From NCBI GenBank assembly GCA_014879565.1, contig JACSRW010000032.1, positions 310,001-374,000 of the forward strand: a stretch of 64,000 nucleotides of DNA, given 5' to 3'. Within the stretch, counting starts at the first letter, position 1. Every line of letters starts with the position of its first letter. Both the position numbers and the translations under genes were made by a program. The notes under the pieces were generated by a model. That model had not been told where the DNA came from. It made no database searches and worked only from the letters and a program-made list of their open reading frames with translations. The DNA comes from Chitinophagaceae bacterium (GTDB taxonomy: Bacteria; Bacteroidota; Bacteroidia; Chitinophagales; Chitinophagaceae). Positions 1 to 64,000 of this stretch are shown one piece after another.

Positions 1-591
1 CGGTTTTACAGTGAAACCAATATCGGCTCCCGGCCGGCAAAGCGGGGGGCTGGCTCAGGCCTGTCGCTGAAAGACCTCCGGGCTATTCCCTTTGCCGGTT
101 CCTGGAGTCAGCTGAAACAGAATGTGACCGGTTATTATGGGGTCGGATCAGCCTTACAGTCAATGGAGAAAAAGGGCAAACTGCTGCCATTGCAAAAACT
201 CTATCACCAGTCTTTGTTTTTCCGCACCCTGCTGGATAATTGTGAAATGGCAATGATGAAGTCTTTTTTTCCGCTGACTGCCTATCTGTCGGAACACCGT
301 CAGTTCGGGGAACTCTGGCATATGATTTATGATGAGTACGAACTGACCAAACAATACCTGTTTAAAATAACCGGTAACCAGGAACTGATGGCGGGATACC
401 CTGTAGAACAGGCGTCTATCAGTATGCGGGAAAAAATTGTACTTCCGCTGGTTACCATTCAGCAATATGCACTTAGCCGGATCCGGGAACTGGATGAACA
501 GGGAGCGCCAGTTAAAATCAGGGAAACTTTTGAAAAGCTGGCTATGCGTTGTTCATTCGGGATAATCAATGCGGGCAGAAATTCTGCCTGA
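1..591 (+). CDS. ppc: Phosphoenolpyruvate carboxylase, C-terminal part (5' end outside window)
   Basis: The frame is open from the first base and encodes the last 196 residues. It begins RFYSETNIGSRPAKR, the conserved PEPC segment followed by LRAIPFAGSWSQ and GYYGVGSA, and ends FGIINAGRNSA, matching the usual C-terminal GxxxGxRNTG-type tail that lies in the active site. PEPC carboxylates PEP with bicarbonate to give oxaloacetate, refilling the TCA cycle. The N-terminal catalytic His and Lys regions lie upstream of the window. The first in-frame ATG (124) is internal and not a real start. A weak hairpin follows the stop. Confidence 0.93.
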   Translation, partial: RFYSETNIGSRPAKRGAGSGLSLKDLRAIPFAGSWSQLKQNVTGYYGVGSALQSMEKKGKLLPLQKLYHQSLFFRTLLDNCEMAMMKSFFPLTAYLSEHRQFGELWHMIYDEYELTKQYLFKITGNQELMAGYPVEQASISMREKIVLPLVTIQQYALSRIRELDEQGAPVKIRETFEKLAMRCSFGIINAGRNSA

Positions 592-598
592 CAAAGGA

Positions 599-614
599 TT
601 CGGGAACCCCCGAA
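599..614 (+). terminator. Weak intrinsic terminator after ppc
   Basis: TTCGGG (599-604) pairs with CCCGAA (609-614) across the tetraloop AACC, and a T-rich stretch lies a few bases further on (618-625). The stem is only 6 bp and the T run doubles as the -7 box of the next gene, so termination may be partial. Confidence 0.4.
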
Positions 615-618
615 AGGT

Positions 619-626
619 TATTTTTG
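619..626 (+). promoter_or_regulatory. Candidate -7 box (TATTTTTG) for aguB-aguA
   Basis: TATTTTTG matches the Bacteroidota -7 consensus TAnnTTTG and ends 17 nt before the aguB ATG. I see no clear TTG/TTTG -33 element at the expected spacing. Confidence 0.45.
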
Positions 627-643
627 CGCTTTAAACAAACGGT

Positions 644-1522
644 ATGCATAAAGTAAATATTGGCCTCGTGCAGATGAGCTGTACTGCCGCAAGAGAGGAA
701 AACATGGCAAAAGCCATTGAAGGAATCCGGAAAGCCGCTGCCGGGGGAGCACAAATCATCTGCCTGCAGGAGTTGTTTACATCCCTTTATTTCTGCGATA
801 CGGAGGACTATGAGCACTTCAGGCTGGCAGAACCTGTTCCGGGGCCTTCTACTGAAACCCTGCAAAAGGTGGCCGGTGAGCTGGGAGTGGTGATCATTGC
901 TTCCCTGTTTGAGAAGCGGGCCCAGGGACTTTATCACAATACAACGGCCGTGATAGATGCCGACGGATCCTACCTCGGCAAGTACCGGAAAATGCATATC
1001 CCGGATGACCCGGCTTATTACGAGAAGTTTTATTTCACACCCGGAGATCTCGGGTATAAAGTATGGAAGACGAAATTTGCCACGATCGGGGTATTGATCT
1101 GCTGGGACCAGTGGTATCCGGAGGCCGCCAGGATCACCGCCCTGATGGGCGCCGAAATTCTTTTTTATCCCACGGCAATCGGCTGGGCGACTTCACAGGA
1201 TGAGGCCACCAATACGGAACAGTACGGAGCATGGCAAACTATACAGCGCAGTCATGCCGTGGCAAACGGGGTGCATGTGGTGAGTGTGAACCGGGTGGGT
1301 TTTGAACAGAACGGCGCTATGAAATTCTGGGGTGGTTCCTTTGTGTCTAATCCCTTTGGCACGGTCCTTTACCAGGCATCGCATGAAGAGGAGGAAATAA
1401 AAGTACTTGAACTTGATCTGGAAAAGACAGACCGTTACCGGACACACTGGCCTTTTATGCGCGATCGCCGGATTGATTCCTACCAACCCATCACCAAACG
1501 CTATATAGACGAAACCGAATGA
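644..1522 (+). CDS. aguB: N-carbamoylputrescine amidohydrolase (nitrilase superfamily)
   Basis: This 292-residue cytoplasmic C-N hydrolase should convert N-carbamoylputrescine to putrescine, CO2 and ammonia. The nitrilase catalytic triad is visible: Glu43 in LQELFTSLYF, Lys116 in GKYRKMHIPDD and Cys153 in GVLICWDQWYPE. The length and the IGWATSQDEATNTEQYGAWQ segment fit the AguB subgroup. Its stop overlaps the aguA start by 4 nt (ATGA), so the two are probably translationally coupled, and the partner settles the substrate. The ATG is at 644, with a TAnnTTTG box 17 nt upstream. A plain beta-ureidopropionase-like role is less likely given the neighbour. Confidence 0.92.
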   Translation: MHKVNIGLVQMSCTAAREENMAKAIEGIRKAAAGGAQIICLQELFTSLYFCDTEDYEHFRLAEPVPGPSTETLQKVAGELGVVIIASLFEKRAQGLYHNTTAVIDADGSYLGKYRKMHIPDDPAYYEKFYFTPGDLGYKVWKTKFATIGVLICWDQWYPEAARITALMGAEILFYPTAIGWATSQDEATNTEQYGAWQTIQRSHAVANGVHVVSVNRVGFEQNGAMKFWGGSFVSNPFGTVLYQASHEEEEIKVLELDLEKTDRYRTHWPFMRDRRIDSYQPITKRYIDETE

Positions 1523-2565
1523 CAAGACATACCCCGAAAGAACTGGGCTATTATTTCCCGGCAGAATTTGCACCACATACAGCCACCTGGCTGAGCTGGC
1601 CGCACAAGGAAGCCTCCTGGCCCGGAAAAATTCATACGATATTTCCCTCTTATACACAGTTTATCCGGGAGCTGACTAAAGGAGAACTGGTCCGGATCAA
1701 TGTGGCCGATGAAGCCATGAAATCCTTTGCCACAGGACACTTGCTGCAAGCCGGGGTGGATATGGAAAAAGTGGATTTTTTTTTCCATCCCACCAATGAT
1801 GCCTGGTGCAGGGATCACGGTCCCGCTTTTGTGATAAATCCGGCCGCGGATATCAAAAAAATGATTATTGACTGGGGCTACAATGCCTGGGGAAATAAAT
1901 ACCCGCCCTTTGATCTCGATGATGTGATTCCCACACGGATCGGTAAACATTTCGGGATCCCTGTCTATCATCCGGGGATTGTGATGGAAGGAGGCTCCGT
2001 AGAGTTTAACGGGGCAGGTACTGTAATGACTTCCACGGCCTGTCTTCTGAATCCAAACAGGAATCCGCACCTGAACCAGGAACAAATTGAAAAATATCTC
2101 TGTGATTATTACGGTATGGAGCAGGTGCTTTGGGTGGATGAAGGTATTGTGGGAGATGACACAGACGGGCATATAGATGATACAGTACGTTTTGTCAGTG
2201 AAGACACCGTGATCACTGTGGTGGAAGAAGACAAACAGGATGAAAATTATTCCTTACTGCAGCATAATCTCAGACAACTGAAACAGATGCGGCTGCTCAA
2301 CGGAAAACAACTTACGATCATTGAGCTTCCCATGCCCCCGGAGCTGATTTATGAGGAGCAGCGTTTGCCCTGTTCCTATGCTAATTTCTATATTGCCAAT
2401 CATTCGGTCATCGTACCCACTTTTCGTTCAGACAGGGATGACCGGGCTTTACAAATTATTCAGTCAGCTTTTCCCGGACGGGAAGTGGTGGGGATAGACT
2501 CCACGGATATAATCTGGGGCCTGGGCAGTTTTCATTGCCTGAGTCAGCAGGAACCGCTGGTATAA
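1519..2565 (+). CDS. aguA: Agmatine deiminase
   Basis: This 348-residue protein belongs to the peptidylarginine-deiminase/AguA fold and hydrolyses agmatine to N-carbamoylputrescine and ammonia. WCRDHGPAFV near residue 95 and DDTDGHIDDTVRFV carry the acidic and His residues of the catalytic site. Cys340 in GSFHCLSQQEP near the C-terminus is the nucleophile. The length is typical of the family. Together with aguB it completes the agmatine-to-putrescine route; no arginine decarboxylase gene lies in the window. The 4-nt start/stop overlap with aguB supports one operon, closed by the hairpin at 2569-2592. Confidence 0.93.
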   Translation: MTRHTPKELGYYFPAEFAPHTATWLSWPHKEASWPGKIHTIFPSYTQFIRELTKGELVRINVADEAMKSFATGHLLQAGVDMEKVDFFFHPTNDAWCRDHGPAFVINPAADIKKMIIDWGYNAWGNKYPPFDLDDVIPTRIGKHFGIPVYHPGIVMEGGSVEFNGAGTVMTSTACLLNPNRNPHLNQEQIEKYLCDYYGMEQVLWVDEGIVGDDTDGHIDDTVRFVSEDTVITVVEEDKQDENYSLLQHNLRQLKQMRLLNGKQLTIIELPMPPELIYEEQRLPCSYANFYIANHSVIVPTFRSDRDDRALQIIQSAFPGREVVGIDSTDIIWGLGSFHCLSQQEPLV

Positions 2566-2568
2566 AAT

Positions 2569-2592
2569 AGCCCCCTGTGGAAACAGGGGGCT
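2569..2592 (+). terminator. Intrinsic-type hairpin ending aguB-aguA
   Basis: A perfect 10-bp stem, AGCCCCCTGT (2569-2578) with ACAGGGGGCT (2583-2592) and loop GGAA, starts 4 nt after the aguA stop. No T run follows directly; a T-rich stretch appears about 20 nt later (2619-2632). It lies between convergent genes and may act on both strands. Confidence 0.65.
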
Positions 2593-2643
2593 GCTAACGA
2601 TTGCTTGCCACTTAGACTCTTTCTATTTTTTTGAATTAGTTGC

Positions 2644-3765
2644 TCAGAAACTATAGATGGCGGCGATCAGAAAACTGGTGGCGGATTTGCTGCCGGCTCC
2701 GTTTTTATCCACGAAGAGTACGTTTTTGTCGGCATTGTCCAGCCTGATTTCTGGAATGAATATGAAGCCGCCTGTTTTAAAACTGGCAGACAGCGTGGTA
2801 GCAAAAAGGGAGCCCCCTGTTGCAGAAAAAGCAAAGGGTTTCAGCTGGTTTTTATCGCTGAAATATTCGGTACGTAAGGTCAGACCATACCAGGGTTTCG
2901 GATCAAGGTTGAAATACAAAGCAGCGCCTCCCCAGGATTGTGCCTCCCCGTTTTTACTGCCGTCCCAGAATTTGGTGCTGTTGACTGTTCCGTTAAAACC
3001 AATATTGAATTTGTCTGAAAGCTTGGCTGTAACCACGGCATCAAACTGGCTGGTTTTAGCTGTATCCGGACTTTGTCCCCCGGCATAATTCAGAAAGATT
3101 TTAACATTATCTGAAGCGGCATAACTGTACTGGGCCAGCAGGAACTTTTTATTGATCAGTCCGCCGGGAGGGATGCGGTAATCGGTGGCATTGGCCAGCC
3201 CAAGCATCAGGCTGTGTTTTCCTTCTGTCATTTCCGCTTTTATTCCGGTATGGGAGAAAGGGCCGTTGGTAAACATGTAGCTCATGCTGTAATTCCGGTT
3301 CAGTTGCGGATCCAGCAGTTCATAACCAATATGAGTGCCCCAGGTACCCATACTCAGTTTTAGCCATTCGGCAGGGGAGTAGCTTACATATAACTGTTTA
3401 ACCGCCTGGGTGATGCCGTTATCAGTGTAGGCAAAATCGCGGGCACGGGGGCCAAAGCCCAGGTCGGCGACGGCACTGACTTTTTCCCCTTTATGTTCAA
3501 ATTTTATACTTGCCATACCCAGTGAAAAAGAGTTATGTGTCTGGGTGAAGCTGGTCAGACTGTTAGCAGTTGTTTTGGCAAAATCAAGTTTATAATAGGC
3601 ATCCACTGAGCCGGTTATAGACAGTACCGGTTCTTTTTTTTCTTCAGCAGCCGGTGCAGGGTCATTGTTTTCGGCCGGAACGGAAGCCGTTTGGGCATTT
3701 GTCAGGATACAGCTCAGTAAACCGAGAGCGGCGGCAAAATATTTTTTTTGTAACATTGTGTACAT
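2644..3765 (-). CDS. Outer-membrane beta-barrel porin (OmpL-like BBP2 type), downstream of amt
   Basis: This 373-residue exported protein has a signal peptide ending about residue 25 (LLSCILTNAQ), a Pro/Ala/Glu-rich linker, then alternating strands beginning LSITGSVDAYYKLDF and ending in the aromatic C-terminus FLIAAIYSF expected of an outer-membrane barrel. The motif GTWGTHIGYELLDP and the overall pattern fit the Bacteroidota putative porin family BBP2. It lies 89 nt downstream of the ammonium transporter on the same strand, so it may give ammonium or another small nitrogen source passage across the outer membrane; that role is inference. A second ATG at 3756 (MLQKKYF) is an equally good start. 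Confidence 0.8.
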   Translation of the reverse strand: MYTMLQKKYFAAALGLLSCILTNAQTASVPAENNDPAPAAEEKKEPVLSITGSVDAYYKLDFAKTTANSLTSFTQTHNSFSLGMASIKFEHKGEKVSAVADLGFGPRARDFAYTDNGITQAVKQLYVSYSPAEWLKLSMGTWGTHIGYELLDPQLNRNYSMSYMFTNGPFSHTGIKAEMTEGKHSLMLGLANATDYRIPPGGLINKKFLLAQYSYAASDNVKIFLNYAGGQSPDTAKTSQFDAVVTAKLSDKFNIGFNGTVNSTKFWDGSKNGEAQSWGGAALYFNLDPKPWYGLTLRTEYFSDKNQLKPFAFSATGGSLFATTLSASFKTGGFIFIPEIRLDNADKNVLFVDKNGAGSKSATSFLIAAIYSF

Positions 3766-3792
3766 TTTTAATGTTAAGAAAAGGGCACAGCA

Positions 3793-3821
3793 GGGATATA
3801 CTTTTGCGAGAAGGATATCCC
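3793..3821. repeat. Inverted repeat between amt and the porin gene
   Basis: GGGATAT (3793-3799) and ATATCCC (3815-3821) form a 7-bp stem with a 15-nt loop in the 89-nt gap. It could be an RNA hairpin that tunes porin expression within an amt-porin transcript. There is no T tract on the minus-strand side, so it is not a clear terminator. Confidence 0.35.
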
Positions 3822-3854
3822 GTTCACGCGGTGCCTTTTTCGATGTAATAGGGT

Positions 3855-5255
3855 TTAGTGGTTAACGGTCTTTTCTTCTACAGCACCGTTACTGTGTACA
3901 AGGAGGGTTCCCTGCATATATTTTTCGTCATGCTGGGTGGAGTCAAGTCCTTCTTCTTCTTCTTCTTCACTTACCCGCAGCGGCACTACAAAATTGATAA
4001 ACTTGAAAATCCCGTACGAAACCACAAAGGAATAAGCGGCCACAATAGCCATGGCTTTCAGCTGGGTAAAGAAGAAGCCGGGATTTCCATAGAACAGGCC
4101 TTCCGGACCTCCGCTGATACCATGAACAGCTGTGCTCGCGAATACACCGGTCAGCAGCATACCGGTCATACCGCCCAGGCCATGACAGGGAAATACATCC
4201 AGGGTATCATCCAGTTTAGATTTTTGTTTTATGGATACGGCAATATTGGAAACCAGTGCGCCTATCAGACCAATCATGATACTTTGCGGAATACCCACGT
4301 ATCCGGAAGCAGGAGTGATGGCAACCAGTCCGACGACAGCCCCGATACAGAAACCGATTACAGAAGGTTTTTTCCCTTTGATTACATCAAAGAACATCCA
4401 GGCCAGTCCCGCTGAAGCAGCTGCTGTAGTGGTAGTACCGAGTGCGTTAACCGCCAGGGGGGTAGAGCCAACTGCCGATCCGGCATTGAAACCAAACCAG
4501 CCAAACCAGAGCAGACCGGTGCCGATAAGCACATAGGGTACATTGGCAGGGGGTATTTCTTTTTGTTCCAGGTGAGATCTTCTTCTTTTCAGTACCATAG
4601 CGCCGGCCAGTGCTGCACAACCTGCTGTAATATGAACTACTGTACCACCGGCAAAATCCCAGGCACCCATTTTGGCCAGAAATCCTTCCGGATGCCAGCT
4701 CCAATGGGCTACCGGAGCATAAACCAGCAGGGAGAATAAAACGATAAAAAGCAGGTAAGCCGTAAATCGGATCCTTTCTGCCACAGCACCTACTACCAGT
4801 CCCGGTGTGATGATCGCGAACATCAGCTGGAAAAGGGAAAACAGCGAAAGCGGGATGGTATTGGCGGCAGGCCAGGCAGCGCCTGACTTGACGCCCTGGT
4901 AAAACGCATAGGTACCAGGACTGCCGATCAGACCACCCAGGGAATCCCCGAAAGCAAGACTAAATCCGCAAACCACCCATAACACGCCCACCACACCGGC
5001 GGCGACCGTGCTTTTGATCATGGTTGAGATCACATTCTTGCGATGAACCATGCCTCCGTAAAAAAAGGCAAGACCCGGGGTCATCAGAAAAACCAGGGCC
5101 GTTGAAACCAGCACCCAGGCAATATCGGCCTGATTATATTGAGGGGCATCCGGCCCCGGAACATAATCAGCCACCGGTTTGACAAACATGGCAATCAGTG
5201 CAACCGCAACCAACAGAACGAATGGCAAGATTTGTTTTGCTTTTCTTTTACTCAT
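3855..5255 (-). CDS. amt: Ammonium transporter (Amt/MEP/Rh family)
   Basis: This 466-residue inner-membrane channel moves ammonium/ammonia. It shows an N-terminal hydrophobic segment, then the Amt signature FYGGMVHRKNVIS, the pore histidine contexts GGTVVHITAGCAAL and DVFPCHGLGGMTGM (the twin-His pair), and about eleven membrane segments. The cytoplasmic tail carries the Amt C-terminal motif LRVSEEEEEEGLD, the region that contacts PII proteins, plus about 25 extra residues. No PII (glnK/glnB) gene is next to it. The upstream 230 bp are very AT-rich and probably hold the promoter. Glutamate synthase genes lie immediately upstream, pointing to a shared nitrogen-assimilation theme. Confidence 0.95.
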   Translation of the reverse strand: MSKRKAKQILPFVLLVAVALIAMFVKPVADYVPGPDAPQYNQADIAWVLVSTALVFLMTPGLAFFYGGMVHRKNVISTMIKSTVAAGVVGVLWVVCGFSLAFGDSLGGLIGSPGTYAFYQGVKSGAAWPAANTIPLSLFSLFQLMFAIITPGLVVGAVAERIRFTAYLLFIVLFSLLVYAPVAHWSWHPEGFLAKMGAWDFAGGTVVHITAGCAALAGAMVLKRRRSHLEQKEIPPANVPYVLIGTGLLWFGWFGFNAGSAVGSTPLAVNALGTTTTAAASAGLAWMFFDVIKGKKPSVIGFCIGAVVGLVAITPASGYVGIPQSIMIGLIGALVSNIAVSIKQKSKLDDTLDVFPCHGLGGMTGMLLTGVFASTAVHGISGGPEGLFYGNPGFFFTQLKAMAIVAAYSFVVSYGIFKFINFVVPLRVSEEEEEEGLDSTQHDEKYMQGTLLVHSNGAVEEKTVNH

Positions 5256-5486
5256 GAGCTAGGTTTTTAGTTTACATTAAAAAAATAAATATGTAAATAA
5301 TTCTAGCTAAAAGTATAAAAAAACGTCATTAACGCGTGTTAGTTTTATTAATTATGTGTATAAAATATATGAAATGGGTGTAAATATTGGAAAATTTTAA
5401 AGAATAATACATATTATTAATTAATAAAATTTATTGTATTGAACTTTTTATTTAAATACAATCCAGCCTGTCGAGGAGCGGTTTTT
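5256..5486. other. AT-rich intergenic region upstream of amt
   Basis: This stretch is far richer in A and T than its surroundings and holds no credible ORF. On the minus strand it contains TACTTTTA (plus coordinates 5308-5315), a near match to the TAnnTTTG -7 box, 52 nt before the amt start. I see no sigma-54 type GG/GC element. It most likely contains the amt promoter and upstream elements. Confidence 0.5.
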
Positions 5487-5517
5487 TTAAAAAAAAGTCT
5501 CCCGGAGAAGGAGACTT
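5483..5517 (-). terminator. Intrinsic terminator of the leu-ilv-glt run
   Basis: On the minus strand AAGTCTCC (5517-5510) pairs with GGAGACTT (5502-5495) across a 7-nt loop and is followed by a run of T. It starts 22 nt after the gltD stop and is a standard terminator for the long minus-strand gene run. Confidence 0.85.
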
Positions 5518-5539
5518 GAATGGTTATTTTAAAATGGAA

Positions 5540-7048
5540 TCAGCCTGGCTGGTATAAAAGAGAGGCGTCTTTTGTCTCCAGTACAGAGCTGTTTTGGTTA
5601 TTCAGGAATTCATCCACTTTCCGGGCGGCTTCCCTTCCTTCGCTGATAGCCCATACAACCAGGCTTTGTCCGCGGCGCATATCACCGGCTACGAATATCT
5701 TTCCAATATTGGTCCGGAAGTCTTTTTCGCTGGCTTTTACATTGCCCCGTTCATCCAGTTCCACTCCCAGGTCGTTTAATAAACCCTGGTGCGAAGGATG
5801 TAAAAAGCCCATGGCCAGTAAGGCAAGCTGGCAGGGAATTTCTCTTTCTGAGCCGGGAACTTCGCTGAAATTCGCCGGCCGGCCTTCGGTAATCTTCCAT
5901 TCCAGATCAACAATCCGCAATGCTTTCAGCGCACCGTTCTCATCTCCGATAAACTCTTTGGTTGCAACAGCCCATTGGCGGTTGGCACCTTCTTCATGCG
6001 AAGTGGTGGTTTTTAGCAAAAGGGGATAAGTGGGCCAGGGCATAAATTCGTTTCTTTCCGCGGGTGGTTTCGGTAACAGTTCAAACTGGGTAACAGATAA
6101 TGCACCGTGCCGGTTAGAAGTACCCACACAATCGCTTCCGGTATCGCCTCCGCCGATCACCACGACATTTTTCCCGGTTGCCATCACTTCTTCAGCGAGG
6201 ATATTACTTTCAATTTGTCCGTATGCCAGGAAGTCTCTGCCGGCAACTCGTTTATTATTCTGCTTCAGGAAATCCATGGCGAAATACACTCCTTTCAGGT
6301 TCCGGCCCGGTATTGCCAGATCTCGGGGAACCGTGCTGCCACCTGCCAGCACCACCGCATTGTATTCACGCAGGATATCATTGATATGTACATTCACTCC
6401 CACATGGGCGTGACAGCGGAAAACCACTCCTTCTTCTTCCATCAGTTTTACCCTGCGGTCAACTACCCACTTCTCCAGTTTAAAATCAGGAATACCGTAA
6501 CGAAGTAACCCCCCGGGTTCTTCATCTCTTTCAAATACGGTTACCAGGTGCCCGGCGTAATTCAGTTGTGCGGCTGCGGCAAGACCTGCAGGCCCCGATC
6601 CGATCACCGCTACTTTTTTTCCGCTGCGCAGATTGGGTTTCCTGGGTTTGATCAGCCCTTTTTCAAAGGCGATCTCCACGATATGCTTTTCAATTTCCTC
6701 AATAGTGATCGCCGGCTGGTTAATTCCCAGCACACAGGCTGTTTCGCAGGGGGCCGGACAGATACGGCCGGTGAATTCAGGAAAATTGTTGGTGGAGCTG
6801 AGAATCGCCCAGGCTTCCGCCCAGTCTTTTTTATAAACCGCGTCATTAAATTCCGGGATCACATTTCCCAGCGGACATCCGTGGTGACAAAATGGAACGC
6901 CGCAATTCATACAACGAGCCGCCTGCTGATTCAGCTTTTCATCACTGTAGCGCTCAACAAATTCCCGGTAATGCTGCAGTCGCTGCGGTACCGGCTCTTT
7001 ACCCGGTAATTCCCGGCCGAATTCTTTAAATCCTGTTGGTTTGCCCAT
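5540..7048 (-). CDS. gltD: Glutamate synthase (NADPH), small subunit
   Basis: This 502-residue flavoprotein passes electrons from NAD(P)H through FAD and [4Fe-4S] clusters to GltB. Cysteine clusters are at Cys46, 49, 54, 58 (CMNCGVPFCHHGC) and Cys97, 101, 105 (CPAPCETAC). An FAD-binding GSGPAG lies at 150-155 and a second Rossmann GGGDTG (NADPH) at 299-304. I start at the ATG giving MGKPTGF, the usual GltD N-terminus; a TTG 12 nt upstream also opens the frame but adds residues the family lacks. It is 55 nt downstream of gltB and followed by a terminator. Confidence 0.95.
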   Translation of the reverse strand: MGKPTGFKEFGRELPGKEPVPQRLQHYREFVERYSDEKLNQQAARCMNCGVPFCHHGCPLGNVIPEFNDAVYKKDWAEAWAILSSTNNFPEFTGRICPAPCETACVLGINQPAITIEEIEKHIVEIAFEKGLIKPRKPNLRSGKKVAVIGSGPAGLAAAAQLNYAGHLVTVFERDEEPGGLLRYGIPDFKLEKWVVDRRVKLMEEEGVVFRCHAHVGVNVHINDILREYNAVVLAGGSTVPRDLAIPGRNLKGVYFAMDFLKQNNKRVAGRDFLAYGQIESNILAEEVMATGKNVVVIGGGDTGSDCVGTSNRHGALSVTQFELLPKPPAERNEFMPWPTYPLLLKTTTSHEEGANRQWAVATKEFIGDENGALKALRIVDLEWKITEGRPANFSEVPGSEREIPCQLALLAMGFLHPSHQGLLNDLGVELDERGNVKASEKDFRTNIGKIFVAGDMRRGQSLVVWAISEGREAARKVDEFLNNQNSSVLETKDASLLYQPG

Positions 7049-7103
7049 ATATCCGTTCAAAGTTTGGAGTGAGTGGTTGGATGCTGTTTCTTGTGTTGCC
7101 GGA

Positions 7104-10100
7104 TTATTCTGTTACGGCTTTTGACTTTTTCAATGTCAGTACCTTTTTATAATCTCTAGGAAATACTTTTACGAAGTTCCGAAGCTGGTTATCCAGGTCT
7201 TTAAGTAAAAAACCGGCTACTGAGCTGCCTGTATATTGCTCATGTTTCAGGAGGAGAGCATATATCTCATCCCTGTCTTCCTGGTCACAGGCATCCAGGT
7301 CTACCATTTCCTGGTTACAGTTTCCGGGGAACTCGCCTTTTACATCATAGATATACGCAATACCCCCGCTCATACCTGCGGCAAAATTGCGCCCCGTACT
7401 TCCCAGAATCAGTACCCGTCCACCGGTCATATATTCACATCCGTGATCCCCGACCGACTCCACCACCACCTGTGCACCGGAATTGCGGACACAGAATCTT
7501 TCTCCTGCCTTGCCCCGGATATAGGCTTCACCGGAAGTGGCGCCGTAAAAAGCCACATTCCCGATAATGCTGTTTTCTTCTGGTGTATAAGTGGATGTTT
7601 TGGGGGGGTAGATAATCAGTTTGGCGCCGCTGAGACCCTTCCCGAAATAATCATTGGCATCCCCTTCCAGTTCCAGCGTGACACCTTTTGTATTAAAGGC
7701 GCCGAAACTCTGGCCCGCCGTTCCGGTGAATTTAAAATGCACCGTATCATCGGGTAAACCTTCAGCCCGGTATTTTTTGGTGATTTCATTCGAGAGAATG
7801 GTGCCGGCTGTCCGGTCTGTGTTTTTAATGACAAATTCTCCATGAACTGTATTGCCGCTTTCCAGTGCCGGAGCGGCAGCGGCCAGCAGTTTCCAGTCAA
7901 GACTGTCTGCCAGCCCGTGATCCTGCTCTTCACTATGGTGAAGGGTGGTGTACATGGAGTTAGGTTCCTTATACAGTACCGGTGAGAGATCAATGTTTTT
8001 ATATTTCCAGTGGGTGATGTCATCACGCATTTCAAGATTGTCCACCTGCCCGATCATTTCATCCACGGTACGGTAACCTAATTCAGCCATTATTTCCCGC
8101 AGTTCCTGGGTGATCATCCGGAAAAAGTTTACAACATGATCGGGATTGCCCTTAAATCGTGCACGAAGTTCCGGGTCCTGTGTGGCTACACCCACGGGGC
8201 AGGTATTGAGATGGCATTTCCGCATCATGATACAACCTTCCACAACCAGTGCAGCGGTGGCAATGCCCCATTCTTCTGCGCCTAGCAGGGCAGCTACCGC
8301 AATATCCCGGCCGGTTTTCAGCTGGCCATCGGCCTGTACCACCACCCGGCTGCGGAGTTTGTTTTTAACCAGGGTCTGATGGGTTTCCGCAAGACCCAGT
8401 TCCCAGGGAAGACCGGCATGACGGATGGAGCTCAGGGGAGAGGCACCAGTACCGCCATCATGTCCGGCAATTAAAACCACATCCGCTTTGGCTTTTGTTA
8501 CACCCGCGGCTATGGTGCCTACACCGGCTTTGCTGACAAGTTTTACACTGATTCTTGCCGCCCTGTTCGCATTTTTAAGATCATAGATCAGCTGGGCCAG
8601 GTCTTCAATGGAATAAATATCATGGTGGGGAGGCGGGGAGATGAGTCCCACGCCGGGAGTGGCGTGCCGCACCCGGCCGATCCAGTCATCCACTTTATGA
8701 CCGGGAAGCTGTCCGCCTTCACCCGGTTTGGCGCCCTGTGCCATTTTAATCTGCAATTCATCGGCTTCGGTCAGGTACAAACTGGTAACGCCGAAACGTG
8801 CGGAAGCAACTTGTTTGATGGAACTGCGCAGGGAATCACCGTTGGGCAGTTTCTCATAACGGGCTTCATCTTCGCCTCCTTCACCCGTATTACTCCGGCC
8901 ACCCAGCCGGTTCATGGCAATGGCCAGGGTGGTATGTGCTTCCCAGGAAATGGAGCCAAAGCTCATGGCCCCGGTGGCAAATCTTTTGTAGATATTTTCC
9001 GCCGCTTCCACTTCGTCAATGGAAACGGAAGGCCGTGTTTTACGGAACCGGAAAAGACTGCGCAGGGTACAGGCCTTTTCACTCTGGTCGTTTACCAGTT
9101 TGGAGTATTTCTTAAATGCCGCCAGATCGTTGGTGCTGGTGGCATGCTGGAGCAGGTGAATGGTTTGCGGATTAAAGAGATGGAATTCTCCTTTTCTTTT
9201 CCACTGGTACATTCCCCCGGCAGGCAGCCTGTCGGCCGGAATATCTTTTTTACTGAAAGCGAAATGGTGTTTTGCGAGTACTTCCCTTGCGATTTCATCC
9301 AGTCCCATTCCTTCAATCCGGGAAGTGGCTCCTGTAAAATATTTATTGACCACATCCTGGTTAAGACCGAGGATTTCAAATATCTGGGCACCCTGGTAAG
9401 ACTGAAGGGTGGAGATGCCCATTTTTGAAAACACCTTCAGGAGTCCTTCATTAACTGCTTTAATATAGTTTTTCTTCAGTACATCTTCTGTTAGCTGCGT
9501 ATTGAGTTTGCCGCTTTCCAGTAAAGCACGGATTGAAGAAAGGGCGAGGTAAGGATTTACCGCTGTGGCGCCAAATCCAACCAGGCAGGCAAAATGATGG
9601 ACTTCCCAAACATCTCCCGCTTCCACGATAATGCCTACCTGCCCGCGCAATCCTTTTCTGATCAGATGGTGGTGGATGGCCGAGGTAGCGAGCAGGGAAG
9701 GGATGGGGGCATGATTAGAATCGATCGCCCGGTCCTGCAGGATGATCACTTTAAATCCATCCTGTACCGCATCAACAGAATACTGACATATCCGGTCAAG
9801 GCCCCGTTTAAGGGAACCGGCTTTGCCGTCTGCGCGGAAATAACACTGAATGGTCTTGGCCTGGAATAAGCCCGTATCAATACTCCGGATTTTTTCCAGT
9901 TCAAAATTTGTCAGTACCGGGTGCTTCAGGGCCACACTGTGACAGGTAAGCGGATCTTCCACCAGCAGATTCCCGTTGTTTCCGGCAAAAGTGGCCAGTG
10001 ACATCACCAGTCTTTCCCGGATCGGATCAATCGGCGGATTGGTTACCTGTGCAAAAAGCTGTTTAAAATAACTGCTGAGATGCTGTGGCTGATCACTGAG

Positions 10101-11618
10101 GATGGCCAGGGGGGCATCGGTACCCATGGAACCAATGGGTTCTTTACCCTCCAGCGCCATCGGGGTAATGATGGTTTCCAGGTCTTCGGTAGAATAGCCA
10201 AAGGCTTTCTGGTATTTGAATACCTGGTCCTGTTCCAGGTGAGTAAACATGATACGGGGCTGGGGCAGTTCCTCGAGCCTGATTTTATACTTATTCAGCC
10301 ATTCGCCGTAGGGTTTACGGGAACAGATTTCTTTCTTCAGATCGTCATCGCTGATGATTCTCCCTTTTTCCATGTCCACAACAAACATTTTACCAGGCTG
10401 CAGTCTTCCTTTTTCCAGGATCAGTGCCGGTTCAACGGGGAGGGCACCGGTTTCTGATGCCATGATTACCCGATCATCCCTGGTGACGCAATAACGGGAT
10501 GGCCGGAGACCATTCCGGTCCAGTGTGGCCCCGATGATTTTCCCGTTGGTAAAGGAAATGGATGCCGGTCCGTCCCAGGGTTCCATAAAGGATGAATGGA
10601 ACTCATAAAATGCTTTTTTGACGGGATCCATCTCTTCATTTCCGTCCCAGGCTTCGGGTATCAGCATCATCATTACATGGGGCAGCGACCGGCCGGTCAG
10701 TGTGAGCAGTTCAATCATATTATCCAGGCACGCCGAATCACTCTGACCTTCCGTAACGATCGGAAGCAGCATTTCCATTTCCTCCCGGGAAAAATAGGGT
10801 GTGGTAAAACCTTTCTCGGATGTTTTAAGCCAGTTCAGGTTTCCCTGGAGGGTATTGATTTCCCCGTTATGGGCAATAAACCGGAATGGCTGGGCCAGTT
10901 TCCAGGAAGGGAAGGTGTTGGTGGCAAAACGGGAATGCACCAGGCCGAAAGCGCTGACCAGTCTTTTATGGCTCAGGTCAGGAAAGTATTCACGTACCTG
11001 GTGACTGGTAAGCTGCCCCTTGTATACGATAACCCTGTGCGAAAGGGAAGCAATATAAAAACCGATTTCATCTTTACGTACGGTACTGTTTACAAGATGG
11101 GATGCATAGTTGCGCAGAACAAAAAGTTTCCTTTCAAACTCTTCCGGGTCGGAGATATGATCCGGGCAGGCAACAAATACCTGTTCCATCTCCGGTTCCA
11201 CACTCAGTGCTGTCGGGCCGATACCTGAGTTGTTAACGGGAACTTTCCGGTAAGCGAGTATTTCCATACCGAGTTTTTCAGCCGCCCGGTTAAAAATATC
11301 CCTGCATTCTTCGCGGAGCCTGATTTCTTTCGGGAAGAAAAGCATACCCGCAGCATATTTACCGAAGGAAGGGAGGTGTACCCCGAGTTTCAGACATTCA
11401 TCAAAGAAAAATTCGTGTGGTGTCTGGATCATGATACCTGCACCGTCACCGGTATTGCTCTCGCAACCACAGGCGCCGCGATGTTCCATGTTCTCCAGCA
11501 CTGTCAGTGCATCGGAAATATGCTGATGTGATTTATGTCCTTTGATGTTGGCGACAAATCCGATGCCGCATGCGTCATGTTCAAAAGAAGGGTGATAGAG
11601 TCCCAGGTTGCCTGCCAT
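7104..11618 (-). CDS. gltB: Glutamate synthase, large subunit
   Basis: This 1504-residue enzyme converts glutamine plus 2-oxoglutarate to two glutamates. Domain order: N-terminal Ntn-type glutaminase (from Cys17 in DACGIGFVANIKG), central domain, FMN-binding synthase domain with the [3Fe-4S] motif CHLNTCPVGVATQ, and the C-terminal beta-helix GXGXG domain (GEAYIRGKAGERF, GGRVLILGSTGRNFAAGMSGG). Starting at 11618 leaves a 16-residue propeptide before the nucleophile Cys, as in the family. The frame stays open 40 codons further upstream, but that extension is not GltB-like. The gene lies 136 nt after ilvA, with a palindrome in the gap, so an extra promoter is possible. Confidence 0.95.
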   Translation of the reverse strand: MAGNLGLYHPSFEHDACGIGFVANIKGHKSHQHISDALTVLENMEHRGACGCESNTGDGAGIMIQTPHEFFFDECLKLGVHLPSFGKYAAGMLFFPKEIRLREECRDIFNRAAEKLGMEILAYRKVPVNNSGIGPTALSVEPEMEQVFVACPDHISDPEEFERKLFVLRNYASHLVNSTVRKDEIGFYIASLSHRVIVYKGQLTSHQVREYFPDLSHKRLVSAFGLVHSRFATNTFPSWKLAQPFRFIAHNGEINTLQGNLNWLKTSEKGFTTPYFSREEMEMLLPIVTEGQSDSACLDNMIELLTLTGRSLPHVMMMLIPEAWDGNEEMDPVKKAFYEFHSSFMEPWDGPASISFTNGKIIGATLDRNGLRPSRYCVTRDDRVIMASETGALPVEPALILEKGRLQPGKMFVVDMEKGRIISDDDLKKEICSRKPYGEWLNKYKIRLEELPQPRIMFTHLEQDQVFKYQKAFGYSTEDLETIITPMALEGKEPIGSMGTDAPLAILSDQPQHLSSYFKQLFAQVTNPPIDPIRERLVMSLATFAGNNGNLLVEDPLTCHSVALKHPVLTNFELEKIRSIDTGLFQAKTIQCYFRADGKAGSLKRGLDRICQYSVDAVQDGFKVIILQDRAIDSNHAPIPSLLATSAIHHHLIRKGLRGQVGIIVEAGDVWEVHHFACLVGFGATAVNPYLALSSIRALLESGKLNTQLTEDVLKKNYIKAVNEGLLKVFSKMGISTLQSYQGAQIFEILGLNQDVVNKYFTGATSRIEGMGLDEIAREVLAKHHFAFSKKDIPADRLPAGGMYQWKRKGEFHLFNPQTIHLLQHATSTNDLAAFKKYSKLVNDQSEKACTLRSLFRFRKTRPSVSIDEVEAAENIYKRFATGAMSFGSISWEAHTTLAIAMNRLGGRSNTGEGGEDEARYEKLPNGDSLRSSIKQVASARFGVTSLYLTEADELQIKMAQGAKPGEGGQLPGHKVDDWIGRVRHATPGVGLISPPPHHDIYSIEDLAQLIYDLKNANRAARISVKLVSKAGVGTIAAGVTKAKADVVLIAGHDGGTGASPLSSIRHAGLPWELGLAETHQTLVKNKLRSRVVVQADGQLKTGRDIAVAALLGAEEWGIATAALVVEGCIMMRKCHLNTCPVGVATQDPELRARFKGNPDHVVNFFRMITQELREIMAELGYRTVDEMIGQVDNLEMRDDITHWKYKNIDLSPVLYKEPNSMYTTLHHSEEQDHGLADSLDWKLLAAAAPALESGNTVHGEFVIKNTDRTAGTILSNEITKKYRAEGLPDDTVHFKFTGTAGQSFGAFNTKGVTLELEGDANDYFGKGLSGAKLIIYPPKTSTYTPEENSIIGNVAFYGATSGEAYIRGKAGERFCVRNSGAQVVVESVGDHGCEYMTGGRVLILGSTGRNFAAGMSGGIAYIYDVKGEFPGNCNQEMVDLDACDQEDRDEIYALLLKHEQYTGSSVAGFLLKDLDNQLRNFVKVFPRDYKKVLTLKKSKAVTE

Positions 11619-11732
11619 GAGGTGAAATATTTGGTTTAAGTGAATACAGTCGTTAACAATATTTCCTATCGCAAGCAAACGACTGAAATTACAAAAAATA
11701 TCCGATCGGGTTACAGGATAGGCGTCATTCTT

Positions 11733-11752
11733 TTCCACAGTTGACTGTGGAA
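11733..11752. promoter_or_regulatory. Perfect palindrome between ilvA and gltB
   Basis: TTCCACAG (11733-11740), TTGA, CTGTGGAA (11745-11752): an 8-bp perfect inverted repeat just after the ilvA stop. On the minus strand A residues, not T, follow it, so it is a poor intrinsic terminator. It may be an operator for gltB or an RNA hairpin that protects or separates the ilv and glt parts of the transcript. Confidence 0.4.
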
Positions 11753-11754
11753 TA

Positions 11755-13008
11755 TCAGATCATATAGCCGAACAACTGGTCGTTTTTATTGATTTCAGAA
11801 AAGTCAATATGCGCGGCTTTCATTTTAGCGATCAGCAAATCGTAATCGGTCCGGCTCTGTAATTCGATACCTACGAGTGCCGGTCCGTTTTCTTTGTTGG
11901 TTTTCTGCATGTATTCAAACCGGGTGATATCATCTGAAGGTCCCAGTATGTTGTTTACAAACTCCCGGAGTGAACCCGGTCTTTGCGCAAAACTGATCAG
12001 GAAATAATGTTTGAGACCTTCATACTGCAGGCTTCTTTCTTTTATCTCCTGCATCCGGTCAATATCATTATTGCTCCCGCTGATAATGCATACCACAGTT
12101 TTCCCTTTGATTTCTTCCGCGTAATCATCCAGGGCGGCAACAGAAAGGGCCCCGGCGGGTTCCACCACAATGGCTTCTTCGTTATACAGCCTCAGGATGG
12201 TGCTGCAGACTTTTCCTTCCGGTACCAGGTGCATTTCGTCCAGCACTTCGCGGCAGATAGCGAATGTCTGATCACCCACTCTTTTTACAGCGGCCCCGTC
12301 TACAAAACGGTCAATACTGTTCAGTGTTACCGGCTGACCGGCTTTCAGCGCTTCCGACATGGAGGGCGCGCCTTCCGGTTCAAGGCCGATAATAGTTGTG
12401 CGCGGCGCACAGGTTTTGAAATACCTTCCGACTCCGGCACTCAGACCGCCTCCCCCCACAGGGATAAAAAGGTAATCCGGTTCGGCGATGTCTTCCAGGA
12501 TTTCCATACCGACCGTACCCTGCCCTTCAATGATCCGCAGATCATCGAAGGGCGGGATAAAGGTCATTTGATTTTCTTCTGTGAATTGTTTGGCGGCGAC
12601 CGCGCAATCATCAAAAGTGTCGCCCACCAGCCGGATGCTGATATTCTCTTCTCCGAACATCTGGGTCTGGGTGACTTTCTGCCGCGGTGTTATGATGGGC
12701 ATAAACACGACTCCTTGCACCCCCAGTCTGCGGCAACTGTACGCGAAGCCCTGTGCATGGTTTCCGGCGCTGGCACAAACCACTCCCTTTTTTAATTGTG
12801 CTTCCGGAAGTGAGCTCATCATATTGAAAGCACCGCGCAGTTTGTAGGAACGTACCACCTGCAGATCTTCTCTTTTGAGATACACAGTACACTGGTAACG
12901 GCGTGAAAGACCGGCGTTGTAGGTCAACGGGGTTCTGTTCACCACTTTTTTCAGGCGGTGACGGGCGGCTGCAAAATCCATACTGGGTATATTCGCGATT
13001 GATTCCAT
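11755..13008 (-). CDS. ilvA: Threonine ammonia-lyase (biosynthetic threonine dehydratase)
   Basis: This 417-residue PLP enzyme deaminates threonine to 2-oxobutanoate, the first step to isoleucine. The PLP lysine is Lys56 in SYKLRGAFN, and the glycine-rich phosphate-binding loop is PVGGGGLSAG. The C-terminal 90 residues (from about YEGLKHYFLISFAQRPGS) form a single ACT-like regulatory domain, as in the shorter biosynthetic enzymes such as Corynebacterium IlvA, whereas E. coli IlvA has two. That domain suggests isoleucine feedback, although family members differ. It follows ilvC by 15 nt. Confidence 0.93.
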   Translation of the reverse strand: MESIANIPSMDFAAARHRLKKVVNRTPLTYNAGLSRRYQCTVYLKREDLQVVRSYKLRGAFNMMSSLPEAQLKKGVVCASAGNHAQGFAYSCRRLGVQGVVFMPIITPRQKVTQTQMFGEENISIRLVGDTFDDCAVAAKQFTEENQMTFIPPFDDLRIIEGQGTVGMEILEDIAEPDYLFIPVGGGGLSAGVGRYFKTCAPRTTIIGLEPEGAPSMSEALKAGQPVTLNSIDRFVDGAAVKRVGDQTFAICREVLDEMHLVPEGKVCSTILRLYNEEAIVVEPAGALSVAALDDYAEEIKGKTVVCIISGSNNDIDRMQEIKERSLQYEGLKHYFLISFAQRPGSLREFVNNILGPSDDITRFEYMQKTNKENGPALVGIELQSRTDYDLLIAKMKAAHIDFSEINKNDQLFGYMI

Positions 13009-13023
13009 ACTGGGTGAAGCCGG

Positions 13024-14142
13024 TTAGGATGATTGGGAGGCCAGTTTACTGAAGATTTCTTTGGTAGATGTTGCCGGAACGGGAGCAGCGGCGCGGGACT
13101 GGTTTTCCGGACGGAGACTCCGTACGGTCCGGCCAGCCTGCCAGATTTCGCTTTCACGAAGCTCTTTCAGCTCTGCTTCCAGTTTTTCGCGGTAGTCGGG
13201 CTTACTGTTACTGTCAATGGATCGTTGAGATTCTTTACCGGTAGCCACGCTGTCATAAAGTTCATTGAACACAGGCAGGGTAGCATCCCTGAACTTTTTC
13301 CACCAGTCAAGAGCGCCGCGTTGTGCAGTGGTGGAACAATTGGCATACATCCAGTCCATGCCATTTTCTGCTACCAGTGGCATAAGAGATTGGGTCAGTT
13401 CTTCCACCGTTTCATTAAAGGCTTCCGAAGGAGAATGTCCCCTGTCGCGCAGCACCTGGTACTGAGCGGCGAAAATACCCTGGATGGCGCCCATCAGGGT
13501 GCCTCTTTCACCGGTCAGATCTGAGTAAACTTCTTTTTTAAAATCGGTTTCAAACAGGTAGCCACTGCCTACGGCGATACCCAGGGCAATAACACGGTCA
13601 AAGGCCCGGCCCGTTGCATCCTGGTAAATGGCATAGGAACTGTTCAGGCCCCGTCCCTGGAGGAACATACGGCGCAGGGAGGTGCCGGATCCCTTGGGCG
13701 CAACCAGGAAAACATCCACATCTTTGGGCGGGACAATTCCGGTTTGCTCATTGAACGTGATGCCAAAACCATGGGAGAAATAAAGGGCTTTGCCCGGGGT
13801 AAGGTGCTTCTGTACAGTGGGCCAGAGCGCAATCTGCGCCGCATCACTCAGCAGGTAACAGATGATTGTTCCCCGCTGCAGGGCTTCTTCTATTTCAAAC
13901 AGGGTTTCGCCGGGTACAAATCCGTCGGCCACCGCTTTGTCCCAGGTTTTGGAATTCTTCCGCTGACCTACAATTACATTAATGCCATTATCTTTCTGGT
14001 TCAGCGCCTGTCCGGGACCCTGTACGCCATAACCTATAACGGCTACAGTTTCATTTTTCAGGACTTCCTGTGCTTTACTCAGAGGGAATTCTTCCCGGGT
14101 GACCACGTTTTCTTCAACGCCGCCGAAATTTAATTTTGCCAT
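13024..14142 (-). CDS. ilvC: Ketol-acid reductoisomerase (NADP+)
   Basis: This 372-residue enzyme isomerises and reduces 2-acetolactate or 2-aceto-2-hydroxybutanoate to the dihydroxy acids of valine and isoleucine synthesis. The Rossmann motif GYGVQG is at residues 37-42, followed by GQRKNSKTW in the cofactor-specificity loop and the acidic metal-binding segment DLTGERGTLMGAIQG. The last 35 residues (RSLRPENQSRAAAPVPATS onward) are low-complexity and beyond the catalytic core. I start at MAKLNFGG; the frame is open 52 codons further upstream, but those residues read through the ilvN-ilvC gap and the end of ilvN and are not IlvC-like. It lies 49 nt from ilvN. Confidence 0.94.
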   Translation of the reverse strand: MAKLNFGGVEENVVTREEFPLSKAQEVLKNETVAVIGYGVQGPGQALNQKDNGINVIVGQRKNSKTWDKAVADGFVPGETLFEIEEALQRGTIICYLLSDAAQIALWPTVQKHLTPGKALYFSHGFGITFNEQTGIVPPKDVDVFLVAPKGSGTSLRRMFLQGRGLNSSYAIYQDATGRAFDRVIALGIAVGSGYLFETDFKKEVYSDLTGERGTLMGAIQGIFAAQYQVLRDRGHSPSEAFNETVEELTQSLMPLVAENGMDWMYANCSTTAQRGALDWWKKFRDATLPVFNELYDSVATGKESQRSIDSNSKPDYREKLEAELKELRESEIWQAGRTVRSLRPENQSRAAAPVPATSTKEIFSKLASQSS

Positions 14143-14191
14143 GTTTATCTGTTTTTTAAAAGGTTGAGAGTATATTGTTGAGAGTTGAGGT

Positions 14192-14785
14192 TTACATGGT
14201 GAATACTTCTTCGTTTTTATCAAGAAATTCATTCTCGATAGCTTCTTCACCCGGTTCCATTTTTTCAAATTCCTTAAGCCGGTCATGAAAGCCGGCACTG
14301 GCCTTGATGATCGCTACCCGGGCACTGCGTACGAATTCAATTAATCCGTAAGGTTCGAGTACTTTGATCAGGGAATCAGTTTCTTCCCGGTGTCCGGCCG
14401 CGGCAAAAACAGTATAATCCTTCCGGATCACCACCGTATGGGCGCCGTTTTCCCGGAGCAGTCTTTCCACTTTTACAGAGGAGGCAATCACATCGGTAGG
14501 TACTTTATAAAGGGCCATTTCCTGCCAGATTATCTCCTCTTCGGTATTGTAATAGGCTTTCAGTACCTCCACCTGTTTTTCAATCTGCCGGCAGAGTTTG
14601 CGTACCACGTCCTCATACTCATTGATCACAATGGTAAACCGATGTACACTTTCTACTTCTGTGGGAGATGTATTCAGGCTTTCTATATTTATTTTCCGCC
14701 GGGAAAAAATAATGGCGATTCGATTCAGCAGTCCTACCTGGTTTTCGGTGTAGACCGTGATGGTGTATTCTTTTTTCGGTTGCAT
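14192..14785 (-). CDS. ilvN: Acetolactate synthase, small regulatory subunit
   Basis: This 197-residue protein has an N-terminal ACT domain (YTITVYTENQVGLLNRIAII, residues 7-26) and the family C-terminal domain (near EFVRSARVAIIKAS). It binds the catalytic subunit IlvB, raises its activity and carries the valine feedback site. It is slightly longer than the E. coli IlvH type because of a charged tail. It starts 20 nt after the ilvB stop, as expected for a stoichiometric partner. Confidence 0.93.
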   Translation of the reverse strand: MQPKKEYTITVYTENQVGLLNRIAIIFSRRKINIESLNTSPTEVESVHRFTIVINEYEDVVRKLCRQIEKQVEVLKAYYNTEEEIIWQEMALYKVPTDVIASSVKVERLLRENGAHTVVIRKDYTVFAAAGHREETDSLIKVLEPYGLIEFVRSARVAIIKASAGFHDRLKEFEKMEPGEEAIENEFLDKNEEVFTM

Positions 14786-14805
14786 ATACAGCGATTTTTC
14801 TTTTT

Positions 14806-16554
14806 TTAAATATCTTCTTTACACAATACAATCTCCGCTACTCCTCTTCCCTGCGGTACCATCGGGAATACATTGTTTTCTTTGCCCACCATCACTTCCA
14901 GTAACCGGCATCCTTTGCTGCTGATCAGTTCACTAACAGCCTGTTTCAGCTCTTCTCTTTTACTTACACTGCGTCCGGGGATACCGAAACCTTTGGCGAC
15001 CTGTACAAAATCGGGGCTCTGAATATCCACAAAAGAGTACCTCTTTTCATGGAAGAGCTGCTGCCATTGCCGCACCATGCCAAGGAAATTATTGTTCAGG
15101 ATCAGGAGTTTTACATCGGGCTGAAACTGCATGATCGTGCCAAGTTCCTGCAGGGTCATCTGGAAACCACCATCTCCGATAACCGCTACCACGGTTCGTT
15201 CCGGTGCCCCGAAATGGGCGCCGATAGCAGCCGGCAGGGCAAATCCCATGGTACCCAGACCGCCGCTGGTGATATTGCTTTTGCTTTGTTTGAATGTAGC
15301 ATAGCGGCAGGCCACCATCTGATGCTGGCCTACATCCGTCACGATGACGGCTTCGCCGTTTGTTAATTCATTGAGGGTGCGGATCACTTCACCCATGGTA
15401 AGCACAGGACTTTCAGGATAGAGTTCATCCTGCATTACTTTCTCTTTTTCTTTCTGTTCATAGTCCCTGAACAGCTGAATCCATTGCGGATAAACTTTTT
15501 GTTCCAGCAGCTGGGTGAGCAGGGGCAGGGTTTCCTTACAATCGCCCCATACCGGTACATCAGCTTTTACATTTTTGTCAATCTCAGCGGGGTCAATATC
15601 AAGGTGAATAACTTTTGCCTGTTTGGCATATTTATCCAGACGGCCGGTTACCCGGTCGTCAAACCGCATGCCAACGGCAATAAGCACATCACATTCATTG
15701 GTGAGTACGTTCGGGCCATAATTGCCGTGCATGCCCAGCATACCCATGGCCAGCGGATGTTCGGTAGGGATGGCACTCATTCCCATGATGGTCCAGGCAG
15801 CCGGTAACCCGCCTTTTTCTATAAAGCGGATGAATTCTTTTTCAGCCTGTCCGAGAATAACCCCCTGTCCAAAAATGACAAATGGTTTTTTTGCATTATT
15901 GATCAGCGCTGCCGCCTCTTCCAGGTATTCTTTCCGGATGATGGGTTTTGGCCGGTAACTCCGGATATGGGTACATTGCTGATAAGGCGCAGCAGAGAAA
16001 AGCTGCAGCTGTGCGTTTTTGGTGATATCTACCAGCACGGGTCCCGGGCGGCCGCTGTTGGCAATATAAAAAGCCTTGGCCAGTACATGCGGAATTTCGT
16101 GTGCCTCGGTAACCTGGTAGTTCCATTTGGTAACCGGGGTGGTGATGTTGATAACATCTGTCTCCTGGAAAGCATCCGTTCCCAGCAGATGGGCGAATAC
16201 CTGGCCAGTAATGCAGACTACCGGGGTGGAATCAATCATAGCATCGGCCAGTCCGGTTACGAGGTTGGTGGCTCCGGGTCCGCTGGTGGCGAAAACAACA
16301 CCGGTGCGGCCGCTAACTCTTGCATAGCCCTGAGCGGCATGAATGGCACCCTGTTCATGGCGGACCAGGATATGTTTCAACCGGTCATGGTAATCATACA
16401 GGGCATCATAAATGGGCATGATGGCGCCGCCGGGATATCCGAAGATGGTGTCCACCTTTTCAGCAATCAGGGCTTCCAATACAGCCTGGCTGCCGCTCAT
16501 TTCTATAACGGGTGCCTGAATGGCTGCATCTTGGGGTTTTGCAAGCGTTTCCAT
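14806..16554 (-). CDS. ilvB: Acetolactate synthase, large catalytic subunit
   Basis: This 582-residue TPP- and FAD-dependent enzyme condenses pyruvate with pyruvate or 2-oxobutanoate. The catalytic Glu67 is in VRHEQGAIHAAQG, and the C-terminal TPP/Mg motif runs from GDGGFQMTLQEL to NNNFLGMVRQW. An N-terminal extension of about 18 residues precedes the conserved MSGSQAVLEAL. It lies in the ilv run 45 nt from ilvD and 20 nt from its regulatory subunit. Confidence 0.95.
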   Translation of the reverse strand: METLAKPQDAAIQAPVIEMSGSQAVLEALIAEKVDTIFGYPGGAIMPIYDALYDYHDRLKHILVRHEQGAIHAAQGYARVSGRTGVVFATSGPGATNLVTGLADAMIDSTPVVCITGQVFAHLLGTDAFQETDVINITTPVTKWNYQVTEAHEIPHVLAKAFYIANSGRPGPVLVDITKNAQLQLFSAAPYQQCTHIRSYRPKPIIRKEYLEEAAALINNAKKPFVIFGQGVILGQAEKEFIRFIEKGGLPAAWTIMGMSAIPTEHPLAMGMLGMHGNYGPNVLTNECDVLIAVGMRFDDRVTGRLDKYAKQAKVIHLDIDPAEIDKNVKADVPVWGDCKETLPLLTQLLEQKVYPQWIQLFRDYEQKEKEKVMQDELYPESPVLTMGEVIRTLNELTNGEAVIVTDVGQHQMVACRYATFKQSKSNITSGGLGTMGFALPAAIGAHFGAPERTVVAVIGDGGFQMTLQELGTIMQFQPDVKLLILNNNFLGMVRQWQQLFHEKRYSFVDIQSPDFVQVAKGFGIPGRSVSKREELKQAVSELISSKGCRLLEVMVGKENNVFPMVPQGRGVAEIVLCKEDI

Positions 16555-16599
16555 ATATATTCTTTTTAAATGCTTATTGTTTGATTTAGTGATTTTCTT

Positions 16600-18288
16600 T
16601 TACAGGTCTTCATCCGTAACACAACCCTGATCTGCTGGTTTTACTGTTTTGGCATATTTATAGAGTATGCCTTTGCTGGCTTTCAGGGCCGGTTGACGCC
16701 AGCTTTTCTTTCTTTCCGCTATTTCCTCCTCACTCACTTTCAGGGTTAAGGTATTTTTCACGGCATCAATTTCAATCCGGTCTTCATCTTTTACCAGCGC
16801 AATCAGTCCGCCATCAAAGGCTTCCGGGGTGATATGTCCCACCACAAAACCATGTGTACCCCCGCTGAAACGGCCGTCGGTAATCAGGGCAACTGATTTA
16901 CCAAGACCGGCGCCGATGATAGCACCGGTTGGCTTCAGCATCTCCGGCATTCCCGGTGCGCCCCTGGGGCCGATATAACGGATGACAACCACATCTCCGG
17001 CTTTTACTTTGCCATTGGCAATTCCTTCAATAAAATCTTTCTCCCCGTCAAACACACGTGCGGTACCTTCAAACCGTTCTCCTTCCTTTCCGCTGATTTT
17101 TGCCACACTGCCTCTTTCCGCCAGGTTACCATACAGGATCTGCAGGTGACCGGTTTTTTTGAGGGGTTGTTCCAGCGGACAGATGATTTGCTGTTTGCTG
17201 AAATCAAGTTCCGGTGCGCTCTCCAGGTTTTCGGCCACCGTTTTGCCGGTTACCGTCATACAATCGCCGTGCAGTAAACCTTTTTGAAGCAGGTATTTCA
17301 TCACTGCCGGTACCCCGCCAATACGGTGCAGGTCTTCCATCAGGTATTTGCCGGAAGGTTTGAAGTCGGCCAGTACCGGCACCCGGTTACTGATTTGCTG
17401 GAAGTCATCAGGTGTAAGGATCAGGCCAACGCTGCGGGACATGGCAACCAGATGAAGGACCGCATTGGTGCTGCCGCCAAGCACCATAATTACGGTGATG
17501 GCATTTTCAAAAGCTTTGCGGGTCATGATATCTGAAGGACGGATATTCTTTTCCAGCAGCAATTTTATGGCGGCACCGGCCGCTTCACATTCCCGCTGTT
17601 TATCATCACTGAGTGCCGGGTTGGAAGAGGAATAGGGGAGGCTCATCCCCAGGGCTTCAATAGCAGAGGCCATGGTATTGGCTGTGTACATACCGCCGCA
17701 GGCACCGGCACCGGGACAAGCGTGTTGTACAATTCCTTTAAAGTCGCCCTCACTGAGTGTACCGGCAATTTTTTGCCCCAGCGCTTCAAATGCGCTGACG
17801 ATATTCAGGTCTTCCCCTTTGTAATGACCGGGGGCAATCGTTCCGCCATAGAGCATGAGAGAAGGCCTGTTCAGCCGACCCATAGCCATGATGGCACCGG
17901 GCATGTTTTTATCACAACCGGGTATGGCAATCAGCCCGTCATAATACTGAGCGCCGGCATTGGTTTCAATACTGTCCGCGATTACATCGCGGCTTACCAG
18001 GCTGTACCGCATGCCGTCTGTTCCCATACTGATACCATCGCTTACCCCAATGGTGTAAAAACGCAAACCCAGTAACCCTTCCGTCCGGTTCACACTGTCA
18101 CGCACCCGGGTGGCGAGGTCGTTGAGATGCATATTACAGGGATTACCATCCCAGCCCATGCTTACAATGCCAACCTGGGCTTTGCTGAAATCTTCTTCTT
18201 TAAACCCGATGGCATAATACATTGCCTGGGCCGCCGGTTGGGTGGGGTCCTGTGTCAGGGTCCGGGAATGTCTGTTTAATTCACACAT
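16600..18288 (-). CDS. ilvD: Dihydroxy-acid dehydratase
   Basis: This 562-residue Fe-S dehydratase makes 2-oxoisovalerate and 2-oxo-3-methylvalerate. Likely cluster ligands are Cys51 (GNPCNMH), Cys125 (PGCDKNMPG) and Cys197 ([14 protein letters not shown]). The length is normal for the 560-residue class. It is the first ilv gene after the attenuator, with the start 78 nt beyond the terminator hairpin's T run, so its transcription should depend on read-through. The N-terminus [15 protein letters not shown] is typical. Confidence 0.95.
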
Positions 18289-18365
18289 ATGATTGTTCTG
18301 TTTTCTTTTCCTGTCTGTCAGTAAACCGGATTAACGGTACCGGATAACCGTAATTAAGCGTCGGG

Positions 18366-18400
18366 TTAAAAAAAGAAACCCGCCTTTCGGGAGGCGGGTT
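18366..18400 (-). terminator. Attenuator terminator upstream of ilvD
   Basis: On the minus strand AACCCGCCT (18400-18392) pairs perfectly with AGGCGGGTT (18385-18377) across CCCGAA, followed directly by TCTTTTTTT. It lies between the Ile/Val leader peptide and ilvD. Part of its 5' arm can pair instead with the end of the leader coding region (see the antiterminator entry). Confidence 0.9.
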
Positions 18401-18441
18401 GCGTATTTTGTTTTTTTATAACCGTATTACACACCACCTCC
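18390..18441 (-). promoter_or_regulatory. Antiterminator pairing of the ilv attenuator
   Basis: Minus-strand GGAGGTGG (plus positions 18441-18434, leader codons 28-30) is complementary over 8 bp, with one G-U pair, to CCGCCTCC (18397-18390), which contains most of the terminator's 5' arm. The two pairings exclude each other. A ribosome stalled on the Ile/Val codons would leave GGAGGTGG free and prevent termination; one reaching the leader stop would cover it and allow termination. Confidence 0.75.
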
Positions 18442-18522
18442 TGCTGAAGGAATAATAATAATCACCACCACAATAATAATTGCGGACAAAGCAGTGATAT
18501 TATGTAAATAGTTCTTCAGCAT
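18427..18522 (-). CDS. ilv operon leader peptide (Ile/Val-rich attenuator peptide)
   Basis: This 31-residue ORF, ATG at 18522 and TAA at 18427-18429, is too short for ordinary gene callers. It encodes MLKNYLHNITALSA, then IIIVVVIIII (codons 15-24), then PSAGGGV. Ten consecutive Ile/Val codons directly upstream of an intrinsic terminator and ilvD are the hallmark of ribosome-mediated attenuation by charged tRNA-Ile and tRNA-Val. Three Leu codons occur near the start. About 20 nt upstream is TATATTTA, a weak match to the -7 box, which would give a short leader transcript. The peptide is not expected to have a function beyond being translated. Confidence 0.88.
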   Translation of the reverse strand: MLKNYLHNITALSAIIIVVVIIIIPSAGGGV

Positions 18523-18618
18523 GAAGGATGTAGTATGGTAAATATACACCCGCCGTTTCAATAAAAGAACTCAGCAAGCAATAATTATTTCAGAAAGGGA
18601 CGAACCCTCGTTTGTTTT

Positions 18619-19734
18619 TCAGATGATCGTTGACTTCCTTAATTCAATATTCTCTGTATTGACGGAGCCGGAAATTTTTCCGCTGACAAAGTCGCTGATC
18701 AGTTCTCCGATGGTGGACGTGAAATAAAAATTCACCGGATCAATATCTTTTGTGACAAAGGAATTAAGCAGGGTCCAGTTTACAGCGTCTCTGACCAGTT
18801 GCCCCTCTTCCTTCAATCCGAGATGATCGAGGAGCATAGCCGCGGAAAGTATTGAGCCGATGGGATTGGCAATATCTTTTCCCGCAGCCTGCGGATAGGA
18901 GCCATGAATAGGTTCAAACAGGGCCGCACCTGTTCCGATAGAGGCAGAAGGCAGTAAACCAAGGGATCCGCTTATCACACTGGCTTCATCACTGAGAATA
19001 TCTCCAAACATATTTTCCGTCAGGATTACGTCAAACTGTTTCGGGTTGACGATAATCTGCATGGCGGCATTGTCCACAAACATATAATCCACGCTGACTT
19101 CCGGGTATTCTCCGGCGGTCTCCTGCACCACCCTGCGCCATAGACGGGATGTTTCCAGTACATTGGCTTTATCCACCAAAGTCAGTTTCTTTTTCCGTAA
19201 CATGGCCTGTTCAAAAGCGAGCCGGGTTATCCGGGCAATTTCTTCCCGGTTATAGGTACATTCGTCCATGGCCTGCGCGCCGTCTGTGCTGGTTTCTTTT
19301 TTCCCGAAATAAATACCCCCTGTGAGTTCACGGAAAATGACAAAGTCAACTCCCTCAATTTGTTTGCTTTTAAGCGGAGAAAGATGAAAGAGAGAGGAGT
19401 AAGTACTCACCGGACGGATATTGGCAAAAAGCTGAAGCGATTTACGCAGTTTCAGCAAGCCCTGTTCGGGTCTGACTTTAGCCGAAGGATCATTGTCGTA
19501 CCTGGGGTGGCCGATAGCGCCAAAAAGAATGGCATCGCTGTTCAGGCAGGTTTCAATGGTTTCGTCGGGCAGGGGACTGCCGGTCTTGTCAATGGCGTCA
19601 GCGCCCATCATACAATAGTTGTATTCAAATTCATGTTTGAATGATTCGGCAACCGCATTCAGAACACGGATCGCCTGTCGGGTAACTTCGGGACCAATAC
19701 CATCCCCTTCTATTACGGCTATTTTCTTTTTCAT
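18619..19734 (-). CDS. leuB: 3-isopropylmalate dehydrogenase
   Basis: This 371-residue NAD+-dependent enzyme oxidatively decarboxylates 3-isopropylmalate. It has the family N-terminus KIAVIEGDGIGPEVT, the substrate-binding segment VDFVIFRELTGGIYFG and the metal/NAD region ENMFGDILSDEASVISGSLGLLPSAS followed by EPIHGSYPQAAGKDIANP. Its start is 2 nt from the leuD stop. The 330 nt after its stop hold the ilv attenuator. Confidence 0.95.
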   Translation of the reverse strand: MKKKIAVIEGDGIGPEVTRQAIRVLNAVAESFKHEFEYNYCMMGADAIDKTGSPLPDETIETCLNSDAILFGAIGHPRYDNDPSAKVRPEQGLLKLRKSLQLFANIRPVSTYSSLFHLSPLKSKQIEGVDFVIFRELTGGIYFGKKETSTDGAQAMDECTYNREEIARITRLAFEQAMLRKKKLTLVDKANVLETSRLWRRVVQETAGEYPEVSVDYMFVDNAAMQIIVNPKQFDVILTENMFGDILSDEASVISGSLGLLPSASIGTGAALFEPIHGSYPQAAGKDIANPIGSILSAAMLLDHLGLKEEGQLVRDAVNWTLLNSFVTKDIDPVNFYFTSTIGELISDFVSGKISGSVNTENIELRKSTII

Positions 19735-19736
19735 GG

Positions 19737-20351
19737 TTAATTTCCTCCTCGTTGTTTTTCGAAGATTTCGATCTCCGGTTTCAGGCTCAGCAGGTAATCA
19801 ATGTCGTCATAACCGTTGAGCAGGCATGTTTTTTTATAAGGGTTAATGTCAAAGGTTTCTGTGTTTTCTTCCTTACCGGAAGTATCTTCTCCGTTCAGGA
19901 TCCGGATGCTTTGGTTTTCCAGATCTACCAGTAATTCGGTTTCCGGGCCTTGCGCAAATATCTTTTCAAGGAAAGCTTCTGTTACCTGTACGGGCAACAC
20001 CCCGTTATTCAGGGCATTATTCCGGAAAATATCAGCAAAAAAACTGGACACTACTACCCGGAAACCATAGTCCAGCAGGGACCAGGCGGCATGTTCACGG
20101 GATGAGCCGCATCCGAAATTTTTTCCGGCTACCAGGATTTCCCCGCTAAAGACCGGCTGGTTAAGGACAAATTCAGACCGGGGCTGGTTTTCATCATCAT
20201 TGATATAACGCCAGTCACGGAAAAGATTTTTTCCGAATCCTTCCCGGGTGGTGGCTTTCAGAAAACGCGCGGGAATGATCTGGTCGGTATCAATATTTTC
20301 AATATTGAGCGGAACAAAACGGCTTTTAATTTTTTGCAGTGGCAGGGGCAT
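19737..20351 (-). CDS. leuD: 3-isopropylmalate dehydratase, small subunit
   Basis: This 204-residue swivel-domain subunit acts with LeuC to isomerise 2- to 3-isopropylmalate. The substrate-loop motif GCGSSREHA is at residues 80-88, and [14 protein letters not shown] is near the N-terminus. It lies 32 nt downstream of leuC and 2 nt from leuB, so the leuCDB genes are tightly packed. Confidence 0.95.
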
Positions 20352-20383
20352 GTGCTGAAATAGTTATTGTGAGGTATAGCGGA

Positions 20384-21799
20384 TTAAAGCAGTTCGCGGA
20401 TATCGCTGACTTTTCCGGTGATGGCGGCGGCGGCGGCCGTCAGGGGACTGGCCAGCAGGGTTCTGGCACCCGCGCCCTGTCTTCCTTCAAAGTTACGGTT
20501 TGATGTACTGATACAGTATTTTCCCGCAGGAATCTTGTCTTCATTCATTCCCAGACAGGCAGAACAGCCGGGTTGCCTGAGCTGGAAGCCGGCCGCTTCA
20601 AAAATCTTATCAATTCCTTCCTTTATAGCCTGGGCTTCTACCTGTTTGCTGCCGGGTACCACCCATACTTCCACATTTTCCGCTTTTTTCCGGCCTTTCA
20701 CAAAGGAGGCCACCATCCGGAGATCCTCGATCCGGGAATTGGTACAACTGCCGATGAAAACATAATCAATTGACTGTCCCTTTATGGGCGCTCCCTCTTT
20801 CAGCCCCATATAGGTCAGTGATTTGGTCAGCCCGGATTTATCGCTGGCATGCACCTGGTCCTGTGTAGGAATAAATTCATTCACACCGATACCCATTCCC
20901 GGGTTGGTGCCATAGGTGATCATAGGCTGAATGTCTTCCGCTATAAAATGATATTCTTTATCAAAGATCGCATCCGGATCGGTGAACAATTGTTCCCATT
21001 CAGTCTTTTTTTGGTCCCAGATAACGCCGGCGGGGGCAAATTTTCTTCCTTTTATATACTCAAATGTGGTAGAATCGGGCGCAATCAGTCCGCATCGGCC
21101 ACCCATTTCAATACTCATATTGCAAATGGTCATACGGGCTTCCATACTGAGCGACCGGATGGCAGAGCCGGCAAATTCAACAGCATACCCTGTGGCGCCG
21201 CTGGCGGATATTTTTGACAAAATATACAGCACGATATCTTTTGAAACCACGCCTTTTTGAAGGGTCCCGTCAACGGTTATCCGCATCAGTTTGGGTTTGC
21301 TTTGCAGGAGGCACTGAGTGGCGAGTACCATTTCCACTTCACTGGTACCGATGCCAAAGGCAATGGAACCAAAGGCGCCATGGGTGGAGGTATGGCTGTC
21401 GCCGCAGACAATAGTCATGCCCGGTTGTGTTATGCCCAGTTCCGGCCCGATCACATGCACAATACCCTGAAAGGGATGACCAAGTCCGTATAACTCTATA
21501 CCCTGTTCTGCGCAGTTGCTGATCAGGGCATCCACCTGCTTGCGGCTCATTTCTTCCCGGATGGGAAGGTGCTGGTTAAGGGTGGGTACATTATGATCGG
21601 CTGTGGCCACCACCTGTGCGGGCCGGAAGACCGGTATACCCCGCTTTTTCAGACCGGCAAAAGCCTGAGGACTGGTTACTTCATGAATAAAATGTTTGTC
21701 AATATAAAAAACGGAAGGACCGTCTTCAATGGTCTTTACTACATGTTTATCCCAGATTTTTTCAAACAGTGTTTTTTGCATACCGGGTTGTTTATCCAT
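20384..21799 (-). CDS. leuC: 3-isopropylmalate dehydratase, large subunit
   Basis: This 471-residue aconitase-superfamily subunit carries a [4Fe-4S] cluster. The ligands are Cys352 ([12 protein letters not shown]), Cys412 and Cys415 ([12 protein letters not shown]). [14 protein letters not shown] is the conserved substrate segment. An internal ATG at 21781 gives [15 protein letters not shown], closer to the usual LeuC start; the longer start only adds six residues. It is 80 nt downstream of leuA. Confidence 0.94.
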
Positions 21800-21879
21800 T
21801 TGCCGGAAACCTTTTCCGTAGTGTTTTGTGTGATAAAAACAAAAGCAGACATTATTGGTCTGCTTCTGAAAAATACAGT

Positions 21880-23049
21880 TTATACCAGGCTTGTTTTCTG
21901 CTGGCAGGCTTCCGCCATAACAATGAGGTCCTGGTCCTCCACTTCTTTTTTGCTGTCGGCCACTTTCAGAAATTCATTATATAATACGTCCACTTCATTC
22001 CGGTCAAACTGGAAGCCCAGTTTCTGGAAGCGGTAGGCCAGCGCGCTGCGGCCACTGCGGGCGGTCAGCACAATTTTGGAACTGTCGGCGCCCACTTCCT
22101 CGGGATTAATGATTTCGTAGGTCTGGGCATCCTTGAGGAAACCGTCCTGATGAATCCCGGAAGAATGGGAAAAGGCATTGCTGCCCACAATGGCTTTATT
22201 GGGCTGAACCGGCATCCGCATGGTATCGGAAACCAGACGGCTGACGGGGTTAAGTCTTTCGGTTTTGATCCGGGTATGCAGACCCAGGTGTTTGTGCTGC
22301 CGCAGAATCATCACTACCTCTTCAAGCGAAGTGTTGCCGGCTCTTTCGCCGAGGCCGTTGATTGTACATTCAATCTGCCTTGCTCCGTGAATCACCCCCT
22401 CAATAGAATTGGCGGTGGCCAGCCCCAGGTCGTTATGGCAATGACAGGAGAGAACCGCCTTGTCAATATTCGGAACATTGTTTCGCAGGAAAGCCATTTT
22501 GGCGCCGTACTGGGAGGGCAGGCAATAACCGGTGGTATCCGGTATATTGACCGTAGTGGCACCGGCCCGGATAACCGCTTCCACCACGCGGGCCAGGTAT
22601 TCATTATCTGTTCGTCCGGCATCTTCAGCATAGAACTCCACATCATCGGTAAAGTTCCGCGCCCATTTCACGCATTGTACAGCTCTTTCAAGAATTTCTT
22701 CCCGGGTGGAGTTGAATTTTGATTTAATATGAAAGTCGGATGTGCCGATACCGGTATGTATCCTTTTCCGGGATGCATGCCGAAGGGCTTCCGCCGCCAC
22801 TTCAATATCTTTCTGCACCGCCCGGCTTAATCCGCAAACGGTGGCATTTTTAATGGTCCGGGCAATCAGGTCAACCGACTCAAAGTCACCGGGAGAGGAG
22901 ATCGGGAACCCGGCTTCAATGATATCAACCCCGAGATCCTCCAGTTCAACAGCCAGTTCCAGCTTTTCTTTGGTATTCAGCTTACAGCCAGGCACCTGTT
23001 CCCCGTCGCGGAGCGTGGTATCAAAGATGAAAACTTTTCCTTCTGCCAT
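21880..23049 (-). CDS. leuA: 2-isopropylmalate synthase, short form without regulatory domain
   Basis: This 389-residue HMGL-like TIM-barrel enzyme condenses acetyl-CoA with 2-oxoisovalerate. DTTLRDGEQ is at residues 10-18 (metal and catalytic residues), HCHND at 203-207 (metal ligands), and [17 protein letters not shown] follows. The protein ends soon after the linker subdomain ([15 protein letters not shown]), so the C-terminal LeuA dimer/allosteric domain of about 120 residues, present in the 510-520-residue form, is absent. Leucine feedback of the usual kind is therefore not expected. I start at [10 protein letters not shown]; the frame continues upstream into the structured leader. The adjoining leuCDB genes argue against citramalate synthase. 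Confidence 0.92.
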
Positions 23050-23080
23050 AATTAATTGATAAATTGAGGGATATAAAAAT

Positions 23081-23134
23081 GCAGGCTGCTTATTTTTGTA
23101 TTGCTTGCTATAAAAAATTGAATAAACAGCCTGC
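23081..23134 (-). terminator. Terminator-like hairpin in the leuA leader
   Basis: On the minus strand GCAGGCTGTTTATT (23134-23121) pairs with AATAAGCAGCCTGC (23094-23081), 14 bp with one U-G pair and a 26-nt loop, followed by ATTTTTAT. It ends 31 nt before the leuA start. An upstream GGCCTGC (23164-23158) could pair with the 5' arm instead and prevent the hairpin. Confidence 0.6.
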
Positions 23135-23197
23135 GGTGATAAAATTACCGACGGTAAGCAGGCCGGTAAAAACAAAATAGGGTCCGGATTACAGCTT

Positions 23198-23245
23198 TTA
23201 AACCCACCGGAATTCCCTGAAACCCTTACTGGTACTGCGTTTCAT
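23198..23245 (-). CDS. Short leader ORF upstream of leuA (15 codons)
   Basis: This ORF, ATG at 23245 and TAA at 23198-23200, encodes [15 protein letters not shown]. It lies 15 nt from the divergent gene at 23261 and 33 nt before the first arm of the competing RNA structures ahead of leuA. It has no Leu, Ile or Ala codons and one Val, four Arg and one Trp, so it is not a classical leucine attenuator peptide. I do not recognise it. Position and structure make a regulatory leader plausible; chance is the alternative. Confidence 0.45.
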
Positions 23246-23260
23246 GAAATCTGAATTACA

Positions 23261-24814
23261 ATGCCCAACCGCTCTGCCGATAGCCTTTTCCAACTGGTAA
23301 AATCGCTCGAAAAGAGTGAAAAGCGGAATTTTAAGTTGTATGTGAAACGGAATACCGGAACAGAGGACCTGAAGGTGATTCAGCTGTTTGACGCGCTGGA
23401 CAAAATGAATGAATATGATGAATCGCTGATTCTCAAAAAGGCGCGCAGTATCAAAAAGCAGCAGTTGTCAAATATCAAGGCCAATTTGTACCGGCAGATA
23501 CTTTCCAGTCTGCGGCTTATAAAGGAGGAAGAGAATATTGACATCCGGCTTCATGAGCAGATGGACCATGCCCGGATCCTCTACAATAAAGGCCTGTATA
23601 TGCAAAGCCTGAAAATGCTGGATCGCCTCAAGGATACAGCCCGTTCCTACCAGCAGCTGACCTTTCTGGAACAGGCATTGTTTTTTGAGAAGAAGATTGA
23701 GACCCTCTTTATTACCCGGAGTATGCAGGACAGGGCCGACAGGCTCCAGCAGGAGTCGGAATCGGTGCATCAGCAACTGACGCATGTGAATAATCTCTCC
23801 AACCTGGCCCTTCAGTTATACAGCTGGTATATCCGGCACGGTCATGCCCGCAATGAAAAGGACATCCGGGAGATAGACCAGTTTTTTGCCCGGCATCTGC
23901 CCGCTGGGGCCGCTGATGGCAAAGGATTTTATGAAAGGCTTTACCTGTACCAGAGTTATGTCTGGTATGCATTTATCAGGCAGGACTTTCTGCAGTATTA
24001 TCGTTATTCCCAAAAGTGGGTGGATCTGTTCAGTGAATTTCCGGGATTACTGAAAGTGGAAACGGCGAATTATATCAAGGGGATGCATAACCTGATGGGG
24101 GCCCAGTTCAACCTGGCGAAGGAGGATAAACTGACGGTATCTGTAAAACAGTTTGAGCAGTTTGTCCGTCAGAAACACCTGCAGGAGAACGAAAATAACC
24201 GCATCCTGGCCTATCAGTACCTGTATACGGCCCGGATCAATCTGTATTTTCTCCGGGGCACTTTTACCAAGGGGTTACGGCTGGTACCTTTCCTGGAACA
24301 GATGCTGAAAGAATACGGACTGTACCTGGATTCGCACCGGGTGCTGGTTTTTTACTATAAAATAGCTTCCCTGTATTTCGGCAGCGGTCATCATGAAAAG
24401 GCCATTGATTACCTCAACCGGGTGATAAATCAGAAGGGAGACCTGCGTACCGATCTGCAGGGCTATGCACGCTTGCTTCACCTGATTGCCCATTATGAAC
24501 TCGGGAATTTTGATTTGCTGGAATACCTGATTAAATCGGTGTACCGGTTTATGGCGAAAATGGAAAACCTGAGCCGGGTGGAGGAAGAAATTTTTGCCTT
24601 TCTCCGCCGCTCGTTCCGGGTAGGCGCACATGCGCTGAAACCGGAGTTTGAGAAGTTGCTGGTTAAACTGAAGAAATACGAAGGGAATCCGCTTGAAGCA
24701 AGGGCTTTTGCTTACCTGGATGTGATCTCCTGGCTGGAGAGCAAAATCAGCGGTGTGCTTGTACAGGATATTATCCGGGAAAAGTTTTTGAAATCCCGCG
24801 GCCGGAATACATGA
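23261..24814 (+). CDS. Uncharacterised helical (TPR-like) protein
   Basis: This 517-residue protein is predicted cytoplasmic, with no signal peptide or membrane segment. It looks almost wholly alpha-helical, with many Tyr/Phe/Leu-rich helices. The stretch ASLYFGSGHHEKAIDYLNRV, about two-thirds along, resembles a TPR unit. The N-terminus (LFQLVKSLEKSEKRNFKLYVKR, then NIKANLYRQILSSLRL) is basic and coiled. I do not recognise a named family; long helical repeat proteins of this kind are common and uncharacterised in Bacteroidota. It is divergent from the leu operon, sharing a very short intergenic region, which could mean shared regulation. Confidence 0.75.
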   Translation: MPNRSADSLFQLVKSLEKSEKRNFKLYVKRNTGTEDLKVIQLFDALDKMNEYDESLILKKARSIKKQQLSNIKANLYRQILSSLRLIKEEENIDIRLHEQMDHARILYNKGLYMQSLKMLDRLKDTARSYQQLTFLEQALFFEKKIETLFITRSMQDRADRLQQESESVHQQLTHVNNLSNLALQLYSWYIRHGHARNEKDIREIDQFFARHLPAGAADGKGFYERLYLYQSYVWYAFIRQDFLQYYRYSQKWVDLFSEFPGLLKVETANYIKGMHNLMGAQFNLAKEDKLTVSVKQFEQFVRQKHLQENENNRILAYQYLYTARINLYFLRGTFTKGLRLVPFLEQMLKEYGLYLDSHRVLVFYYKIASLYFGSGHHEKAIDYLNRVINQKGDLRTDLQGYARLLHLIAHYELGNFDLLEYLIKSVYRFMAKMENLSRVEEEIFAFLRRSFRVGAHALKPEFEKLLVKLKKYEGNPLEARAFAYLDVISWLESKISGVLVQDIIREKFLKSRGRNT

Positions 24815-25009
24815 AAAACAAACCGGGGAACGGATTCTGTTTAAGTAGGATTACCTAAAACATTAAAATTTTTTTCTGGAAGTCATTACTTATTAACAAT
24901 TTAGGGGTAGTTTTACACAGTTCGTTTTTTAAACGAGAACATTTGTCTTAAGTAATCATCCTCCAATCCTTGTAAAGACCTGCGATTAGGTTCTGTCCAA
25001 AACCTTTAG

Positions 25010-25034
25010 CGGCATCCCCCGGGATGCCGTTTTG
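25010..25034 (+). terminator. Intrinsic terminator (GC hairpin plus TTTT)
   Basis: CGGCATCCC (25010-25018) pairs with GGGATGCCG (25021-25029), followed by TTTTGC. It lies about 200 nt after the upstream gene, so it either ends a long 3' UTR or a separate small transcript. Confidence 0.6.
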
Positions 25035-25103
25035 CATTTCAGGAAAATCCGTTCCGGCGAAAAAAGACTGCAATAAGGCAGCAGCCGGCTCCTATCTTTC
25101 CCT

Positions 25104-25111
25104 TACATTTG
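25104..25111 (+). promoter_or_regulatory. Candidate -7 box (TACATTTG) for carA
   Basis: An exact TAnnTTTG match, 36 nt before the carA ATG. The TTG inside it also opens the carA frame, but is better explained as part of the promoter. Confidence 0.5.
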
Positions 25112-25147
25112 CACAATTTGTTTTTTAAACAACAAAGCCTAAAAAAA

Positions 25148-26254
25148 ATGCCTCAAACTGCTCTTCCCGCTGTTTTATTACTGGCTGATGGGACCGTTCA
25201 TCATGGCCGGGCTTTTGGTGCGGTAGGTACCACTACCGGAGAAATCTGTTTTAATACCGGCATGACCGGGTACCAGGAAGTGTTTACCGATCCCAGTTAT
25301 TTTGGCCAGATTCTGATAATGAACAGTGCACATATTGGCAATTATGGGGTAAAGGATCTTGATGTCGAATCCGACAGCGTGAAAATCAATGGATTGATCG
25401 GCCGGAACCTGGAAGACCAGTATTCCCGTAAAATGGCAAATGGCTCCCTGAACGACTACCTGAAAGCGAATAACATTGTATCCATAGAAGGGGTTGATAC
25501 CCGGGCACTGGTTGCTCAGATCCGTACAAAAGGAGCGATGAACTGTATCATTTCTTCAGTAATAACTGATATTGATGAACTGAAAAAACGGCTGGCGGAA
25601 ACCCCGGATATGAACGGCCTGGAACTGGCTTCCAGCGTAAGCACCAATTCACCCTATGAATTGGGTAATAAGGATGCGGATGTCCGGATTGCTGTTATGG
25701 ACTTTGGGGTGAAGAAAAATATTTTGCAGTGTATGGTTGACCGGGGTGCCCATGTAAAAGTATTTCCGGCCAAAACAGCCCTGGAGGAAGTAAAAAAGTT
25801 TGCGCCAGACGGGTATTTTATTTCCAATGGTCCCGGTGATCCAGCCCCGATGGATTATGCCATCAGTACGGTGAAACAGATTCTCGCTGAGGAAAAACCC
25901 CTGTTCGGGATATGCCTGGGACACCAGTTACTGGCGCTTGCCAACGGGATCAGTACTTTTAAAATGCATCACGGTCACCGGGGACTGAACCACCCTGTAA
26001 AAAACCTTATAACGGGCCGGTCAGAAATCACCACCCAGAATCACGGTTTTGGGGTGGATCCGGAAGCAGTGAAAAAAGCTGAACATATTGAAATCACCCA
26101 TGTAAACCTGAATGACCAGAGTATTGAAGGGATCCGGGTAAAAGGCAAACCGGCCTTTTCTGTACAGTACCACCCCGAAGCCACACCGGGTCCGCATGAT
26201 TCCCGGTATCTCTTTGATGAGTTTCTTGAAATGGTCCGTGCTTCCCGTAACTGA
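25148..26254 (+). CDS. carA: Carbamoyl-phosphate synthase, small (glutaminase) subunit
   Basis: This 368-residue subunit hydrolyses glutamine and passes ammonia to CarB for arginine and pyrimidine synthesis. The N-terminal CarA domain contains FNTGMTGYQEVFTDPSY; the C-terminal class I amidotransferase domain has the nucleophile Cys in GICLGHQLLALA and the His/Glu pair in QYHPEATPGP. I start at ATG 25148 (MPQTALPAVLL); a TTG 13 codons earlier lies in the promoter. No carB is adjacent. It is 26 nt upstream of aroQ. Confidence 0.95.
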   Translation: MPQTALPAVLLLADGTVHHGRAFGAVGTTTGEICFNTGMTGYQEVFTDPSYFGQILIMNSAHIGNYGVKDLDVESDSVKINGLIGRNLEDQYSRKMANGSLNDYLKANNIVSIEGVDTRALVAQIRTKGAMNCIISSVITDIDELKKRLAETPDMNGLELASSVSTNSPYELGNKDADVRIAVMDFGVKKNILQCMVDRGAHVKVFPAKTALEEVKKFAPDGYFISNGPGDPAPMDYAISTVKQILAEEKPLFGICLGHQLLALANGISTFKMHHGHRGLNHPVKNLITGRSEITTQNHGFGVDPEAVKKAEHIEITHVNLNDQSIEGIRVKGKPAFSVQYHPEATPGPHDSRYLFDEFLEMVRASRN

Positions 26255-26280
26255 TCCGGATATTTCGCTAAATTCAGCAT

Positions 26281-26700
26281 ATGAAGATTTGTATAATCAA
26301 CGGACCTAACCTGAACCTCCTGGGTAAACGGGAGCCCGGGATTTACGGCAACCAGTCATTTGAAGATTTTCTGCTTCAGTTGCGGGCAAAATACAGCGGG
26401 CATGAAATCAGCTATTTCCAAAGCAATGTGGAAGGGGAGCTGATCAATGAAATTCAGCGCTGCGGTTTTGAAGCGGATGGAATAATCCTCAATCCGGGCG
26501 GGTATACCCATACTTCTGTAGCGATCGGGGATGCCATTGCGGCGATTAAGGCGCCGGTGGTGGAAGTGCATATTTCCAATATACATGCCAGGGAAGACTT
26601 CCGCAGACTGTCACACGTCAGCGCCAGTGTTTCGGGAACGATTGCGGGGCTCGGACTCAGGGGATATGAACTGGCCATGGACTGGTTAACCGCTCATTAA
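26281..26700 (+). CDS. aroQ: 3-dehydroquinate dehydratase, type II
   Basis: This 139-residue dodecameric-type enzyme dehydrates 3-dehydroquinate in the shikimate pathway. It shows NGPNLNLLGKREPGIYG with the catalytic Tyr22, NPGGYTHTSVAIGDA, and EVHISNIHARE with the catalytic His region. The length matches the family. It lies 26 nt after carA and is closed by a strong terminator. Confidence 0.96.
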   Translation: MKICIINGPNLNLLGKREPGIYGNQSFEDFLLQLRAKYSGHEISYFQSNVEGELINEIQRCGFEADGIILNPGGYTHTSVAIGDAIAAIKAPVVEVHISNIHAREDFRRLSHVSASVSGTIAGLGLRGYELAMDWLTAH

Positions 26701-26726
26701 ACCGCCTGATTCTTATCAAGGAAATG

Positions 26727-26757
26727 AATAAGGGAAATCATCCCTTATTTTTTATTT
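26727..26757 (+). terminator. Intrinsic terminator after carA-aroQ
   Basis: AATAAGGG (26727-26734) pairs with CCCTTATT (26742-26749) across a 7-nt loop, running into TTTTTTATTT. This is a canonical terminator, 27 nt after aroQ. Confidence 0.88.
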
Positions 26758-26762
26758 AGCGG

Positions 26763-26770
26763 TAGTTTTG
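26763..26770 (+). promoter_or_regulatory. Candidate -7 box (TAGTTTTG) 4 nt before a start codon
   Basis: An exact TAnnTTTG match ending 4 nt before the ATG of the CoA-transferase gene. A start site 5-8 nt downstream of the box would give a leaderless or nearly leaderless mRNA. Confidence 0.5.
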
Positions 26771-26774
26771 CACC

Positions 26775-28058
26775 ATGAGAACTCCATTTGAATTTAAATC
26801 TGCCGAAGAAGCGCTCTCCGTGATTCAATCCGGGAACCGCGTTTTTGTACAGGGCTCTGCACAGACCCCGCTTTACCTGCTCCGTGAATTAGGGAAAAGA
26901 GCACCCGAACTGAAAGATGTGGAACTGACATTTATAACGGTTCAGGGTGACATTGAACTGGACAAACCGCAATACGCAGATGCCTTTCATATCAACTGTA
27001 TGTTTGTTTCCCAGTCTGTCAGGGAAGCCGTGAATGATGGCCGGGCGGATTTTGTGCCGGTTTTTCTGAGCGATATTCCTGATCTCTTCAGGAAACACCT
27101 GAAAGTGGATGTGGCCCTCATACAGGTTTCTCCTCCGGATAAACACGGTTATTGTTCGCTGGGTGTATCGGTGGATGTGGCCCGCAGCGCTGTGAATACC
27201 GCCACGCATATTATTGCGCAGGTGAATCCCCGGGTACCCCGTACACATGGCGACAGCCTCGTGCATACCAGCCGTATTACCGCCCTGGTATACCATGAAG
27301 AAGAACTGCCGGAAGTGGATTATGGAACCAAGGTAAAAGATGATGAATTGAAAATCGGGCAGCTGATTGCCGGGATGATAGAAGACGGCAGCACCCTGCA
27401 GATGGGTATCGGCACCATCCCGGATGCGGTGCTTAAAGCCCTCCATAATCATAAGGATCTGGGTGTACATACAGAAATGTGCAGTGATGGGATCATTGAC
27501 CTGTTTGACCGGGATGTGATCAACAATACCAAAAAAAGGATTCACCCCAATAAAACCGTAACCGGATTTGCCGTTGGTACCCGCCGGCTTTATGATTATA
27601 TAGACGACAATCCGGCCTTTGTATTTCTGGATATTGATTATGTAAACGACCCGCATGTAATCCGCCGGAATCCCAAAGTAGTGGCTATCAACAGTGCGAT
27701 TGAAGTGGATATTACGGGCCAGGTCTGCGCGGATTCCATTGGTACCCGCCAGTACAGCGGTATCGGAGGCCAGATGGATTTTATGCGTGGCGCAGCACTC
27801 AGCGAAGGAGGCAAGCCGATTATCGCCCTGACCAGCCGGACAAATAAAGGCGCCAGCCGGATAGTACCCTTCCTCAAACAGGGAGCCGGTGTGGTCACCA
27901 CCCGTGGTCATATACATTATGTGGTTACCGAATACGGGATAGCCTATTTATTCGGCAAAAACCTGCGGCAACGGGCCAAATCCCTCATAGAGATCGCGCA
28001 CCCGGATGACCGGGAGATGCTTGAGAAAGCCTGTTTTGAAAGGTTTCGTTCCTTCTGA
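26775..28058 (+). CDS. Acetyl-CoA hydrolase/transferase family protein
   Basis: This 427-residue cytoplasmic protein has both halves of the family: an N-terminal part (AEEALSVIQSGNRVFVQGSAQTP onward) and a C-terminal part with GIGTIPDAVL, HTEMCSDGIIDL, INSAIEVDITGQVCADSIG and TRGHIHYVVTEYGIAYLFG. It moves CoA between acetyl-CoA and another acid, or hydrolyses acetyl-CoA; 4-hydroxybutyrate or succinate CoA-transferase are possible substrates. The sequence alone does not decide, and no pathway neighbour helps. It is a single-gene unit between two terminators. Confidence 0.85.
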   Translation: MRTPFEFKSAEEALSVIQSGNRVFVQGSAQTPLYLLRELGKRAPELKDVELTFITVQGDIELDKPQYADAFHINCMFVSQSVREAVNDGRADFVPVFLSDIPDLFRKHLKVDVALIQVSPPDKHGYCSLGVSVDVARSAVNTATHIIAQVNPRVPRTHGDSLVHTSRITALVYHEEELPEVDYGTKVKDDELKIGQLIAGMIEDGSTLQMGIGTIPDAVLKALHNHKDLGVHTEMCSDGIIDLFDRDVINNTKKRIHPNKTVTGFAVGTRRLYDYIDDNPAFVFLDIDYVNDPHVIRRNPKVVAINSAIEVDITGQVCADSIGTRQYSGIGGQMDFMRGAALSEGGKPIIALTSRTNKGASRIVPFLKQGAGVVTTRGHIHYVVTEYGIAYLFGKNLRQRAKSLIEIAHPDDREMLEKACFERFRSF

Positions 28059-28081
28059 GATTTGCTTGTTGAATATAAATG

Positions 28082-28113
28082 AAAAGTGGCTGTTTGTGCA
28101 GCCACTTTTTTTG
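28082..28113. terminator. Bidirectional intrinsic terminator
   Basis: AAAAGTGGCTG (28082-28092) pairs with CAGCCACTTTT (28099-28109) across TTTGTG, with T runs on both sides depending on strand. It lies between convergent genes and can serve both the CoA-transferase and the BNR-repeat gene. Confidence 0.88.
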
Positions 28114-28125
28114 TTGAATGATGTG

Positions 28126-30726
28126 TTATTGTTTTGTCTCTGCCTTTACCGGTTTGGTCTTTTTCTTTAGCCAGTCAGGGTCCTTACGGAGCTGTTGTAC
28201 ATCATCCAGTTTGGCAATATACAGGCTCCGGCCATGGGTGCCCAGTACAATCTCATTTTCTCTTTGCTGGATCGCAATATCGTGCACCGGAACCGGGGGC
28301 AGTCCGTTATCCCATAGCATAAAATTATTGCCCGCATCAAAACTTACATACAGTCCTCCGTCTGTACCGGCATAGAGAATACTGTCGCTGACCGGGTCTT
28401 CCGCGATTACATTGACCGGTTCGGCAGGCAAACCTGTTCCGATCTGTTTCCAGCTGGCTCCGTAATCTTCACTTACATAAATCCAGGGAAGGAAGTGATC
28501 AAAGCGGTATCCGTTCAGTGAGGCATAGACACGGGATTCCCTGTACCGGGAAGCTACTACCCGGCTTACCCAGAGTTGTTGCGTATTCAGCCGGGTATCT
28601 GTTTTTTTGGAGCCGGCTTTCCGGTTGGTTGTTTCTTCTGTGCCGGTTTTATTCAGCTGTGTCCAGGTATAGCCGCCATCGCGGGTGACATGAAGATTCC
28701 CGTCATCTGTACCGGTATAGATCAAACCGAACCGTATCGGAGATTCGGAGATACTGGTAATAGTGCCGTACGGAACATTGCCGCTCACTTTTCCATTACT
28801 GAGATCACCACTGAGGGCGTTGACAGAATCCCCCTTGTTCAGGGACCGGTGAAAACGGTTACTGCCCATATAGAGCACATCCTGGTTGTGCCGGCTGAGA
28901 TGAATGGGCGTCTGCCAGTTAAAACGCAGCGGCTTCTCGCCGAGTTCATGCTGGGGATGAATGGATTTCTGCGCGCCCCTGGTATTCTTGTTGTATCGTC
29001 CATAAAACCCGAACTGAGATCCGGAGTAAACCGTGCTGTTATCCCGGGTATCCACCTGCGCCTGCATACCATCGCCGCCGTTGATCATGCGGTAGGCATA
29101 CTGGCCATTATCTGTCCAGTCGATGCTTTCCTTATGGGTGGAAGGGCCCCACCAGCTGCCGTTATCCTGCAGTCCGCCGTAAACATTGTAGGGACGGGCA
29201 TCATCCACCGTGATGGCATAATACTGACCCACAGCCGGTGTATTGGCTTTGAACCAATGTTCACCATCATCATAGGTGATATTGGTGCCGCCATCATTCC
29301 CGTTAATCAGGTGTGAATCCCGCCGGGGATTCACCCAGAGGGCATGGTGATCGGCGTGAACATTGCCCTTATCCATTGTACTGAATGTTTTTCCTCCGTC
29401 GGTGGATACCTGCGCATAAAAGCCAAGGATAAAGACTTTATCCGGGTTATAATAAGAGGTATAGATCTTGGCGAAATAGTAACCATAGGTATTAAAAATC
29501 GCTATTGGTTTTTCATGGGTTTTTTTCCAATTCAGACCGCCATCATCACTCCGGTATACTTCACATCCGGCAATCCCGGTGTTCTGAAATCCGTCATCAC
29601 TGTCCAGGTAATCCCAGATGGCTGTCGGGTTAAGCCGGCCATCTGCCACCATTTCCTGTACTGTTTTGGCCTGGTATTTACGCGGGAAACGGTTGGCGCG
29701 CAAAAAAGTATCCAGCCATTTTGTACTCAGCGCCGCGAACTGTTCGCGGCTGATATTTTTAAAATCCTCTTTTTTATAAGCCGAATCATTTACTTTTTTT
29801 TCAGCAGCCAGCGGGGTGTTATTATCCACGATGGCATATACAATAGCTGGTTTTTCAGGGTAAACAGCCAGACCGATCCGGCCGGTTTTGGGTCCGCTCA
29901 TAAAACCGGATCCTTCACCGGATACCTTTTGCCAGGTTTCACCACCATCCCTGCTTTTGTAAATTCCGCTGCTTGCCCCGCTTTCTTCAAATTTCCAGGC
30001 CCGGCGGACCCGGTACCACATGGCGGCATAGACTTCAGAAGGATTGGCCGGGTTGATATCCAGATCCACGGCACCGGTGTTTTCATCCACAAATAGGGTC
30101 TGTTTCCAGGTTTGCCCGCCATCAGTTGTTTTATAGACCCCTCTTTCCCTGTTGGGCGAGTACAGGTGACCCAGTACAGCTACCCAGGCAGTTTGGGGAT
30201 CCCGCGGATGCAGTTGAATTTTTCCGATATGTTGTGATTCGGGCAAACCCATATACTGCCAGTTCCGGCCATTGTCAGCAGACTTATAAATACCGATGCC
30301 CGCATAGGAAGAGCGGCTGCTGTTTACTTCACCTGTTCCCACCCAGATGACCCGGTCTTTCCAGTTCACAGCGATATCACCGATAAAGAGCATCTCAAGA
30401 TTGTCCATAATGGGAGTGAAATGCTGTCCGTTGTTACGGGTATGCCAGAGGCCGCCTGTGGCATAGGCCACATAAAATTCTGTCGGATCCTCCGGATTGG
30501 CTTCAATATCCACCACCCGGCCGCTCATGATGCTGGGCCCGATATTCCGGAAAGGAATGCCGTTTACAACTGATTTTTCTTTCAGCAGTTTACGCTGGGC
30601 AGCCACTTTGAGCCTTTCCGCAGCGGGGGTGGGAGCCGGCTGTGCCGGTACGGAAAGAAAGGAACTGGTCAGTACCAGGCACCAAAGCAGGCGTGTAAAA
30701 ACGGTTTTTTTTAACAGGTTACTCAT
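28126..30726 (-). CDS. Secreted BNR/Asp-box repeat (sortilin/VPS10-like) propeller protein
   Basis: This 866-residue protein has a signal peptide (about residues 1-28, FLSVPAQ) and a series of Asp-box motifs of the form S/TxDxGxxW: SADNGRNW, TTDGGQTW, SRDGGETW, SDDGGLNW, STDGGKTF, TRDGGYTW, SEDYGASW. These build seven- to ten-bladed propellers as in sialidases and VPS10 proteins. No catalytic sialidase residues are evident, so I would not call it a glycosidase. Such proteins are abundant secreted or periplasmic proteins of unknown role in Bacteroidota. The C-terminus ends in a lysine-rich tail without a T9SS domain. Confidence 0.82.
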   Translation of the reverse strand: MSNLLKKTVFTRLLWCLVLTSSFLSVPAQPAPTPAAERLKVAAQRKLLKEKSVVNGIPFRNIGPSIMSGRVVDIEANPEDPTEFYVAYATGGLWHTRNNGQHFTPIMDNLEMLFIGDIAVNWKDRVIWVGTGEVNSSRSSYAGIGIYKSADNGRNWQYMGLPESQHIGKIQLHPRDPQTAWVAVLGHLYSPNRERGVYKTTDGGQTWKQTLFVDENTGAVDLDINPANPSEVYAAMWYRVRRAWKFEESGASSGIYKSRDGGETWQKVSGEGSGFMSGPKTGRIGLAVYPEKPAIVYAIVDNNTPLAAEKKVNDSAYKKEDFKNISREQFAALSTKWLDTFLRANRFPRKYQAKTVQEMVADGRLNPTAIWDYLDSDDGFQNTGIAGCEVYRSDDGGLNWKKTHEKPIAIFNTYGYYFAKIYTSYYNPDKVFILGFYAQVSTDGGKTFSTMDKGNVHADHHALWVNPRRDSHLINGNDGGTNITYDDGEHWFKANTPAVGQYYAITVDDARPYNVYGGLQDNGSWWGPSTHKESIDWTDNGQYAYRMINGGDGMQAQVDTRDNSTVYSGSQFGFYGRYNKNTRGAQKSIHPQHELGEKPLRFNWQTPIHLSRHNQDVLYMGSNRFHRSLNKGDSVNALSGDLSNGKVSGNVPYGTITSISESPIRFGLIYTGTDDGNLHVTRDGGYTWTQLNKTGTEETTNRKAGSKKTDTRLNTQQLWVSRVVASRYRESRVYASLNGYRFDHFLPWIYVSEDYGASWKQIGTGLPAEPVNVIAEDPVSDSILYAGTDGGLYVSFDAGNNFMLWDNGLPPVPVHDIAIQQRENEIVLGTHGRSLYIAKLDDVQQLRKDPDWLKKKTKPVKAETKQ

Positions 30727-30809
30727 AAATGCGGTAAGTTTTCGTTAGTAATTTGCATGGCGGTGTTTGTCCGCGAAACAATGAAGCCTTTCACCAAACT
30801 TACAAAACA

Positions 30810-31517
30810 ATGCGCTTGCTGGTTCTTCTTGCTTTGATTATTTCCTTCAGCGGCTACTCGCAGCCCTGGAAGACTTATATCCTCAATAAAAGAGGGGATA
30901 CCCTGAACCGGGTTGATCAGAAAGGCATGAAACAGGGACCCTGGTCTGTTTCAGTTCCGGATCTCCGGGGAGAGAGGGGATATGAGGAAGAAGGGTATTA
31001 TGAGAATGACCAGAAAGAAGGTGTTTGGAAAAAATACTCCCTGGAAGGAGTAAAAATAGCGGAGGAAAACTACCGCTGGGGAAAACTGCATGGACGACAG
31101 AATTATTATACCTACAACGGGGGTTTGCTGCGTGTGGAAAACTGGCGTGCGGTTGATCCGCAGCGGGCTTACGATACGGTTGCGGTATATGATTTAAAAG
31201 ATCCTTCAAAAATCCTTGAATGGGTGGTCGTTAAAAATGAAGGTGTATCCATGAAACATGGAAAATGGCTCTATTATGACCCCCGTGAAGGAACCATAGA
31301 AGCAACGGAGAATTATGTCATGAATAAACTGCAGACAGATGACGGGGGTATGGTGGATGATGAGAATATCCGGCCCCTGAGTACCAGCAGCGGCCGTTCC
31401 AAAACTGATACAGGAGCTGCCAAACAACCGGCCAAACCCCAGGCGATCCTGGATTATGAGAAGAAAAATTCCGGGAAAAAGAAAATAAAGGTGAGGGACG
31501 GGAATACCGGGAATTGA
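30810..31517 (+). CDS. Exported MORN/YwqK-like repeat protein
   Basis: This 235-residue protein has a signal peptide (MRLLVLLALIISFSGYSQ) and short repeats of the type GYYENDQKEGVWKKYS, NYRWGKLHGRQNYYTYNGG and MKHGKWLYYDPREGTIEATENY, which resemble MORN or YwqK-type toxin-immunity repeats common in Bacteroidota. The C-terminal 60 residues are polar and low complexity, ending in a Lys-rich segment. I start at ATG 30810, giving a clean signal peptide; an in-frame ATG 19 codons earlier does not. No toxin gene is near. Function unknown. Confidence 0.75.
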   Translation: MRLLVLLALIISFSGYSQPWKTYILNKRGDTLNRVDQKGMKQGPWSVSVPDLRGERGYEEEGYYENDQKEGVWKKYSLEGVKIAEENYRWGKLHGRQNYYTYNGGLLRVENWRAVDPQRAYDTVAVYDLKDPSKILEWVVVKNEGVSMKHGKWLYYDPREGTIEATENYVMNKLQTDDGGMVDDENIRPLSTSSGRSKTDTGAAKQPAKPQAILDYEKKNSGKKKIKVRDGNTGN

Positions 31518-31558
31518 TGACAATGGGCAATAGGGAATGGGCAGCAGGGGGTAGATTC

Positions 31559-32461
31559 TTAATGGCGTCCTTGTTCAAAATAGCGGTGGAAATAGAGTAA
31601 CTGGTATTCTATGGCGTTGCGCCAGTAAGGCCAGTCATGTTTACCCGGGCGTTCAATATAGTCATGCGGGATTTTCAGTTCCAGCATTTTCCGGTGAAGT
31701 GACTGGTTAACGGCATAGAAAAAATCTTCCGTACCGCAATCAATGATGATCCGGACTGAGTCTTTTGGGTAATTTTCAACCAGGTTGATGACGGAGAACT
31801 TCTCCCAGTTGCCGGCATACTGAAGCGTATCTCCGATTTTCTGGGCAATCTGCCAGTTTTTTTTGAAAGGTCTTAAATCCACCCCGCCACTCATACTGCC
31901 GCAGGCGCCGAATGTATCTGCATGCCGCAAGCCCAGGAAAAGGCCGCCATGGCCACCCATACTCAGACCGGTAACAGCACGACCATTCCGGTTTTTTATG
32001 GTCTTATACCGGGCATCTATCCAGGCGGGAATTTCTTTCGCCACATATGTTTCAAAGCGTACCGAGGAGTCAACCGGACTGTCAAGATACCAGCTGTTAT
32101 AACCTCCGTCGGGGCATACAATCATCAGCTGATAGCGGTCTGACAGGGTTTCCAGTTCCGGCACCCGTAAAATCCAGTTGGCATACCAGCCTCCATGGCC
32201 ATGGAGCAGGTACACCACCGGGAATTCCTCTTTTTGAGTATAGGTATCCGGCCGGATTACAATCGCTTTGAGCGTATGATGCATAGAGGGGGAGGGGATG
32301 GAGACGGTGTCGGTTTGGGCCGATTTTACTTTCTGCGGGGGGAATAAAAATAACAACAGAACAGAAAGTTTCACACATAGACTGATAGGCCACATAGCCC
32401 ATTTTTCAGGTTTCTGGTAAGGAAGCATAATGTTCATTATCGATTGTTTTTTGCCCTTCAC
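31559..32461 (-). CDS. Exported esterase, alpha/beta-hydrolase fold (Esterase D/FrmB-like)
   Basis: The frame spans 300 codons. The nucleophile Ser is in GLSMGGHGG, the acid in CGTEDFF, the His in GKHDWPYW, and the oxyanion region is VVYLLHGHGGWYANW. An N-terminal hydrophobic stretch (ISLCVKLSVLLLFLF, then VKSAQ) suggests export. Relatives include S-formylglutathione hydrolase-like and carbohydrate esterases; the substrate is unknown. The longest start (32461) overlaps the upstream gene by 56 nt. ATGs at 32437, 32428 and 32395 are alternatives, and 32395 removes the overlap. Confidence 0.82.
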   Translation of the reverse strand: MKGKKQSIMNIMLPYQKPEKWAMWPISLCVKLSVLLLFLFPPQKVKSAQTDTVSIPSPSMHHTLKAIVIRPDTYTQKEEFPVVYLLHGHGGWYANWILRVPELETLSDRYQLMIVCPDGGYNSWYLDSPVDSSVRFETYVAKEIPAWIDARYKTIKNRNGRAVTGLSMGGHGGLFLGLRHADTFGACGSMSGGVDLRPFKKNWQIAQKIGDTLQYAGNWEKFSVINLVENYPKDSVRIIIDCGTEDFFYAVNQSLHRKMLELKIPHDYIERPGKHDWPYWRNAIEYQLLYFHRYFEQGRH

Positions 32462-32828
32462 GAAAGATATGCGTACAATGAAAATTAATCAAAATTCCTT
32501 TTGGGACACGGAGCAATTTCATATAGGTGGCCGGAATTTTATAATCCACCGCCGGAATAATCTCTTTTGATTTTAGTTCTACAACAATTAGGGCTTCAAT
32601 CAACACATCATAACGCAGGTTAGTTTCCAGCGGAAATCCTTTGTAGTCTGCGTATATTTTTTTCTGGCTTTTGAATCGCAGCGCCTTGTTTTCAAATTCT
32701 ATAAGAAAACATTTTTCGTATACATTTTCCAGCAATCCGGGACCCAGTTCCCTTTGTACCTCAATGGTGCACCCTATAATCTTATAGGTTATTTTATCAA
32801 TATATTCCTTAGTAATAATATGACTCAT
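32406..32828 (-). CDS. GxxExxY protein (PDDEXK-like family)
   Basis: This 140-residue protein shows the family signature as GLLENVY (residues 31-37), preceded by KIIGCTIEVQRELGPG, and later YDVLIEALIVVELKSKE and VDYKIPATYMKLL. The D/ExK pattern suggests a nuclease-like PDDEXK fold, but no activity is established for the family. It is a small, patchily distributed gene in Bacteroidota. Its 3' end runs into the esterase frame, and the last 10 or so residues (IDNEHYASLPET) go beyond the usual family end, as if the stop had been acquired from the neighbour. Confidence 0.85.
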   Translation of the reverse strand: MSHIITKEYIDKITYKIIGCTIEVQRELGPGLLENVYEKCFLIEFENKALRFKSQKKIYADYKGFPLETNLRYDVLIEALIVVELKSKEIIPAVDYKIPATYMKLLRVPKGILINFHCTHIFREGQKTIDNEHYASLPET

Positions 32829-32890
32829 TTAATTCTCCTGTATTCACTATGTGCCTGTGTGTGAATTTTGGATAAAGCTAAAAAGGTAAA

Positions 32891-32923
32891 ACAAAAAATC
32901 CCCGGTCTTTTAACCAGGGATTT
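32891..32923 (-). terminator. Intrinsic terminator after the first M1 peptidase gene
   Basis: On the minus strand AAATCCCTGGT (32923-32913) pairs with ACCGGGGATTT (32906-32896), with one mismatch, followed by TTTTGTTTT. It starts 25 nt after the stop. Confidence 0.8.
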
Positions 32924-32948
32924 CTGTTTTTTCCGACGACTTTACGGG

Positions 32949-35336
32949 TCAGAATCCTTTTTTATCCTGTGCCCTTTGCATGGGGTTGCCGGACTGACCG
33001 CCGGGATTACGACGGCCGCCACCCATATTCTGTTTGAAGATAGTGAACCGTGAAGGTTCGGGCATCGTATTCCAGCTGTTATTGCTTTCGTTAATATCAG
33101 CTGTTTCCCGCATCGGGTCCAGTTTTATGGAGGTCACCTCCTTGTCTTTTATAAAGGTCTTGATGACTTTGTTTTCATTCAGCCTCCATACCTGGGCAGG
33201 AATCCGGTCTGTTTCCTTACTGCCGTCTTTATACGTCCATTCAACGATAATCGGCATGACCAGGCCGCCTTTATTACTGAAGGTCAGTTCATACATGTGC
33301 CGGTTACCGTATTGTTGTTTCTCATCCTCCGTCAGCGCTTCCTGCCGGCTTCCGGGTATTGTGACGCTGATTTTGCTGGTATCATAGGGCTCAAGTCCCC
33401 GTGCATAACGCCAGTAAAAATCGCGGAGAGTGGTATCGGCATCTGTCTGGAATTTGATGTTTTTATCTTCCCGGTTCCTGATTTTGGAGAGATCATCAAA
33501 GGTGGGTACCAGGGGTTTATCTGCGCTGCGCTTTACCGTCATTTCTTCACGGGAAGCGGGTTCGGCGCTGAGATCAGCCTTCGCATATTTGACGGTGTCC
33601 AGTGAAATATCACAGGCCTCGGTGCTGAAAAACCAGCCTCTCCAGAACCAGTCAAGGTCTTCTCCGCTGGCGTCTTCCAGGGTGCGGAAAAAGTCGGCGG
33701 GTTCCGGGTGTTTGAAGGCCCAGCGACGGGCGTATTCACGGAATGCATAGTCAAACAGTTCACGTCCCATAATGGTTTCCCGGAGGATATTCAGCCCGGT
33801 GGCCGGTTTGGAATAAGCGTTGGGGCCAAACTGGACAATATTTTCACTATTGGTCATGATGGGCTCCAGCTGGTCCTTGGGCAGTTTCATATAGTCGGTG
33901 ATATAGGCAGCCGGGCCGCGGCGGCTGGGAAACTTATTGTCCCAGAGCTCTTCGGCAAGGTATTCCACAAAAGTGTTCAGTCCTTCATCCATCCAGCTCC
34001 ACTGGCGTTCATCGCTGTTGATGATCATCGGGAAGAAATTATGTCCCACTTCATGGATGATCACTCCGATCATGCCATTTTTGGTGCCTTCACTGTAGGT
34101 GCCGTCTTTCTCCGTGCGTCCGAAATTAAAACAGATCATCGGGTATTCCATACCGTTAGAAGCTTCAATACTCTGGGCTACCGGGTAGGGATAGGGGATG
34201 GTAAATTTTGAATAGGTTTTGATGGTATGTTCCACTGCCTTGGTGGAAAACTTGCGGTACAGGCCGTAGGCTTCCTTGGGATAACCGCTCATACACATGA
34301 TTTTTTTGCCCTCAATCTTTGTGCTCATGGCGTCCCATATAAATTTCCGGGAGGAACCCCAGGCAAAATCCCGTACATTATCTGCTTTAAAGATCCAGGT
34401 CTTCTTCTTATCACTTTTTTGTTTTTCCGCTGCTTTGGCATCTTCCAGGGTAACCACTTCAAGGGGTTCAGTCGCGTTGCGGGCCTTATTCCAGCGGGCC
34501 AGTTGTGCCGGAGAAAGGACGGCGGGATAATTCTGGCACTCGCCGGTGCTGAGAATAACATGGTCAGCCGGTACAGTCATCTGCACTTTAAAGTTTCCGA
34601 ATGTCAGGGCAAATTCACCACGCCCGGTGAACTGATGATTCTGCCAGCCCTGGAAATCACTGTACACACAAAGCCGGGGATACCATTGGGTCATGGTAAA
34701 AACATGGTTGCCATCCTCAGGAAAAAACTCATATCCACCCCGTCCACCGCGGCTCATCCGGTCTGCCATTTTGTAATTCCAGTCCAGTTTAAAGACGAAG
34801 CGCTGACCCGGCTTTAATACGGCGGGCAGTTCCACACGCATCATGGTTTTATTGATGGTATATTTCAGCTGCTTTCCGGTCATATCCGTAATTTTCAGAA
34901 TATTGAAGCCGTACCCGTTATCTTTTCTGGCTTCATCGGAGCGGTCAATCGCCTGCGGTGACAGCTGTCTGTTCATCGGATTGCTGGTCTGGTAATTGGC
35001 ATTATTGACACTGCTGTGCTGGTTTTCATCCAGCTGCAGCCAGAGGTAAACCAGTTCATCGGGTGAGTTATTAAAATAAGTCACGGTTTCCGAACCATTC
35101 AGCTTCAGATTTTTTTCGTCCAGTTCACATTTGATATCATAATCCACCCGTTGCTGCCAGTATTTTGGGCCCGGGGCGCCGCTGGCCGTCCGGTATTCAT
35201 TCGGTGTGGGCAGGATACCGCCCAGCTGCTCAAATTTGTTGCCATGGTTGCTGTTTGGATTGTTGTAGATATTCTGTGCCGGAACCTGAGTAGTCAGTAA
35301 TGCCAGGAACAGAAAGAGGTAAAACCGCTGTTTCAT
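32949..35336 (-). CDS. M1-family zinc metallopeptidase, exported (copy A)
   Basis: This 795-residue protein has a signal peptide (residues 1-20, TTQVPAQ). The catalytic HEVGH is at 428-432 with the third zinc ligand Glu451 in WMDEGLN, and NGMEYP (395-400) is equivalent to the M1 GxMEN substrate-binding motif. The N-terminal half is the beta-rich M1 domain. It should act as a periplasmic or surface aminopeptidase. The C-terminus is Gly/Arg/Asn-rich (GGGRRNPGGQSGNPMQ). It is a close tandem paralogue of the next gene upstream, but each has its own terminator. Confidence 0.92.
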   Translation of the reverse strand: MKQRFYLFLFLALLTTQVPAQNIYNNPNSNHGNKFEQLGGILPTPNEYRTASGAPGPKYWQQRVDYDIKCELDEKNLKLNGSETVTYFNNSPDELVYLWLQLDENQHSSVNNANYQTSNPMNRQLSPQAIDRSDEARKDNGYGFNILKITDMTGKQLKYTINKTMMRVELPAVLKPGQRFVFKLDWNYKMADRMSRGGRGGYEFFPEDGNHVFTMTQWYPRLCVYSDFQGWQNHQFTGRGEFALTFGNFKVQMTVPADHVILSTGECQNYPAVLSPAQLARWNKARNATEPLEVVTLEDAKAAEKQKSDKKKTWIFKADNVRDFAWGSSRKFIWDAMSTKIEGKKIMCMSGYPKEAYGLYRKFSTKAVEHTIKTYSKFTIPYPYPVAQSIEASNGMEYPMICFNFGRTEKDGTYSEGTKNGMIGVIIHEVGHNFFPMIINSDERQWSWMDEGLNTFVEYLAEELWDNKFPSRRGPAAYITDYMKLPKDQLEPIMTNSENIVQFGPNAYSKPATGLNILRETIMGRELFDYAFREYARRWAFKHPEPADFFRTLEDASGEDLDWFWRGWFFSTEACDISLDTVKYAKADLSAEPASREEMTVKRSADKPLVPTFDDLSKIRNREDKNIKFQTDADTTLRDFYWRYARGLEPYDTSKISVTIPGSRQEALTEDEKQQYGNRHMYELTFSNKGGLVMPIIVEWTYKDGSKETDRIPAQVWRLNENKVIKTFIKDKEVTSIKLDPMRETADINESNNSWNTMPEPSRFTIFKQNMGGGRRNPGGQSGNPMQRAQDKKGF

Positions 35337-35416
35337 TGATATGTTGATTTTTATTAATGAGAATCGGATGCCTTCAAAACTAAGAAAAAATGAAGGCTCT
35401 TACAGAGGGGGAGGCA

Positions 35417-35447
35417 TAAAAAAACCGCTTTTTTGATAAGCGGTTTT
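35417..35447 (-). terminator. Intrinsic terminator after the second M1 peptidase gene
   Basis: On the minus strand AAAACCGCTT (35447-35438) pairs with AAGCGGTTTT (35430-35421) across a 7-nt loop and runs into TTTTATG. It starts 19 nt after the stop. Confidence 0.85.
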
Positions 35448-35466
35448 GGAAAATTTTCATCAGCAT

Positions 35467-37848
35467 TTAAAAACCCTTTTTCTCTCCGGCTTTCTGCATC
35501 GGGTTAATGCCCTGAACCGGGGTGGTCTGCTGTTTTTGTTTAAAGAGTTTGAATTTGGAAGGAGCAGGAATTTCCCCGTAGCTGTTATTGCTTTCATCGG
35601 TATCGGCGGTTTCCTTAAACGGATCAAGCCTGACCGATTTGACCTGCTTGTCTTTCATAAAAGTCTTCACAACATTTTTCTCATTTTTCCTCCAGACCTG
35701 TGCAGGAATACGCTCTACTTCTTTGCTGCCGTCCTGGTAGGTCCATTCAAGAATAATGGGCATGACAAGTCCGCCTTTATTACTGAAGGAAATTTCATAC
35801 AGGTGTTTACTGCCGTATTTCTGTTTCCCTTCCGCATCCAGCACCTCTGTCTGGGGACGGATAGTTACAGGGTATCTGGCCGTGTCATAGGGGGCAATGC
35901 CGCGGGCATACTGCCAATAAAAGTCACGGAGCGTACTGTCGCGATCCGTTTCAAAAACAATACTTTTGTCTTCGCGATTGCGGATTTTGGCAATATCCTC
36001 AAACTCATTGACATAAGGCCTTGGAAGCGGGCGCATCACTACGGTGTCTTTGGTAAGTCCCGGAACGGCACTGACATCCGGTACGGCATATTTAACGGAA
36101 TCAATCGCGATATCACAGGCATCTGTTCCGTAGAACCAGCCTCTCCAGAACCAGTCAAGGTCTTCTCCGGTGGCATCTTCAATCGTCCGGAAAAAATCGG
36201 CCGGGGTCGGCGATTTGAACATCCAGCGACGGGCATATTCCCGGAAGGCATTGTCAAACAGTTCACGGCCTACAATCGTTTCCCGCAATATATTCAGCCC
36301 GGCTGCCACCTTATCATACGCATTGGCGCCGAAATTGTTGATGTTTTCGCTATTGGTCATAATGGGCTCCAGCTGGTCCTTGGGAAGTTTCATGTATTCA
36401 GCAATGGCCCAGGCAGGGCCTCCGTCTGAAGGAAACTTATTATCCCATAATTCCTGCGTCAGGTATTGCAGATAGGAGTTGAGGCCTTCATCCATCCAGG
36501 TCCACTGCCGTTCATCACTGTTCACAATCATGGGGAAGAAGGTATGGCCTACTTCGTGAATAATAACAAGAATAGCCGCATTCTTGGCCCCTTCGCTGTA
36601 ACTGCCGTCTTTTTCCGCACGACCCGGGTTAAAGGAAATCATGGGGTATTCCATTCCCTGGTTGCCTTCCACACTGATGGCGACAGGGTAGGGGTAAGGG
36701 AAGGCAAATTTTGAATAGGTACGCAGGGTGTGGGCCACGGCCTTGGTGGAGAATTTACTGTATATGGGATAGGCTTCTTTGGCGTAATAGCTCATGGCCA
36801 TTACTTTTTTGCCTTCAATTTTCACCGGTTGCGCATCCCAGACAAAACGCCGGGAGGAAGTCCAGGCAAAATCACGAACGTTATCCGCTTTATATATCCA
36901 GGTCTTTTTGGCTTTGCTGACCGAGCGGGAGGCCGCCAGGGCTTCCTCCAGGGTTACAATCTGAAGGGGTTCTGAAGCCGTCTGCGCTTTATTCCAGCGG
37001 GCCAGTTGGGTGGCATTGAGGGTTTGTGCATAGTTCTGGCATTCACCGGTTGCTCCAACAATATGATCAGCCGGTACGGTCATCTGCACCCGGAAGTTGC
37101 CGAAGCAAAGGGTGAATTCCCCTGTACCGGTAAATTGATGGTTTTGCCATCCCTGGTCATCACTGTAGCGGCATAACCGGGGATACCACTGGGTCATCGT
37201 ATAGTTATTATTGCCGTCTTCTGCGAAATGCTCATAACCGCCCCTCGCGCCCCCGAACCGCATAAAATCACCCCGGTTGACAATACGGTAATTCCAGCTG
37301 CAGTTGAATATAAACTTCTGGCCGGGTTTCAGCGGGGCGGGCAGCATCACTTTCATCATTGTCTTGTTAATGGTATACTGTAACGGTTTGCCGCCGGCAT
37401 CCGTGAGCCGGGTAATGTTCACACCATAGCCGTTGTCCGACCGCCTTTCTTCAAAACGGTCCATGTACTTGTCCGTGGCTTCCTTCGGCAGCCTGTTTGA
37501 ACTCTGGTAGTTGGCGTTATTGACGGTACTGTGCTGATTTTCGTCCAGCTGCATCCAGAAATAGGTCAGTACATCCGGTGAATTGTTATAATAGGTGATG
37601 GTTTCAGAACCGGTGAGCCGGTTGCCGGCCTCATCCAGTTCGCATTTGATATCATAATCCACCCGTTGCTGCCAATAACGAACACCCGGCGCACCACTGG
37701 CTGTCCGCTGGTCATTGGGAGTGGGCAGCAGGGTGCCAAGCTGCTCAAATTTATTGGCATGACTGGCATTGGGATTATTCATCAACTGGGCGGATGAAGG
37801 ACCTGTGATACTGAAAAGGGCGAAGAGAAAAATGAAGGTGTATTTCAT
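35467..37848 (-). CDS. M1-family zinc metallopeptidase, exported (copy B)
   Basis: This 793-residue paralogue of the preceding entry is colinear over the full length. It has a signal peptide (residues 1-20, TGPSSAQ), zinc motif HEVGH at 431-435, WMDEGLN as third-ligand motif and GMEYP as substrate motif. The two copies share long identical stretches such as QQRVDYDIKCELDE and SNKGGLVMPII, and differ mainly in the Gly-rich loop near residue 195 and the C-terminus. It is 21 nt from the HupE/UreJ gene upstream, so the two are probably cotranscribed. Confidence 0.92.
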   Translation of the reverse strand: MKYTFIFLFALFSITGPSSAQLMNNPNASHANKFEQLGTLLPTPNDQRTASGAPGVRYWQQRVDYDIKCELDEAGNRLTGSETITYYNNSPDVLTYFWMQLDENQHSTVNNANYQSSNRLPKEATDKYMDRFEERRSDNGYGVNITRLTDAGGKPLQYTINKTMMKVMLPAPLKPGQKFIFNCSWNYRIVNRGDFMRFGGARGGYEHFAEDGNNNYTMTQWYPRLCRYSDDQGWQNHQFTGTGEFTLCFGNFRVQMTVPADHIVGATGECQNYAQTLNATQLARWNKAQTASEPLQIVTLEEALAASRSVSKAKKTWIYKADNVRDFAWTSSRRFVWDAQPVKIEGKKVMAMSYYAKEAYPIYSKFSTKAVAHTLRTYSKFAFPYPYPVAISVEGNQGMEYPMISFNPGRAEKDGSYSEGAKNAAILVIIHEVGHTFFPMIVNSDERQWTWMDEGLNSYLQYLTQELWDNKFPSDGGPAWAIAEYMKLPKDQLEPIMTNSENINNFGANAYDKVAAGLNILRETIVGRELFDNAFREYARRWMFKSPTPADFFRTIEDATGEDLDWFWRGWFYGTDACDIAIDSVKYAVPDVSAVPGLTKDTVVMRPLPRPYVNEFEDIAKIRNREDKSIVFETDRDSTLRDFYWQYARGIAPYDTARYPVTIRPQTEVLDAEGKQKYGSKHLYEISFSNKGGLVMPIILEWTYQDGSKEVERIPAQVWRKNEKNVVKTFMKDKQVKSVRLDPFKETADTDESNNSYGEIPAPSKFKLFKQKQQTTPVQGINPMQKAGEKKGF

Positions 37849-37866
37849 GGCTTTTGTTTTTAAAAG

Positions 37867-38445
37867 TTAAAAAGGCAACCGGCTGAGCGCCATTTGTAAG
37901 GAAAGACTGAATATAGCGGCGGACAGAAAAATGACCCATTCCCGGCGGTTTATTTTTATCGGATTTACAATCACTTCGGTGAGCAGCAGCAGGACCGTGA
38001 CTACCACGATCTGACCGGCCTCCAGGCCAACGTTAAAGCCGAAAAGTCCCCAACCGATGCTTTGATCCTGTGCCAGCATAAAACGAATTGTATTGGCAAA
38101 ACCCATCCCATGGATCAGGCCAAAAAAAAGGGCCAGGAAATAGTTGATCCGGATAGACCGGGGAGTGAATTTTTTCTGAAAAAGATTACTGATGGCGGTT
38201 ATCACAATGGTACAGGGGATCAGGAATTCTACCCATGCCTGGGAAAAGCGTATGATATCCAGCACACTAAGGGCCAGGGTGAGGGAATGACCAAGGGTAA
38301 AAGCGGTTACAAGTATCAGGACCTGTTTCCAGTCATGAATAATATAAATGGCTGCCAGAACTGCAATGAACAAAAGATGATCCATGGCATCCCAGCTCAT
38401 GATATGTTCCCAGCCCAGCCCGAAATAAAATGAAAAATCGCTCAT
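37867..38445 (-). CDS. HupE/UreJ-family membrane protein
   Basis: This 192-residue integral membrane protein has about six hydrophobic helices. The family signature appears as GWEHIMSWDAMDHLLFIAVLAA and FTLGHSLTLALS, with a second His-containing helix FGLIHGMGFANTI. HupE/UreJ proteins are linked to nickel or other metal passage in hydrogenase/urease clusters, but the Bacteroidota members next to M1 peptidases have no known role. No hydrogenase or urease gene is present here. It is followed at once by M1 copy B. Confidence 0.85.
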   Translation of the reverse strand: MSDFSFYFGLGWEHIMSWDAMDHLLFIAVLAAIYIIHDWKQVLILVTAFTLGHSLTLALSVLDIIRFSQAWVEFLIPCTIVITAISNLFQKKFTPRSIRINYFLALFFGLIHGMGFANTIRFMLAQDQSIGWGLFGFNVGLEAGQIVVVTVLLLLTEVIVNPIKINRREWVIFLSAAIFSLSLQMALSRLPF

Positions 38446-38548
38446 CCTTTTTTTGTTTTGTGGTCAAACCAAACGGTTAATTTTACCGTCTGTCTTTGGT
38501 GGTCCAAAATAAGACCTGCCGGCGGAATCCGGAAAAAATTAATTGTCA

Positions 38549-39058
38549 ATGGTATCATCCTTCAATAAATGGCTGCTCCTCCTGGTTTTTACACTGAACT
38601 GGGCGGGTAAGCCTATGCCGCACCCCTTTCATGTCAGTGTGGTGGAAATTCAGCACAATGACAGGGAAAAAACCCTGGAGATCAGTTGTAAAATTTTTAC
38701 GGATGACTTTGAGCGGATCCTGGCCAAAACCTATCAGGCCAAAGTGGATCTTATTAACCCTCCGGATAAAACGGCCATGGATAGCCTGGTAAAAAAATAC
38801 CTGCTCAGCCACCTGGCGGTACAGGTAAACGGGAAAAGGGTGGAATTGTCATACCTGGGTTTTGAGCATGATAAGGAAGCGGTCTATGGCTATATTGAAG
38901 GGGTGGATGTACCGGTGCTGAACCGGATTGCGGTATCCACCAATATGATGTACGACCAGTTTGATGACCAGGTTAATATTCTCCATGTCACGGTAAACGG
39001 CCAGCGTAAGAGTACCAAACTGAATTTCCCTGAAACAGAGGCGGGGATTGTTTTTTAG
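38549..39058 (+). CDS. DUF6702-type exported protein
   Basis: This 169-residue protein has an N-terminal hydrophobic signal (WLLLLVFTLNWAG) followed by HPFHVSVVEIQHNDREKTLEISCKIFTDDFE, the recognisable start of the small DUF6702 family. The rest is predicted beta-rich. This family commonly accompanies M1 peptidases and HupE/UreJ-like proteins in Bacteroidota, as here, where it is divergent from them. I use ATG 38549; the TTG two codons upstream is less likely. The assignment is from memory of the family pattern. Confidence 0.65.
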   Translation: MVSSFNKWLLLLVFTLNWAGKPMPHPFHVSVVEIQHNDREKTLEISCKIFTDDFERILAKTYQAKVDLINPPDKTAMDSLVKKYLLSHLAVQVNGKRVELSYLGFEHDKEAVYGYIEGVDVPVLNRIAVSTNMMYDQFDDQVNILHVTVNGQRKSTKLNFPETEAGIVF

Positions 39059-39083
39059 AAAACGGGGGTGTGCCGGGCCGGAT

Positions 39084-40376
39084 TCATTCCATATCTTCTT
39101 TCAGTTCCTGGCTCAGGGTGACAAGTACTTTGTCAATCCGGTGACCGTCCATATCAATCACTTCAATGGTAAATCCTTTCCAGGTCAGTTTGTCACCTGT
39201 TTTAGGAATTCTTTCGAGTTCATGCAGCACGAAGCCGGCGAGTGTGTCAAACTCGTGTTCGCCTTCATTCATCCATTCCGCTTTTTCAAAGCGCGTCAGG
39301 AAATCATAAAAGGGAATCTGACCGTCCACGATAAATGTGCCGTCCTCCCTTTCCTTGATTTCATAGTCGGGCACATCGGGCTGGGGAAGATCTCCCACAA
39401 TAGCTTCAAGGATATCATTCAGGGTGATCAGTCCGAGGATGCTGCCATATTCATCCACGATAAAGGCCGAATGGATTTTTGACTCCTTGAATTTTTCCAG
39501 CACCTGATAGGGGGTATTATTTTCCGGCACAAAAAGTGCTGGCCGCATGAGTTCTCTGAACAGGGTATTGTCCGGGCTGATATAAAGGTCTTTTATGGAG
39601 ACAACGCCCTTAATATTATCAATCTCCCCGTCACAGATCGGATAGGCGGAGTGTGGCTCCTGCAGGATCTTTTCCTTGATCTTATCTTCATTTTCATTCA
39701 CGCCAAACCAGATGATATCACTCCGGTGCGTCATCAGGGAGGTGATATTCCGGTCGCCCAGGTGAAAGACTCTTTCAATAATTTCCTGCTCGGCTTCTTC
39801 AATGGTGCCGGCTTCTGTTCCCTCGGTGATCAGGGTCTTGATTTCTTCCTCTGTTACCGCATCTTCCCGGGATCTTTTGATGTTAAACAGGGCAAAAAAG
39901 ATATTGCTTGTTTTATTCAGCAGCCAGACAAAGGGATGTGTCAGGCGGGCAAATCCCTTCATCGGGCCTGCCACCATTTTGGCAATTTTTTCGGAACGAA
40001 GCAGTCCGATACGCTTGGGGATAAGTTCTCCGAAAACAATGGAAAGGTAAGTGACCAGGATAACGATCACCGTGGTGGAGATCGTTTCCGCATAGGGTTG
40101 AAGGGGTGTGATTTTTTCCACCCAGGGTTGCAGATCCCTGCCGAATCTTTCCCCTGAATAAACCCCGGTAATGATGGAAATCAGGGTAATGCCTATCTGT
40201 ACGGCCGAAAGGAATAATTCGGGATGATTGGAGAGCGCAAGGGCCAGTTTTGCTTTTTTATCCCCTTTTTCCGCCAGGTGTTCCAGCCGGGCTTTACGGG
40301 CCGAAACCAGGGCGATTTCAGACATCGAAAAAACACCGTTGAGCAGGATGAGAAAACCCAATATGAAAATGTCCAT
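39084..40376 (-). CDS. CNNM/CorC-type hemolysin-family membrane protein with CBS pair
   Basis: This 430-residue protein has an N-terminal CNNM domain with about four membrane helices (residues 1-190, including SMSEIALVSARKARLE and FGELIPKRIGL), a CBS pair (about 205-330, including SAYPICDGEIDNIKGVVSIKDL and HSAFIVDEYGSILGLITLND), and a C-terminal CorC_HlyC domain (about 345-425). Such proteins bind Mg-nucleotide and act in magnesium/cobalt transport; the hemolysin name is historical. GldE of gliding bacteria is a relative, but no gld gene is adjacent. Its start overlaps the PAP2 stop by one base (TGATG), so translation is probably coupled. Confidence 0.9.
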   Translation of the reverse strand: MDIFILGFLILLNGVFSMSEIALVSARKARLEHLAEKGDKKAKLALALSNHPELFLSAVQIGITLISIITGVYSGERFGRDLQPWVEKITPLQPYAETISTTVIVILVTYLSIVFGELIPKRIGLLRSEKIAKMVAGPMKGFARLTHPFVWLLNKTSNIFFALFNIKRSREDAVTEEEIKTLITEGTEAGTIEEAEQEIIERVFHLGDRNITSLMTHRSDIIWFGVNENEDKIKEKILQEPHSAYPICDGEIDNIKGVVSIKDLYISPDNTLFRELMRPALFVPENNTPYQVLEKFKESKIHSAFIVDEYGSILGLITLNDILEAIVGDLPQPDVPDYEIKEREDGTFIVDGQIPFYDFLTRFEKAEWMNEGEHEFDTLAGFVLHELERIPKTGDKLTWKGFTIEVIDMDGHRIDKVLVTLSQELKEDME

Positions 40377-40993
40377 CAGACGGAAACAGTTGGTTGATTA
40401 CCGAAGATAGCAAATCCGAACCGCTTATTGAAAAGCGTACCGGTAGCCAGCCCGAAAACTGTGCCCAGCAGGGCGCCGGTGAGCACATCAAGGGGGTAAT
40501 GAACGCCCACATATACCTGGGCATAGGCCACGGATGCTGCCCAGCCTATAGCCAGCCAGGCCCATTTGCCAATAACGGGACGAAGAGTCACCAGGGCAAA
40601 TACCCCCATTCCGAAATGATTGGCCGCATGGTTGGAAATAAAACTGAAACCGGATCCGCAATGCTCAAGCAGCAGCCGGGTATACATGAAAAAATCCGGA
40701 TCATTACAGGGGCGTACCCGTTCAAACACTTTTTTAAATGCCTGTGTTCCGGTGATGTCGCAGAGGGCAAATGTGCAGATAAAGAGCAGGGCCCACCACG
40801 CGCCTTTACCGCGGAAATTCATTACGGTAAACAAAAGCAGGAAAAGATAAAGAGGGGCCCAGTATTCGGCGGTCCGCCAGAGAGGGAGGAGACTGTCAAG
40901 CCACGGGTGTGTCCACTGGCTGTTCAGTTTTATATACAGCCATTTATCCCATTGTACCAGTTTGTCAACCAGAGAGATTGCCATCCATACCAT
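40376..40993 (-). CDS. PAP2-family membrane phosphatase
   Basis: This 205-residue protein has five to six membrane helices and the three phosphatase motifs: KKVFERVRP (residues 87-95, the Kx6RP motif), a variant PSGH reading FISNHAANH (118-126) and YVGVHYPLDV (161-170) with His165 and Asp169. It should dephosphorylate a lipid such as undecaprenyl pyrophosphate or phosphatidate at the membrane surface. A TAnnTTTG box ends only 4 nt before ATG 40993; a second ATG at 40984 (MAISLVDK) would leave room for a short 5' UTR. Confidence 0.9.
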   Translation of the reverse strand: MVWMAISLVDKLVQWDKWLYIKLNSQWTHPWLDSLLPLWRTAEYWAPLYLFLLLFTVMNFRGKGAWWALLFICTFALCDITGTQAFKKVFERVRPCNDPDFFMYTRLLLEHCGSGFSFISNHAANHFGMGVFALVTLRPVIGKWAWLAIGWAASVAYAQVYVGVHYPLDVLTGALLGTVFGLATGTLFNKRFGFAIFGNQPTVSV

Positions 40994-40997
40994 GGAA

Positions 40998-41005
40998 CAA
41001 AAATA
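40998..41005 (-). promoter_or_regulatory. Candidate -7 box (TATTTTTG) for the PAP2-CNNM pair
   Basis: An exact TAnnTTTG match on the minus strand, 4 nt upstream of the first ATG or 13 nt upstream of the second. Confidence 0.5.
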
Positions 41006-41114
41006 ACGGATGTCTGGTTTCTTTGCTGAGCGGATTGAAATAAGTGCGGGCGGGTATGGACATTCCCGTTTTAAGTGTTTTCTTTGCGCGTTAAGCCGGG
41101 TTGCTTATCCTTAC

Positions 41115-43094
41115 ATGCTGACCAGATTCAAAATACCAAAAACCTTATTGTGGGTAGCCAATCTTTTTGGCATCTTCCTGCTCTTATTCACTCTTTTCCG
41201 GCTTATCACCTATCTGGCTTTCCGGCCTGAATCAGTCAGTTTCGGGCAGGCGCTTCCCTCCTTTGGGATGGGTATCCGGTATGATCTTCGCTGGATATCC
41301 GTAATCCTCCTGCCGGTGGTTTTATTCAGTATCACACCCCGGTTTTCTCCTTTTTTTTCAGCGAGGAATAAAAAATGGTGGACCTGGTATCTTGCGCTTA
41401 TCACGTTTATCGTGTTTTTCTTTTTTGCAGCCGGTTTCGGCAGTTTCTCCTATAATCGGACACCCCTGGATGCCGGTGCGATGAATTTTGCGGAAGATTT
41501 TACGATTTCGCTGAAAATGATCTGGCAGACTTATCCCCTGATCTGGATGCTGCTCGGGTTGCTGGTGGCGGTTCTTATTTTCCGGTGGATGTATCACCGC
41601 AGTCACTGGCAGGTGATTAACCGAACGGATGGAAAACGGATACCGCACCGCCGTAAACATTTTTTGTTCGTAGCCCTGATCCTGGTAGCCCTGGTCTATG
41701 GTACCCCGGGATGGCCACCCCTGAGCCGCAAGGACAGTTTCCGTTTTTCAAACAGTTTTCTTTCTTACCTGGCGATCAATCCGCTGCAGAACTTCGTAGC
41801 CACCCTCCGCCTTCGTAAACCTGATTATAACCAGCAAAAAGCCCGGGAAGTGTTTCCGGTTATGGCAGAATGGCTGGATTTGCCGGAGCCGGATAAATTC
41901 AGTTACCGGCGGGAACTGGCCCCCAGGAGTGCTGCATTTGAAAGCCGGCCCAATATTGTATTGGTGCAATGCGAGTCATTCAGTATGTACAAAAGCAGCA
42001 TGAGCGGAAATCCGCTTAACGCCACTCCTTACTTTGATTCTTTATGCCGGCAGGGCATATTCTTTGAACGTTGTTTTTCCCCTCATTTCTCTACAGCCCG
42101 GGCCCTTTTCGCCATTTTGTCGGGTATCCCGGATGCCCAATTATTTAAGTTTTCAACCCGTAATCCGGAAGCGCTGAACCAGCGCACCATTATCAATGAA
42201 CTGGAAGGGTACGAAAAACATTATTTCCTCGGCGGGGATCCGGAGTTTAACAACTTTGAAGGTATACTGGGAAATATCCGCGGTTTGCAGATGCATACCG
42301 GGGATTCCATCCGGGCTCCCCGTATTAATGTGTGGGGGGTAAGTGACAAAGATCTTTTTCTGGCAGCGCATGAGGAGTTCAGGAAGAAAGACAAACCTTT
42401 TTTTGCCTATATCCAGACAGCCGGAAATCACCGGCCATACAATAAAACCATACCGGAATCGGACACGGATTTTGTACGTGTGCAGATACCTGAAGAGCAA
42501 TTGCTGAAATATGGCTTTGAATCGCTGGATGAATACAACTGTTTCCGTTATTCAGATTATTGTTTCCGGGAGTTTATCGAAGCTGCCAAAAAGGAAGCCT
42601 ATTTTGAAAATACCCTCTTTGTTTTTGTCGGCGATCATGGACTGGCAGGTAATGCGCAGGCCCTGTATCCGCCCGTCTGGACAGAACAAAGGCTAACGGA
42701 TGTGCATGTGCCGCTTCTTTTTTATGCCCCCTCTCTGCTGACGGCCCAGCGGCGGACTGAAGTGGTTTCCCAGATTGATGTGCTGCCTACTATTGCCGGT
42801 ATGCTGCATCATTCCTATGTGAATACCACGCTGGGCCGTGACCTGCTGGATCCGTCAAAAAAGAAATCATTTGCGTTTATTACCAATACAGCAGACCGGA
42901 TCGGGATGGTAACAGATTCTTTTTATTTTTCAAAGAATATAAACTCCGGGGAAGAATTGCTGACACTGATGCATCACCCCGTCCGGCCCTACAAACAGGT
43001 TGTCCTTGATTCTGTACGACGCAGTTTATCCGGGTTTACGATGGCCTATTTCGAGACCGCAAAGTACCTGCTGATGAATAACCGCGAAAACTAG
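41115..43094 (+). CDS. LTA-synthase-like membrane sulfatase-fold transferase
   Basis: This 659-residue protein has about five N-terminal membrane helices (residues 1 to about 200) and then an extracytoplasmic sulfatase/alkaline-phosphatase-type domain starting at PNIVLVQCESFSMYKSS (metal-binding Glu), with HFSTARALFAILSG (probable catalytic Thr), AGNHRPYN and FVFVGDHGL (metal-binding Asp-His). This is the architecture of lipoteichoic-acid synthases and phosphoglycerol/phosphoethanolamine transferases. In a Gram-negative bacterium it more likely decorates a glycolipid or glycan with a phospho-alcohol. I start at MLTRFKIPKTLLW, just before the first helix; the frame is open 35 codons further upstream. 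Confidence 0.85.
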   Translation: MLTRFKIPKTLLWVANLFGIFLLLFTLFRLITYLAFRPESVSFGQALPSFGMGIRYDLRWISVILLPVVLFSITPRFSPFFSARNKKWWTWYLALITFIVFFFFAAGFGSFSYNRTPLDAGAMNFAEDFTISLKMIWQTYPLIWMLLGLLVAVLIFRWMYHRSHWQVINRTDGKRIPHRRKHFLFVALILVALVYGTPGWPPLSRKDSFRFSNSFLSYLAINPLQNFVATLRLRKPDYNQQKAREVFPVMAEWLDLPEPDKFSYRRELAPRSAAFESRPNIVLVQCESFSMYKSSMSGNPLNATPYFDSLCRQGIFFERCFSPHFSTARALFAILSGIPDAQLFKFSTRNPEALNQRTIINELEGYEKHYFLGGDPEFNNFEGILGNIRGLQMHTGDSIRAPRINVWGVSDKDLFLAAHEEFRKKDKPFFAYIQTAGNHRPYNKTIPESDTDFVRVQIPEEQLLKYGFESLDEYNCFRYSDYCFREFIEAAKKEAYFENTLFVFVGDHGLAGNAQALYPPVWTEQRLTDVHVPLLFYAPSLLTAQRRTEVVSQIDVLPTIAGMLHHSYVNTTLGRDLLDPSKKKSFAFITNTADRIGMVTDSFYFSKNINSGEELLTLMHHPVRPYKQVVLDSVRRSLSGFTMAYFETAKYLLMNNREN

Positions 43095-43831
43095 TGTTTC
43101 TTGCAGGCCTGGATAATCAGCCTGGGTGAATGCTGCACATCATAATGTCCCAGCTGGTAATCGCCGAATATTTCCTGCACCTGGAGTCCCTGGTAAGCAA
43201 GCATTTCAGTAAAATCACCCAGATTGAATTTTGCCACTTTTTCCGTGTAGGAATATGGATGAGGGAGAACCGGATCGGAGATCGTTATTCGTTTATGAAA
43301 ATGAGTGCTGTCGTCCCAGCGCTGAATTGAATAAACAGTTGCGCCGACTTTTTTTTCTTCTTCATGCCTGAGGCCGTTTTCTGCGTAATGTACATTGAGA
43401 TAGTCAATGACAAAACAACCACCGGGCTTCAGGCTGGCTGCTATTGTCCGGATCGCGGCATCGTGTTCCCGGCGGGTGCGGAAGTACCCGAAGCTGGTAA
43501 AAAAATTAAAAGCATATTGGTAATAATTACTCCGGAAAGGCAGGCGCATATCATGGATAAAAAACTCAGTTCCGGCAGGTGCTGTTTTTATGGCTTCTTC
43601 GATACTCCGGGGAGCAATATCTATTCCGGTTACCTGGTATCCCATCGAAGCAAGAATTTTGCTGTGACGGCCTCTGCCACAGGCCACATCCAGCATCCGC
43701 GAAGCCGGTTCGGGCCGGAGATAACGGATCAGTTCCCCGATGAAGGCAGCCGCTTCCTTTTCATCCCGCTCAAAATATAGTTTATGATAGAAAGAAGAAT
43801 TAAACCAGTCTTGGTACCAGGCAGTTTCCAT
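43091..43831 (-). CDS. Class I SAM-dependent methyltransferase
   Basis: This 246-residue protein carries motif I MLDVACGRGRHSKIL and then VTGIDIAP (motif II) in a standard Rossmann methyltransferase fold, plus LKPGGCFVIDYLN. The substrate is unknown; small-molecule methyltransferases of this kind are common. I start at METAWYQDWF, 7 nt downstream of a TAnnTTTG box; the open frame continues 11 codons upstream through the box. Its stop and that of the convergent gene share the palindrome CTAG. Confidence 0.85.
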   Translation of the reverse strand: METAWYQDWFNSSFYHKLYFERDEKEAAAFIGELIRYLRPEPASRMLDVACGRGRHSKILASMGYQVTGIDIAPRSIEEAIKTAPAGTEFFIHDMRLPFRSNYYQYAFNFFTSFGYFRTRREHDAAIRTIAASLKPGGCFVIDYLNVHYAENGLRHEEEKKVGATVYSIQRWDDSTHFHKRITISDPVLPHPYSYTEKVAKFNLGDFTEMLAYQGLQVQEIFGDYQLGHYDVQHSPRLIIQACKKH

Positions 43832-43838
43832 GCTGCTG

Positions 43839-43846
43839 CAAAAGTA
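43839..43846 (-). promoter_or_regulatory. Candidate -7 box (TACTTTTG) for the methyltransferase gene
   Basis: An exact TAnnTTTG match on the minus strand, 7 nt before the ATG. It forms a divergent pair with the glmM box 40 nt away. Confidence 0.5.
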
Positions 43847-43885
43847 AGCTCTGTGTAAATACAAAGCTGTTGCTGTTGAATTGCT

Positions 43886-43893
43886 TATTTTTG
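43886..43893 (+). promoter_or_regulatory. Candidate -7 box (TATTTTTG) for glmM
   Basis: An exact TAnnTTTG match 19 nt before the glmM start. TTG triplets occur upstream, but none at the ideal 17-23 nt spacing. Confidence 0.45.
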
Positions 43894-43912
43894 CCCCCCT
43901 AAAACAGAAAAT

Positions 43913-45292
43913 GTGGCATTAATTAAGAGTATTTCAGGTATACGGGGCACAATCGGCGGAGAACCGGGAGATAACCTCACCCCGGTGGATATTGTAAAGT
44001 ATACCGCCGCTTTTGGTACCCTGCTAGCCGAAGGGAAAACAAATCCCCGGGTTGTGGTGGGCCGTGATGGCCGGATCAGCGGGGAGATGGTGCAGCAACT
44101 GGTGGTCAGTACCCTCAGCGCATTGGGGATAGCGGTTACGGATATTGGTCTGTCTACTACGCCAACAGTGGAAGTAGCGGTCAAATCTGCCGGTGCAGAC
44201 GGGGGAATTATTCTGACAGCCAGTCATAACCCCCGTGAATGGAATGCCCTTAAACTCTTAAACAGTGAAGGAGAGTTCATTTCGGCTGAAACTGGCGCCC
44301 GGGTCTTGCAACTGGCCGAAGAGGCGCAATTCAGTTTTGCCCCGGTTGACAAACTGGGAGCAGTAACAAGGGATGAAAGCTGGATGCAGAAACATATTGA
44401 TGCGATACTTCAGTATCCCCTGGTGGACACAGCAGCTATTGCCAAAAGTAATTTCAGTGTGGTGGTGGATGCGATTAATTCCACCGGCGCCACATTTGTA
44501 CCCGCCCTCCTGCAGGCCCTGGGGGTTATGAATATCAAGGTTATTAACGGGGAAATAAACGGCCGTTTTGCCCATAATCCGGAACCCCTGCCTGAGCACC
44601 TCACCCAGTTGTGCAATGAAGTGGTTCAGCAAAAAGCCGACCTGGGGATCGCCGTAGATCCGGATGTGGACAGACTTTGTTTTGTGAATGAAGATGGTTC
44701 TCTTTTTGGCGAGGAGTTTACGCTTGTTGCCGTAGCCGATTATGTACTGAGTAAATGTAAGGGGAATACGGTCAGCAATATGAGCAGCACAAAGGCGTTG
44801 AAAGAAATTACCCTTAAACACGGGGGGCAGTATTTCCCGGCAGCTGTCGGAGAAGTTAATGTGGTAAAAAAAATGAAAGAAAATTCGGCGGTTATCGGCG
44901 GAGAAGGTAACGGGGGAATCATTGTGCCGGATTTTCATTATGGCCGCGATGCCCTTATCGGTATCGCACTTTTCCTGAGCCATCTGGCCGGTCATAAAAA
45001 AGGAATTAAGTCCTTACGGAGCTGTTACCCGGATTATTTTATATCCAAAAATAAGATTGAACTGAAACCCGGGATTGATGTAAAGGCCATCCTTGAAAAA
45101 ATCAGAGAAAAATACAGGAATCAGCCGGTAAACACGGAAGACGGGCTTAAAATTGAATTTGACAATGACTGGGTGCATCTCCGTAGTTCCAATACAGAAC
45201 CCATCATCCGTATTTACGCGGAAAGTGATTTTGAGACCAAGGCCAATAATATCGCCGCGCAACTGATGCGGGATATCCGGGAATTTGTCTGA
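43913..45292 (+). CDS. glmM: Phosphoglucosamine mutase
   Basis: This 459-residue alpha-D-phosphohexomutase converts glucosamine-6-P to glucosamine-1-P for UDP-GlcNAc, peptidoglycan and LPS. The phosphoserine is Ser104 in LTASHNPREW, the Mg loop is DPDVDRLCFV, the sugar loop GGEGNGGII and the phosphate-binding segment RSSNTEPIIRIYAE. The start is GTG at 43913 (family N-terminus MALIKSISGIRGTIGG), nested in an out-of-frame ATG (ATGTGGCATTAA). Phosphomannomutase activity cannot be excluded, but the SGIRG N-terminus fits the Bacteroidota GlmM. Confidence 0.9.
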   Translation: MALIKSISGIRGTIGGEPGDNLTPVDIVKYTAAFGTLLAEGKTNPRVVVGRDGRISGEMVQQLVVSTLSALGIAVTDIGLSTTPTVEVAVKSAGADGGIILTASHNPREWNALKLLNSEGEFISAETGARVLQLAEEAQFSFAPVDKLGAVTRDESWMQKHIDAILQYPLVDTAAIAKSNFSVVVDAINSTGATFVPALLQALGVMNIKVINGEINGRFAHNPEPLPEHLTQLCNEVVQQKADLGIAVDPDVDRLCFVNEDGSLFGEEFTLVAVADYVLSKCKGNTVSNMSSTKALKEITLKHGGQYFPAAVGEVNVVKKMKENSAVIGGEGNGGIIVPDFHYGRDALIGIALFLSHLAGHKKGIKSLRSCYPDYFISKNKIELKPGIDVKAILEKIREKYRNQPVNTEDGLKIEFDNDWVHLRSSNTEPIIRIYAESDFETKANNIAAQLMRDIREFV

Positions 45293-45337
45293 TGGGTATA
45301 GTTTGATTTTTGTCTTCTGTGTCCAACTGCAGTAAGG

Positions 45338-45811
45338 TCAGAACCTCATTTTGAGTCCGAATCCATGACGGGTTCCACCCAGGCTGAACTGCGGCCGGAA
45401 ACGGCCGGTTTTTTGCAGGCTGCCGTTATACATTTTAACTGCATTCCGGGCCCGTTTTGTAAAACCTGCTTCAAAAGGGATGGCAACAATGACCAGTCCC
45501 GCCCCGATACCAGCCAGGGTCCAGTTGGCATCTCCGCCACCCAGCTCTGTTCCGATTGGCCAGCCGATCAGGGCTCCCCCGGCAAATGAAAAAATAAAGG
45601 AAAAGGCCTGATTGGTTTTTGCCTTTTTCATTTCCAGGTAAGCGGGATTATGCTGCTGCAGCGTTTGCATCAGGGCCGTATTGTTCAGCCGGTTGCCGTT
45701 TTGTAAAAACTGGGTGCCCCAGAAATTCTTTTTAAATTCAATGGGACCACTGTTTTGGGCACAGGCTACAATGCTGGCAGTAAGCAGGAGAGAGAGAAAT
45801 ATACTTTTCAT
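45338..45811 (-). CDS. Small exported protein of unknown function
   Basis: This 157-residue protein has a signal peptide (LSLLLTASIVACAQ). Cleavage after ACA or, with a lipobox-like IVAC, a lipoprotein are both possible. Two hydrophobic Gly-rich stretches (FIFSFAGGALIGWPIG and LAGIGAGLVIVAIPFEAGF) follow. The end FSLGGTRHGFGLKMRF looks like a terminal beta-strand with an aromatic last residue, so a small outer-membrane-associated protein is possible. Not recognised. It lies 20 nt after the molybdenum hydroxylase gene. Confidence 0.65.
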   Translation of the reverse strand: MKSIFLSLLLTASIVACAQNSGPIEFKKNFWGTQFLQNGNRLNNTALMQTLQQHNPAYLEMKKAKTNQAFSFIFSFAGGALIGWPIGTELGGGDANWTLAGIGAGLVIVAIPFEAGFTKRARNAVKMYNGSLQKTGRFRPQFSLGGTRHGFGLKMRF

Positions 45812-45831
45812 AAACTTGTTTTATTGGGTAT

Positions 45832-48057
45832 TTAAATCAGCATAGCTGGTTTTATGGGAAGCCTGTAAATCCTTTTGCCGGTGGCATTGAAGACAGCGTT
45901 GGCCACTGCCGCGGCGAATCCCACCAGCGCGATTTCTCCGACACCTTTTGTTCCGAGAGGATTAATAACGGGATCTGCTATATCGGGAAACCAGGTATCA
46001 ATATAGGGGACATCTGTATGCCGGGGCACGAGATAGGAGCCCAGGTTGTCGTTCAGGTATCTGCCGGTTTTCAGATCAATCAGGGCTTCTTCTGTCAGGG
46101 CCATACCTATTCCGCCTACGGCGCCCCCGATCATCTGGCTTCGTGCAGTCTTGGGACTTACAATTTTTCCGCCATCCCCGGTGCATACCACTTTGAGTAA
46201 TTCAATAGCTCCGGTTTCCATATCCACCGCCAGTTTGACGAAGTGTGCGGAAAATGAATTCATCGCATATTTCTGCATAACTGCCGGATTCGGTCCTGCT
46301 TCTTTCACCAGTTCCAGTTGAGGTTTGCCGGTTGCTTTCACCAGGTCGCCCAGGCTGATCCGGAGGGAATTGTCTTTTTTGGAGAACAGGGTTTCTTTTC
46401 CAAATTCCAGGTCTTCCTTTTGCAGTCCTGCAAAACCGGTCACTTGTTTCAGCGCAATTTCTTTGAGTAAGTCCCGGAGGCTTTCACAAATAATACTCAC
46501 TGCACCACCCAGGGTGGAGGTGGTGGCTGATCCTCCCTGGGTAGGCCCCGGAGGAAAATCAGTATCGCCCAGTAAGAAGCTGACTTTGGAAGCGGGTATC
46601 TGCATGGCGCCTGACGCAATAGATACCATTGCCGTGGCGGTGCCGGGTCCCATATCGCTGACAGCACTCATGAGGGTCAGTTTACCTTCAGCCGTCAATA
46701 CAGCTTTAACGGTGGCATTGCCCCTGTAAGCGCCAAAGACTCCTCCTCCCATACCGAAACCAACCCGCCTTCCCTTATCCGTGAGCTGACCGGGTACAGA
46801 AGACCGCTGATGCCAGCCTACCAGTTCACGGCCTTTATCATAGCAGGCAAGCAGGTGTTTGCTGGACCAGGGCAGTTTGGACTGAGGATGGAGTACCGCA
46901 TGATTTTTTATCCGCAGTTCCACCGGGTCCATATTGAGTTTATGCGCCAGTTCGTCCAGGCCGCATTCCAGGGCAAAAGCCCCGCTGGCTTCTCCGGGAC
47001 CCCGCATCCAGGTTGGTGTATTGATATCCAGCGGCAATATTTTATAGCTGGTATTCACATTGGGACATTCATAGAGAAACTGGGAGGCATTCACAATACC
47101 TTCCCGGTAATCCTCGTAGCGGGAAGTATTGCTGACGGCATGGTGTGTAATGCCGGTAAGTGTTCCGTCGGCTGCGGCCCCGATACCGATTTTCTGCCAG
47201 GCCATAGGCCGGTAACCAACCATGGTAAACATTTGCCGGCGTGATAACTGAATCCGGACAGGACGGTTCACCAGTTTTGCCGCGATACAGGCTGCCGGTA
47301 CATGGGGCCAGCTTCTGAGCCCTGAACCGAAAGCACCGCCTACAAACCTGGTGATAACACGGACATTTGCCGTTTCCAGGCCAAATAACCGGGCCAGTTC
47401 ATTCTGGGTTCCTTTTGGGCCCTGTGATTTATCATAAACAGTCAGTTTTTTATCCCCTTCCCATACCGCAATGGTCGCATGCAGTTCTATCGGATTATGG
47501 GTTTCAATAGGCATGTGGTATTCGCTTTCCACATAAAATGCTGCCTTTTTATACGCGTCTGGTTCCCCGCGTTTGTATTCACCTGAAGGTTTCAGCCGGG
47601 AAGGGTCTTTCCGGAGACTGTCAAAATCTACTTCAAAAGTTTCCTGAATATACTCTGCCTTTACCAGTGCGGAAGCTTTCAGCGCTTTTTCCCAGGTGCT
47701 GGCAATAACCAGGGCAATGGGTTGTCCGAAATAATGGACCAGGTTATTGTCAAAAATTTTAAGTCCCCGCCATTCAAACCCTTTCTTCTGCGGATCGGCG
47801 GCCCAGGGCCGGTAACCCGGAAGGGCCGGGCAGTTCTGATACCAGAGTATATCAAGTACGCCGGGGGCATTCCGGGCTTCGTGTAACAAGAGGTTTTTCA
47901 CAGCGCCGCGGGCGATGGTACTGGTGACGAAAACCCCGTAAGCCATATTGGCCGGTTTAAAATCGGCTGTATAAGTGGCACGGCCGGTTACTTTTTCTAT
48001 GCCATCCACGCGGTCATCATCTTCCGCAAATGGGGGTATAATTTTTTCCGTATTCAT
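45832..48057 (-). CDS. Xanthine-dehydrogenase-family molybdopterin-binding subunit
   Basis: This 741-residue subunit (about the length of E. coli PaoC/YagR) has the N-terminal aldehyde-oxidase a/b hammerhead (GIEKVTGRATYTADF), VGGAFGSGLRSWPHVPAA and MRGPGEASGAFALECGLDELA for the cofactor, and GTKGVGEIALVG near the C-terminus with the catalytic Glu. It has no signal of its own and would be carried out by the Tat-signal-bearing Fe-S subunit encoded 28 nt upstream. The substrate is unknown; aldehydes or N-heterocycles are typical. No FAD subunit gene is adjacent. Confidence 0.9.
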   Translation of the reverse strand: MNTEKIIPPFAEDDDRVDGIEKVTGRATYTADFKPANMAYGVFVTSTIARGAVKNLLLHEARNAPGVLDILWYQNCPALPGYRPWAADPQKKGFEWRGLKIFDNNLVHYFGQPIALVIASTWEKALKASALVKAEYIQETFEVDFDSLRKDPSRLKPSGEYKRGEPDAYKKAAFYVESEYHMPIETHNPIELHATIAVWEGDKKLTVYDKSQGPKGTQNELARLFGLETANVRVITRFVGGAFGSGLRSWPHVPAACIAAKLVNRPVRIQLSRRQMFTMVGYRPMAWQKIGIGAAADGTLTGITHHAVSNTSRYEDYREGIVNASQFLYECPNVNTSYKILPLDINTPTWMRGPGEASGAFALECGLDELAHKLNMDPVELRIKNHAVLHPQSKLPWSSKHLLACYDKGRELVGWHQRSSVPGQLTDKGRRVGFGMGGGVFGAYRGNATVKAVLTAEGKLTLMSAVSDMGPGTATAMVSIASGAMQIPASKVSFLLGDTDFPPGPTQGGSATTSTLGGAVSIICESLRDLLKEIALKQVTGFAGLQKEDLEFGKETLFSKKDNSLRISLGDLVKATGKPQLELVKEAGPNPAVMQKYAMNSFSAHFVKLAVDMETGAIELLKVVCTGDGGKIVSPKTARSQMIGGAVGGIGMALTEEALIDLKTGRYLNDNLGSYLVPRHTDVPYIDTWFPDIADPVINPLGTKGVGEIALVGFAAAVANAVFNATGKRIYRLPIKPAMLI

Positions 48058-48085
48058 AAAGAGAATGAATTAATCGGTCAACTGA

Positions 48086-48697
48086 TTATATTTTCTTCCC
48101 GCTGTCCCTGGCCTCAATTATTGCAGCAATTATATTCGGGTAGGCCCCACACCGGCAGATATTGTCATTCATGTATTCCCGGATTTCTTTTTCTGAACCG
48201 GCCTGTCCTTCCCGTATACAGGCTACTGCGGATATGATCTGACCGGGTGTACAGTAACCACACTGAAAGGCATCGTGGCGGATAAAAGCCTCCTGTACGG
48301 GGTGAAGTTTATCTCCATCGGCCAGTCCTTCAATCGTGGTAATTTTTTTGCCGTTATTATCGGTAGCTTCAGACAGGCAGGCGTTTACTCTTTTCCCGTC
48401 AACCAGCACCATACAGGATCCGCAATGCCCCTGGTCGCATCCTTTTTTTGTGCCGGTGAGGCCCAATTGTTCCCGCAGCATATCCAGCAGAGATACGCCC
48501 GGATCCACCAGCACCTCAACCGCTTTGCCGTTAATCTCCATTTTCAACGGTGTCTTTTCAAAAAAGGAAGCAATGGATTCATGGTTTTCCCCTGCTTTCA
48601 CCAGGGCCCCGGGGGTTACGGCCAGGGCGGTAAGGGCAGTGGTTTTTTTGATAAAATTCCGTCGGCTTTCGCCATGTACTGGAGTAGGCTTTTCCAT
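48086..48697 (-). CDS. Tat-exported [2Fe-2S] subunit of a molybdenum hydroxylase
   Basis: This 203-residue protein has a twin-arginine signal (ESRRNFIKKTTALTALAV, Arg12-Arg13). The plant-type [2Fe-2S] cluster is at Cys87, 92, 95 and 107 (GCDQGHCGSC) and the second at Cys146, 149, 181 and 183 (CGYC, CRC). It passes electrons from the Mo centre, and resembles PaoA/YagT and the small subunit of isoquinoline-oxidoreductase-type enzymes. Its start is 138 nt from the divergent cysteine desulfurase gene. Confidence 0.93.
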   Translation of the reverse strand: MEKPTPVHGESRRNFIKKTTALTALAVTPGALVKAGENHESIASFFEKTPLKMEINGKAVEVLVDPGVSLLDMLREQLGLTGTKKGCDQGHCGSCMVLVDGKRVNACLSEATDNNGKKITTIEGLADGDKLHPVQEAFIRHDAFQCGYCTPGQIISAVACIREGQAGSEKEIREYMNDNICRCGAYPNIIAAIIEARDSGKKI

Positions 48698-48801
48698 AAA
48701 AGATAAATATGGATGAAGTTACTTCAGGAAGGGGTACTCATGCAAATAAAACTTGGCCGGGAGATCAGGCGGGCGGCTGACAGGACAAACCCCCGATTAC
48801 G

Positions 48802-48809
48802 TACCTTTG
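48802..48809 (+). promoter_or_regulatory. Candidate -7 box (TACCTTTG) for cysteine desulfurase
   Basis: An exact TAnnTTTG match 26 nt before ATG 48836. It lies inside the longer open frame and so supports the downstream start. Confidence 0.5.
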
Positions 48810-48835
48810 CCGTTTATTTTTCACGACCAACGCAC

Positions 48836-49963
48836 ATGAACCGCATTTACCTGGATAACGCAGCCACCACACCGCTTGACAAAGAGGTCCTGGAAGCCAT
48901 GATGCCCTATCTGACCGATCATTTCGGAAATCCCTCTTCCGTTTATTCCTTTGGCCGGGAAACGAGACTGGCCGTGGAAAATGCCCGGAAAACCGTGGCC
49001 AGGCTGCTGCATGCCAGTCCGGGTGAAATATTTTTTACCAGCGGGGGCACAGAGAGTGATAACATGGCAATCACGATGGCGGTACGGGATCTGGGATGCC
49101 GGCATATCATTACTTCGGCTATTGAACATCATGCCGTATTGCATACGGTTGAACAACTGGTAAAGCAGGGACTGGTAACCTGCAGTTATGTACGTTTATT
49201 GCCCGATGGCCATGTGGATCTTGCAGATCTGGAAAATCAACTGGCCACCCGCACCGGTCCCTGTCTGGTCAGCCTTATGCATGCCAATAACGAAATCGGA
49301 AATCTGCTGGATCTGCAGACCGCCGGGGAAATCTGTCAAAAATACCAGGCAATTTTCCACTCCGACACTGTTCAGACCGTAGGGCATTATAAAATCAATT
49401 TGCACAGTACCCCTCTTCATTTTGCCACCGGGGCCGGGCATAAGTTTCATGGTCCGAAAGGGACGGGCATTATCTATATAAGTGATAAAGTACGGGTACA
49501 ACCGGTTCTCTTTGGCGGAGGCCAGGAAAGGAATATGCGGGCCGGTACTGAAAACATCTATGGGATTGTGGGTTTTGCAAAGGCGCTGGAAATGGCTGAT
49601 GCTGCTATGGAGAAAGATGCCGGGTATATCCGTTCACTGAAGGAATATATGATCTCTTCCTTGCAGAAAAATTTACCGGATGTCCGTTTTAACGGGGATT
49701 ATAACGGCAGGTGTCTGTATACGGTACTGAATGTTTCTTTCCCTAAAACAGCCAAATCTGAAATGCTTCTTTTTGGTCTGGACATCCATGGAATTTGCGC
49801 TTCCGGGGGCAGTGCCTGCAGCAGTGGTGCCGATGCCGGCAGTCATGTAATCAGGGCCCTGAATAATGACCCTGACCGGGTAGCCGTAAGGTTTTCTTTC
49901 AGCCGCTTCAACACAAAAAAGGAGATTGACCAGGTAATAGCCAAACTCACCGGACTAATCTGA
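48836..49963 (+). CDS. Cysteine desulfurase (IscS/NifS-like)
   Basis: This 375-residue PLP enzyme takes sulfur from cysteine for Fe-S clusters or thio-cofactors. The PLP Lys203 is in ATGAGHKFHGPKGTG and the persulfide Cys328 in ASGGSACSSGAD. The N-terminus MNRIYLDNAATTPLD matches the family, so I place the start at 48836 although the frame is open 41 codons upstream. It may serve the divergent Fe-S/molybdenum hydroxylase genes (Fe-S assembly or MoCo sulfuration), but that is inference; no iscU or scaffold gene is nearby. Confidence 0.92.
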   Translation: MNRIYLDNAATTPLDKEVLEAMMPYLTDHFGNPSSVYSFGRETRLAVENARKTVARLLHASPGEIFFTSGGTESDNMAITMAVRDLGCRHIITSAIEHHAVLHTVEQLVKQGLVTCSYVRLLPDGHVDLADLENQLATRTGPCLVSLMHANNEIGNLLDLQTAGEICQKYQAIFHSDTVQTVGHYKINLHSTPLHFATGAGHKFHGPKGTGIIYISDKVRVQPVLFGGGQERNMRAGTENIYGIVGFAKALEMADAAMEKDAGYIRSLKEYMISSLQKNLPDVRFNGDYNGRCLYTVLNVSFPKTAKSEMLLFGLDIHGICASGGSACSSGADAGSHVIRALNNDPDRVAVRFSFSRFNTKKEIDQVIAKLTGLI

Positions 49964-49971
49964 TCAGCGGA

Positions 49972-50193
49972 TCAGAGATAATACCAGGGATTACGCCGGC
50001 TGGCCATCATATATTTCCGGACATTCCGGAAAAAGGCCAGTACCATATAAAGGATGATCGGGGAACCCATTGTCAGGATTGAGGCATACATAAAATATTG
50101 CCTTATCCGGGAAGTTGCAATACCAAGCCGGTTGCCGATGGCAGAACAAACACCAAAGGCGTTCCATTCAACAAAGTCTTTGAATCTGTTCAT
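49972..50193 (-). CDS. Small PspC-domain membrane protein
   Basis: This 73-residue protein, [25 protein letters not shown]..., has the PspC fold: an N-terminal Gly-containing segment then one long hydrophobic helix ([23 protein letters not shown]) and a basic tail. PspC proteins sense or buffer membrane stress. The frame is open upstream, but the family start is the ATG at 50193. It is divergent from aconitase. Confidence 0.82.
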
Positions 50194-50248
50194 GGGACTA
50201 AAATATAAAATTTGGAGTTCTGCAGCAAGTCCGGACCCCCGTTTTTCG

Positions 50249-50256
50249 TACTTTTG
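50249..50256 (+). promoter_or_regulatory. Candidate -7 box (TACTTTTG) for aconitase
   Basis: An exact TAnnTTTG match, 79 nt before the aconitase ATG, the longest 5' UTR among the boxes found here. Confidence 0.45.
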
Positions 50257-50335
50257 CGGCACCAAATCCGTTCCGGCCCCGGTTGTCACGGATTGGTCAG
50301 TTTACCCGATTTTCAAATCCTCAAACAGCATTATC

Positions 50336-52603
50336 ATGGTATTTGATCTCGACCTCATTAAAAAAACCTACGAAGCCATGCCCGCCCGGGTGGATGCAGC
50401 CCGCAAAGCCCTTGGCCGCCCGCTTACCCTGGCAGAAAAAATATTGTATGCCCACCTGTGGCAGGGAGTCGCGCTGAAAGATTATCAGCGCGGAAAGGAT
50501 TATGTAGATTTTGCCCCTGACCGGGTTGCTATGCAGGATGCCACAGCCCAGATGGCCCTGTTGCAGTTTGATACAACCGGGAGGAAAAAAGTAGCTGTTC
50601 CCAGTACCGTGCACTGTGACCACCTGATTGTGGCCAAAAACGAAGGGAAAACGGATCTGAACAAAGCGATCACCGATAATGAGGAGGTCTATAATTTCCT
50701 GGCCTCCATTTCCAATAAATATGGAATCGGTTTCTGGAAACCGGGTGCGGGTATCATTCACCAGGTGGTTCTGGAGAATTATGCTTTCCCGGGTGGTATG
50801 ATGATCGGAACGGACTCCCATACAGTGAATGCCGGCGGACTGGGCATGATTGCTATCGGCGTAGGAGGAGCCGATGCCTGTGATGTGATGGCGGGACTCA
50901 GCTGGGAACTGCTGATGCCCAAACTGATCGGGGTAAAACTCACCGGCAAACTGAATGGCTGGACAGCCCCCAAGGATGTCATCCTGAAAGTGGCCGGAAT
51001 ACTGACTGTAAAGGGAGGCACCAATGCAATTGTTGAATACTTCGGCGAAGGGGCCACTTCCATGAGCTGTACCGGGAAAGGCACCATCTGTAATATGGGC
51101 GCTGAAATCGGAGCTACCACTTCCACTTTTGGGTATGATGAAAGTATGGCCCGTTACCTGAAAGCTACCGGCCGGGCTGAAGTGGCTGAGGCTGCCGATA
51201 AAATCAAAGATTATCTCACCGGCGACCCGGAAGTGTATGCAAATCCTGAGAAATATTTTGATAAGGTTATTGAAATCAACCTGGACGAACTGGAACCCCA
51301 TCTGAACGGTCCCTTTACGCCCGACCTGGCCACTCCTGTGTCTCAGATGAAAGAAGCCGCCGCTAAAAATGGCTGGCCCACTAAAGTGGAAGTGGGACTG
51401 ATCGGCAGTTGCACCAATTCTTCTTATGAGGATATCAGCCGGGCCGTGAGTCTGGCCAAACAGGTGGCGGAAAAAGGGCTGAAGACCAAGGCTGAATTTA
51501 CGATCACGCCTGGTTCAGAACAAGTACGCTATACCATCGAGCGCGATGGTTTCCTGGATACATTTGCCAAAATCGGGGCTACCGTTTTTGCCAATGCCTG
51601 TGGTCCCTGCATCGGTATGTGGGACAGGATGGGAGCGGAAAAACAGGAAAGAAACACCATCGTACATTCGTTCAACCGCAACTTTGCAAAACGGGCTGAC
51701 GGTAACCCCAATACCCTGGCATTTGTGGCCAGCCCTGAACTGGTAACGGCACTCGCGATTGCCGGCGATCTCACCTTTAACCCGCTTACCGACACCCTGA
51801 CCAACGAAAAAGGAGAGCAGGTAAAACTGGATCCTCCTACCGGAGATGAATTACCGGTAAAAGGTTTTGCTGTAGAAGATGCCGGTTACCAGGCTCCTGC
51901 TGAAGACGGCAGTCAGGTTATTGTGGATGTAAAGCCTGACAGCAAGCGGCTGCAGTTGCTCTATTCTTTCCCCGCCTGGGAGGGCACTGATCTTAAAGGG
52001 CTGAAACTGCTGATCAAAGCCAAGGGAAAATGTACCACCGATCATATCTCCATGGCCGGGCCCTGGCTGAAATTCAGGGGGCACCTGGATAATATCAGTA
52101 ACAATATGCTGATTGGTGCGGTGAACTATTTTAATGAAAAGACGGATAATGTTAAAAACCAGCTGACCGGCGAATATGGTCCGGTACCCGCTACCCAGCG
52201 TGCCTACAAAGCAGCCGGTATCGGCTCCATCGTTATCGGGGATGAGAACTATGGGGAAGGCTCTTCCCGTGAACACGCCGCCATGGAACCCCGTCACCTC
52301 GGTGTACGCGTGGTAATGGTTAAATCCTTTGCCCGGATACATGAAACCAATCTGAAAAAACAGGGTATGCTGGCACTGACTTTTGCCAACAAAGAGGATT
52401 ATGACCGGATCCGGGAAGATGACAGTATTGACATCACCGGGCTGACAAACTTTACACCGGGGCAAGCCCTGCAGGTGGTACTGCATCATGCAGATGGCAG
52501 CAGCGAGACGATCCAGGCCAACCATTCATACAATGCACAGCAGATTGAATGGTTCAAGGCCGGGGGCGCGCTGAACGTGATCCGCAGCCAGGCGGCGCAT
52601 TGA
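50336..52603 (+). CDS. acn: Aconitate hydratase (mitochondrial-type)
   Basis: This 755-residue TCA-cycle enzyme isomerises citrate to isocitrate. The [4Fe-4S] ligands are Cys359 ([11 protein letters not shown]), Cys422 and Cys425 ([11 protein letters not shown]). The swivel-domain motif [17 protein letters not shown] is near the C-terminus. Length and sequence resemble eukaryotic mitochondrial aconitase rather than E. coli AcnA (about 890) or AcnB, as is usual in Bacteroidota. I start at [15 protein letters not shown]; the frame is open 94 codons upstream, but that part overlaps the pspC gene and is not aconitase-like. Confidence 0.94.
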
Positions 52604-52626
52604 TTTTAACAGGCAAACAACAGAAC

Positions 52627-52652
52627 GACCCCGGTAACGGGGTCATTTTTTT
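52627..52652 (+). terminator. Intrinsic terminator after aconitase
   Basis: GACCCCG (52627-52633) pairs with CGGGGTC (52638-52644) across GTAA, followed by ATTTTTTT. Confidence 0.9.
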
Positions 52653-52713
52653 AACTATTATTTTTAATGTTTAAACATTGAAATAAATAAAATTTCCTAT
52701 CTTCAGGCGGTCA

Positions 52714-53595
52714 ATGAAAAGAAAGGACTTTTTGTATACAGTCACGGGAGGACTGATCACCATGACCGCATTATCCGGATTAAAACAATTTACGGACGGG
52801 TTGCCATCCGATGATAGCCTGATGCCCATTCTCTTTATCGGGCATGGTTCACCTATGAACGGTATTGAGAATAATGACTTCAGCCAGCAATGGGCGAAGA
52901 CGGCCGCTGCGATTAAACCGCCCAATGCGATCCTTGTAATATCCGCCCACTGGTTGACGAATGGTACATTTATTACGGCAATGGACAAACCAAAGACCAT
53001 TCATGATTTTGGCGGATTCCCGGATGCGTTATTTGCAGTTCAGTATCCGGCTCCCGGTGATCCATTGCTGGCGCAGGAAACGAGGGCGCTGATCCAATCC
53101 ACAAATGTGGGGCTGGATCATGACTGGGGACTGGATCATGGAGCCTGGACAGTGCTTCGTAAAATGTATCCGGATGCGTCGATCCCGGTGCTTCAGTTAA
53201 GTATTGATTACAGTAAACCGGCGGCCTATCATTATCAGCTCGCCAGGGAATTATCTGCCCTCCGGAAAAAAGGGGTCCTCATCATCGGAAGTGGTAATAT
53301 GATACATAACCTGCGGATGGTGGCCTGGGATAAAATGGATGTTCCCAACTTTGGTTATGACTGGGCCATTGAAATGCACGAACTGTTCCGTATTAAAATT
53401 ACAGAAGGCGATCACCGGGCGCTCATCAATTATGAAACGCTCAGCAAATCGGCCCGTTTGGCAATTCCAACCCCTGATCATTATTTTCCACTGATGTATA
53501 TACTCGGGTTGCAGGGAAAAAATGAAACACCTGTATTCTTCAATGACCAACTGGTAGCCGGATCATTGAATATGACTTCGGTGAAGTTCGGCTGA
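52714..53595 (+). CDS. 4,5-DOPA dioxygenase-type extradiol ring-cleaving enzyme (YgiD-like)
   Basis: This 293-residue LigB-superfamily protein has candidate metal-binding motifs FIGHGSPMNG, VISAHW and DWGLDHGAWTVL, followed by IGSGNMIHNL. E. coli YgiD cleaves L-DOPA. The first 25 residues (MKRKDFLYTVTGGLITMTAL) add a hydrophobic segment not in cytoplasmic YgiD, suggesting membrane anchoring or export. Upstream, TTG at 52679, 17 nt, then TATCTTC gives a fair Bacteroidota promoter. Its stop abuts that of the convergent fhs gene. Confidence 0.88.
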   Translation: MKRKDFLYTVTGGLITMTALSGLKQFTDGLPSDDSLMPILFIGHGSPMNGIENNDFSQQWAKTAAAIKPPNAILVISAHWLTNGTFITAMDKPKTIHDFGGFPDALFAVQYPAPGDPLLAQETRALIQSTNVGLDHDWGLDHGAWTVLRKMYPDASIPVLQLSIDYSKPAAYHYQLARELSALRKKGVLIIGSGNMIHNLRMVAWDKMDVPNFGYDWAIEMHELFRIKITEGDHRALINYETLSKSARLAIPTPDHYFPLMYILGLQGKNETPVFFNDQLVAGSLNMTSVKFG

Positions 53596-55266
53596 TCAGC
53601 TTAGCCCGGTTATTATGCCGTTCTCATCAATATCAATGTTTTCAGCGGCAGGGATAACCGGGAGACCCGGCATCCGCATCATTTCTCCGAGTATCGGGAT
53701 CACAAATCCGGCTCCTGCGGCAAACTCAAATTCACGCACCGTTACGATAAAATTTTCCGGACGGCCCGTTTTGCGTTCATCATCCGACAGGCTTTTAGGG
53801 GTTTTGGCCATACAGACCGGCATCTGGTCAAAACCCAGCTCCCGGATATGTTTAAGTTGTGTTTTTGCCTTGACAGAATATTCTACCCCGTCAGCGCCGT
53901 AGACTTTGGTCGCGATCCGGTGAATCTTTTCTTCAATACTGAGTGCTGATTCGTATAACGGGTGAAATTCACTTTCGTTTTTCTGTATCAGTTCTGCTAC
54001 GGCTTCTGCCAGTTCAGTCATCCCCGCTCCGCCATCTGTAAAACCGGTACAACTGATAGCTTTTGTATCGTAACGTGTGCAGTATTCTTTAATATGGCTG
54101 ACTTCTTCTTCGCTGTCGCCGGGAAAACGGTTGATGGCCACAACGGCCTTCATGCCAAACAGGGTCATGTTTTCCAGGTGTTTGCCCAGGTTGGCCAGTC
54201 CTTTTTCAACTTTCCCTGTATCCGGAATAGCCAGTTCCTCTTTTTTGGCACCTCCGTGATGACGTAAAGCTCTCACCGTGGCTACGATTACCACGGCTTT
54301 TGGTTTCAGGCCGGAGGCCGCGCATTTGATATCAAAGAATTTTTCAGCACCGAGATCAGCTGCAAAACCCGCCTCTGTTACCACATATTCGCTCAGTGAT
54401 AGCCCCATTTTGGTAGCCATGATGGAATTGGTTCCCTGTGCAATGCTCGCAAAAGGACCTCCATGGAGAATGGCCGGATTTCCTTCCAGCGATTGCACCA
54501 GATTGGGTTTAATGGCATCTTTCAGCAGGATAGCCATAGCCCCCACAGCATTGAGATCCCGGGCAAAGACCGGTTCGCCGGAAAAAGTACTGCCCACATA
54601 AATATTGCCGAGCCGCCTTTTGAGGTCATTCATCCCGCTGCTCATACAAAGGATAGCCATGATCTCCGATGCAGGAGTGATATTGAACCCGTCTTCCCGG
54701 GTGATTCCATTGGCCGTGCCACCCAGTCCGATAACAATATGCCGTAAGGCCCGGTCATTCATATCCATCACTCTTTTCCAGACAATGGTCCGGGGATCTA
54801 TCTGCAGACTTCTTTTTTTGTTCTGCAGGTTATGATCTATCAGGGCTGCCAGCAGGTTATTGGCTTTTTCAATGGCTCCAAAATCTCCCGTGAAGTGCAG
54901 GTTGATATCTTCCATGGGAATAATCTGCGAATACCCTCCTCCGGTAGCGCCTCCTTTTAGTCCGAATACTGGACCAAGGGAGGGCTCTCTTAACACAGCC
55001 ATGGCCTTTTTACCAATACGGTTCAGGCCATCGGCCAGTCCCACCGAAATAGTAGTCTTTCCTTCACCTGCCGGGGTGGGGGTGATGGCGGTTACCAGGA
55101 TCAGGTGATTTTTTTTGATTTGCTCTTCGTCAATGAGCTTCAGGGGCAGTTTGGCTTTGTATTTCCCGTAGTATTCCAGATCATTATTACTGATTCCCAG
55201 CCCGGCGGCCACATCTTTAATATGGCGGATCGGGGCCGATTGGGAGATGGCAATATCGGTCAGCAT
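53596..55266 (-). CDS. fhs: Formate-tetrahydrofolate ligase
   Basis: This 556-residue enzyme makes 10-formyl-THF from formate, THF and ATP. The P-loop is TPTPAGEGKTT, with the family segments LREPSLGPVFGLKGGATGGGYSQ and EAGFAADLGAEKFFDIKC. The length is typical. I use ATG 55266 (MLTDIAISQ); an in-frame TTG lies three codons upstream. No other one-carbon gene is adjacent. Its stop is directly adjacent to the stop of the DODA-like gene, the two forming TGATCA. Confidence 0.95.
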   Translation of the reverse strand: MLTDIAISQSAPIRHIKDVAAGLGISNNDLEYYGKYKAKLPLKLIDEEQIKKNHLILVTAITPTPAGEGKTTISVGLADGLNRIGKKAMAVLREPSLGPVFGLKGGATGGGYSQIIPMEDINLHFTGDFGAIEKANNLLAALIDHNLQNKKRSLQIDPRTIVWKRVMDMNDRALRHIVIGLGGTANGITREDGFNITPASEIMAILCMSSGMNDLKRRLGNIYVGSTFSGEPVFARDLNAVGAMAILLKDAIKPNLVQSLEGNPAILHGGPFASIAQGTNSIMATKMGLSLSEYVVTEAGFAADLGAEKFFDIKCAASGLKPKAVVIVATVRALRHHGGAKKEELAIPDTGKVEKGLANLGKHLENMTLFGMKAVVAINRFPGDSEEEVSHIKEYCTRYDTKAISCTGFTDGGAGMTELAEAVAELIQKNESEFHPLYESALSIEEKIHRIATKVYGADGVEYSVKAKTQLKHIRELGFDQMPVCMAKTPKSLSDDERKTGRPENFIVTVREFEFAAGAGFVIPILGEMMRMPGLPVIPAAENIDIDENGIITGLS

Positions 55267-55373
55267 AGCAAGCAATTTTTTAGATGCGGCAACTTACACC
55301 CCGCCGGCTGATCGGTAAATGACCTGAATCAGAGGGTTGACTGATAAAAAAAGACAGGGAAGGTGATAATAAG

Positions 55374-55441
55374 AGAAGCCGCCTCCGGAATCCGTTCTGC
55401 CACCCCTCTGAAAAGGGATGCGAACTCCGGAAGCGGCCTCT
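55374..55441 (-). terminator. Long hairpin after the T9SS-cargo gene
   Basis: AGAAGCCGCCTCCGGA (55374-55389) is complementary to TCCGGAAGCGGCCTCT (55426-55441) over 16 bp with two G-U pairs on the RNA, and an inner CCC/GGG hairpin sits in the loop. It lies 18 nt after the stop of the minus-strand gene at 55460. The following minus-strand sequence is only moderately T-rich. Confidence 0.6.
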
Positions 55442-55459
55442 TATGGGCACTTCATGTTA

Positions 55460-56932
55460 CTATCTGCTGATCACAAAGCGTCCGCTGGTCCTGGTCCTGT
55501 TCACTGATTCTGTCAGTACCAGACAGTAAATGCCCGGTTGTAATCCGGTAATGATGAGCTGGCTGTTCCGGTAATCCACCCACTGACGGATTTTTCTTCC
55601 CTGTCCGTCGAGCAATTCAATAATAAACGGAGCGTTGAAATTGCTCAATACGGCCGTAATCTGACCATCGGCAGACGGATTCGGGTACAGTAACAGTTTC
55701 CCGGTTGGTGTCCAGCCGCTGAGGATCCTGGTTTCACTGTATCGGATCTGCCCATCCCGGTCTTCCTGCCGGAGGCGATATTCAGTTGGATGACTGCTTA
55801 TATTCATTTCAGCATAGCGATAAAACAAACTGTTCTCACTGTTTCCGTTGATGCCCTTTGATGCCATAAAACCGCTTGTCTCCCATTCACCACCCGGGAT
55901 TCTTTTTTCGATGAAAAAGCCTTTATTGCCATATTCTGTTTCTGTGTACCAGTTGAGTTCAGCCATGGTTCCGTTTCGCTGAACACGAAAACCGGTAAGT
56001 GTGGCAGGTAGTGCCATACAGGAATTGTACAGCAGGGTATAAATCTCATTGGGGAGAGCAGGACCGCTGACTACCACCCAAAGGGACCGGTCGGCATAGG
56101 GTTTCTGCTGCGACCAGGGAAGGTAACCCAGGCGACCGGATGCGAAATAATAACCGTTGTCGCTGTTCAGGATGATAGTCCCGGTATTTACTTCCAAATT
56201 GTCGGTGCCTTTGTTATAGATACCATCTCCGTTGTCAATCAAAACCCGGTATAGAAGATCCAGGCTGCCGGCAGTACGGATGGAACGTACTGTAAAGGCA
56301 TATTCTCTGGGAACCGGGCAATACAAAAGACCGTTGAGTAATGGATCATTTACATAGAGTTCTGTTCCTTTTGAAAAGCAGGCTACCTGCTGGGCATGCG
56401 CTGCCTGACTTTCCCAAAGGTCAGCCTTTACGGCCTGTGCGGTAGCACAGCCTGACGGCAGTAAAAAACTGATTCCGGTGATAGTATACCGGTCAGAACC
56501 CGGAAGGGTACCCCCTCCTTCAATTTCCGAAATACTGTAACCGGACTGAAAGTTGGGGGCATTATTGTCCGGGGGATAACTTGTCTGAATTGTCAGTGTT
56601 GATCCCTTATGATAAAAACCCAGGGTTGCGATCGAAGCATCCAGGGCCCCGTTGCCATCCGGAATCAGTGAAGTAACCGGTGGTTTGGAAGATGCGTAAC
56701 TGTAATCAGGATAGCTGACACCCGGCCAGAAGTGAATCCAGAAATATTTGCCGCCTTCATTATGCAGAATATCAAAACTGATTTCCAGTGTTACGGCACA
56801 TTGGCCGCCACTGGCAGGAACCGGCGGGCCGATCAGTCTTATGGCAGGGTTGGCAAACTGGCATTGCGCCATCAATTGGAGGGGCACAGCCAGCCAAATC
56901 CCGCAAAGCAGGGTACGTAAAATCTTTTTCAT
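55460..56932 (-). CDS. Secreted protein with T9SS type A sorting domain
   Basis: This 490-residue protein has a signal peptide (LLCGIWLAVPLQLMAQ), a beta-rich body of unknown function with several Cys residues, and a C-terminal sorting domain of about 75 residues beginning LLYPNPSADGQITAVL, then FIIELLDGQGRKIRQW, and ending YCLVLTESVNRTRTSGRFVISR. The domain directs passage through the type IX secretion system and surface attachment. The passenger has no enzyme motif I recognise. Immediately before the sorting domain a stretch ATLTGFRVQRNGTMAELNW...KGFFIEKR is of the fibronectin-like type often seen in such cargo. Confidence 0.85.
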   Translation of the reverse strand: MKKILRTLLCGIWLAVPLQLMAQCQFANPAIRLIGPPVPASGGQCAVTLEISFDILHNEGGKYFWIHFWPGVSYPDYSYASSKPPVTSLIPDGNGALDASIATLGFYHKGSTLTIQTSYPPDNNAPNFQSGYSISEIEGGGTLPGSDRYTITGISFLLPSGCATAQAVKADLWESQAAHAQQVACFSKGTELYVNDPLLNGLLYCPVPREYAFTVRSIRTAGSLDLLYRVLIDNGDGIYNKGTDNLEVNTGTIILNSDNGYYFASGRLGYLPWSQQKPYADRSLWVVVSGPALPNEIYTLLYNSCMALPATLTGFRVQRNGTMAELNWYTETEYGNKGFFIEKRIPGGEWETSGFMASKGINGNSENSLFYRYAEMNISSHPTEYRLRQEDRDGQIRYSETRILSGWTPTGKLLLYPNPSADGQITAVLSNFNAPFIIELLDGQGRKIRQWVDYRNSQLIITGLQPGIYCLVLTESVNRTRTSGRFVISR

Positions 56933-57238
56933 AAACAGATTTTTAATATTAAGAATGCTGTTTACAGGCGCAGGTCATTGCTATGAGAGTCTGTGCGGAT
57001 GAAGTCCGGCTGGTGAAATGTGCCGGATACTATGTAGAATTACGGGTACATGGCTACGGATATTTTCAGTTTGCTGAGGGTAATTTACTATGAAAAAATA
57101 CTATTTACTGCTGATGCCGGTTCCGGCTGGCCCTGATCTTTATCAGTTCTTTTTCAGAAATAAAATGAGGTAGCTGTAAAAAAATCATGGTTTCAGCCGG
57201 ATTTCATCCGTATCTTTTATACACTAAAACCATTCAAT
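56933..57238. other. Intergenic region with two overlapping mini-ORFs
   Basis: No recognised gene in these 306 nt. On the plus strand a 36-codon ORF (56983-57093, starting MRVCADEVRLVKCAGYYVE) overlaps a 27-codon ORF (57090-57173, starting MKKYYLLLMPVPAGPD) by ATGA. I know no homologue of either, and chance is a real alternative. Confidence 0.3.
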
Positions 57239-57646
57239 ATGAAGCACTACCACATAGTCTCCCGGATCGCCATCTATATTTTGGCCGTTGTATTACTGGC
57301 TTTTGGCATATTTCACTTTATGTATCCCCGTGATTTGCTGGTTTATGTGCCGGATTTTCTGCCCCTGGGTATCAAATGGGCCTACATTGTGGGCGGGGCT
57401 TTTATCCTGGTCGGGTTGTCCTATCTGACCAACCAGTATGTAAAGATTTCAAGTTACCTGCTGTTTGTGTTACTTGTTATTTTTATCCTTACTATTCACC
57501 TGCCCAATTATCATAACGCGGGGGATAAGGATATGCGGCAATTGGCACTTATTAATATATTGAAAGACACTGCAATAGCTGCATTTGCCCTGCATATCGC
57601 CGCAAGTGCCTGGCACCAGCATTTTCAGCTGGAGAATAATGATTAA
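57239..57646 (+). CDS. Small four-helix membrane protein (DoxX-like)
   Basis: This 135-residue protein has four hydrophobic helices: IAIYILAVVLLAFGIFHFM, WAYIVGGAFILVGLSYL, YLLFVLLVIFILTIHL and ILKDTAIAAFALHIAASAW. The layout and the FGIFHFMYPRDLLVYVPDFLPLG segment fit the DoxX/DoxD-like group; the biochemical role is unknown. It is a single-gene unit with its own strong terminator. Confidence 0.78.
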   Translation: MKHYHIVSRIAIYILAVVLLAFGIFHFMYPRDLLVYVPDFLPLGIKWAYIVGGAFILVGLSYLTNQYVKISSYLLFVLLVIFILTIHLPNYHNAGDKDMRQLALINILKDTAIAAFALHIAASAWHQHFQLENND

Positions 57647-57668
57647 CCGGGCTTGCAACTCAAACAAA

Positions 57669-57706
57669 GAAAAGCAGGTTGCCTCCGTAACCTGCTTTTC
57701 TTATTT
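57669..57706 (+). terminator. Intrinsic terminator after the DoxX-like gene
   Basis: A 12-bp perfect stem, GAAAAGCAGGTT (57669-57680) with AACCTGCTTTTC (57689-57700), followed by TTATTT. Confidence 0.88.
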
Positions 57707-57799
57707 ATGGGGGTGACATCCGGCAGGGCGGCGGTTACCAATCCTGTTTAATTGATTAATTTAACTGAACAGGCAACCAGGGCCTTCCCTGATCCGATA

Positions 57800-58408
57800 A
57801 TGGAGGCAAAACAACACACCAACTTGCTGACGGAGGATGAACTTATTCATCATGTTGAAGCCTGCGGGCGCAACAGCCGGGAGAGCCAGAAATTTCTGTA
57901 CAGCTCTTTCTACGGGTATGCCATGGCTGTATGCGACCGGTATGTCAGTTCCCAGGATGATGCGCTGGAAATCCTGAACGACGGATTTCTGAAAGTATTC
58001 CGGGAAATACACCATTTTAAGCCGGCTTATGCGGATGTGATCAGTTCTTTTAAAGGCTGGTTGCGTAAGATTATGGTTTATACAGCGATTGATCATTTCA
58101 GGAAAAATCAGAAACACCGCCTGGTGAGTTCGCTGGAAAACAACGTGTATCACCTGCCGGCGGTCAGTGAAAATGCACTGGATAAAATCAGTTACGATGA
58201 GATAATCAGGGCTATCCGCGATTTATCTCCGGGTTACCGGACCGTGCTGAACCTGTTTATTATTGACGGCTTAAGTCACGAAGAGATTGCCGAAAAACTG
58301 GGGATTTCAACCGGAACCTCCAAATCCAATCTTTCAAAAGCGCGTCGCCAGTTGCAACAGATACTTTTTAAAAAAAACGATATTTCAATAGCTAAAAATG
58401 CAGTTTGA
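57800..58408 (+). CDS. RNA polymerase ECF-type sigma-70 factor
   Basis: This 202-residue protein has sigma region 2 (YSSFYGYAMAVCDRYVSSQDDALEILNDGFLKVFREI, then FKGWLRKIMVYTAIDHFRK) and region 4 with a helix-turn-helix (LSHEEIAEKLGISTGTSKSNLSKARRQL). It belongs to the Bacteroidota ECF group. I start at ATG 57800 (MEAKQHTNLL); a TTG 16 codons upstream also opens the frame. Its 3' end overlaps the next gene by 11 nt, and that gene encodes its likely membrane regulator. Confidence 0.9.
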   Translation: MEAKQHTNLLTEDELIHHVEACGRNSRESQKFLYSSFYGYAMAVCDRYVSSQDDALEILNDGFLKVFREIHHFKPAYADVISSFKGWLRKIMVYTAIDHFRKNQKHRLVSSLENNVYHLPAVSENALDKISYDEIIRAIRDLSPGYRTVLNLFIIDGLSHEEIAEKLGISTGTSKSNLSKARRQLQQILFKKNDISIAKNAV

Positions 58409-59753
58409 GGAATTTGATAAGAAGATAAGGGATGCGGCAGAACATCACTACCCGGCCTATAACGAGCAGGCATGGGGGAAAATGCACAAATTACTGGATA
58501 AACACCTGCCCGAAAAGAAGGACAAACGACGCCGGTTTATCCTTTTCTTCCTTCTTTTCTTTCTGGCAGGAGGGGCAGGACTAATAGTATTCTTCCGTTC
58601 TGAAAATCCGGGGCTGCAGAAAGGCGAGAAAACAGGTGAGCCCGGCCGGTTTGTCAGGACTGCTGCTGCGGATGTGGAAAATGTAACAGATACAAGTAAC
58701 AGCATACGTTCCTATACGGCAAGGGGTACTTACCCGCATACGGAAACACATCCTGTCTCCTCAGCTAAAACTAAACAGCCGGATACGAAAGACAATATCC
58801 TGCAAAAGAAACTCTCCGGAACAAAAAGAAAGGCAGTGTTACCGGCACAAAACAAAGGGGAACACCTGTTAACCTATATGCCCAATAACCGCAAAGTCAG
58901 TGCAGCGGTAAAGGCCTTGCCGGATTCAGTCCGGAATGGGAGTGATAATACCAGCAACCAATATAACCCTGCAATAACTGCGGGCAAAGAGCAAGGAAAG
59001 AGTAACCTCCCTGTGTTGACAACGGAGAAAAAAGATTCAGCTTTGTTGAATCAGACGCAACCTGCTTTATCTGGTTTACAGCCGGCCATAACGGACAGCA
59101 GCAGGTCAGGCAGCAAAAAGAAAAAGTCCCGGAAAGAAAACCGGTTTTTTATCACCCTGAGTGCAGGACCAGATGCCAGTTTTGCCGCAAAAGGTAATCC
59201 GGGAAGGATGGTGATTGTAAGTGGAGCAGGTGTTGGGTTTACCTTCCGGGAAAAACTGACTATCCGGGCAGGTTTTTATAATGCTGTCAAGCTGTATTCG
59301 GCTGGTCCTGATGCCTATAATCCGCCACCGAATTTTTATAATTATTATCCGTACCTGGAAAAAGTGGATGCCCGTTGCCGGGTGTATGAAATTCCGGTGG
59401 GAATACAGTACCAGTTTGCCAACCGGAAGAAACAGGGCTGGTTTGCCGGATTTTCCCTCTCATCTTACCTGATGAAAAGAGAGACCTATGATTATTATTA
59501 CAAAACATCTGCCTGGGGAACGGTTCAGCACCGGGAATGGACATTGAATAACCAGAATAATCATTACTTCTCTGTTTTGGGTATTTCAGGCGGCTATCAG
59601 TACCGGGTCAGTAAGGCAGTGAGTTTTACCGCTGAGCCTTATTTGCGTCTGCCCCTCTCTGGTGTGGGTTACGGTAAAGTCCGTCTTCGCAGTGCAGGGG
59701 TGCTTTTTTCTGCCGTTATCTCGCCCGGCTCTTTTTTCCATAAAGCCCCTTAA
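58398..59753 (+). CDS. Membrane-anchored anti-sigma-like protein with C-terminal beta-barrel-like domain
   Basis: This 451-residue protein has a cytoplasmic N-terminus (residues 1-46) with the small motif EQAWGKMHKLLDKHLP found in such sigma partners, one membrane helix (about 47-66), a long polar Thr/Ser/Lys-rich linker (about 70-250), and then a domain of alternating strands (NRFFITLSAGPDASFA to the end) like PorT-type outer-membrane barrel proteins. The 11-nt overlap with the sigma gene supports an anti-sigma role. The linker could span the periplasm. The function of the C-terminal domain is inferred from pattern only. Confidence 0.7.
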   Translation: MQFEEFDKKIRDAAEHHYPAYNEQAWGKMHKLLDKHLPEKKDKRRRFILFFLLFFLAGGAGLIVFFRSENPGLQKGEKTGEPGRFVRTAAADVENVTDTSNSIRSYTARGTYPHTETHPVSSAKTKQPDTKDNILQKKLSGTKRKAVLPAQNKGEHLLTYMPNNRKVSAAVKALPDSVRNGSDNTSNQYNPAITAGKEQGKSNLPVLTTEKKDSALLNQTQPALSGLQPAITDSSRSGSKKKKSRKENRFFITLSAGPDASFAAKGNPGRMVIVSGAGVGFTFREKLTIRAGFYNAVKLYSAGPDAYNPPPNFYNYYPYLEKVDARCRVYEIPVGIQYQFANRKKQGWFAGFSLSSYLMKRETYDYYYKTSAWGTVQHREWTLNNQNNHYFSVLGISGGYQYRVSKAVSFTAEPYLRLPLSGVGYGKVRLRSAGVLFSAVISPGSFFHKAP

Positions 59754-59811
59754 TCCTTTCTTCAGGCAACCCTGGTTTTCTATGATGCGATTGAAGTAGA
59801 AAACCAGCGAT

Positions 59812-61140
59812 GTGACAAAACCATTAACCTTCCGTTTTCTTTCGGGTATTATCCTGATTATATCTGTAGTGTATGCCTGCACTAAAGGCGGCTCAGCTAC
59901 ACCACCTGATCCCTGCGAAGGGGTGACGGTTTCCGTGAATGCCACAGTAACAAACACCAGTGCTGCCGGGGTAAATGACGGCAGCATTACCATAACAGCC
60001 AGCGGAGGGAGCGGATTTACCTATAAACTGGGCAGCGGGACCTACCAGAGCGGAAACATATTTGCTGGTCTGGCAGCCGGTTCTTATACCGTGACAGCAA
60101 AAAATGCCAATGGCTGTACAGGTAGCGCAACATTTACTGTCAGTGCTCCCGCAAATCCCTGTGCCGGACTAACCATTATTGTTACCGGCACTGTAAATCA
60201 TCCCACCGGGGCTTCATCCGGTGACGGGAGTATCAGTGCTGGTGCAACGGGCAGCAGTAATTTCACATACAGCCTCAACGGGGGGGCCTACCAGGCCTCC
60301 GGAAATTTCACTGGTCTGTCAGCCGGTTCTTATACGGTTACCGCAAAAGACGGTAACGGATGTACCGGGAATACAGTATTCGTCCTGACTGCGCCCAATC
60401 CCTGTGCGGGAATTACCATTGGCATAACCGGAACTATTACCCATCCGACTTCTGCTGCTGCGAGTGATGGCACCATTACCGTGACCGCGACCGGGAGTAC
60501 CGGCTTCACCTTTAACATTAACGGAGGGGTTTACCAGGCTGGCAATGTATTTACCGGTCTGGCAGCAGGTGTTTATACCATCGGTGCCAGGGATCTGAAT
60601 GGCTGTACCGGCACTGCCGGATTTACACTGAATGCACCCAATCCCTGTGCAGGGGTAACTATAACGGTTTCAAATATGTTTACCGGAAATACGCCCTGCC
60701 AGTCCGCCAACGGCACCCTCACTGCAACAGCAAACGGAGGAACCGGACCTTATCTGTTCAGTTTAAACAGCGGGGTATTCCAGGCTTCGAATGTGTTTAT
60801 GAACCTTGGTCCGGGTAGTTATACGGTTCAGGCCAAAGATGCGAACAACTGCACCGGTACAAGCGCCCCGGGGAATGTAGTTAATCTGCCTGCCGGTACA
60901 TTATTTTCAGAAGTCAAAAATGTGATCAGCAATTATTGTATCGGCTGTCACAATAACGTGCAGCAGGAAGGCGGTATGAACTGGGCGGTAGACTGTAATA
61001 TTGTGAATTTCCGGGACAGGATACTCGCCCGGGCCGTAAATGCGAATCCTTCTGCAATGCCTCCGACAGGACTGATACCTGCCGCTGAAAGACAAAAAAT
61101 CCAGAATTGGATAAATGCCGGTGGAAAGTTCACCGATTAG
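59812..61140 (+). CDS. Putative lipoprotein with four SprB-like repeats and a C-terminal cytochrome c motif
   Basis: This 442-residue protein has a hydrophobic signal ([14 protein letters not shown]) with a candidate lipidated Cys23. Four repeats of 81-82 residues begin at Cys35, 117, 198 and 279 (C-A/E-G-x-T-I/V), each with GG/GS-x-F-T-Y/F, AGSYTV-type strands and a second Cys in NGCTG/NNCTG. They resemble the SprB/Ig-like repeats of Bacteroidota surface proteins. The last 80 residues carry CIGCH (376-380) and MPPTG with Met416, the heme-binding and axial-ligand pattern of a small cytochrome c. The start is GTG within ATGTGA. It ends at a strong terminator. Confidence 0.78.
59914..60896 (+). 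repeat. Four tandem coding repeats of about 245 bp
   Basis: The repeat units begin at 59914, 60160, 60403 and 60646 and encode the SprB-like domains. The phrases CNGGNGTTTATACC-like and TGTACCGG recur at the same offset in each. The fourth unit is the most diverged. Confidence 0.75.
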
Positions 61141-61165
61141 TTGGTTCATGATGGTGTATGTTCAG

Positions 61166-61198
61166 GCCGCGTCCGTTCACGGAGGCGGCTTTTTTATT
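61166..61198 (+). terminator. Intrinsic terminator after the SprB-like/cytochrome gene
   Basis: GCCGC-G-TCCG (61166-61175) pairs with CGGA-G-GCGGC (61180-61189) with one internal G-G mismatch, loop TTCA, then TTTTTTATTT. The T run overlaps the convergent ubiX stop. Confidence 0.85.
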
Positions 61199-61751
61199 TG
61201 CCCCAGCGATAAGTCGGAATATCCAGACCGGCGAGATCCATGACCCGGTCAACTACCGTAGCGGCGACTTCTTCAATTGTCTGTGGACGGCTGTAAAAGG
61301 AGGGGGTAGCCGGGCAGATTATGCCGCCTGCCAGGGTAACGGTTTCCATATTCCGGATATGTACCAGGTTATACGGCGTCTCCCTTACCACCAGAATCAG
61401 TTTTCTTCTTTCTTTCAAAATGACATCGGCTGCCCGCGTAATCAGATCCCCGGAAACACCCGTGGCTATCCGGCCCAGTGTACCCATTGAACAGGGTATG
61501 ATGATCATGGTATCATAGCGCCCGGATCCAGAAGCGAAGGGAGCTGAAAAATCGGTTGTAGTAAAGAGCCGTACCGGAAAATCTTTCCAGCTTTCCTCTC
61601 CCAGTTCTGTTGACCAAACTTCCCGGGCATTACCGGACATTACCAGGGACAGTTCTTCCCATTGATTTTTTATTGCGGCCAGTTTCTGCAATAATTGTCT
61701 GGCATAGATAGATCCGCTTGCTCCTGTTACCGCTACTGCAATTTTTCTCAT
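61194..61751 (-). CDS. ubiX: Flavin prenyltransferase (UbiX family)
   Basis: This 185-residue enzyme adds a dimethylallyl group to FMN, making the prenyl-FMN cofactor used by UbiD decarboxylases. Motifs: VTGASGSIYARQLLQ (FMN-binding), IIPCSMGTLGRIATGVSGDLITRAADV and RETPYNLVHIRNM. The length is typical. No ubiD gene is in the window. The start lies 57 nt from a LacI-type palindrome. Confidence 0.93.
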   Translation of the reverse strand: MRKIAVAVTGASGSIYARQLLQKLAAIKNQWEELSLVMSGNAREVWSTELGEESWKDFPVRLFTTTDFSAPFASGSGRYDTMIIIPCSMGTLGRIATGVSGDLITRAADVILKERRKLILVVRETPYNLVHIRNMETVTLAGGIICPATPSFYSRPQTIEEVAATVVDRVMDLAGLDIPTYRWGK

Positions 61752-61808
61752 AGAAAGATATTAACCCTGTAAAGCTTGAAAATGTTCCTGAAATGTAACT
61801 TTTATCAC

Positions 61809-61820
61809 GCAAACGTTTGC
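61809..61820. promoter_or_regulatory. LacI/PurR-type operator-like palindrome
   Basis: GCAAACGTTTGC is a perfect 12-bp palindrome with the central ACGT/AACGTT core typical of LacI-family operators; its flank (ACGCAAACGTTTGC) resembles the E. coli PurR box. It is 57 nt upstream of the ubiX start. Confidence 0.5.
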
Positions 61821-61828
61821 ACAAACGC

Positions 61829-61850
61829 TTTGTAGTCTTAAAGCTACAAA
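61829..61850. repeat. Inverted repeat next to the LacI-type palindrome
   Basis: TTTGTAG (61829-61835) and CTACAAA (61844-61850) flank an 8-nt spacer that is itself AAG/CTT-rich. Confidence 0.45.
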
Positions 61851-62021
61851 CCTCATTCTGAGGGAGTTGAGTAAAGTCAAAAAAATGGGGATTCAGGGAT
61901 GATTTTGTCCTTTTTTCCCAAAAAATGACGGGCAAATGTTTTGTCGTTTCGCATTAATACCGATATTAGCAATGAATTTTCATAGGATAAGGTTTAATGG
62001 TTAATGGTTTTTGATTAGGGC

Positions 62022-62052
62022 CCCCCGATTCTCATCGGGGGTTCTTTTTTTT
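62022..62052 (+). terminator. Orphan intrinsic terminator
   Basis: CCCCCGAT (62022-62029) pairs with ATCGGGGG (62034-62041) across TCTC, followed by TTCTTTTTTTT. The nearest plus-strand gene ended 880 nt earlier at its own terminator, so this one may end an unannotated small RNA. Confidence 0.7.
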
Positions 62053-62116
62053 GGGGGGGTAGGCGTTCAGGGAGTGGTATGCTTAGAGAGGCAATGAGTA
62101 GGTGATCCAATAGTAC

Positions 62117-62159
62117 TAAAGAACAGAGCCCTCCATAATGCGGAGAGCTCTGTTCTTTA
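62117..62159. terminator. Long hairpin after the S9 peptidase gene
   Basis: TAAAGAACAGAGC (62117-62129) is perfectly complementary to GCTCTGTTCTTTA (62147-62159), with an inner CTCC/GGAG pair. It lies 76 nt beyond the minus-strand stop at 62236. It lacks a clear T tract on the minus strand, so termination is uncertain. Confidence 0.55.
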
Positions 62160-62235
62160 TAGAATGCTCGAATTGCTACTCATTACTGATTACTCATTCT
62201 GCTGTTAATCTCTCCCCATCTCTTCACATACCCCA

Positions 62236-64000
62236 TCAAAACCCCTTCGGCTGATTAGCCTGTCCGTTCGCTGGTTTCTGTGTATTTTCATTCCCCATAT
62301 TCTCCAGGATCCAGTTTGTCATTTTACTCCAGAGATGAAAAGTGGTATTGTCTGCCATACCGCCGATACCGTGGTTTTTATTGGGATAATAAGCGCTTTC
62401 AAAATCAATATTACTTTTTACCAGGGCGGTAATCATCTGGGTGGCATTCTGAAAATGTACATTGTCATCTGCAGTGCCGTGAATAATCAGGTATTTCCCT
62501 TTTATCCTGCTGGTGAAATTCACCGGTGAATTGTCATCATATCCTTTGGCATTTTCCTGCGGAGTGCGCATATATCTTTCCGTATAAATATTGTCATAGT
62601 AACGCCAGTTGGTCACAGGGGCCACGGCCACCGCTGCGCTGAATACTTCATTCCCTTTGGTAATGGCCAGTGAACTCATAAAACCGCCATAACTCCAGCC
62701 CCAGTGGCCGATATTTTCTTTATCCACAAAAGGCAAATTACTCAGCTGTTTTGCCGCATCAATCTGATCTTCTATTTCAAACTTTCCCAGCTGCAGGTAG
62801 GTTTTTTTCTTGAATTCCTCTCCCCGGAAGCCGGTACCGGTATTATCCACACTCACCACAATGAATCCTTTCTGGGCTAATAACTGGTGCCAGGCACTGA
62901 CGGCGCCAAAGCGGTTGGCCACCTGTTGTGAACCGGGTCCGCCATAGTTGCAAAACAGCACCGGGTATTTTTTACCGGGATCAAATCCGGCGGGTTTGAG
63001 CATCCATCCGTTCAGGGTATCTCCCTTGCTGTTCGGGATGCGGATGAATTCCGCCTTGCCATACCCGTATTCTGCCAGCCTGGATTTCAGCCGGGCGCTC
63101 TCATTGATGACTTTTTCGGTAACCACGGTAAGGCCTTTTTTCTTATCGCTAACCAGTTTGTTCAGGGTTACGGTCTGCGGATTGTTCAGGTCTGATCTGA
63201 AATCAAAGAAGCGGGTGAAATCTGCATTGAATTCAACCCGGTGCCAGCCCTCTCCACTTGTGACCGGGTAGGTTTTTTTACCGGTAAAATCGGTCACAAA
63301 TACATTGCGGTCCATTGGCCGGGGGTTGGCCATGGTGAAGAAAATCCGTTTTCCCGTTTCATCCACTGCATTTACTTCCGTAACATCAAATTTCCCTCTT
63401 GTTACCTGGGTTTTGCTGTTTCCGTCCAGACTATAGAGATACAGGTGTCTGTACCCGTCCATTTCACTGGTGAAAAGAAAATTTTTACCATCTTTCAGAA
63501 ACCACCAGTCGTCGTTTATCTCTACATAATACTTATTTTTTTCTTCGTAAAGCAGCCGGGCACTGCCATCGGCGGCATGGGTGGCCAGCAGTTTCAGGTG
63601 ATTCTGGTGACGGTTCATCCAGAATACTACCAGGCTGTTATCATCCTGTGTCCATTTTATCCGGGGGATATAGATATCACCCTGCTCATATTGGGCTTTG
63701 GCTTTTGATCCTTTCGCTACATCGTAGATGAAAATATCAACGGTGGAATTGCCGTCGCCCGCTTTGGGGTATTTGTACCGGTAATCCTTATTGTGGGCAT
63801 CGTCGTAAATGGTCATATTATATTCCTTTACCGTGCTTTCATCAAAACGATAATAGGCGAGGTAATTCCCTTTGGGACTCCAGTCATAAGCCCGGGTAAA
63901 CTCAAACTCTTCCTCGTATACCCAGTCGCAGTTACCATTAATAACATGATTCCACTTTCCGTCTGTGGTTACTGCCGTGACCTTATCCGTGCTGAGTTCC
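62236..64000 (-). CDS. S9-family prolyl oligopeptidase, DPP-IV-like (N-terminal part outside window)
   Basis: The frame is open to the window edge and encodes the last 587 residues or so. It has the DPP-IV propeller segment CDWVYEEEFEFTRAYDWSPKGNYLAYYR, then the alpha/beta-hydrolase domain with the nucleophile Ser in GHWGWSYGGFMS, the Asp in HGTADDNVHF and the His in YPNKNHGIGG. It should remove dipeptides from peptides with Pro or Ala at position 2, probably in the periplasm; the signal peptide would lie outside. The tail after the catalytic domain is short and Gln/Asn-rich (NTQKPANGQANQPKGF). An ATG at 63816 is internal. Confidence 0.92.
   Translation of the reverse strand, partial: ELSTDKVTAVTTDGKWNHVINGNCDWVYEEEFEFTRAYDWSPKGNYLAYYRFDESTVKEYNMTIYDDAHNKDYRYKYPKAGDGNSTVDIFIYDVAKGSKAKAQYEQGDIYIPRIKWTQDDNSLVVFWMNRHQNHLKLLATHAADGSARLLYEEKNKYYVEINDDWWFLKDGKNFLFTSEMDGYRHLYLYSLDGNSKTQVTRGKFDVTEVNAVDETGKRIFFTMANPRPMDRNVFVTDFTGKKTYPVTSGEGWHRVEFNADFTRFFDFRSDLNNPQTVTLNKLVSDKKKGLTVVTEKVINESARLKSRLAEYGYGKAEFIRIPNSKGDTLNGWMLKPAGFDPGKKYPVLFCNYGGPGSQQVANRFGAVSAWHQLLAQKGFIVVSVDNTGTGFRGEEFKKKTYLQLGKFEIEDQIDAAKQLSNLPFVDKENIGHWGWSYGGFMSSLAITKGNEVFSAAVAVAPVTNWRYYDNIYTERYMRTPQENAKGYDDNSPVNFTSRIKGKYLIIHGTADDNVHFQNATQMITALVKSNIDFESAYYPNKNHGIGGMADNTTFHLWSKMTNWILENMGNENTQKPANGQANQPKGF

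Follow-up and report, generated by a model that had tools for sequence, protein, structure and literature searches.

In the window, the whole 64,000-nucleotide stretch of DNA analyzed here, the interval between leuB and ilvD most probably (probability about 0.9) holds a ribosome-mediated transcription attenuator that would sense the charging of isoleucine and valine tRNAs and control ilvDBNCA. This sequence-based reading, put forward in the initial annotation, is supported by a conserved run of Ile/Val codons, a terminator and an antiterminator, which stand before ilvE or ilvD and after leuB. The anatomy of the element, its conservation, its mutually exclusive pairings and their geometry were all established by computation. 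What emerges appears to be a complete amino-acid attenuator kept in many members of one Bacteroidota family; as far as the accessible parts of the relevant papers go, such switches in Bacteroidota have so far only been sketched (PMC9723704, PMC7366714, PMC2864571).

The gene order given earlier, leuA-leuC-leuD-leuB-[leader]-ilvD-ilvB-ilvN-ilvC-ilvA-gltB, agrees with the NCBIfam matches for the ten genes submitted. In the direction of transcription, the features are as follows.

18619..19734, minus strand: leuB, last gene of the upstream leu run (NCBIfam TIGR00169)
18564..18571, minus strand: AGTTCTTT, a -33-like promoter element (sequence; motif scan of relatives)
18539..18546, minus strand: TATATTTA, a -7-like element, one base off TAnnTTTG (sequence position)
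18514..18532, minus strand: region 1, the predicted protector, comprising the transcript start, the leader start codon and the next codons (MFE folds)
18427..18522, minus strand: leader peptide ORF, 31 codons plus stop (ORF translation; similar leaders in relatives)
18451..18480, minus strand: ten control codons, Ile3 Val3 Ile4, codons 15-24 (sequence, translation, run counts)
18434..18441, minus strand: region 2, GGAGGTGG, antiterminator 5' arm, Gly codons 28-30 (pairing and fold)
18390..18398, minus strand: region 3, CCCGCCTCC, antiterminator 3' arm and terminator 5' arm (pairing and fold)
18377..18384, minus strand: region 4, GGCGGGTT, terminator 3' arm (terminator scan, fold, alignment)
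18366..18376, minus strand: U-rich tract of the terminator (sequence and terminator scan)
16600..18288, minus strand: ilvD, first structural gene past the attenuator (NCBIfam TIGR00110)
14806..16554, minus strand: ilvB (NCBIfam TIGR00118)
14192..14785, minus strand: ilvN (NCBIfam TIGR00119)
13024..14298, minus strand: ilvC (NCBIfam TIGR00465)
11755..13008, minus strand: ilvA, threonine ammonia-lyase (NCBIfam TIGR02079)

Sequence and translation confirm the 31-codon ORF with ten consecutive Ile/Val codons (III VVV IIII) that had been described on the minus strand, and the peptide reads MLKNYLHNITALSAIIIVVVIIIIPSAGGGV (window 18522-18427). The ORF is rich in codons for the end products, with ten Ile/Val codons ahead of ilvD in the window and a run in 88 leaders of relatives. 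Runs of seven RTN codons give four overlapping matches in the window, all within the leader run, where 0.09 would be expected, and the pattern III-VVV-III occurs once in the 3.4-Mb assembly (none for the reversed-pattern control). The 173-nt leader RNA folds with a z of -5.2, with none of 200 shuffles equally stable. The leader attenuator of the window is not a chance arrangement, a conclusion for which we weigh the comparative evidence above these single-window statistics. Among the Ile control codons ATT predominates (429 of 502, compared with 115 of 299 Ile codons in seven window genes); either tRNA or RNA pairing could lie behind this preference.

The terminator stem (18400-18377, minus strand) starts 26 nt past the leader stop, is G+C-rich with 9 pairs and ends in the tail TCTTTTTTTA. 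It is the 9-bp intrinsic terminator with a U-rich tail already noted from the sequence, and it was listed first among the minus-strand candidates between positions 6900 and 23400. The scan over that range was not enriched (21 candidates compared with 21.6 in shuffles), so that alone it constitutes no evidence. The 8-bp complementarity that had been reported between GGAGGTGG (18441-18434) and CCGCCTCC (18397-18390) does exist, but it is made of 7 Watson-Crick pairs and one U-G wobble, and in the fold the window antiterminator extends to 14 pairs with a 2-nt bulge. Without the terminator 3' arm this 14-pair hairpin has -20.2 kcal/mol, and the terminator in a 56-nt piece has -15.9 kcal/mol. With the 5' side removed and before region 4 has been made, the pairing of region 2 with region 3 (2:3) forms at a mean probability of 0.97 across the family leaders, whereas at equilibrium with region 4 present, again with the 5' side removed, the means are 0.81 for the terminator and 0.18 for 2:3. 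Because the terminator outcompetes 2:3 at equilibrium, the antitermination decision must be a kinetic one. In the full untranslated transcript, the pairing of region 1 with region 2 (1:2; 0.73) and the terminator (0.92) coexist.

To compare leaders, tblastn was run with the leader peptide over 294 genomes of the same family, which we infer to be the Chitinophagaceae, giving matches at E up to 1 in 123. The 90 best places were taken, and a script found the leader in 88 of them; the two dropped were L077, where no leader was found and whose genome (G067) has neither a match to the covariance model described below nor ilvD, and L105, at a contig end, whose genome (G246) does have a model match. 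L071 and L109 were further excluded from the 5'-segment duplex test (n = 86) and L109 from alignment A2 and the promoter scan (n = 87), and the start positions of L040 and L071 were set by hand for the peptide counts. The leader start of L071 is ATA where that of its close relative L065 is ATG, so that translation of L071 may begin elsewhere or the leader may not function. As the leaders were chosen by peptide similarity, conservation of the peptide is partly by construction.

Each of the 88 leaders has a hairpin with four or more T among the eight bases after it, and in each the leader tail can pair with the terminator arm over uninterrupted stretches of 5-12 pairs, at a mean duplex energy of -17.3 kcal/mol (the weakest of the 88 being -10.7 kcal/mol). 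In the MAFFT alignment A1 the 8-pair antiterminator helix is paired in 95.5% of cells, compared with 41.9-61.9% when the partner is slid by 1-3 columns, and in 82 of 88 leaders its upper extension (GTAT/ATAC and variants) scores higher than shuffled flanks do on average. Covariation in the antiterminator is thin because its columns hardly vary: one pair shows double changes, in 2 sequences, shuffled columns also pair at 95.2%, and the number of double-change pairs is reached in 47 of 500 shuffles and the covariation score in 0 of 500. The terminator is paired in 98.3% of cells with 21 double-change cells, a level that none of 500 shuffles reaches, and L093 and L100 show joint changes in the leader and in the two arms of the terminator. 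The comparison with relatives that the initial annotation proposed as its check shows that the run of Ile/Val codons, the terminator and the pairing potential of the antiterminator are all kept (leader and terminator in 88 of 90 loci), with compensatory base pairs that are clear in the terminator but confined to 2 cells in the antiterminator.

We infer the following course of events, from promoter use and ribosome stalling to the direction of the response and the part played by the protector. RNA polymerase would start at a promoter between leuB and the leader, and a ribosome would translate the leader during its transcription. When Ile or Val is scarce, this ribosome would stall within codons 15-24 and leave region 2 (GGAGGUGG) unoccupied, so that region 2 could pair with region 3, no terminator would form and the ilv genes would be read. 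With both amino acids plentiful, the ribosome would reach the stop codon and mask region 2, whereupon region 3 would pair with region 4 and transcription would end before ilvD. Were the leader left untranslated, its 5' end including the AUG would pair with region 2 and the terminator would again form.

The spacing of the elements suits such a scheme, assuming an E. coli-like ribosome footprint. In the window, placing any of codons 15-23 in the A site leaves the whole of region 2 accessible; of its 8 nt, 5 are free at codon 24, 2 at codon 25 and none at codon 26 or later. Region 2 stays free at 819 of the 830 control codons of 87 leaders, 75 of which have 12 nt between the run and region 2. Under a strict footprint, a ribosome that has reached the stop codon extends over the first base of region 2 in only 53 of 87 leaders, and in the rest about one base sticks out. 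Counted from the AUG, the run of hydrophobic residues (I, V, L, M, A) begins after 10-16 codons, most often 14 (41 of 88).

The initial annotation saw no convincing 1:2 pairing, a view that the folds do not bear out. In the window the 5' end and the start codon (UACAUCCUUC.UGCUGAAG) are paired with the leader tail, region 1 pairing in the MFE fold with region 2 and the rest of that tail, and the duplex of 5' segment and tail has -26.1 kcal/mol, compared with a mean of -15.6 kcal/mol with swapped tails. Among relatives the 5' segment with its own tail has a mean of -18.9 kcal/mol, better than with swapped tails (-15.7 kcal/mol) in 71 of 86 and better than with dinucleotide shuffles (-11.7 kcal/mol) in 85 of 86. 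Region 2 is paired with the 5' segment at p > 0.5 in 74 of 87 leaders, and the leader AUG is paired at p > 0.5 in 73 of 87. When the 5' segment is swapped, mean pairing of region 2 falls from 0.71 to 0.52, and the own segment gives the higher value in 72 of 87, a count uncorrected for relatedness. A 1:2 protector is therefore predicted at the extreme 5' end, including the leader AUG, a position that would seem unusual.

A less likely alternative is an attenuator with no functional protector, where antitermination would be the default whenever the leader is not translated and the pairing of the 5' end would be incidental. RNAalifold finds no consensus structure on the full-leader alignment A2, hence no column consensus for the protector and no shared leader hairpin (on the tail alignment it finds the terminator alone), and the per-sequence swap and shuffle tests were used in its place; in 9 of the 87 leaders the probability of pairing between region 2 and the 5' end is below 0.25, and the swap tests carry the relatedness caveat given above. 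However, folding of the leader RNAs (n = 87) is more stable than that of dinucleotide shuffles (mean z -2.5) and also than that of sequences in which synonymous codons were permuted without altering the peptide (mean z -1.9), and the preference of region 2 for its own 5' end over swapped ones stands against an incidental pairing. More tentatively, the protector may make the leader self-closing, its 5' end locking the translation start as well as protecting region 2. Only a stalled ribosome together with a second one queued on the AUG would then free region 2, and the 10-16-codon offset of the run would be room for just one queued ribosome. We consider this two-ribosome gate rather doubtful; if true, it would make for a form of attenuation whose control codons lie clear of region 1. 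Initiation in the Bacteroidota phylum proceeds largely without Shine-Dalgarno pairing, and the leader has no evident Shine-Dalgarno sequence. The predicted protector that contains the start codon poses the question of how attenuation would work without overlap of region 1 and control codons and without a Shine-Dalgarno sequence.

The attenuator reading itself has to be set against three accounts of another kind. That the terminator just ends the leu transcript, with the ORF encoding a functional hydrophobic membrane micropeptide unrelated to attenuation, is very improbable: the Ile/Val stretch is membrane-like and the terminator does lie after leuB, but the 88 peptides contain 721 Ile, 440 Val, 172 Leu and 42 Phe, although a membrane span could use any of these residues. 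The complementarity of leader tail and terminator arm in all 88, the promoter-like motif upstream of both leader and terminator, and the company of ilvE or ilvD, without which (where ilvD is missing) the leader is mostly missing too, likewise speak against it. Sensing of tRNA or of a ligand is common in amino-acid operons of this kind, and a T-box, riboswitch or protein-bound leader could in principle be the sensor with the ORF secondary. This has slighter odds still, as no Rfam family matches at gathering score anywhere in the window, for which T-boxes and the other families were rejected as candidates, and no T-box is among the 17 weak Rfam matches around the leader. Just as slim is the chance that leader translation affects translation of ilvD through reinitiation or coupling. 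Leader ORFs may act in this way, at preferred distances of about 10-14 bp according to the accessible part of PMC4833913, but the leader stop here lies 138 nt before the ilvD start, with the terminator between them.

Promoters of Bacteroidota are of the -33/-7 type, with the -7 consensus TAnnTTTG, and the motif upstream of the leader resembles one. All 87 leaders scanned have AG[TCA]TCTTT in the 100 nt that precede their ATG, compared with a shuffled mean of 0.8. Within 45 nt upstream, TAnnTTTG is present in 23 and TAnnTTCG in 39 of the 87, and a stricter -7 pattern in 45 of 87 compared with 8.9 in shuffles. Transcription would probably start near 18534, some 10-15 nt ahead of the leader ATG. 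Since the conserved promoter-like motif lies just upstream of the leader, control of ilv separate from leu becomes more likely, and the ilv genes could be expressed separately from leu as had been suggested. At L109, AGTTCTTT is absent from the 75 nt inspected upstream of the leader.

The distribution of the element was followed with a covariance model (R1), taking matches at E up to 0.001, and ilvD was called by TIGR00110 at E up to 1e-100. R1 matches 161 of the 294 family genomes and ilvD is found in 197, with both in 157, R1 only in 4, ilvD only in 40 and neither in 93. Where both places are listed, 113 of 117 R1 matches share the strand of ilvD and precede it by at most 3 kb, in 39 cases by less than 500 nt; the four matches not near ilvD include those of G045 (L109), G055 and G154, and the last two, among the weakest scores, are probably false. 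Eighteen of 20 inspected genomes with ilvD but no R1 match (of the 40) have no leader-type ORF with an Ile/Val run in about 1.7 kb upstream of ilvD; of the other two, L309 has an ORF that resembles a leader, though a divergent one, with a hairpin after it, and L311 is an unlikely candidate. The attenuator is common in the family, not universal.

In the genus of the window, 18 of the 19 ilvD genomes searched score at least 44 bits and none of the other 22 reaches 36, while the nineteenth ilvD genome (G024) has a 30.7-bit match at the expected place. An absence of the element within the genus, suggested by the 420 nt upstream of ilvD, was rejected, as the element lies about 1 kb further up, before ilvE. 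As a side observation, no ilvD orthologue turned up in 22 of the 42 genus members (many of these 22 genomes measure 1.5-2.6 Mb, and one has only a 36%-identical relative), which suggests that branched-chain amino-acid synthesis is missing in about half of it.

The main downstream ORF, taken as the longest beginning within 900 nt, is ilvE-like in 60 of the 88 leaders (the ilvE reference being an Aminotran_4 protein), ilvD in 27 and an ACT_5 gene in one. This last is L109 (G045), where leader and terminator stand ahead of a 98-residue ACT_5 protein, plausibly the acetolactate synthase small subunit, with ilvD some 0.5 Mb away. Upstream, all 30 loci whose sequence reaches far enough (L030-L059, L030 being the window) have leuB ahead of the leader. 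Seventeen same-genus genomes besides that of the window have a model match of at least 44 bits about 1 kb upstream of ilvD, and ilvE adjoins ilvD in 19 of 19 same-genus ilvD loci tested. The window genome has no close ilvE (best 30% identity), and hence the attenuator stands directly ahead of ilvD there; the switch would have been retained while ilvE was lost.

Outside the family, R1 gave two matches among 248 genomes of the order, both at 40-43 bits, and ten among 395 genomes of the phylum, at 40.8-44.8 bits. These weak matches (40-45 bits) were not counted as members, and 11 of the loci were inspected. In L292 and L293 we saw Ile-rich leaders and a hairpin with a T run, next to an ilvE-like gene, and in L297-L299 short Ile-rich ORFs with hairpins, all in Bacteroidota; in L291 no leader was seen. 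Some of the out-of-family loci resemble attenuators, either independent or distant ones. L294, L295 and perhaps L290 have short ORFs with runs of His codons near hairpins and are candidate his attenuators of Bacteroidota. A pattern scan of named genomes, used for names and not for counts, gave among the matches listed many Chitinophagaceae records together with evident chance matches (Streptomyces, Micromonospora and others), and a search of plasmids gave no match.

The switch would be of a classic type, and no Rfam family matches its Chitinophagaceae version at gathering score. Around the leader the weak Rfam matches include attenuator leaders (Thr 22.0, Phe 20.1 and Trp 19.5 bits, with cut-offs of 55, 55 and 41) as well as unrelated RNAs. 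Enterobacterial ilvGMEDA and ilvB are preceded by leader-peptide attenuators that share with the window a leader of end-product codons, mutually exclusive antiterminator and terminator, and a place before branched-chain amino-acid genes. In contrast to these, the window leader belongs to a different phylum, has a promoter motif of another type and has its predicted protector at the 5' terminus, over the AUG. Vitreschak and colleagues (2004) are said to mention attenuators in Bacteroidetes. Bacteroid-trp (RF01692), a trp attenuator, is unmatched in the window and absent from the 17 weak matches. It is in Table 1 of PMC2864571 and is, in the part of that paper available, like the present element a candidate cis-regulatory RNA of Bacteroidetes.

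The accessible text of several other papers bears on the comparison. Actinobacterial ilvB leaders also combine a leader peptide with a terminator upstream of ilvB (PMC1262725; see also PMC11857589 and PMC10272879), but in another phylum and with a first gene other than the ilvD of the window. The same source describes complementary triples of segments in trp attenuators, and reports that attenuator components are often missing and that mutated control codons of Streptomyces ilvB were without effect (PMC1262725). In 2010, leader-peptide systems were known only from Proteobacteria and Actinobacteria, to which Firmicutes were then added, according to the available part of PMC2965389. For Bacteroidota, clues for leader-peptide attenuation upstream of amino-acid biosynthesis operons, as in the window, are given for Flavobacterium psychrophilum (PMC9723704), and short ORFs reminiscent of leader peptides for Bacteroides (PMC7366714), both in the accessible portions of these papers. 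Our literature search, which ran without most subscription papers, met no title or abstract start describing the attenuator, and absence from print is not claimed.

Other elements were seen nearby and in relatives. Upstream of leuA, at 23051-23190 of the window (minus strand), a 14-pair hairpin (GCAGGCTGTTTATT / AATAAGCAGCCTGC) with a long loop is followed by ATTTTTAT (z -3.5). Similar arms occur in ten loci including that of the window (L327-L336), some with changed arms or loop inserts; no Leu-rich leader was seen there by eye, and the hairpin may be another cis-regulatory RNA. Between leuA and leuC, a terminator-like hairpin of 11 pairs with a TTTTT tail (21840-21868, minus strand) may partly separate leuA from leuCDB.

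A dispersed motif, GTGCGACGCAA-N(0-14)-GATGATAGTA, lies just before ilvD in L013 (G001), with variants in L011, L012, L016 and L022. Exact copies number 16 in G001, 13 in G003, 4 in G012, 20 in G026, and 2 each in G027 and G028, with none in the genome of the window and three others of the ten searched and none for the reversed control. In L008 and L018, a CCCC/GGGG palindromic repeat stands just before the aligned part of IlvD; possibly in frame, it resembles a small repeat inserted close to the N-terminus of IlvD.
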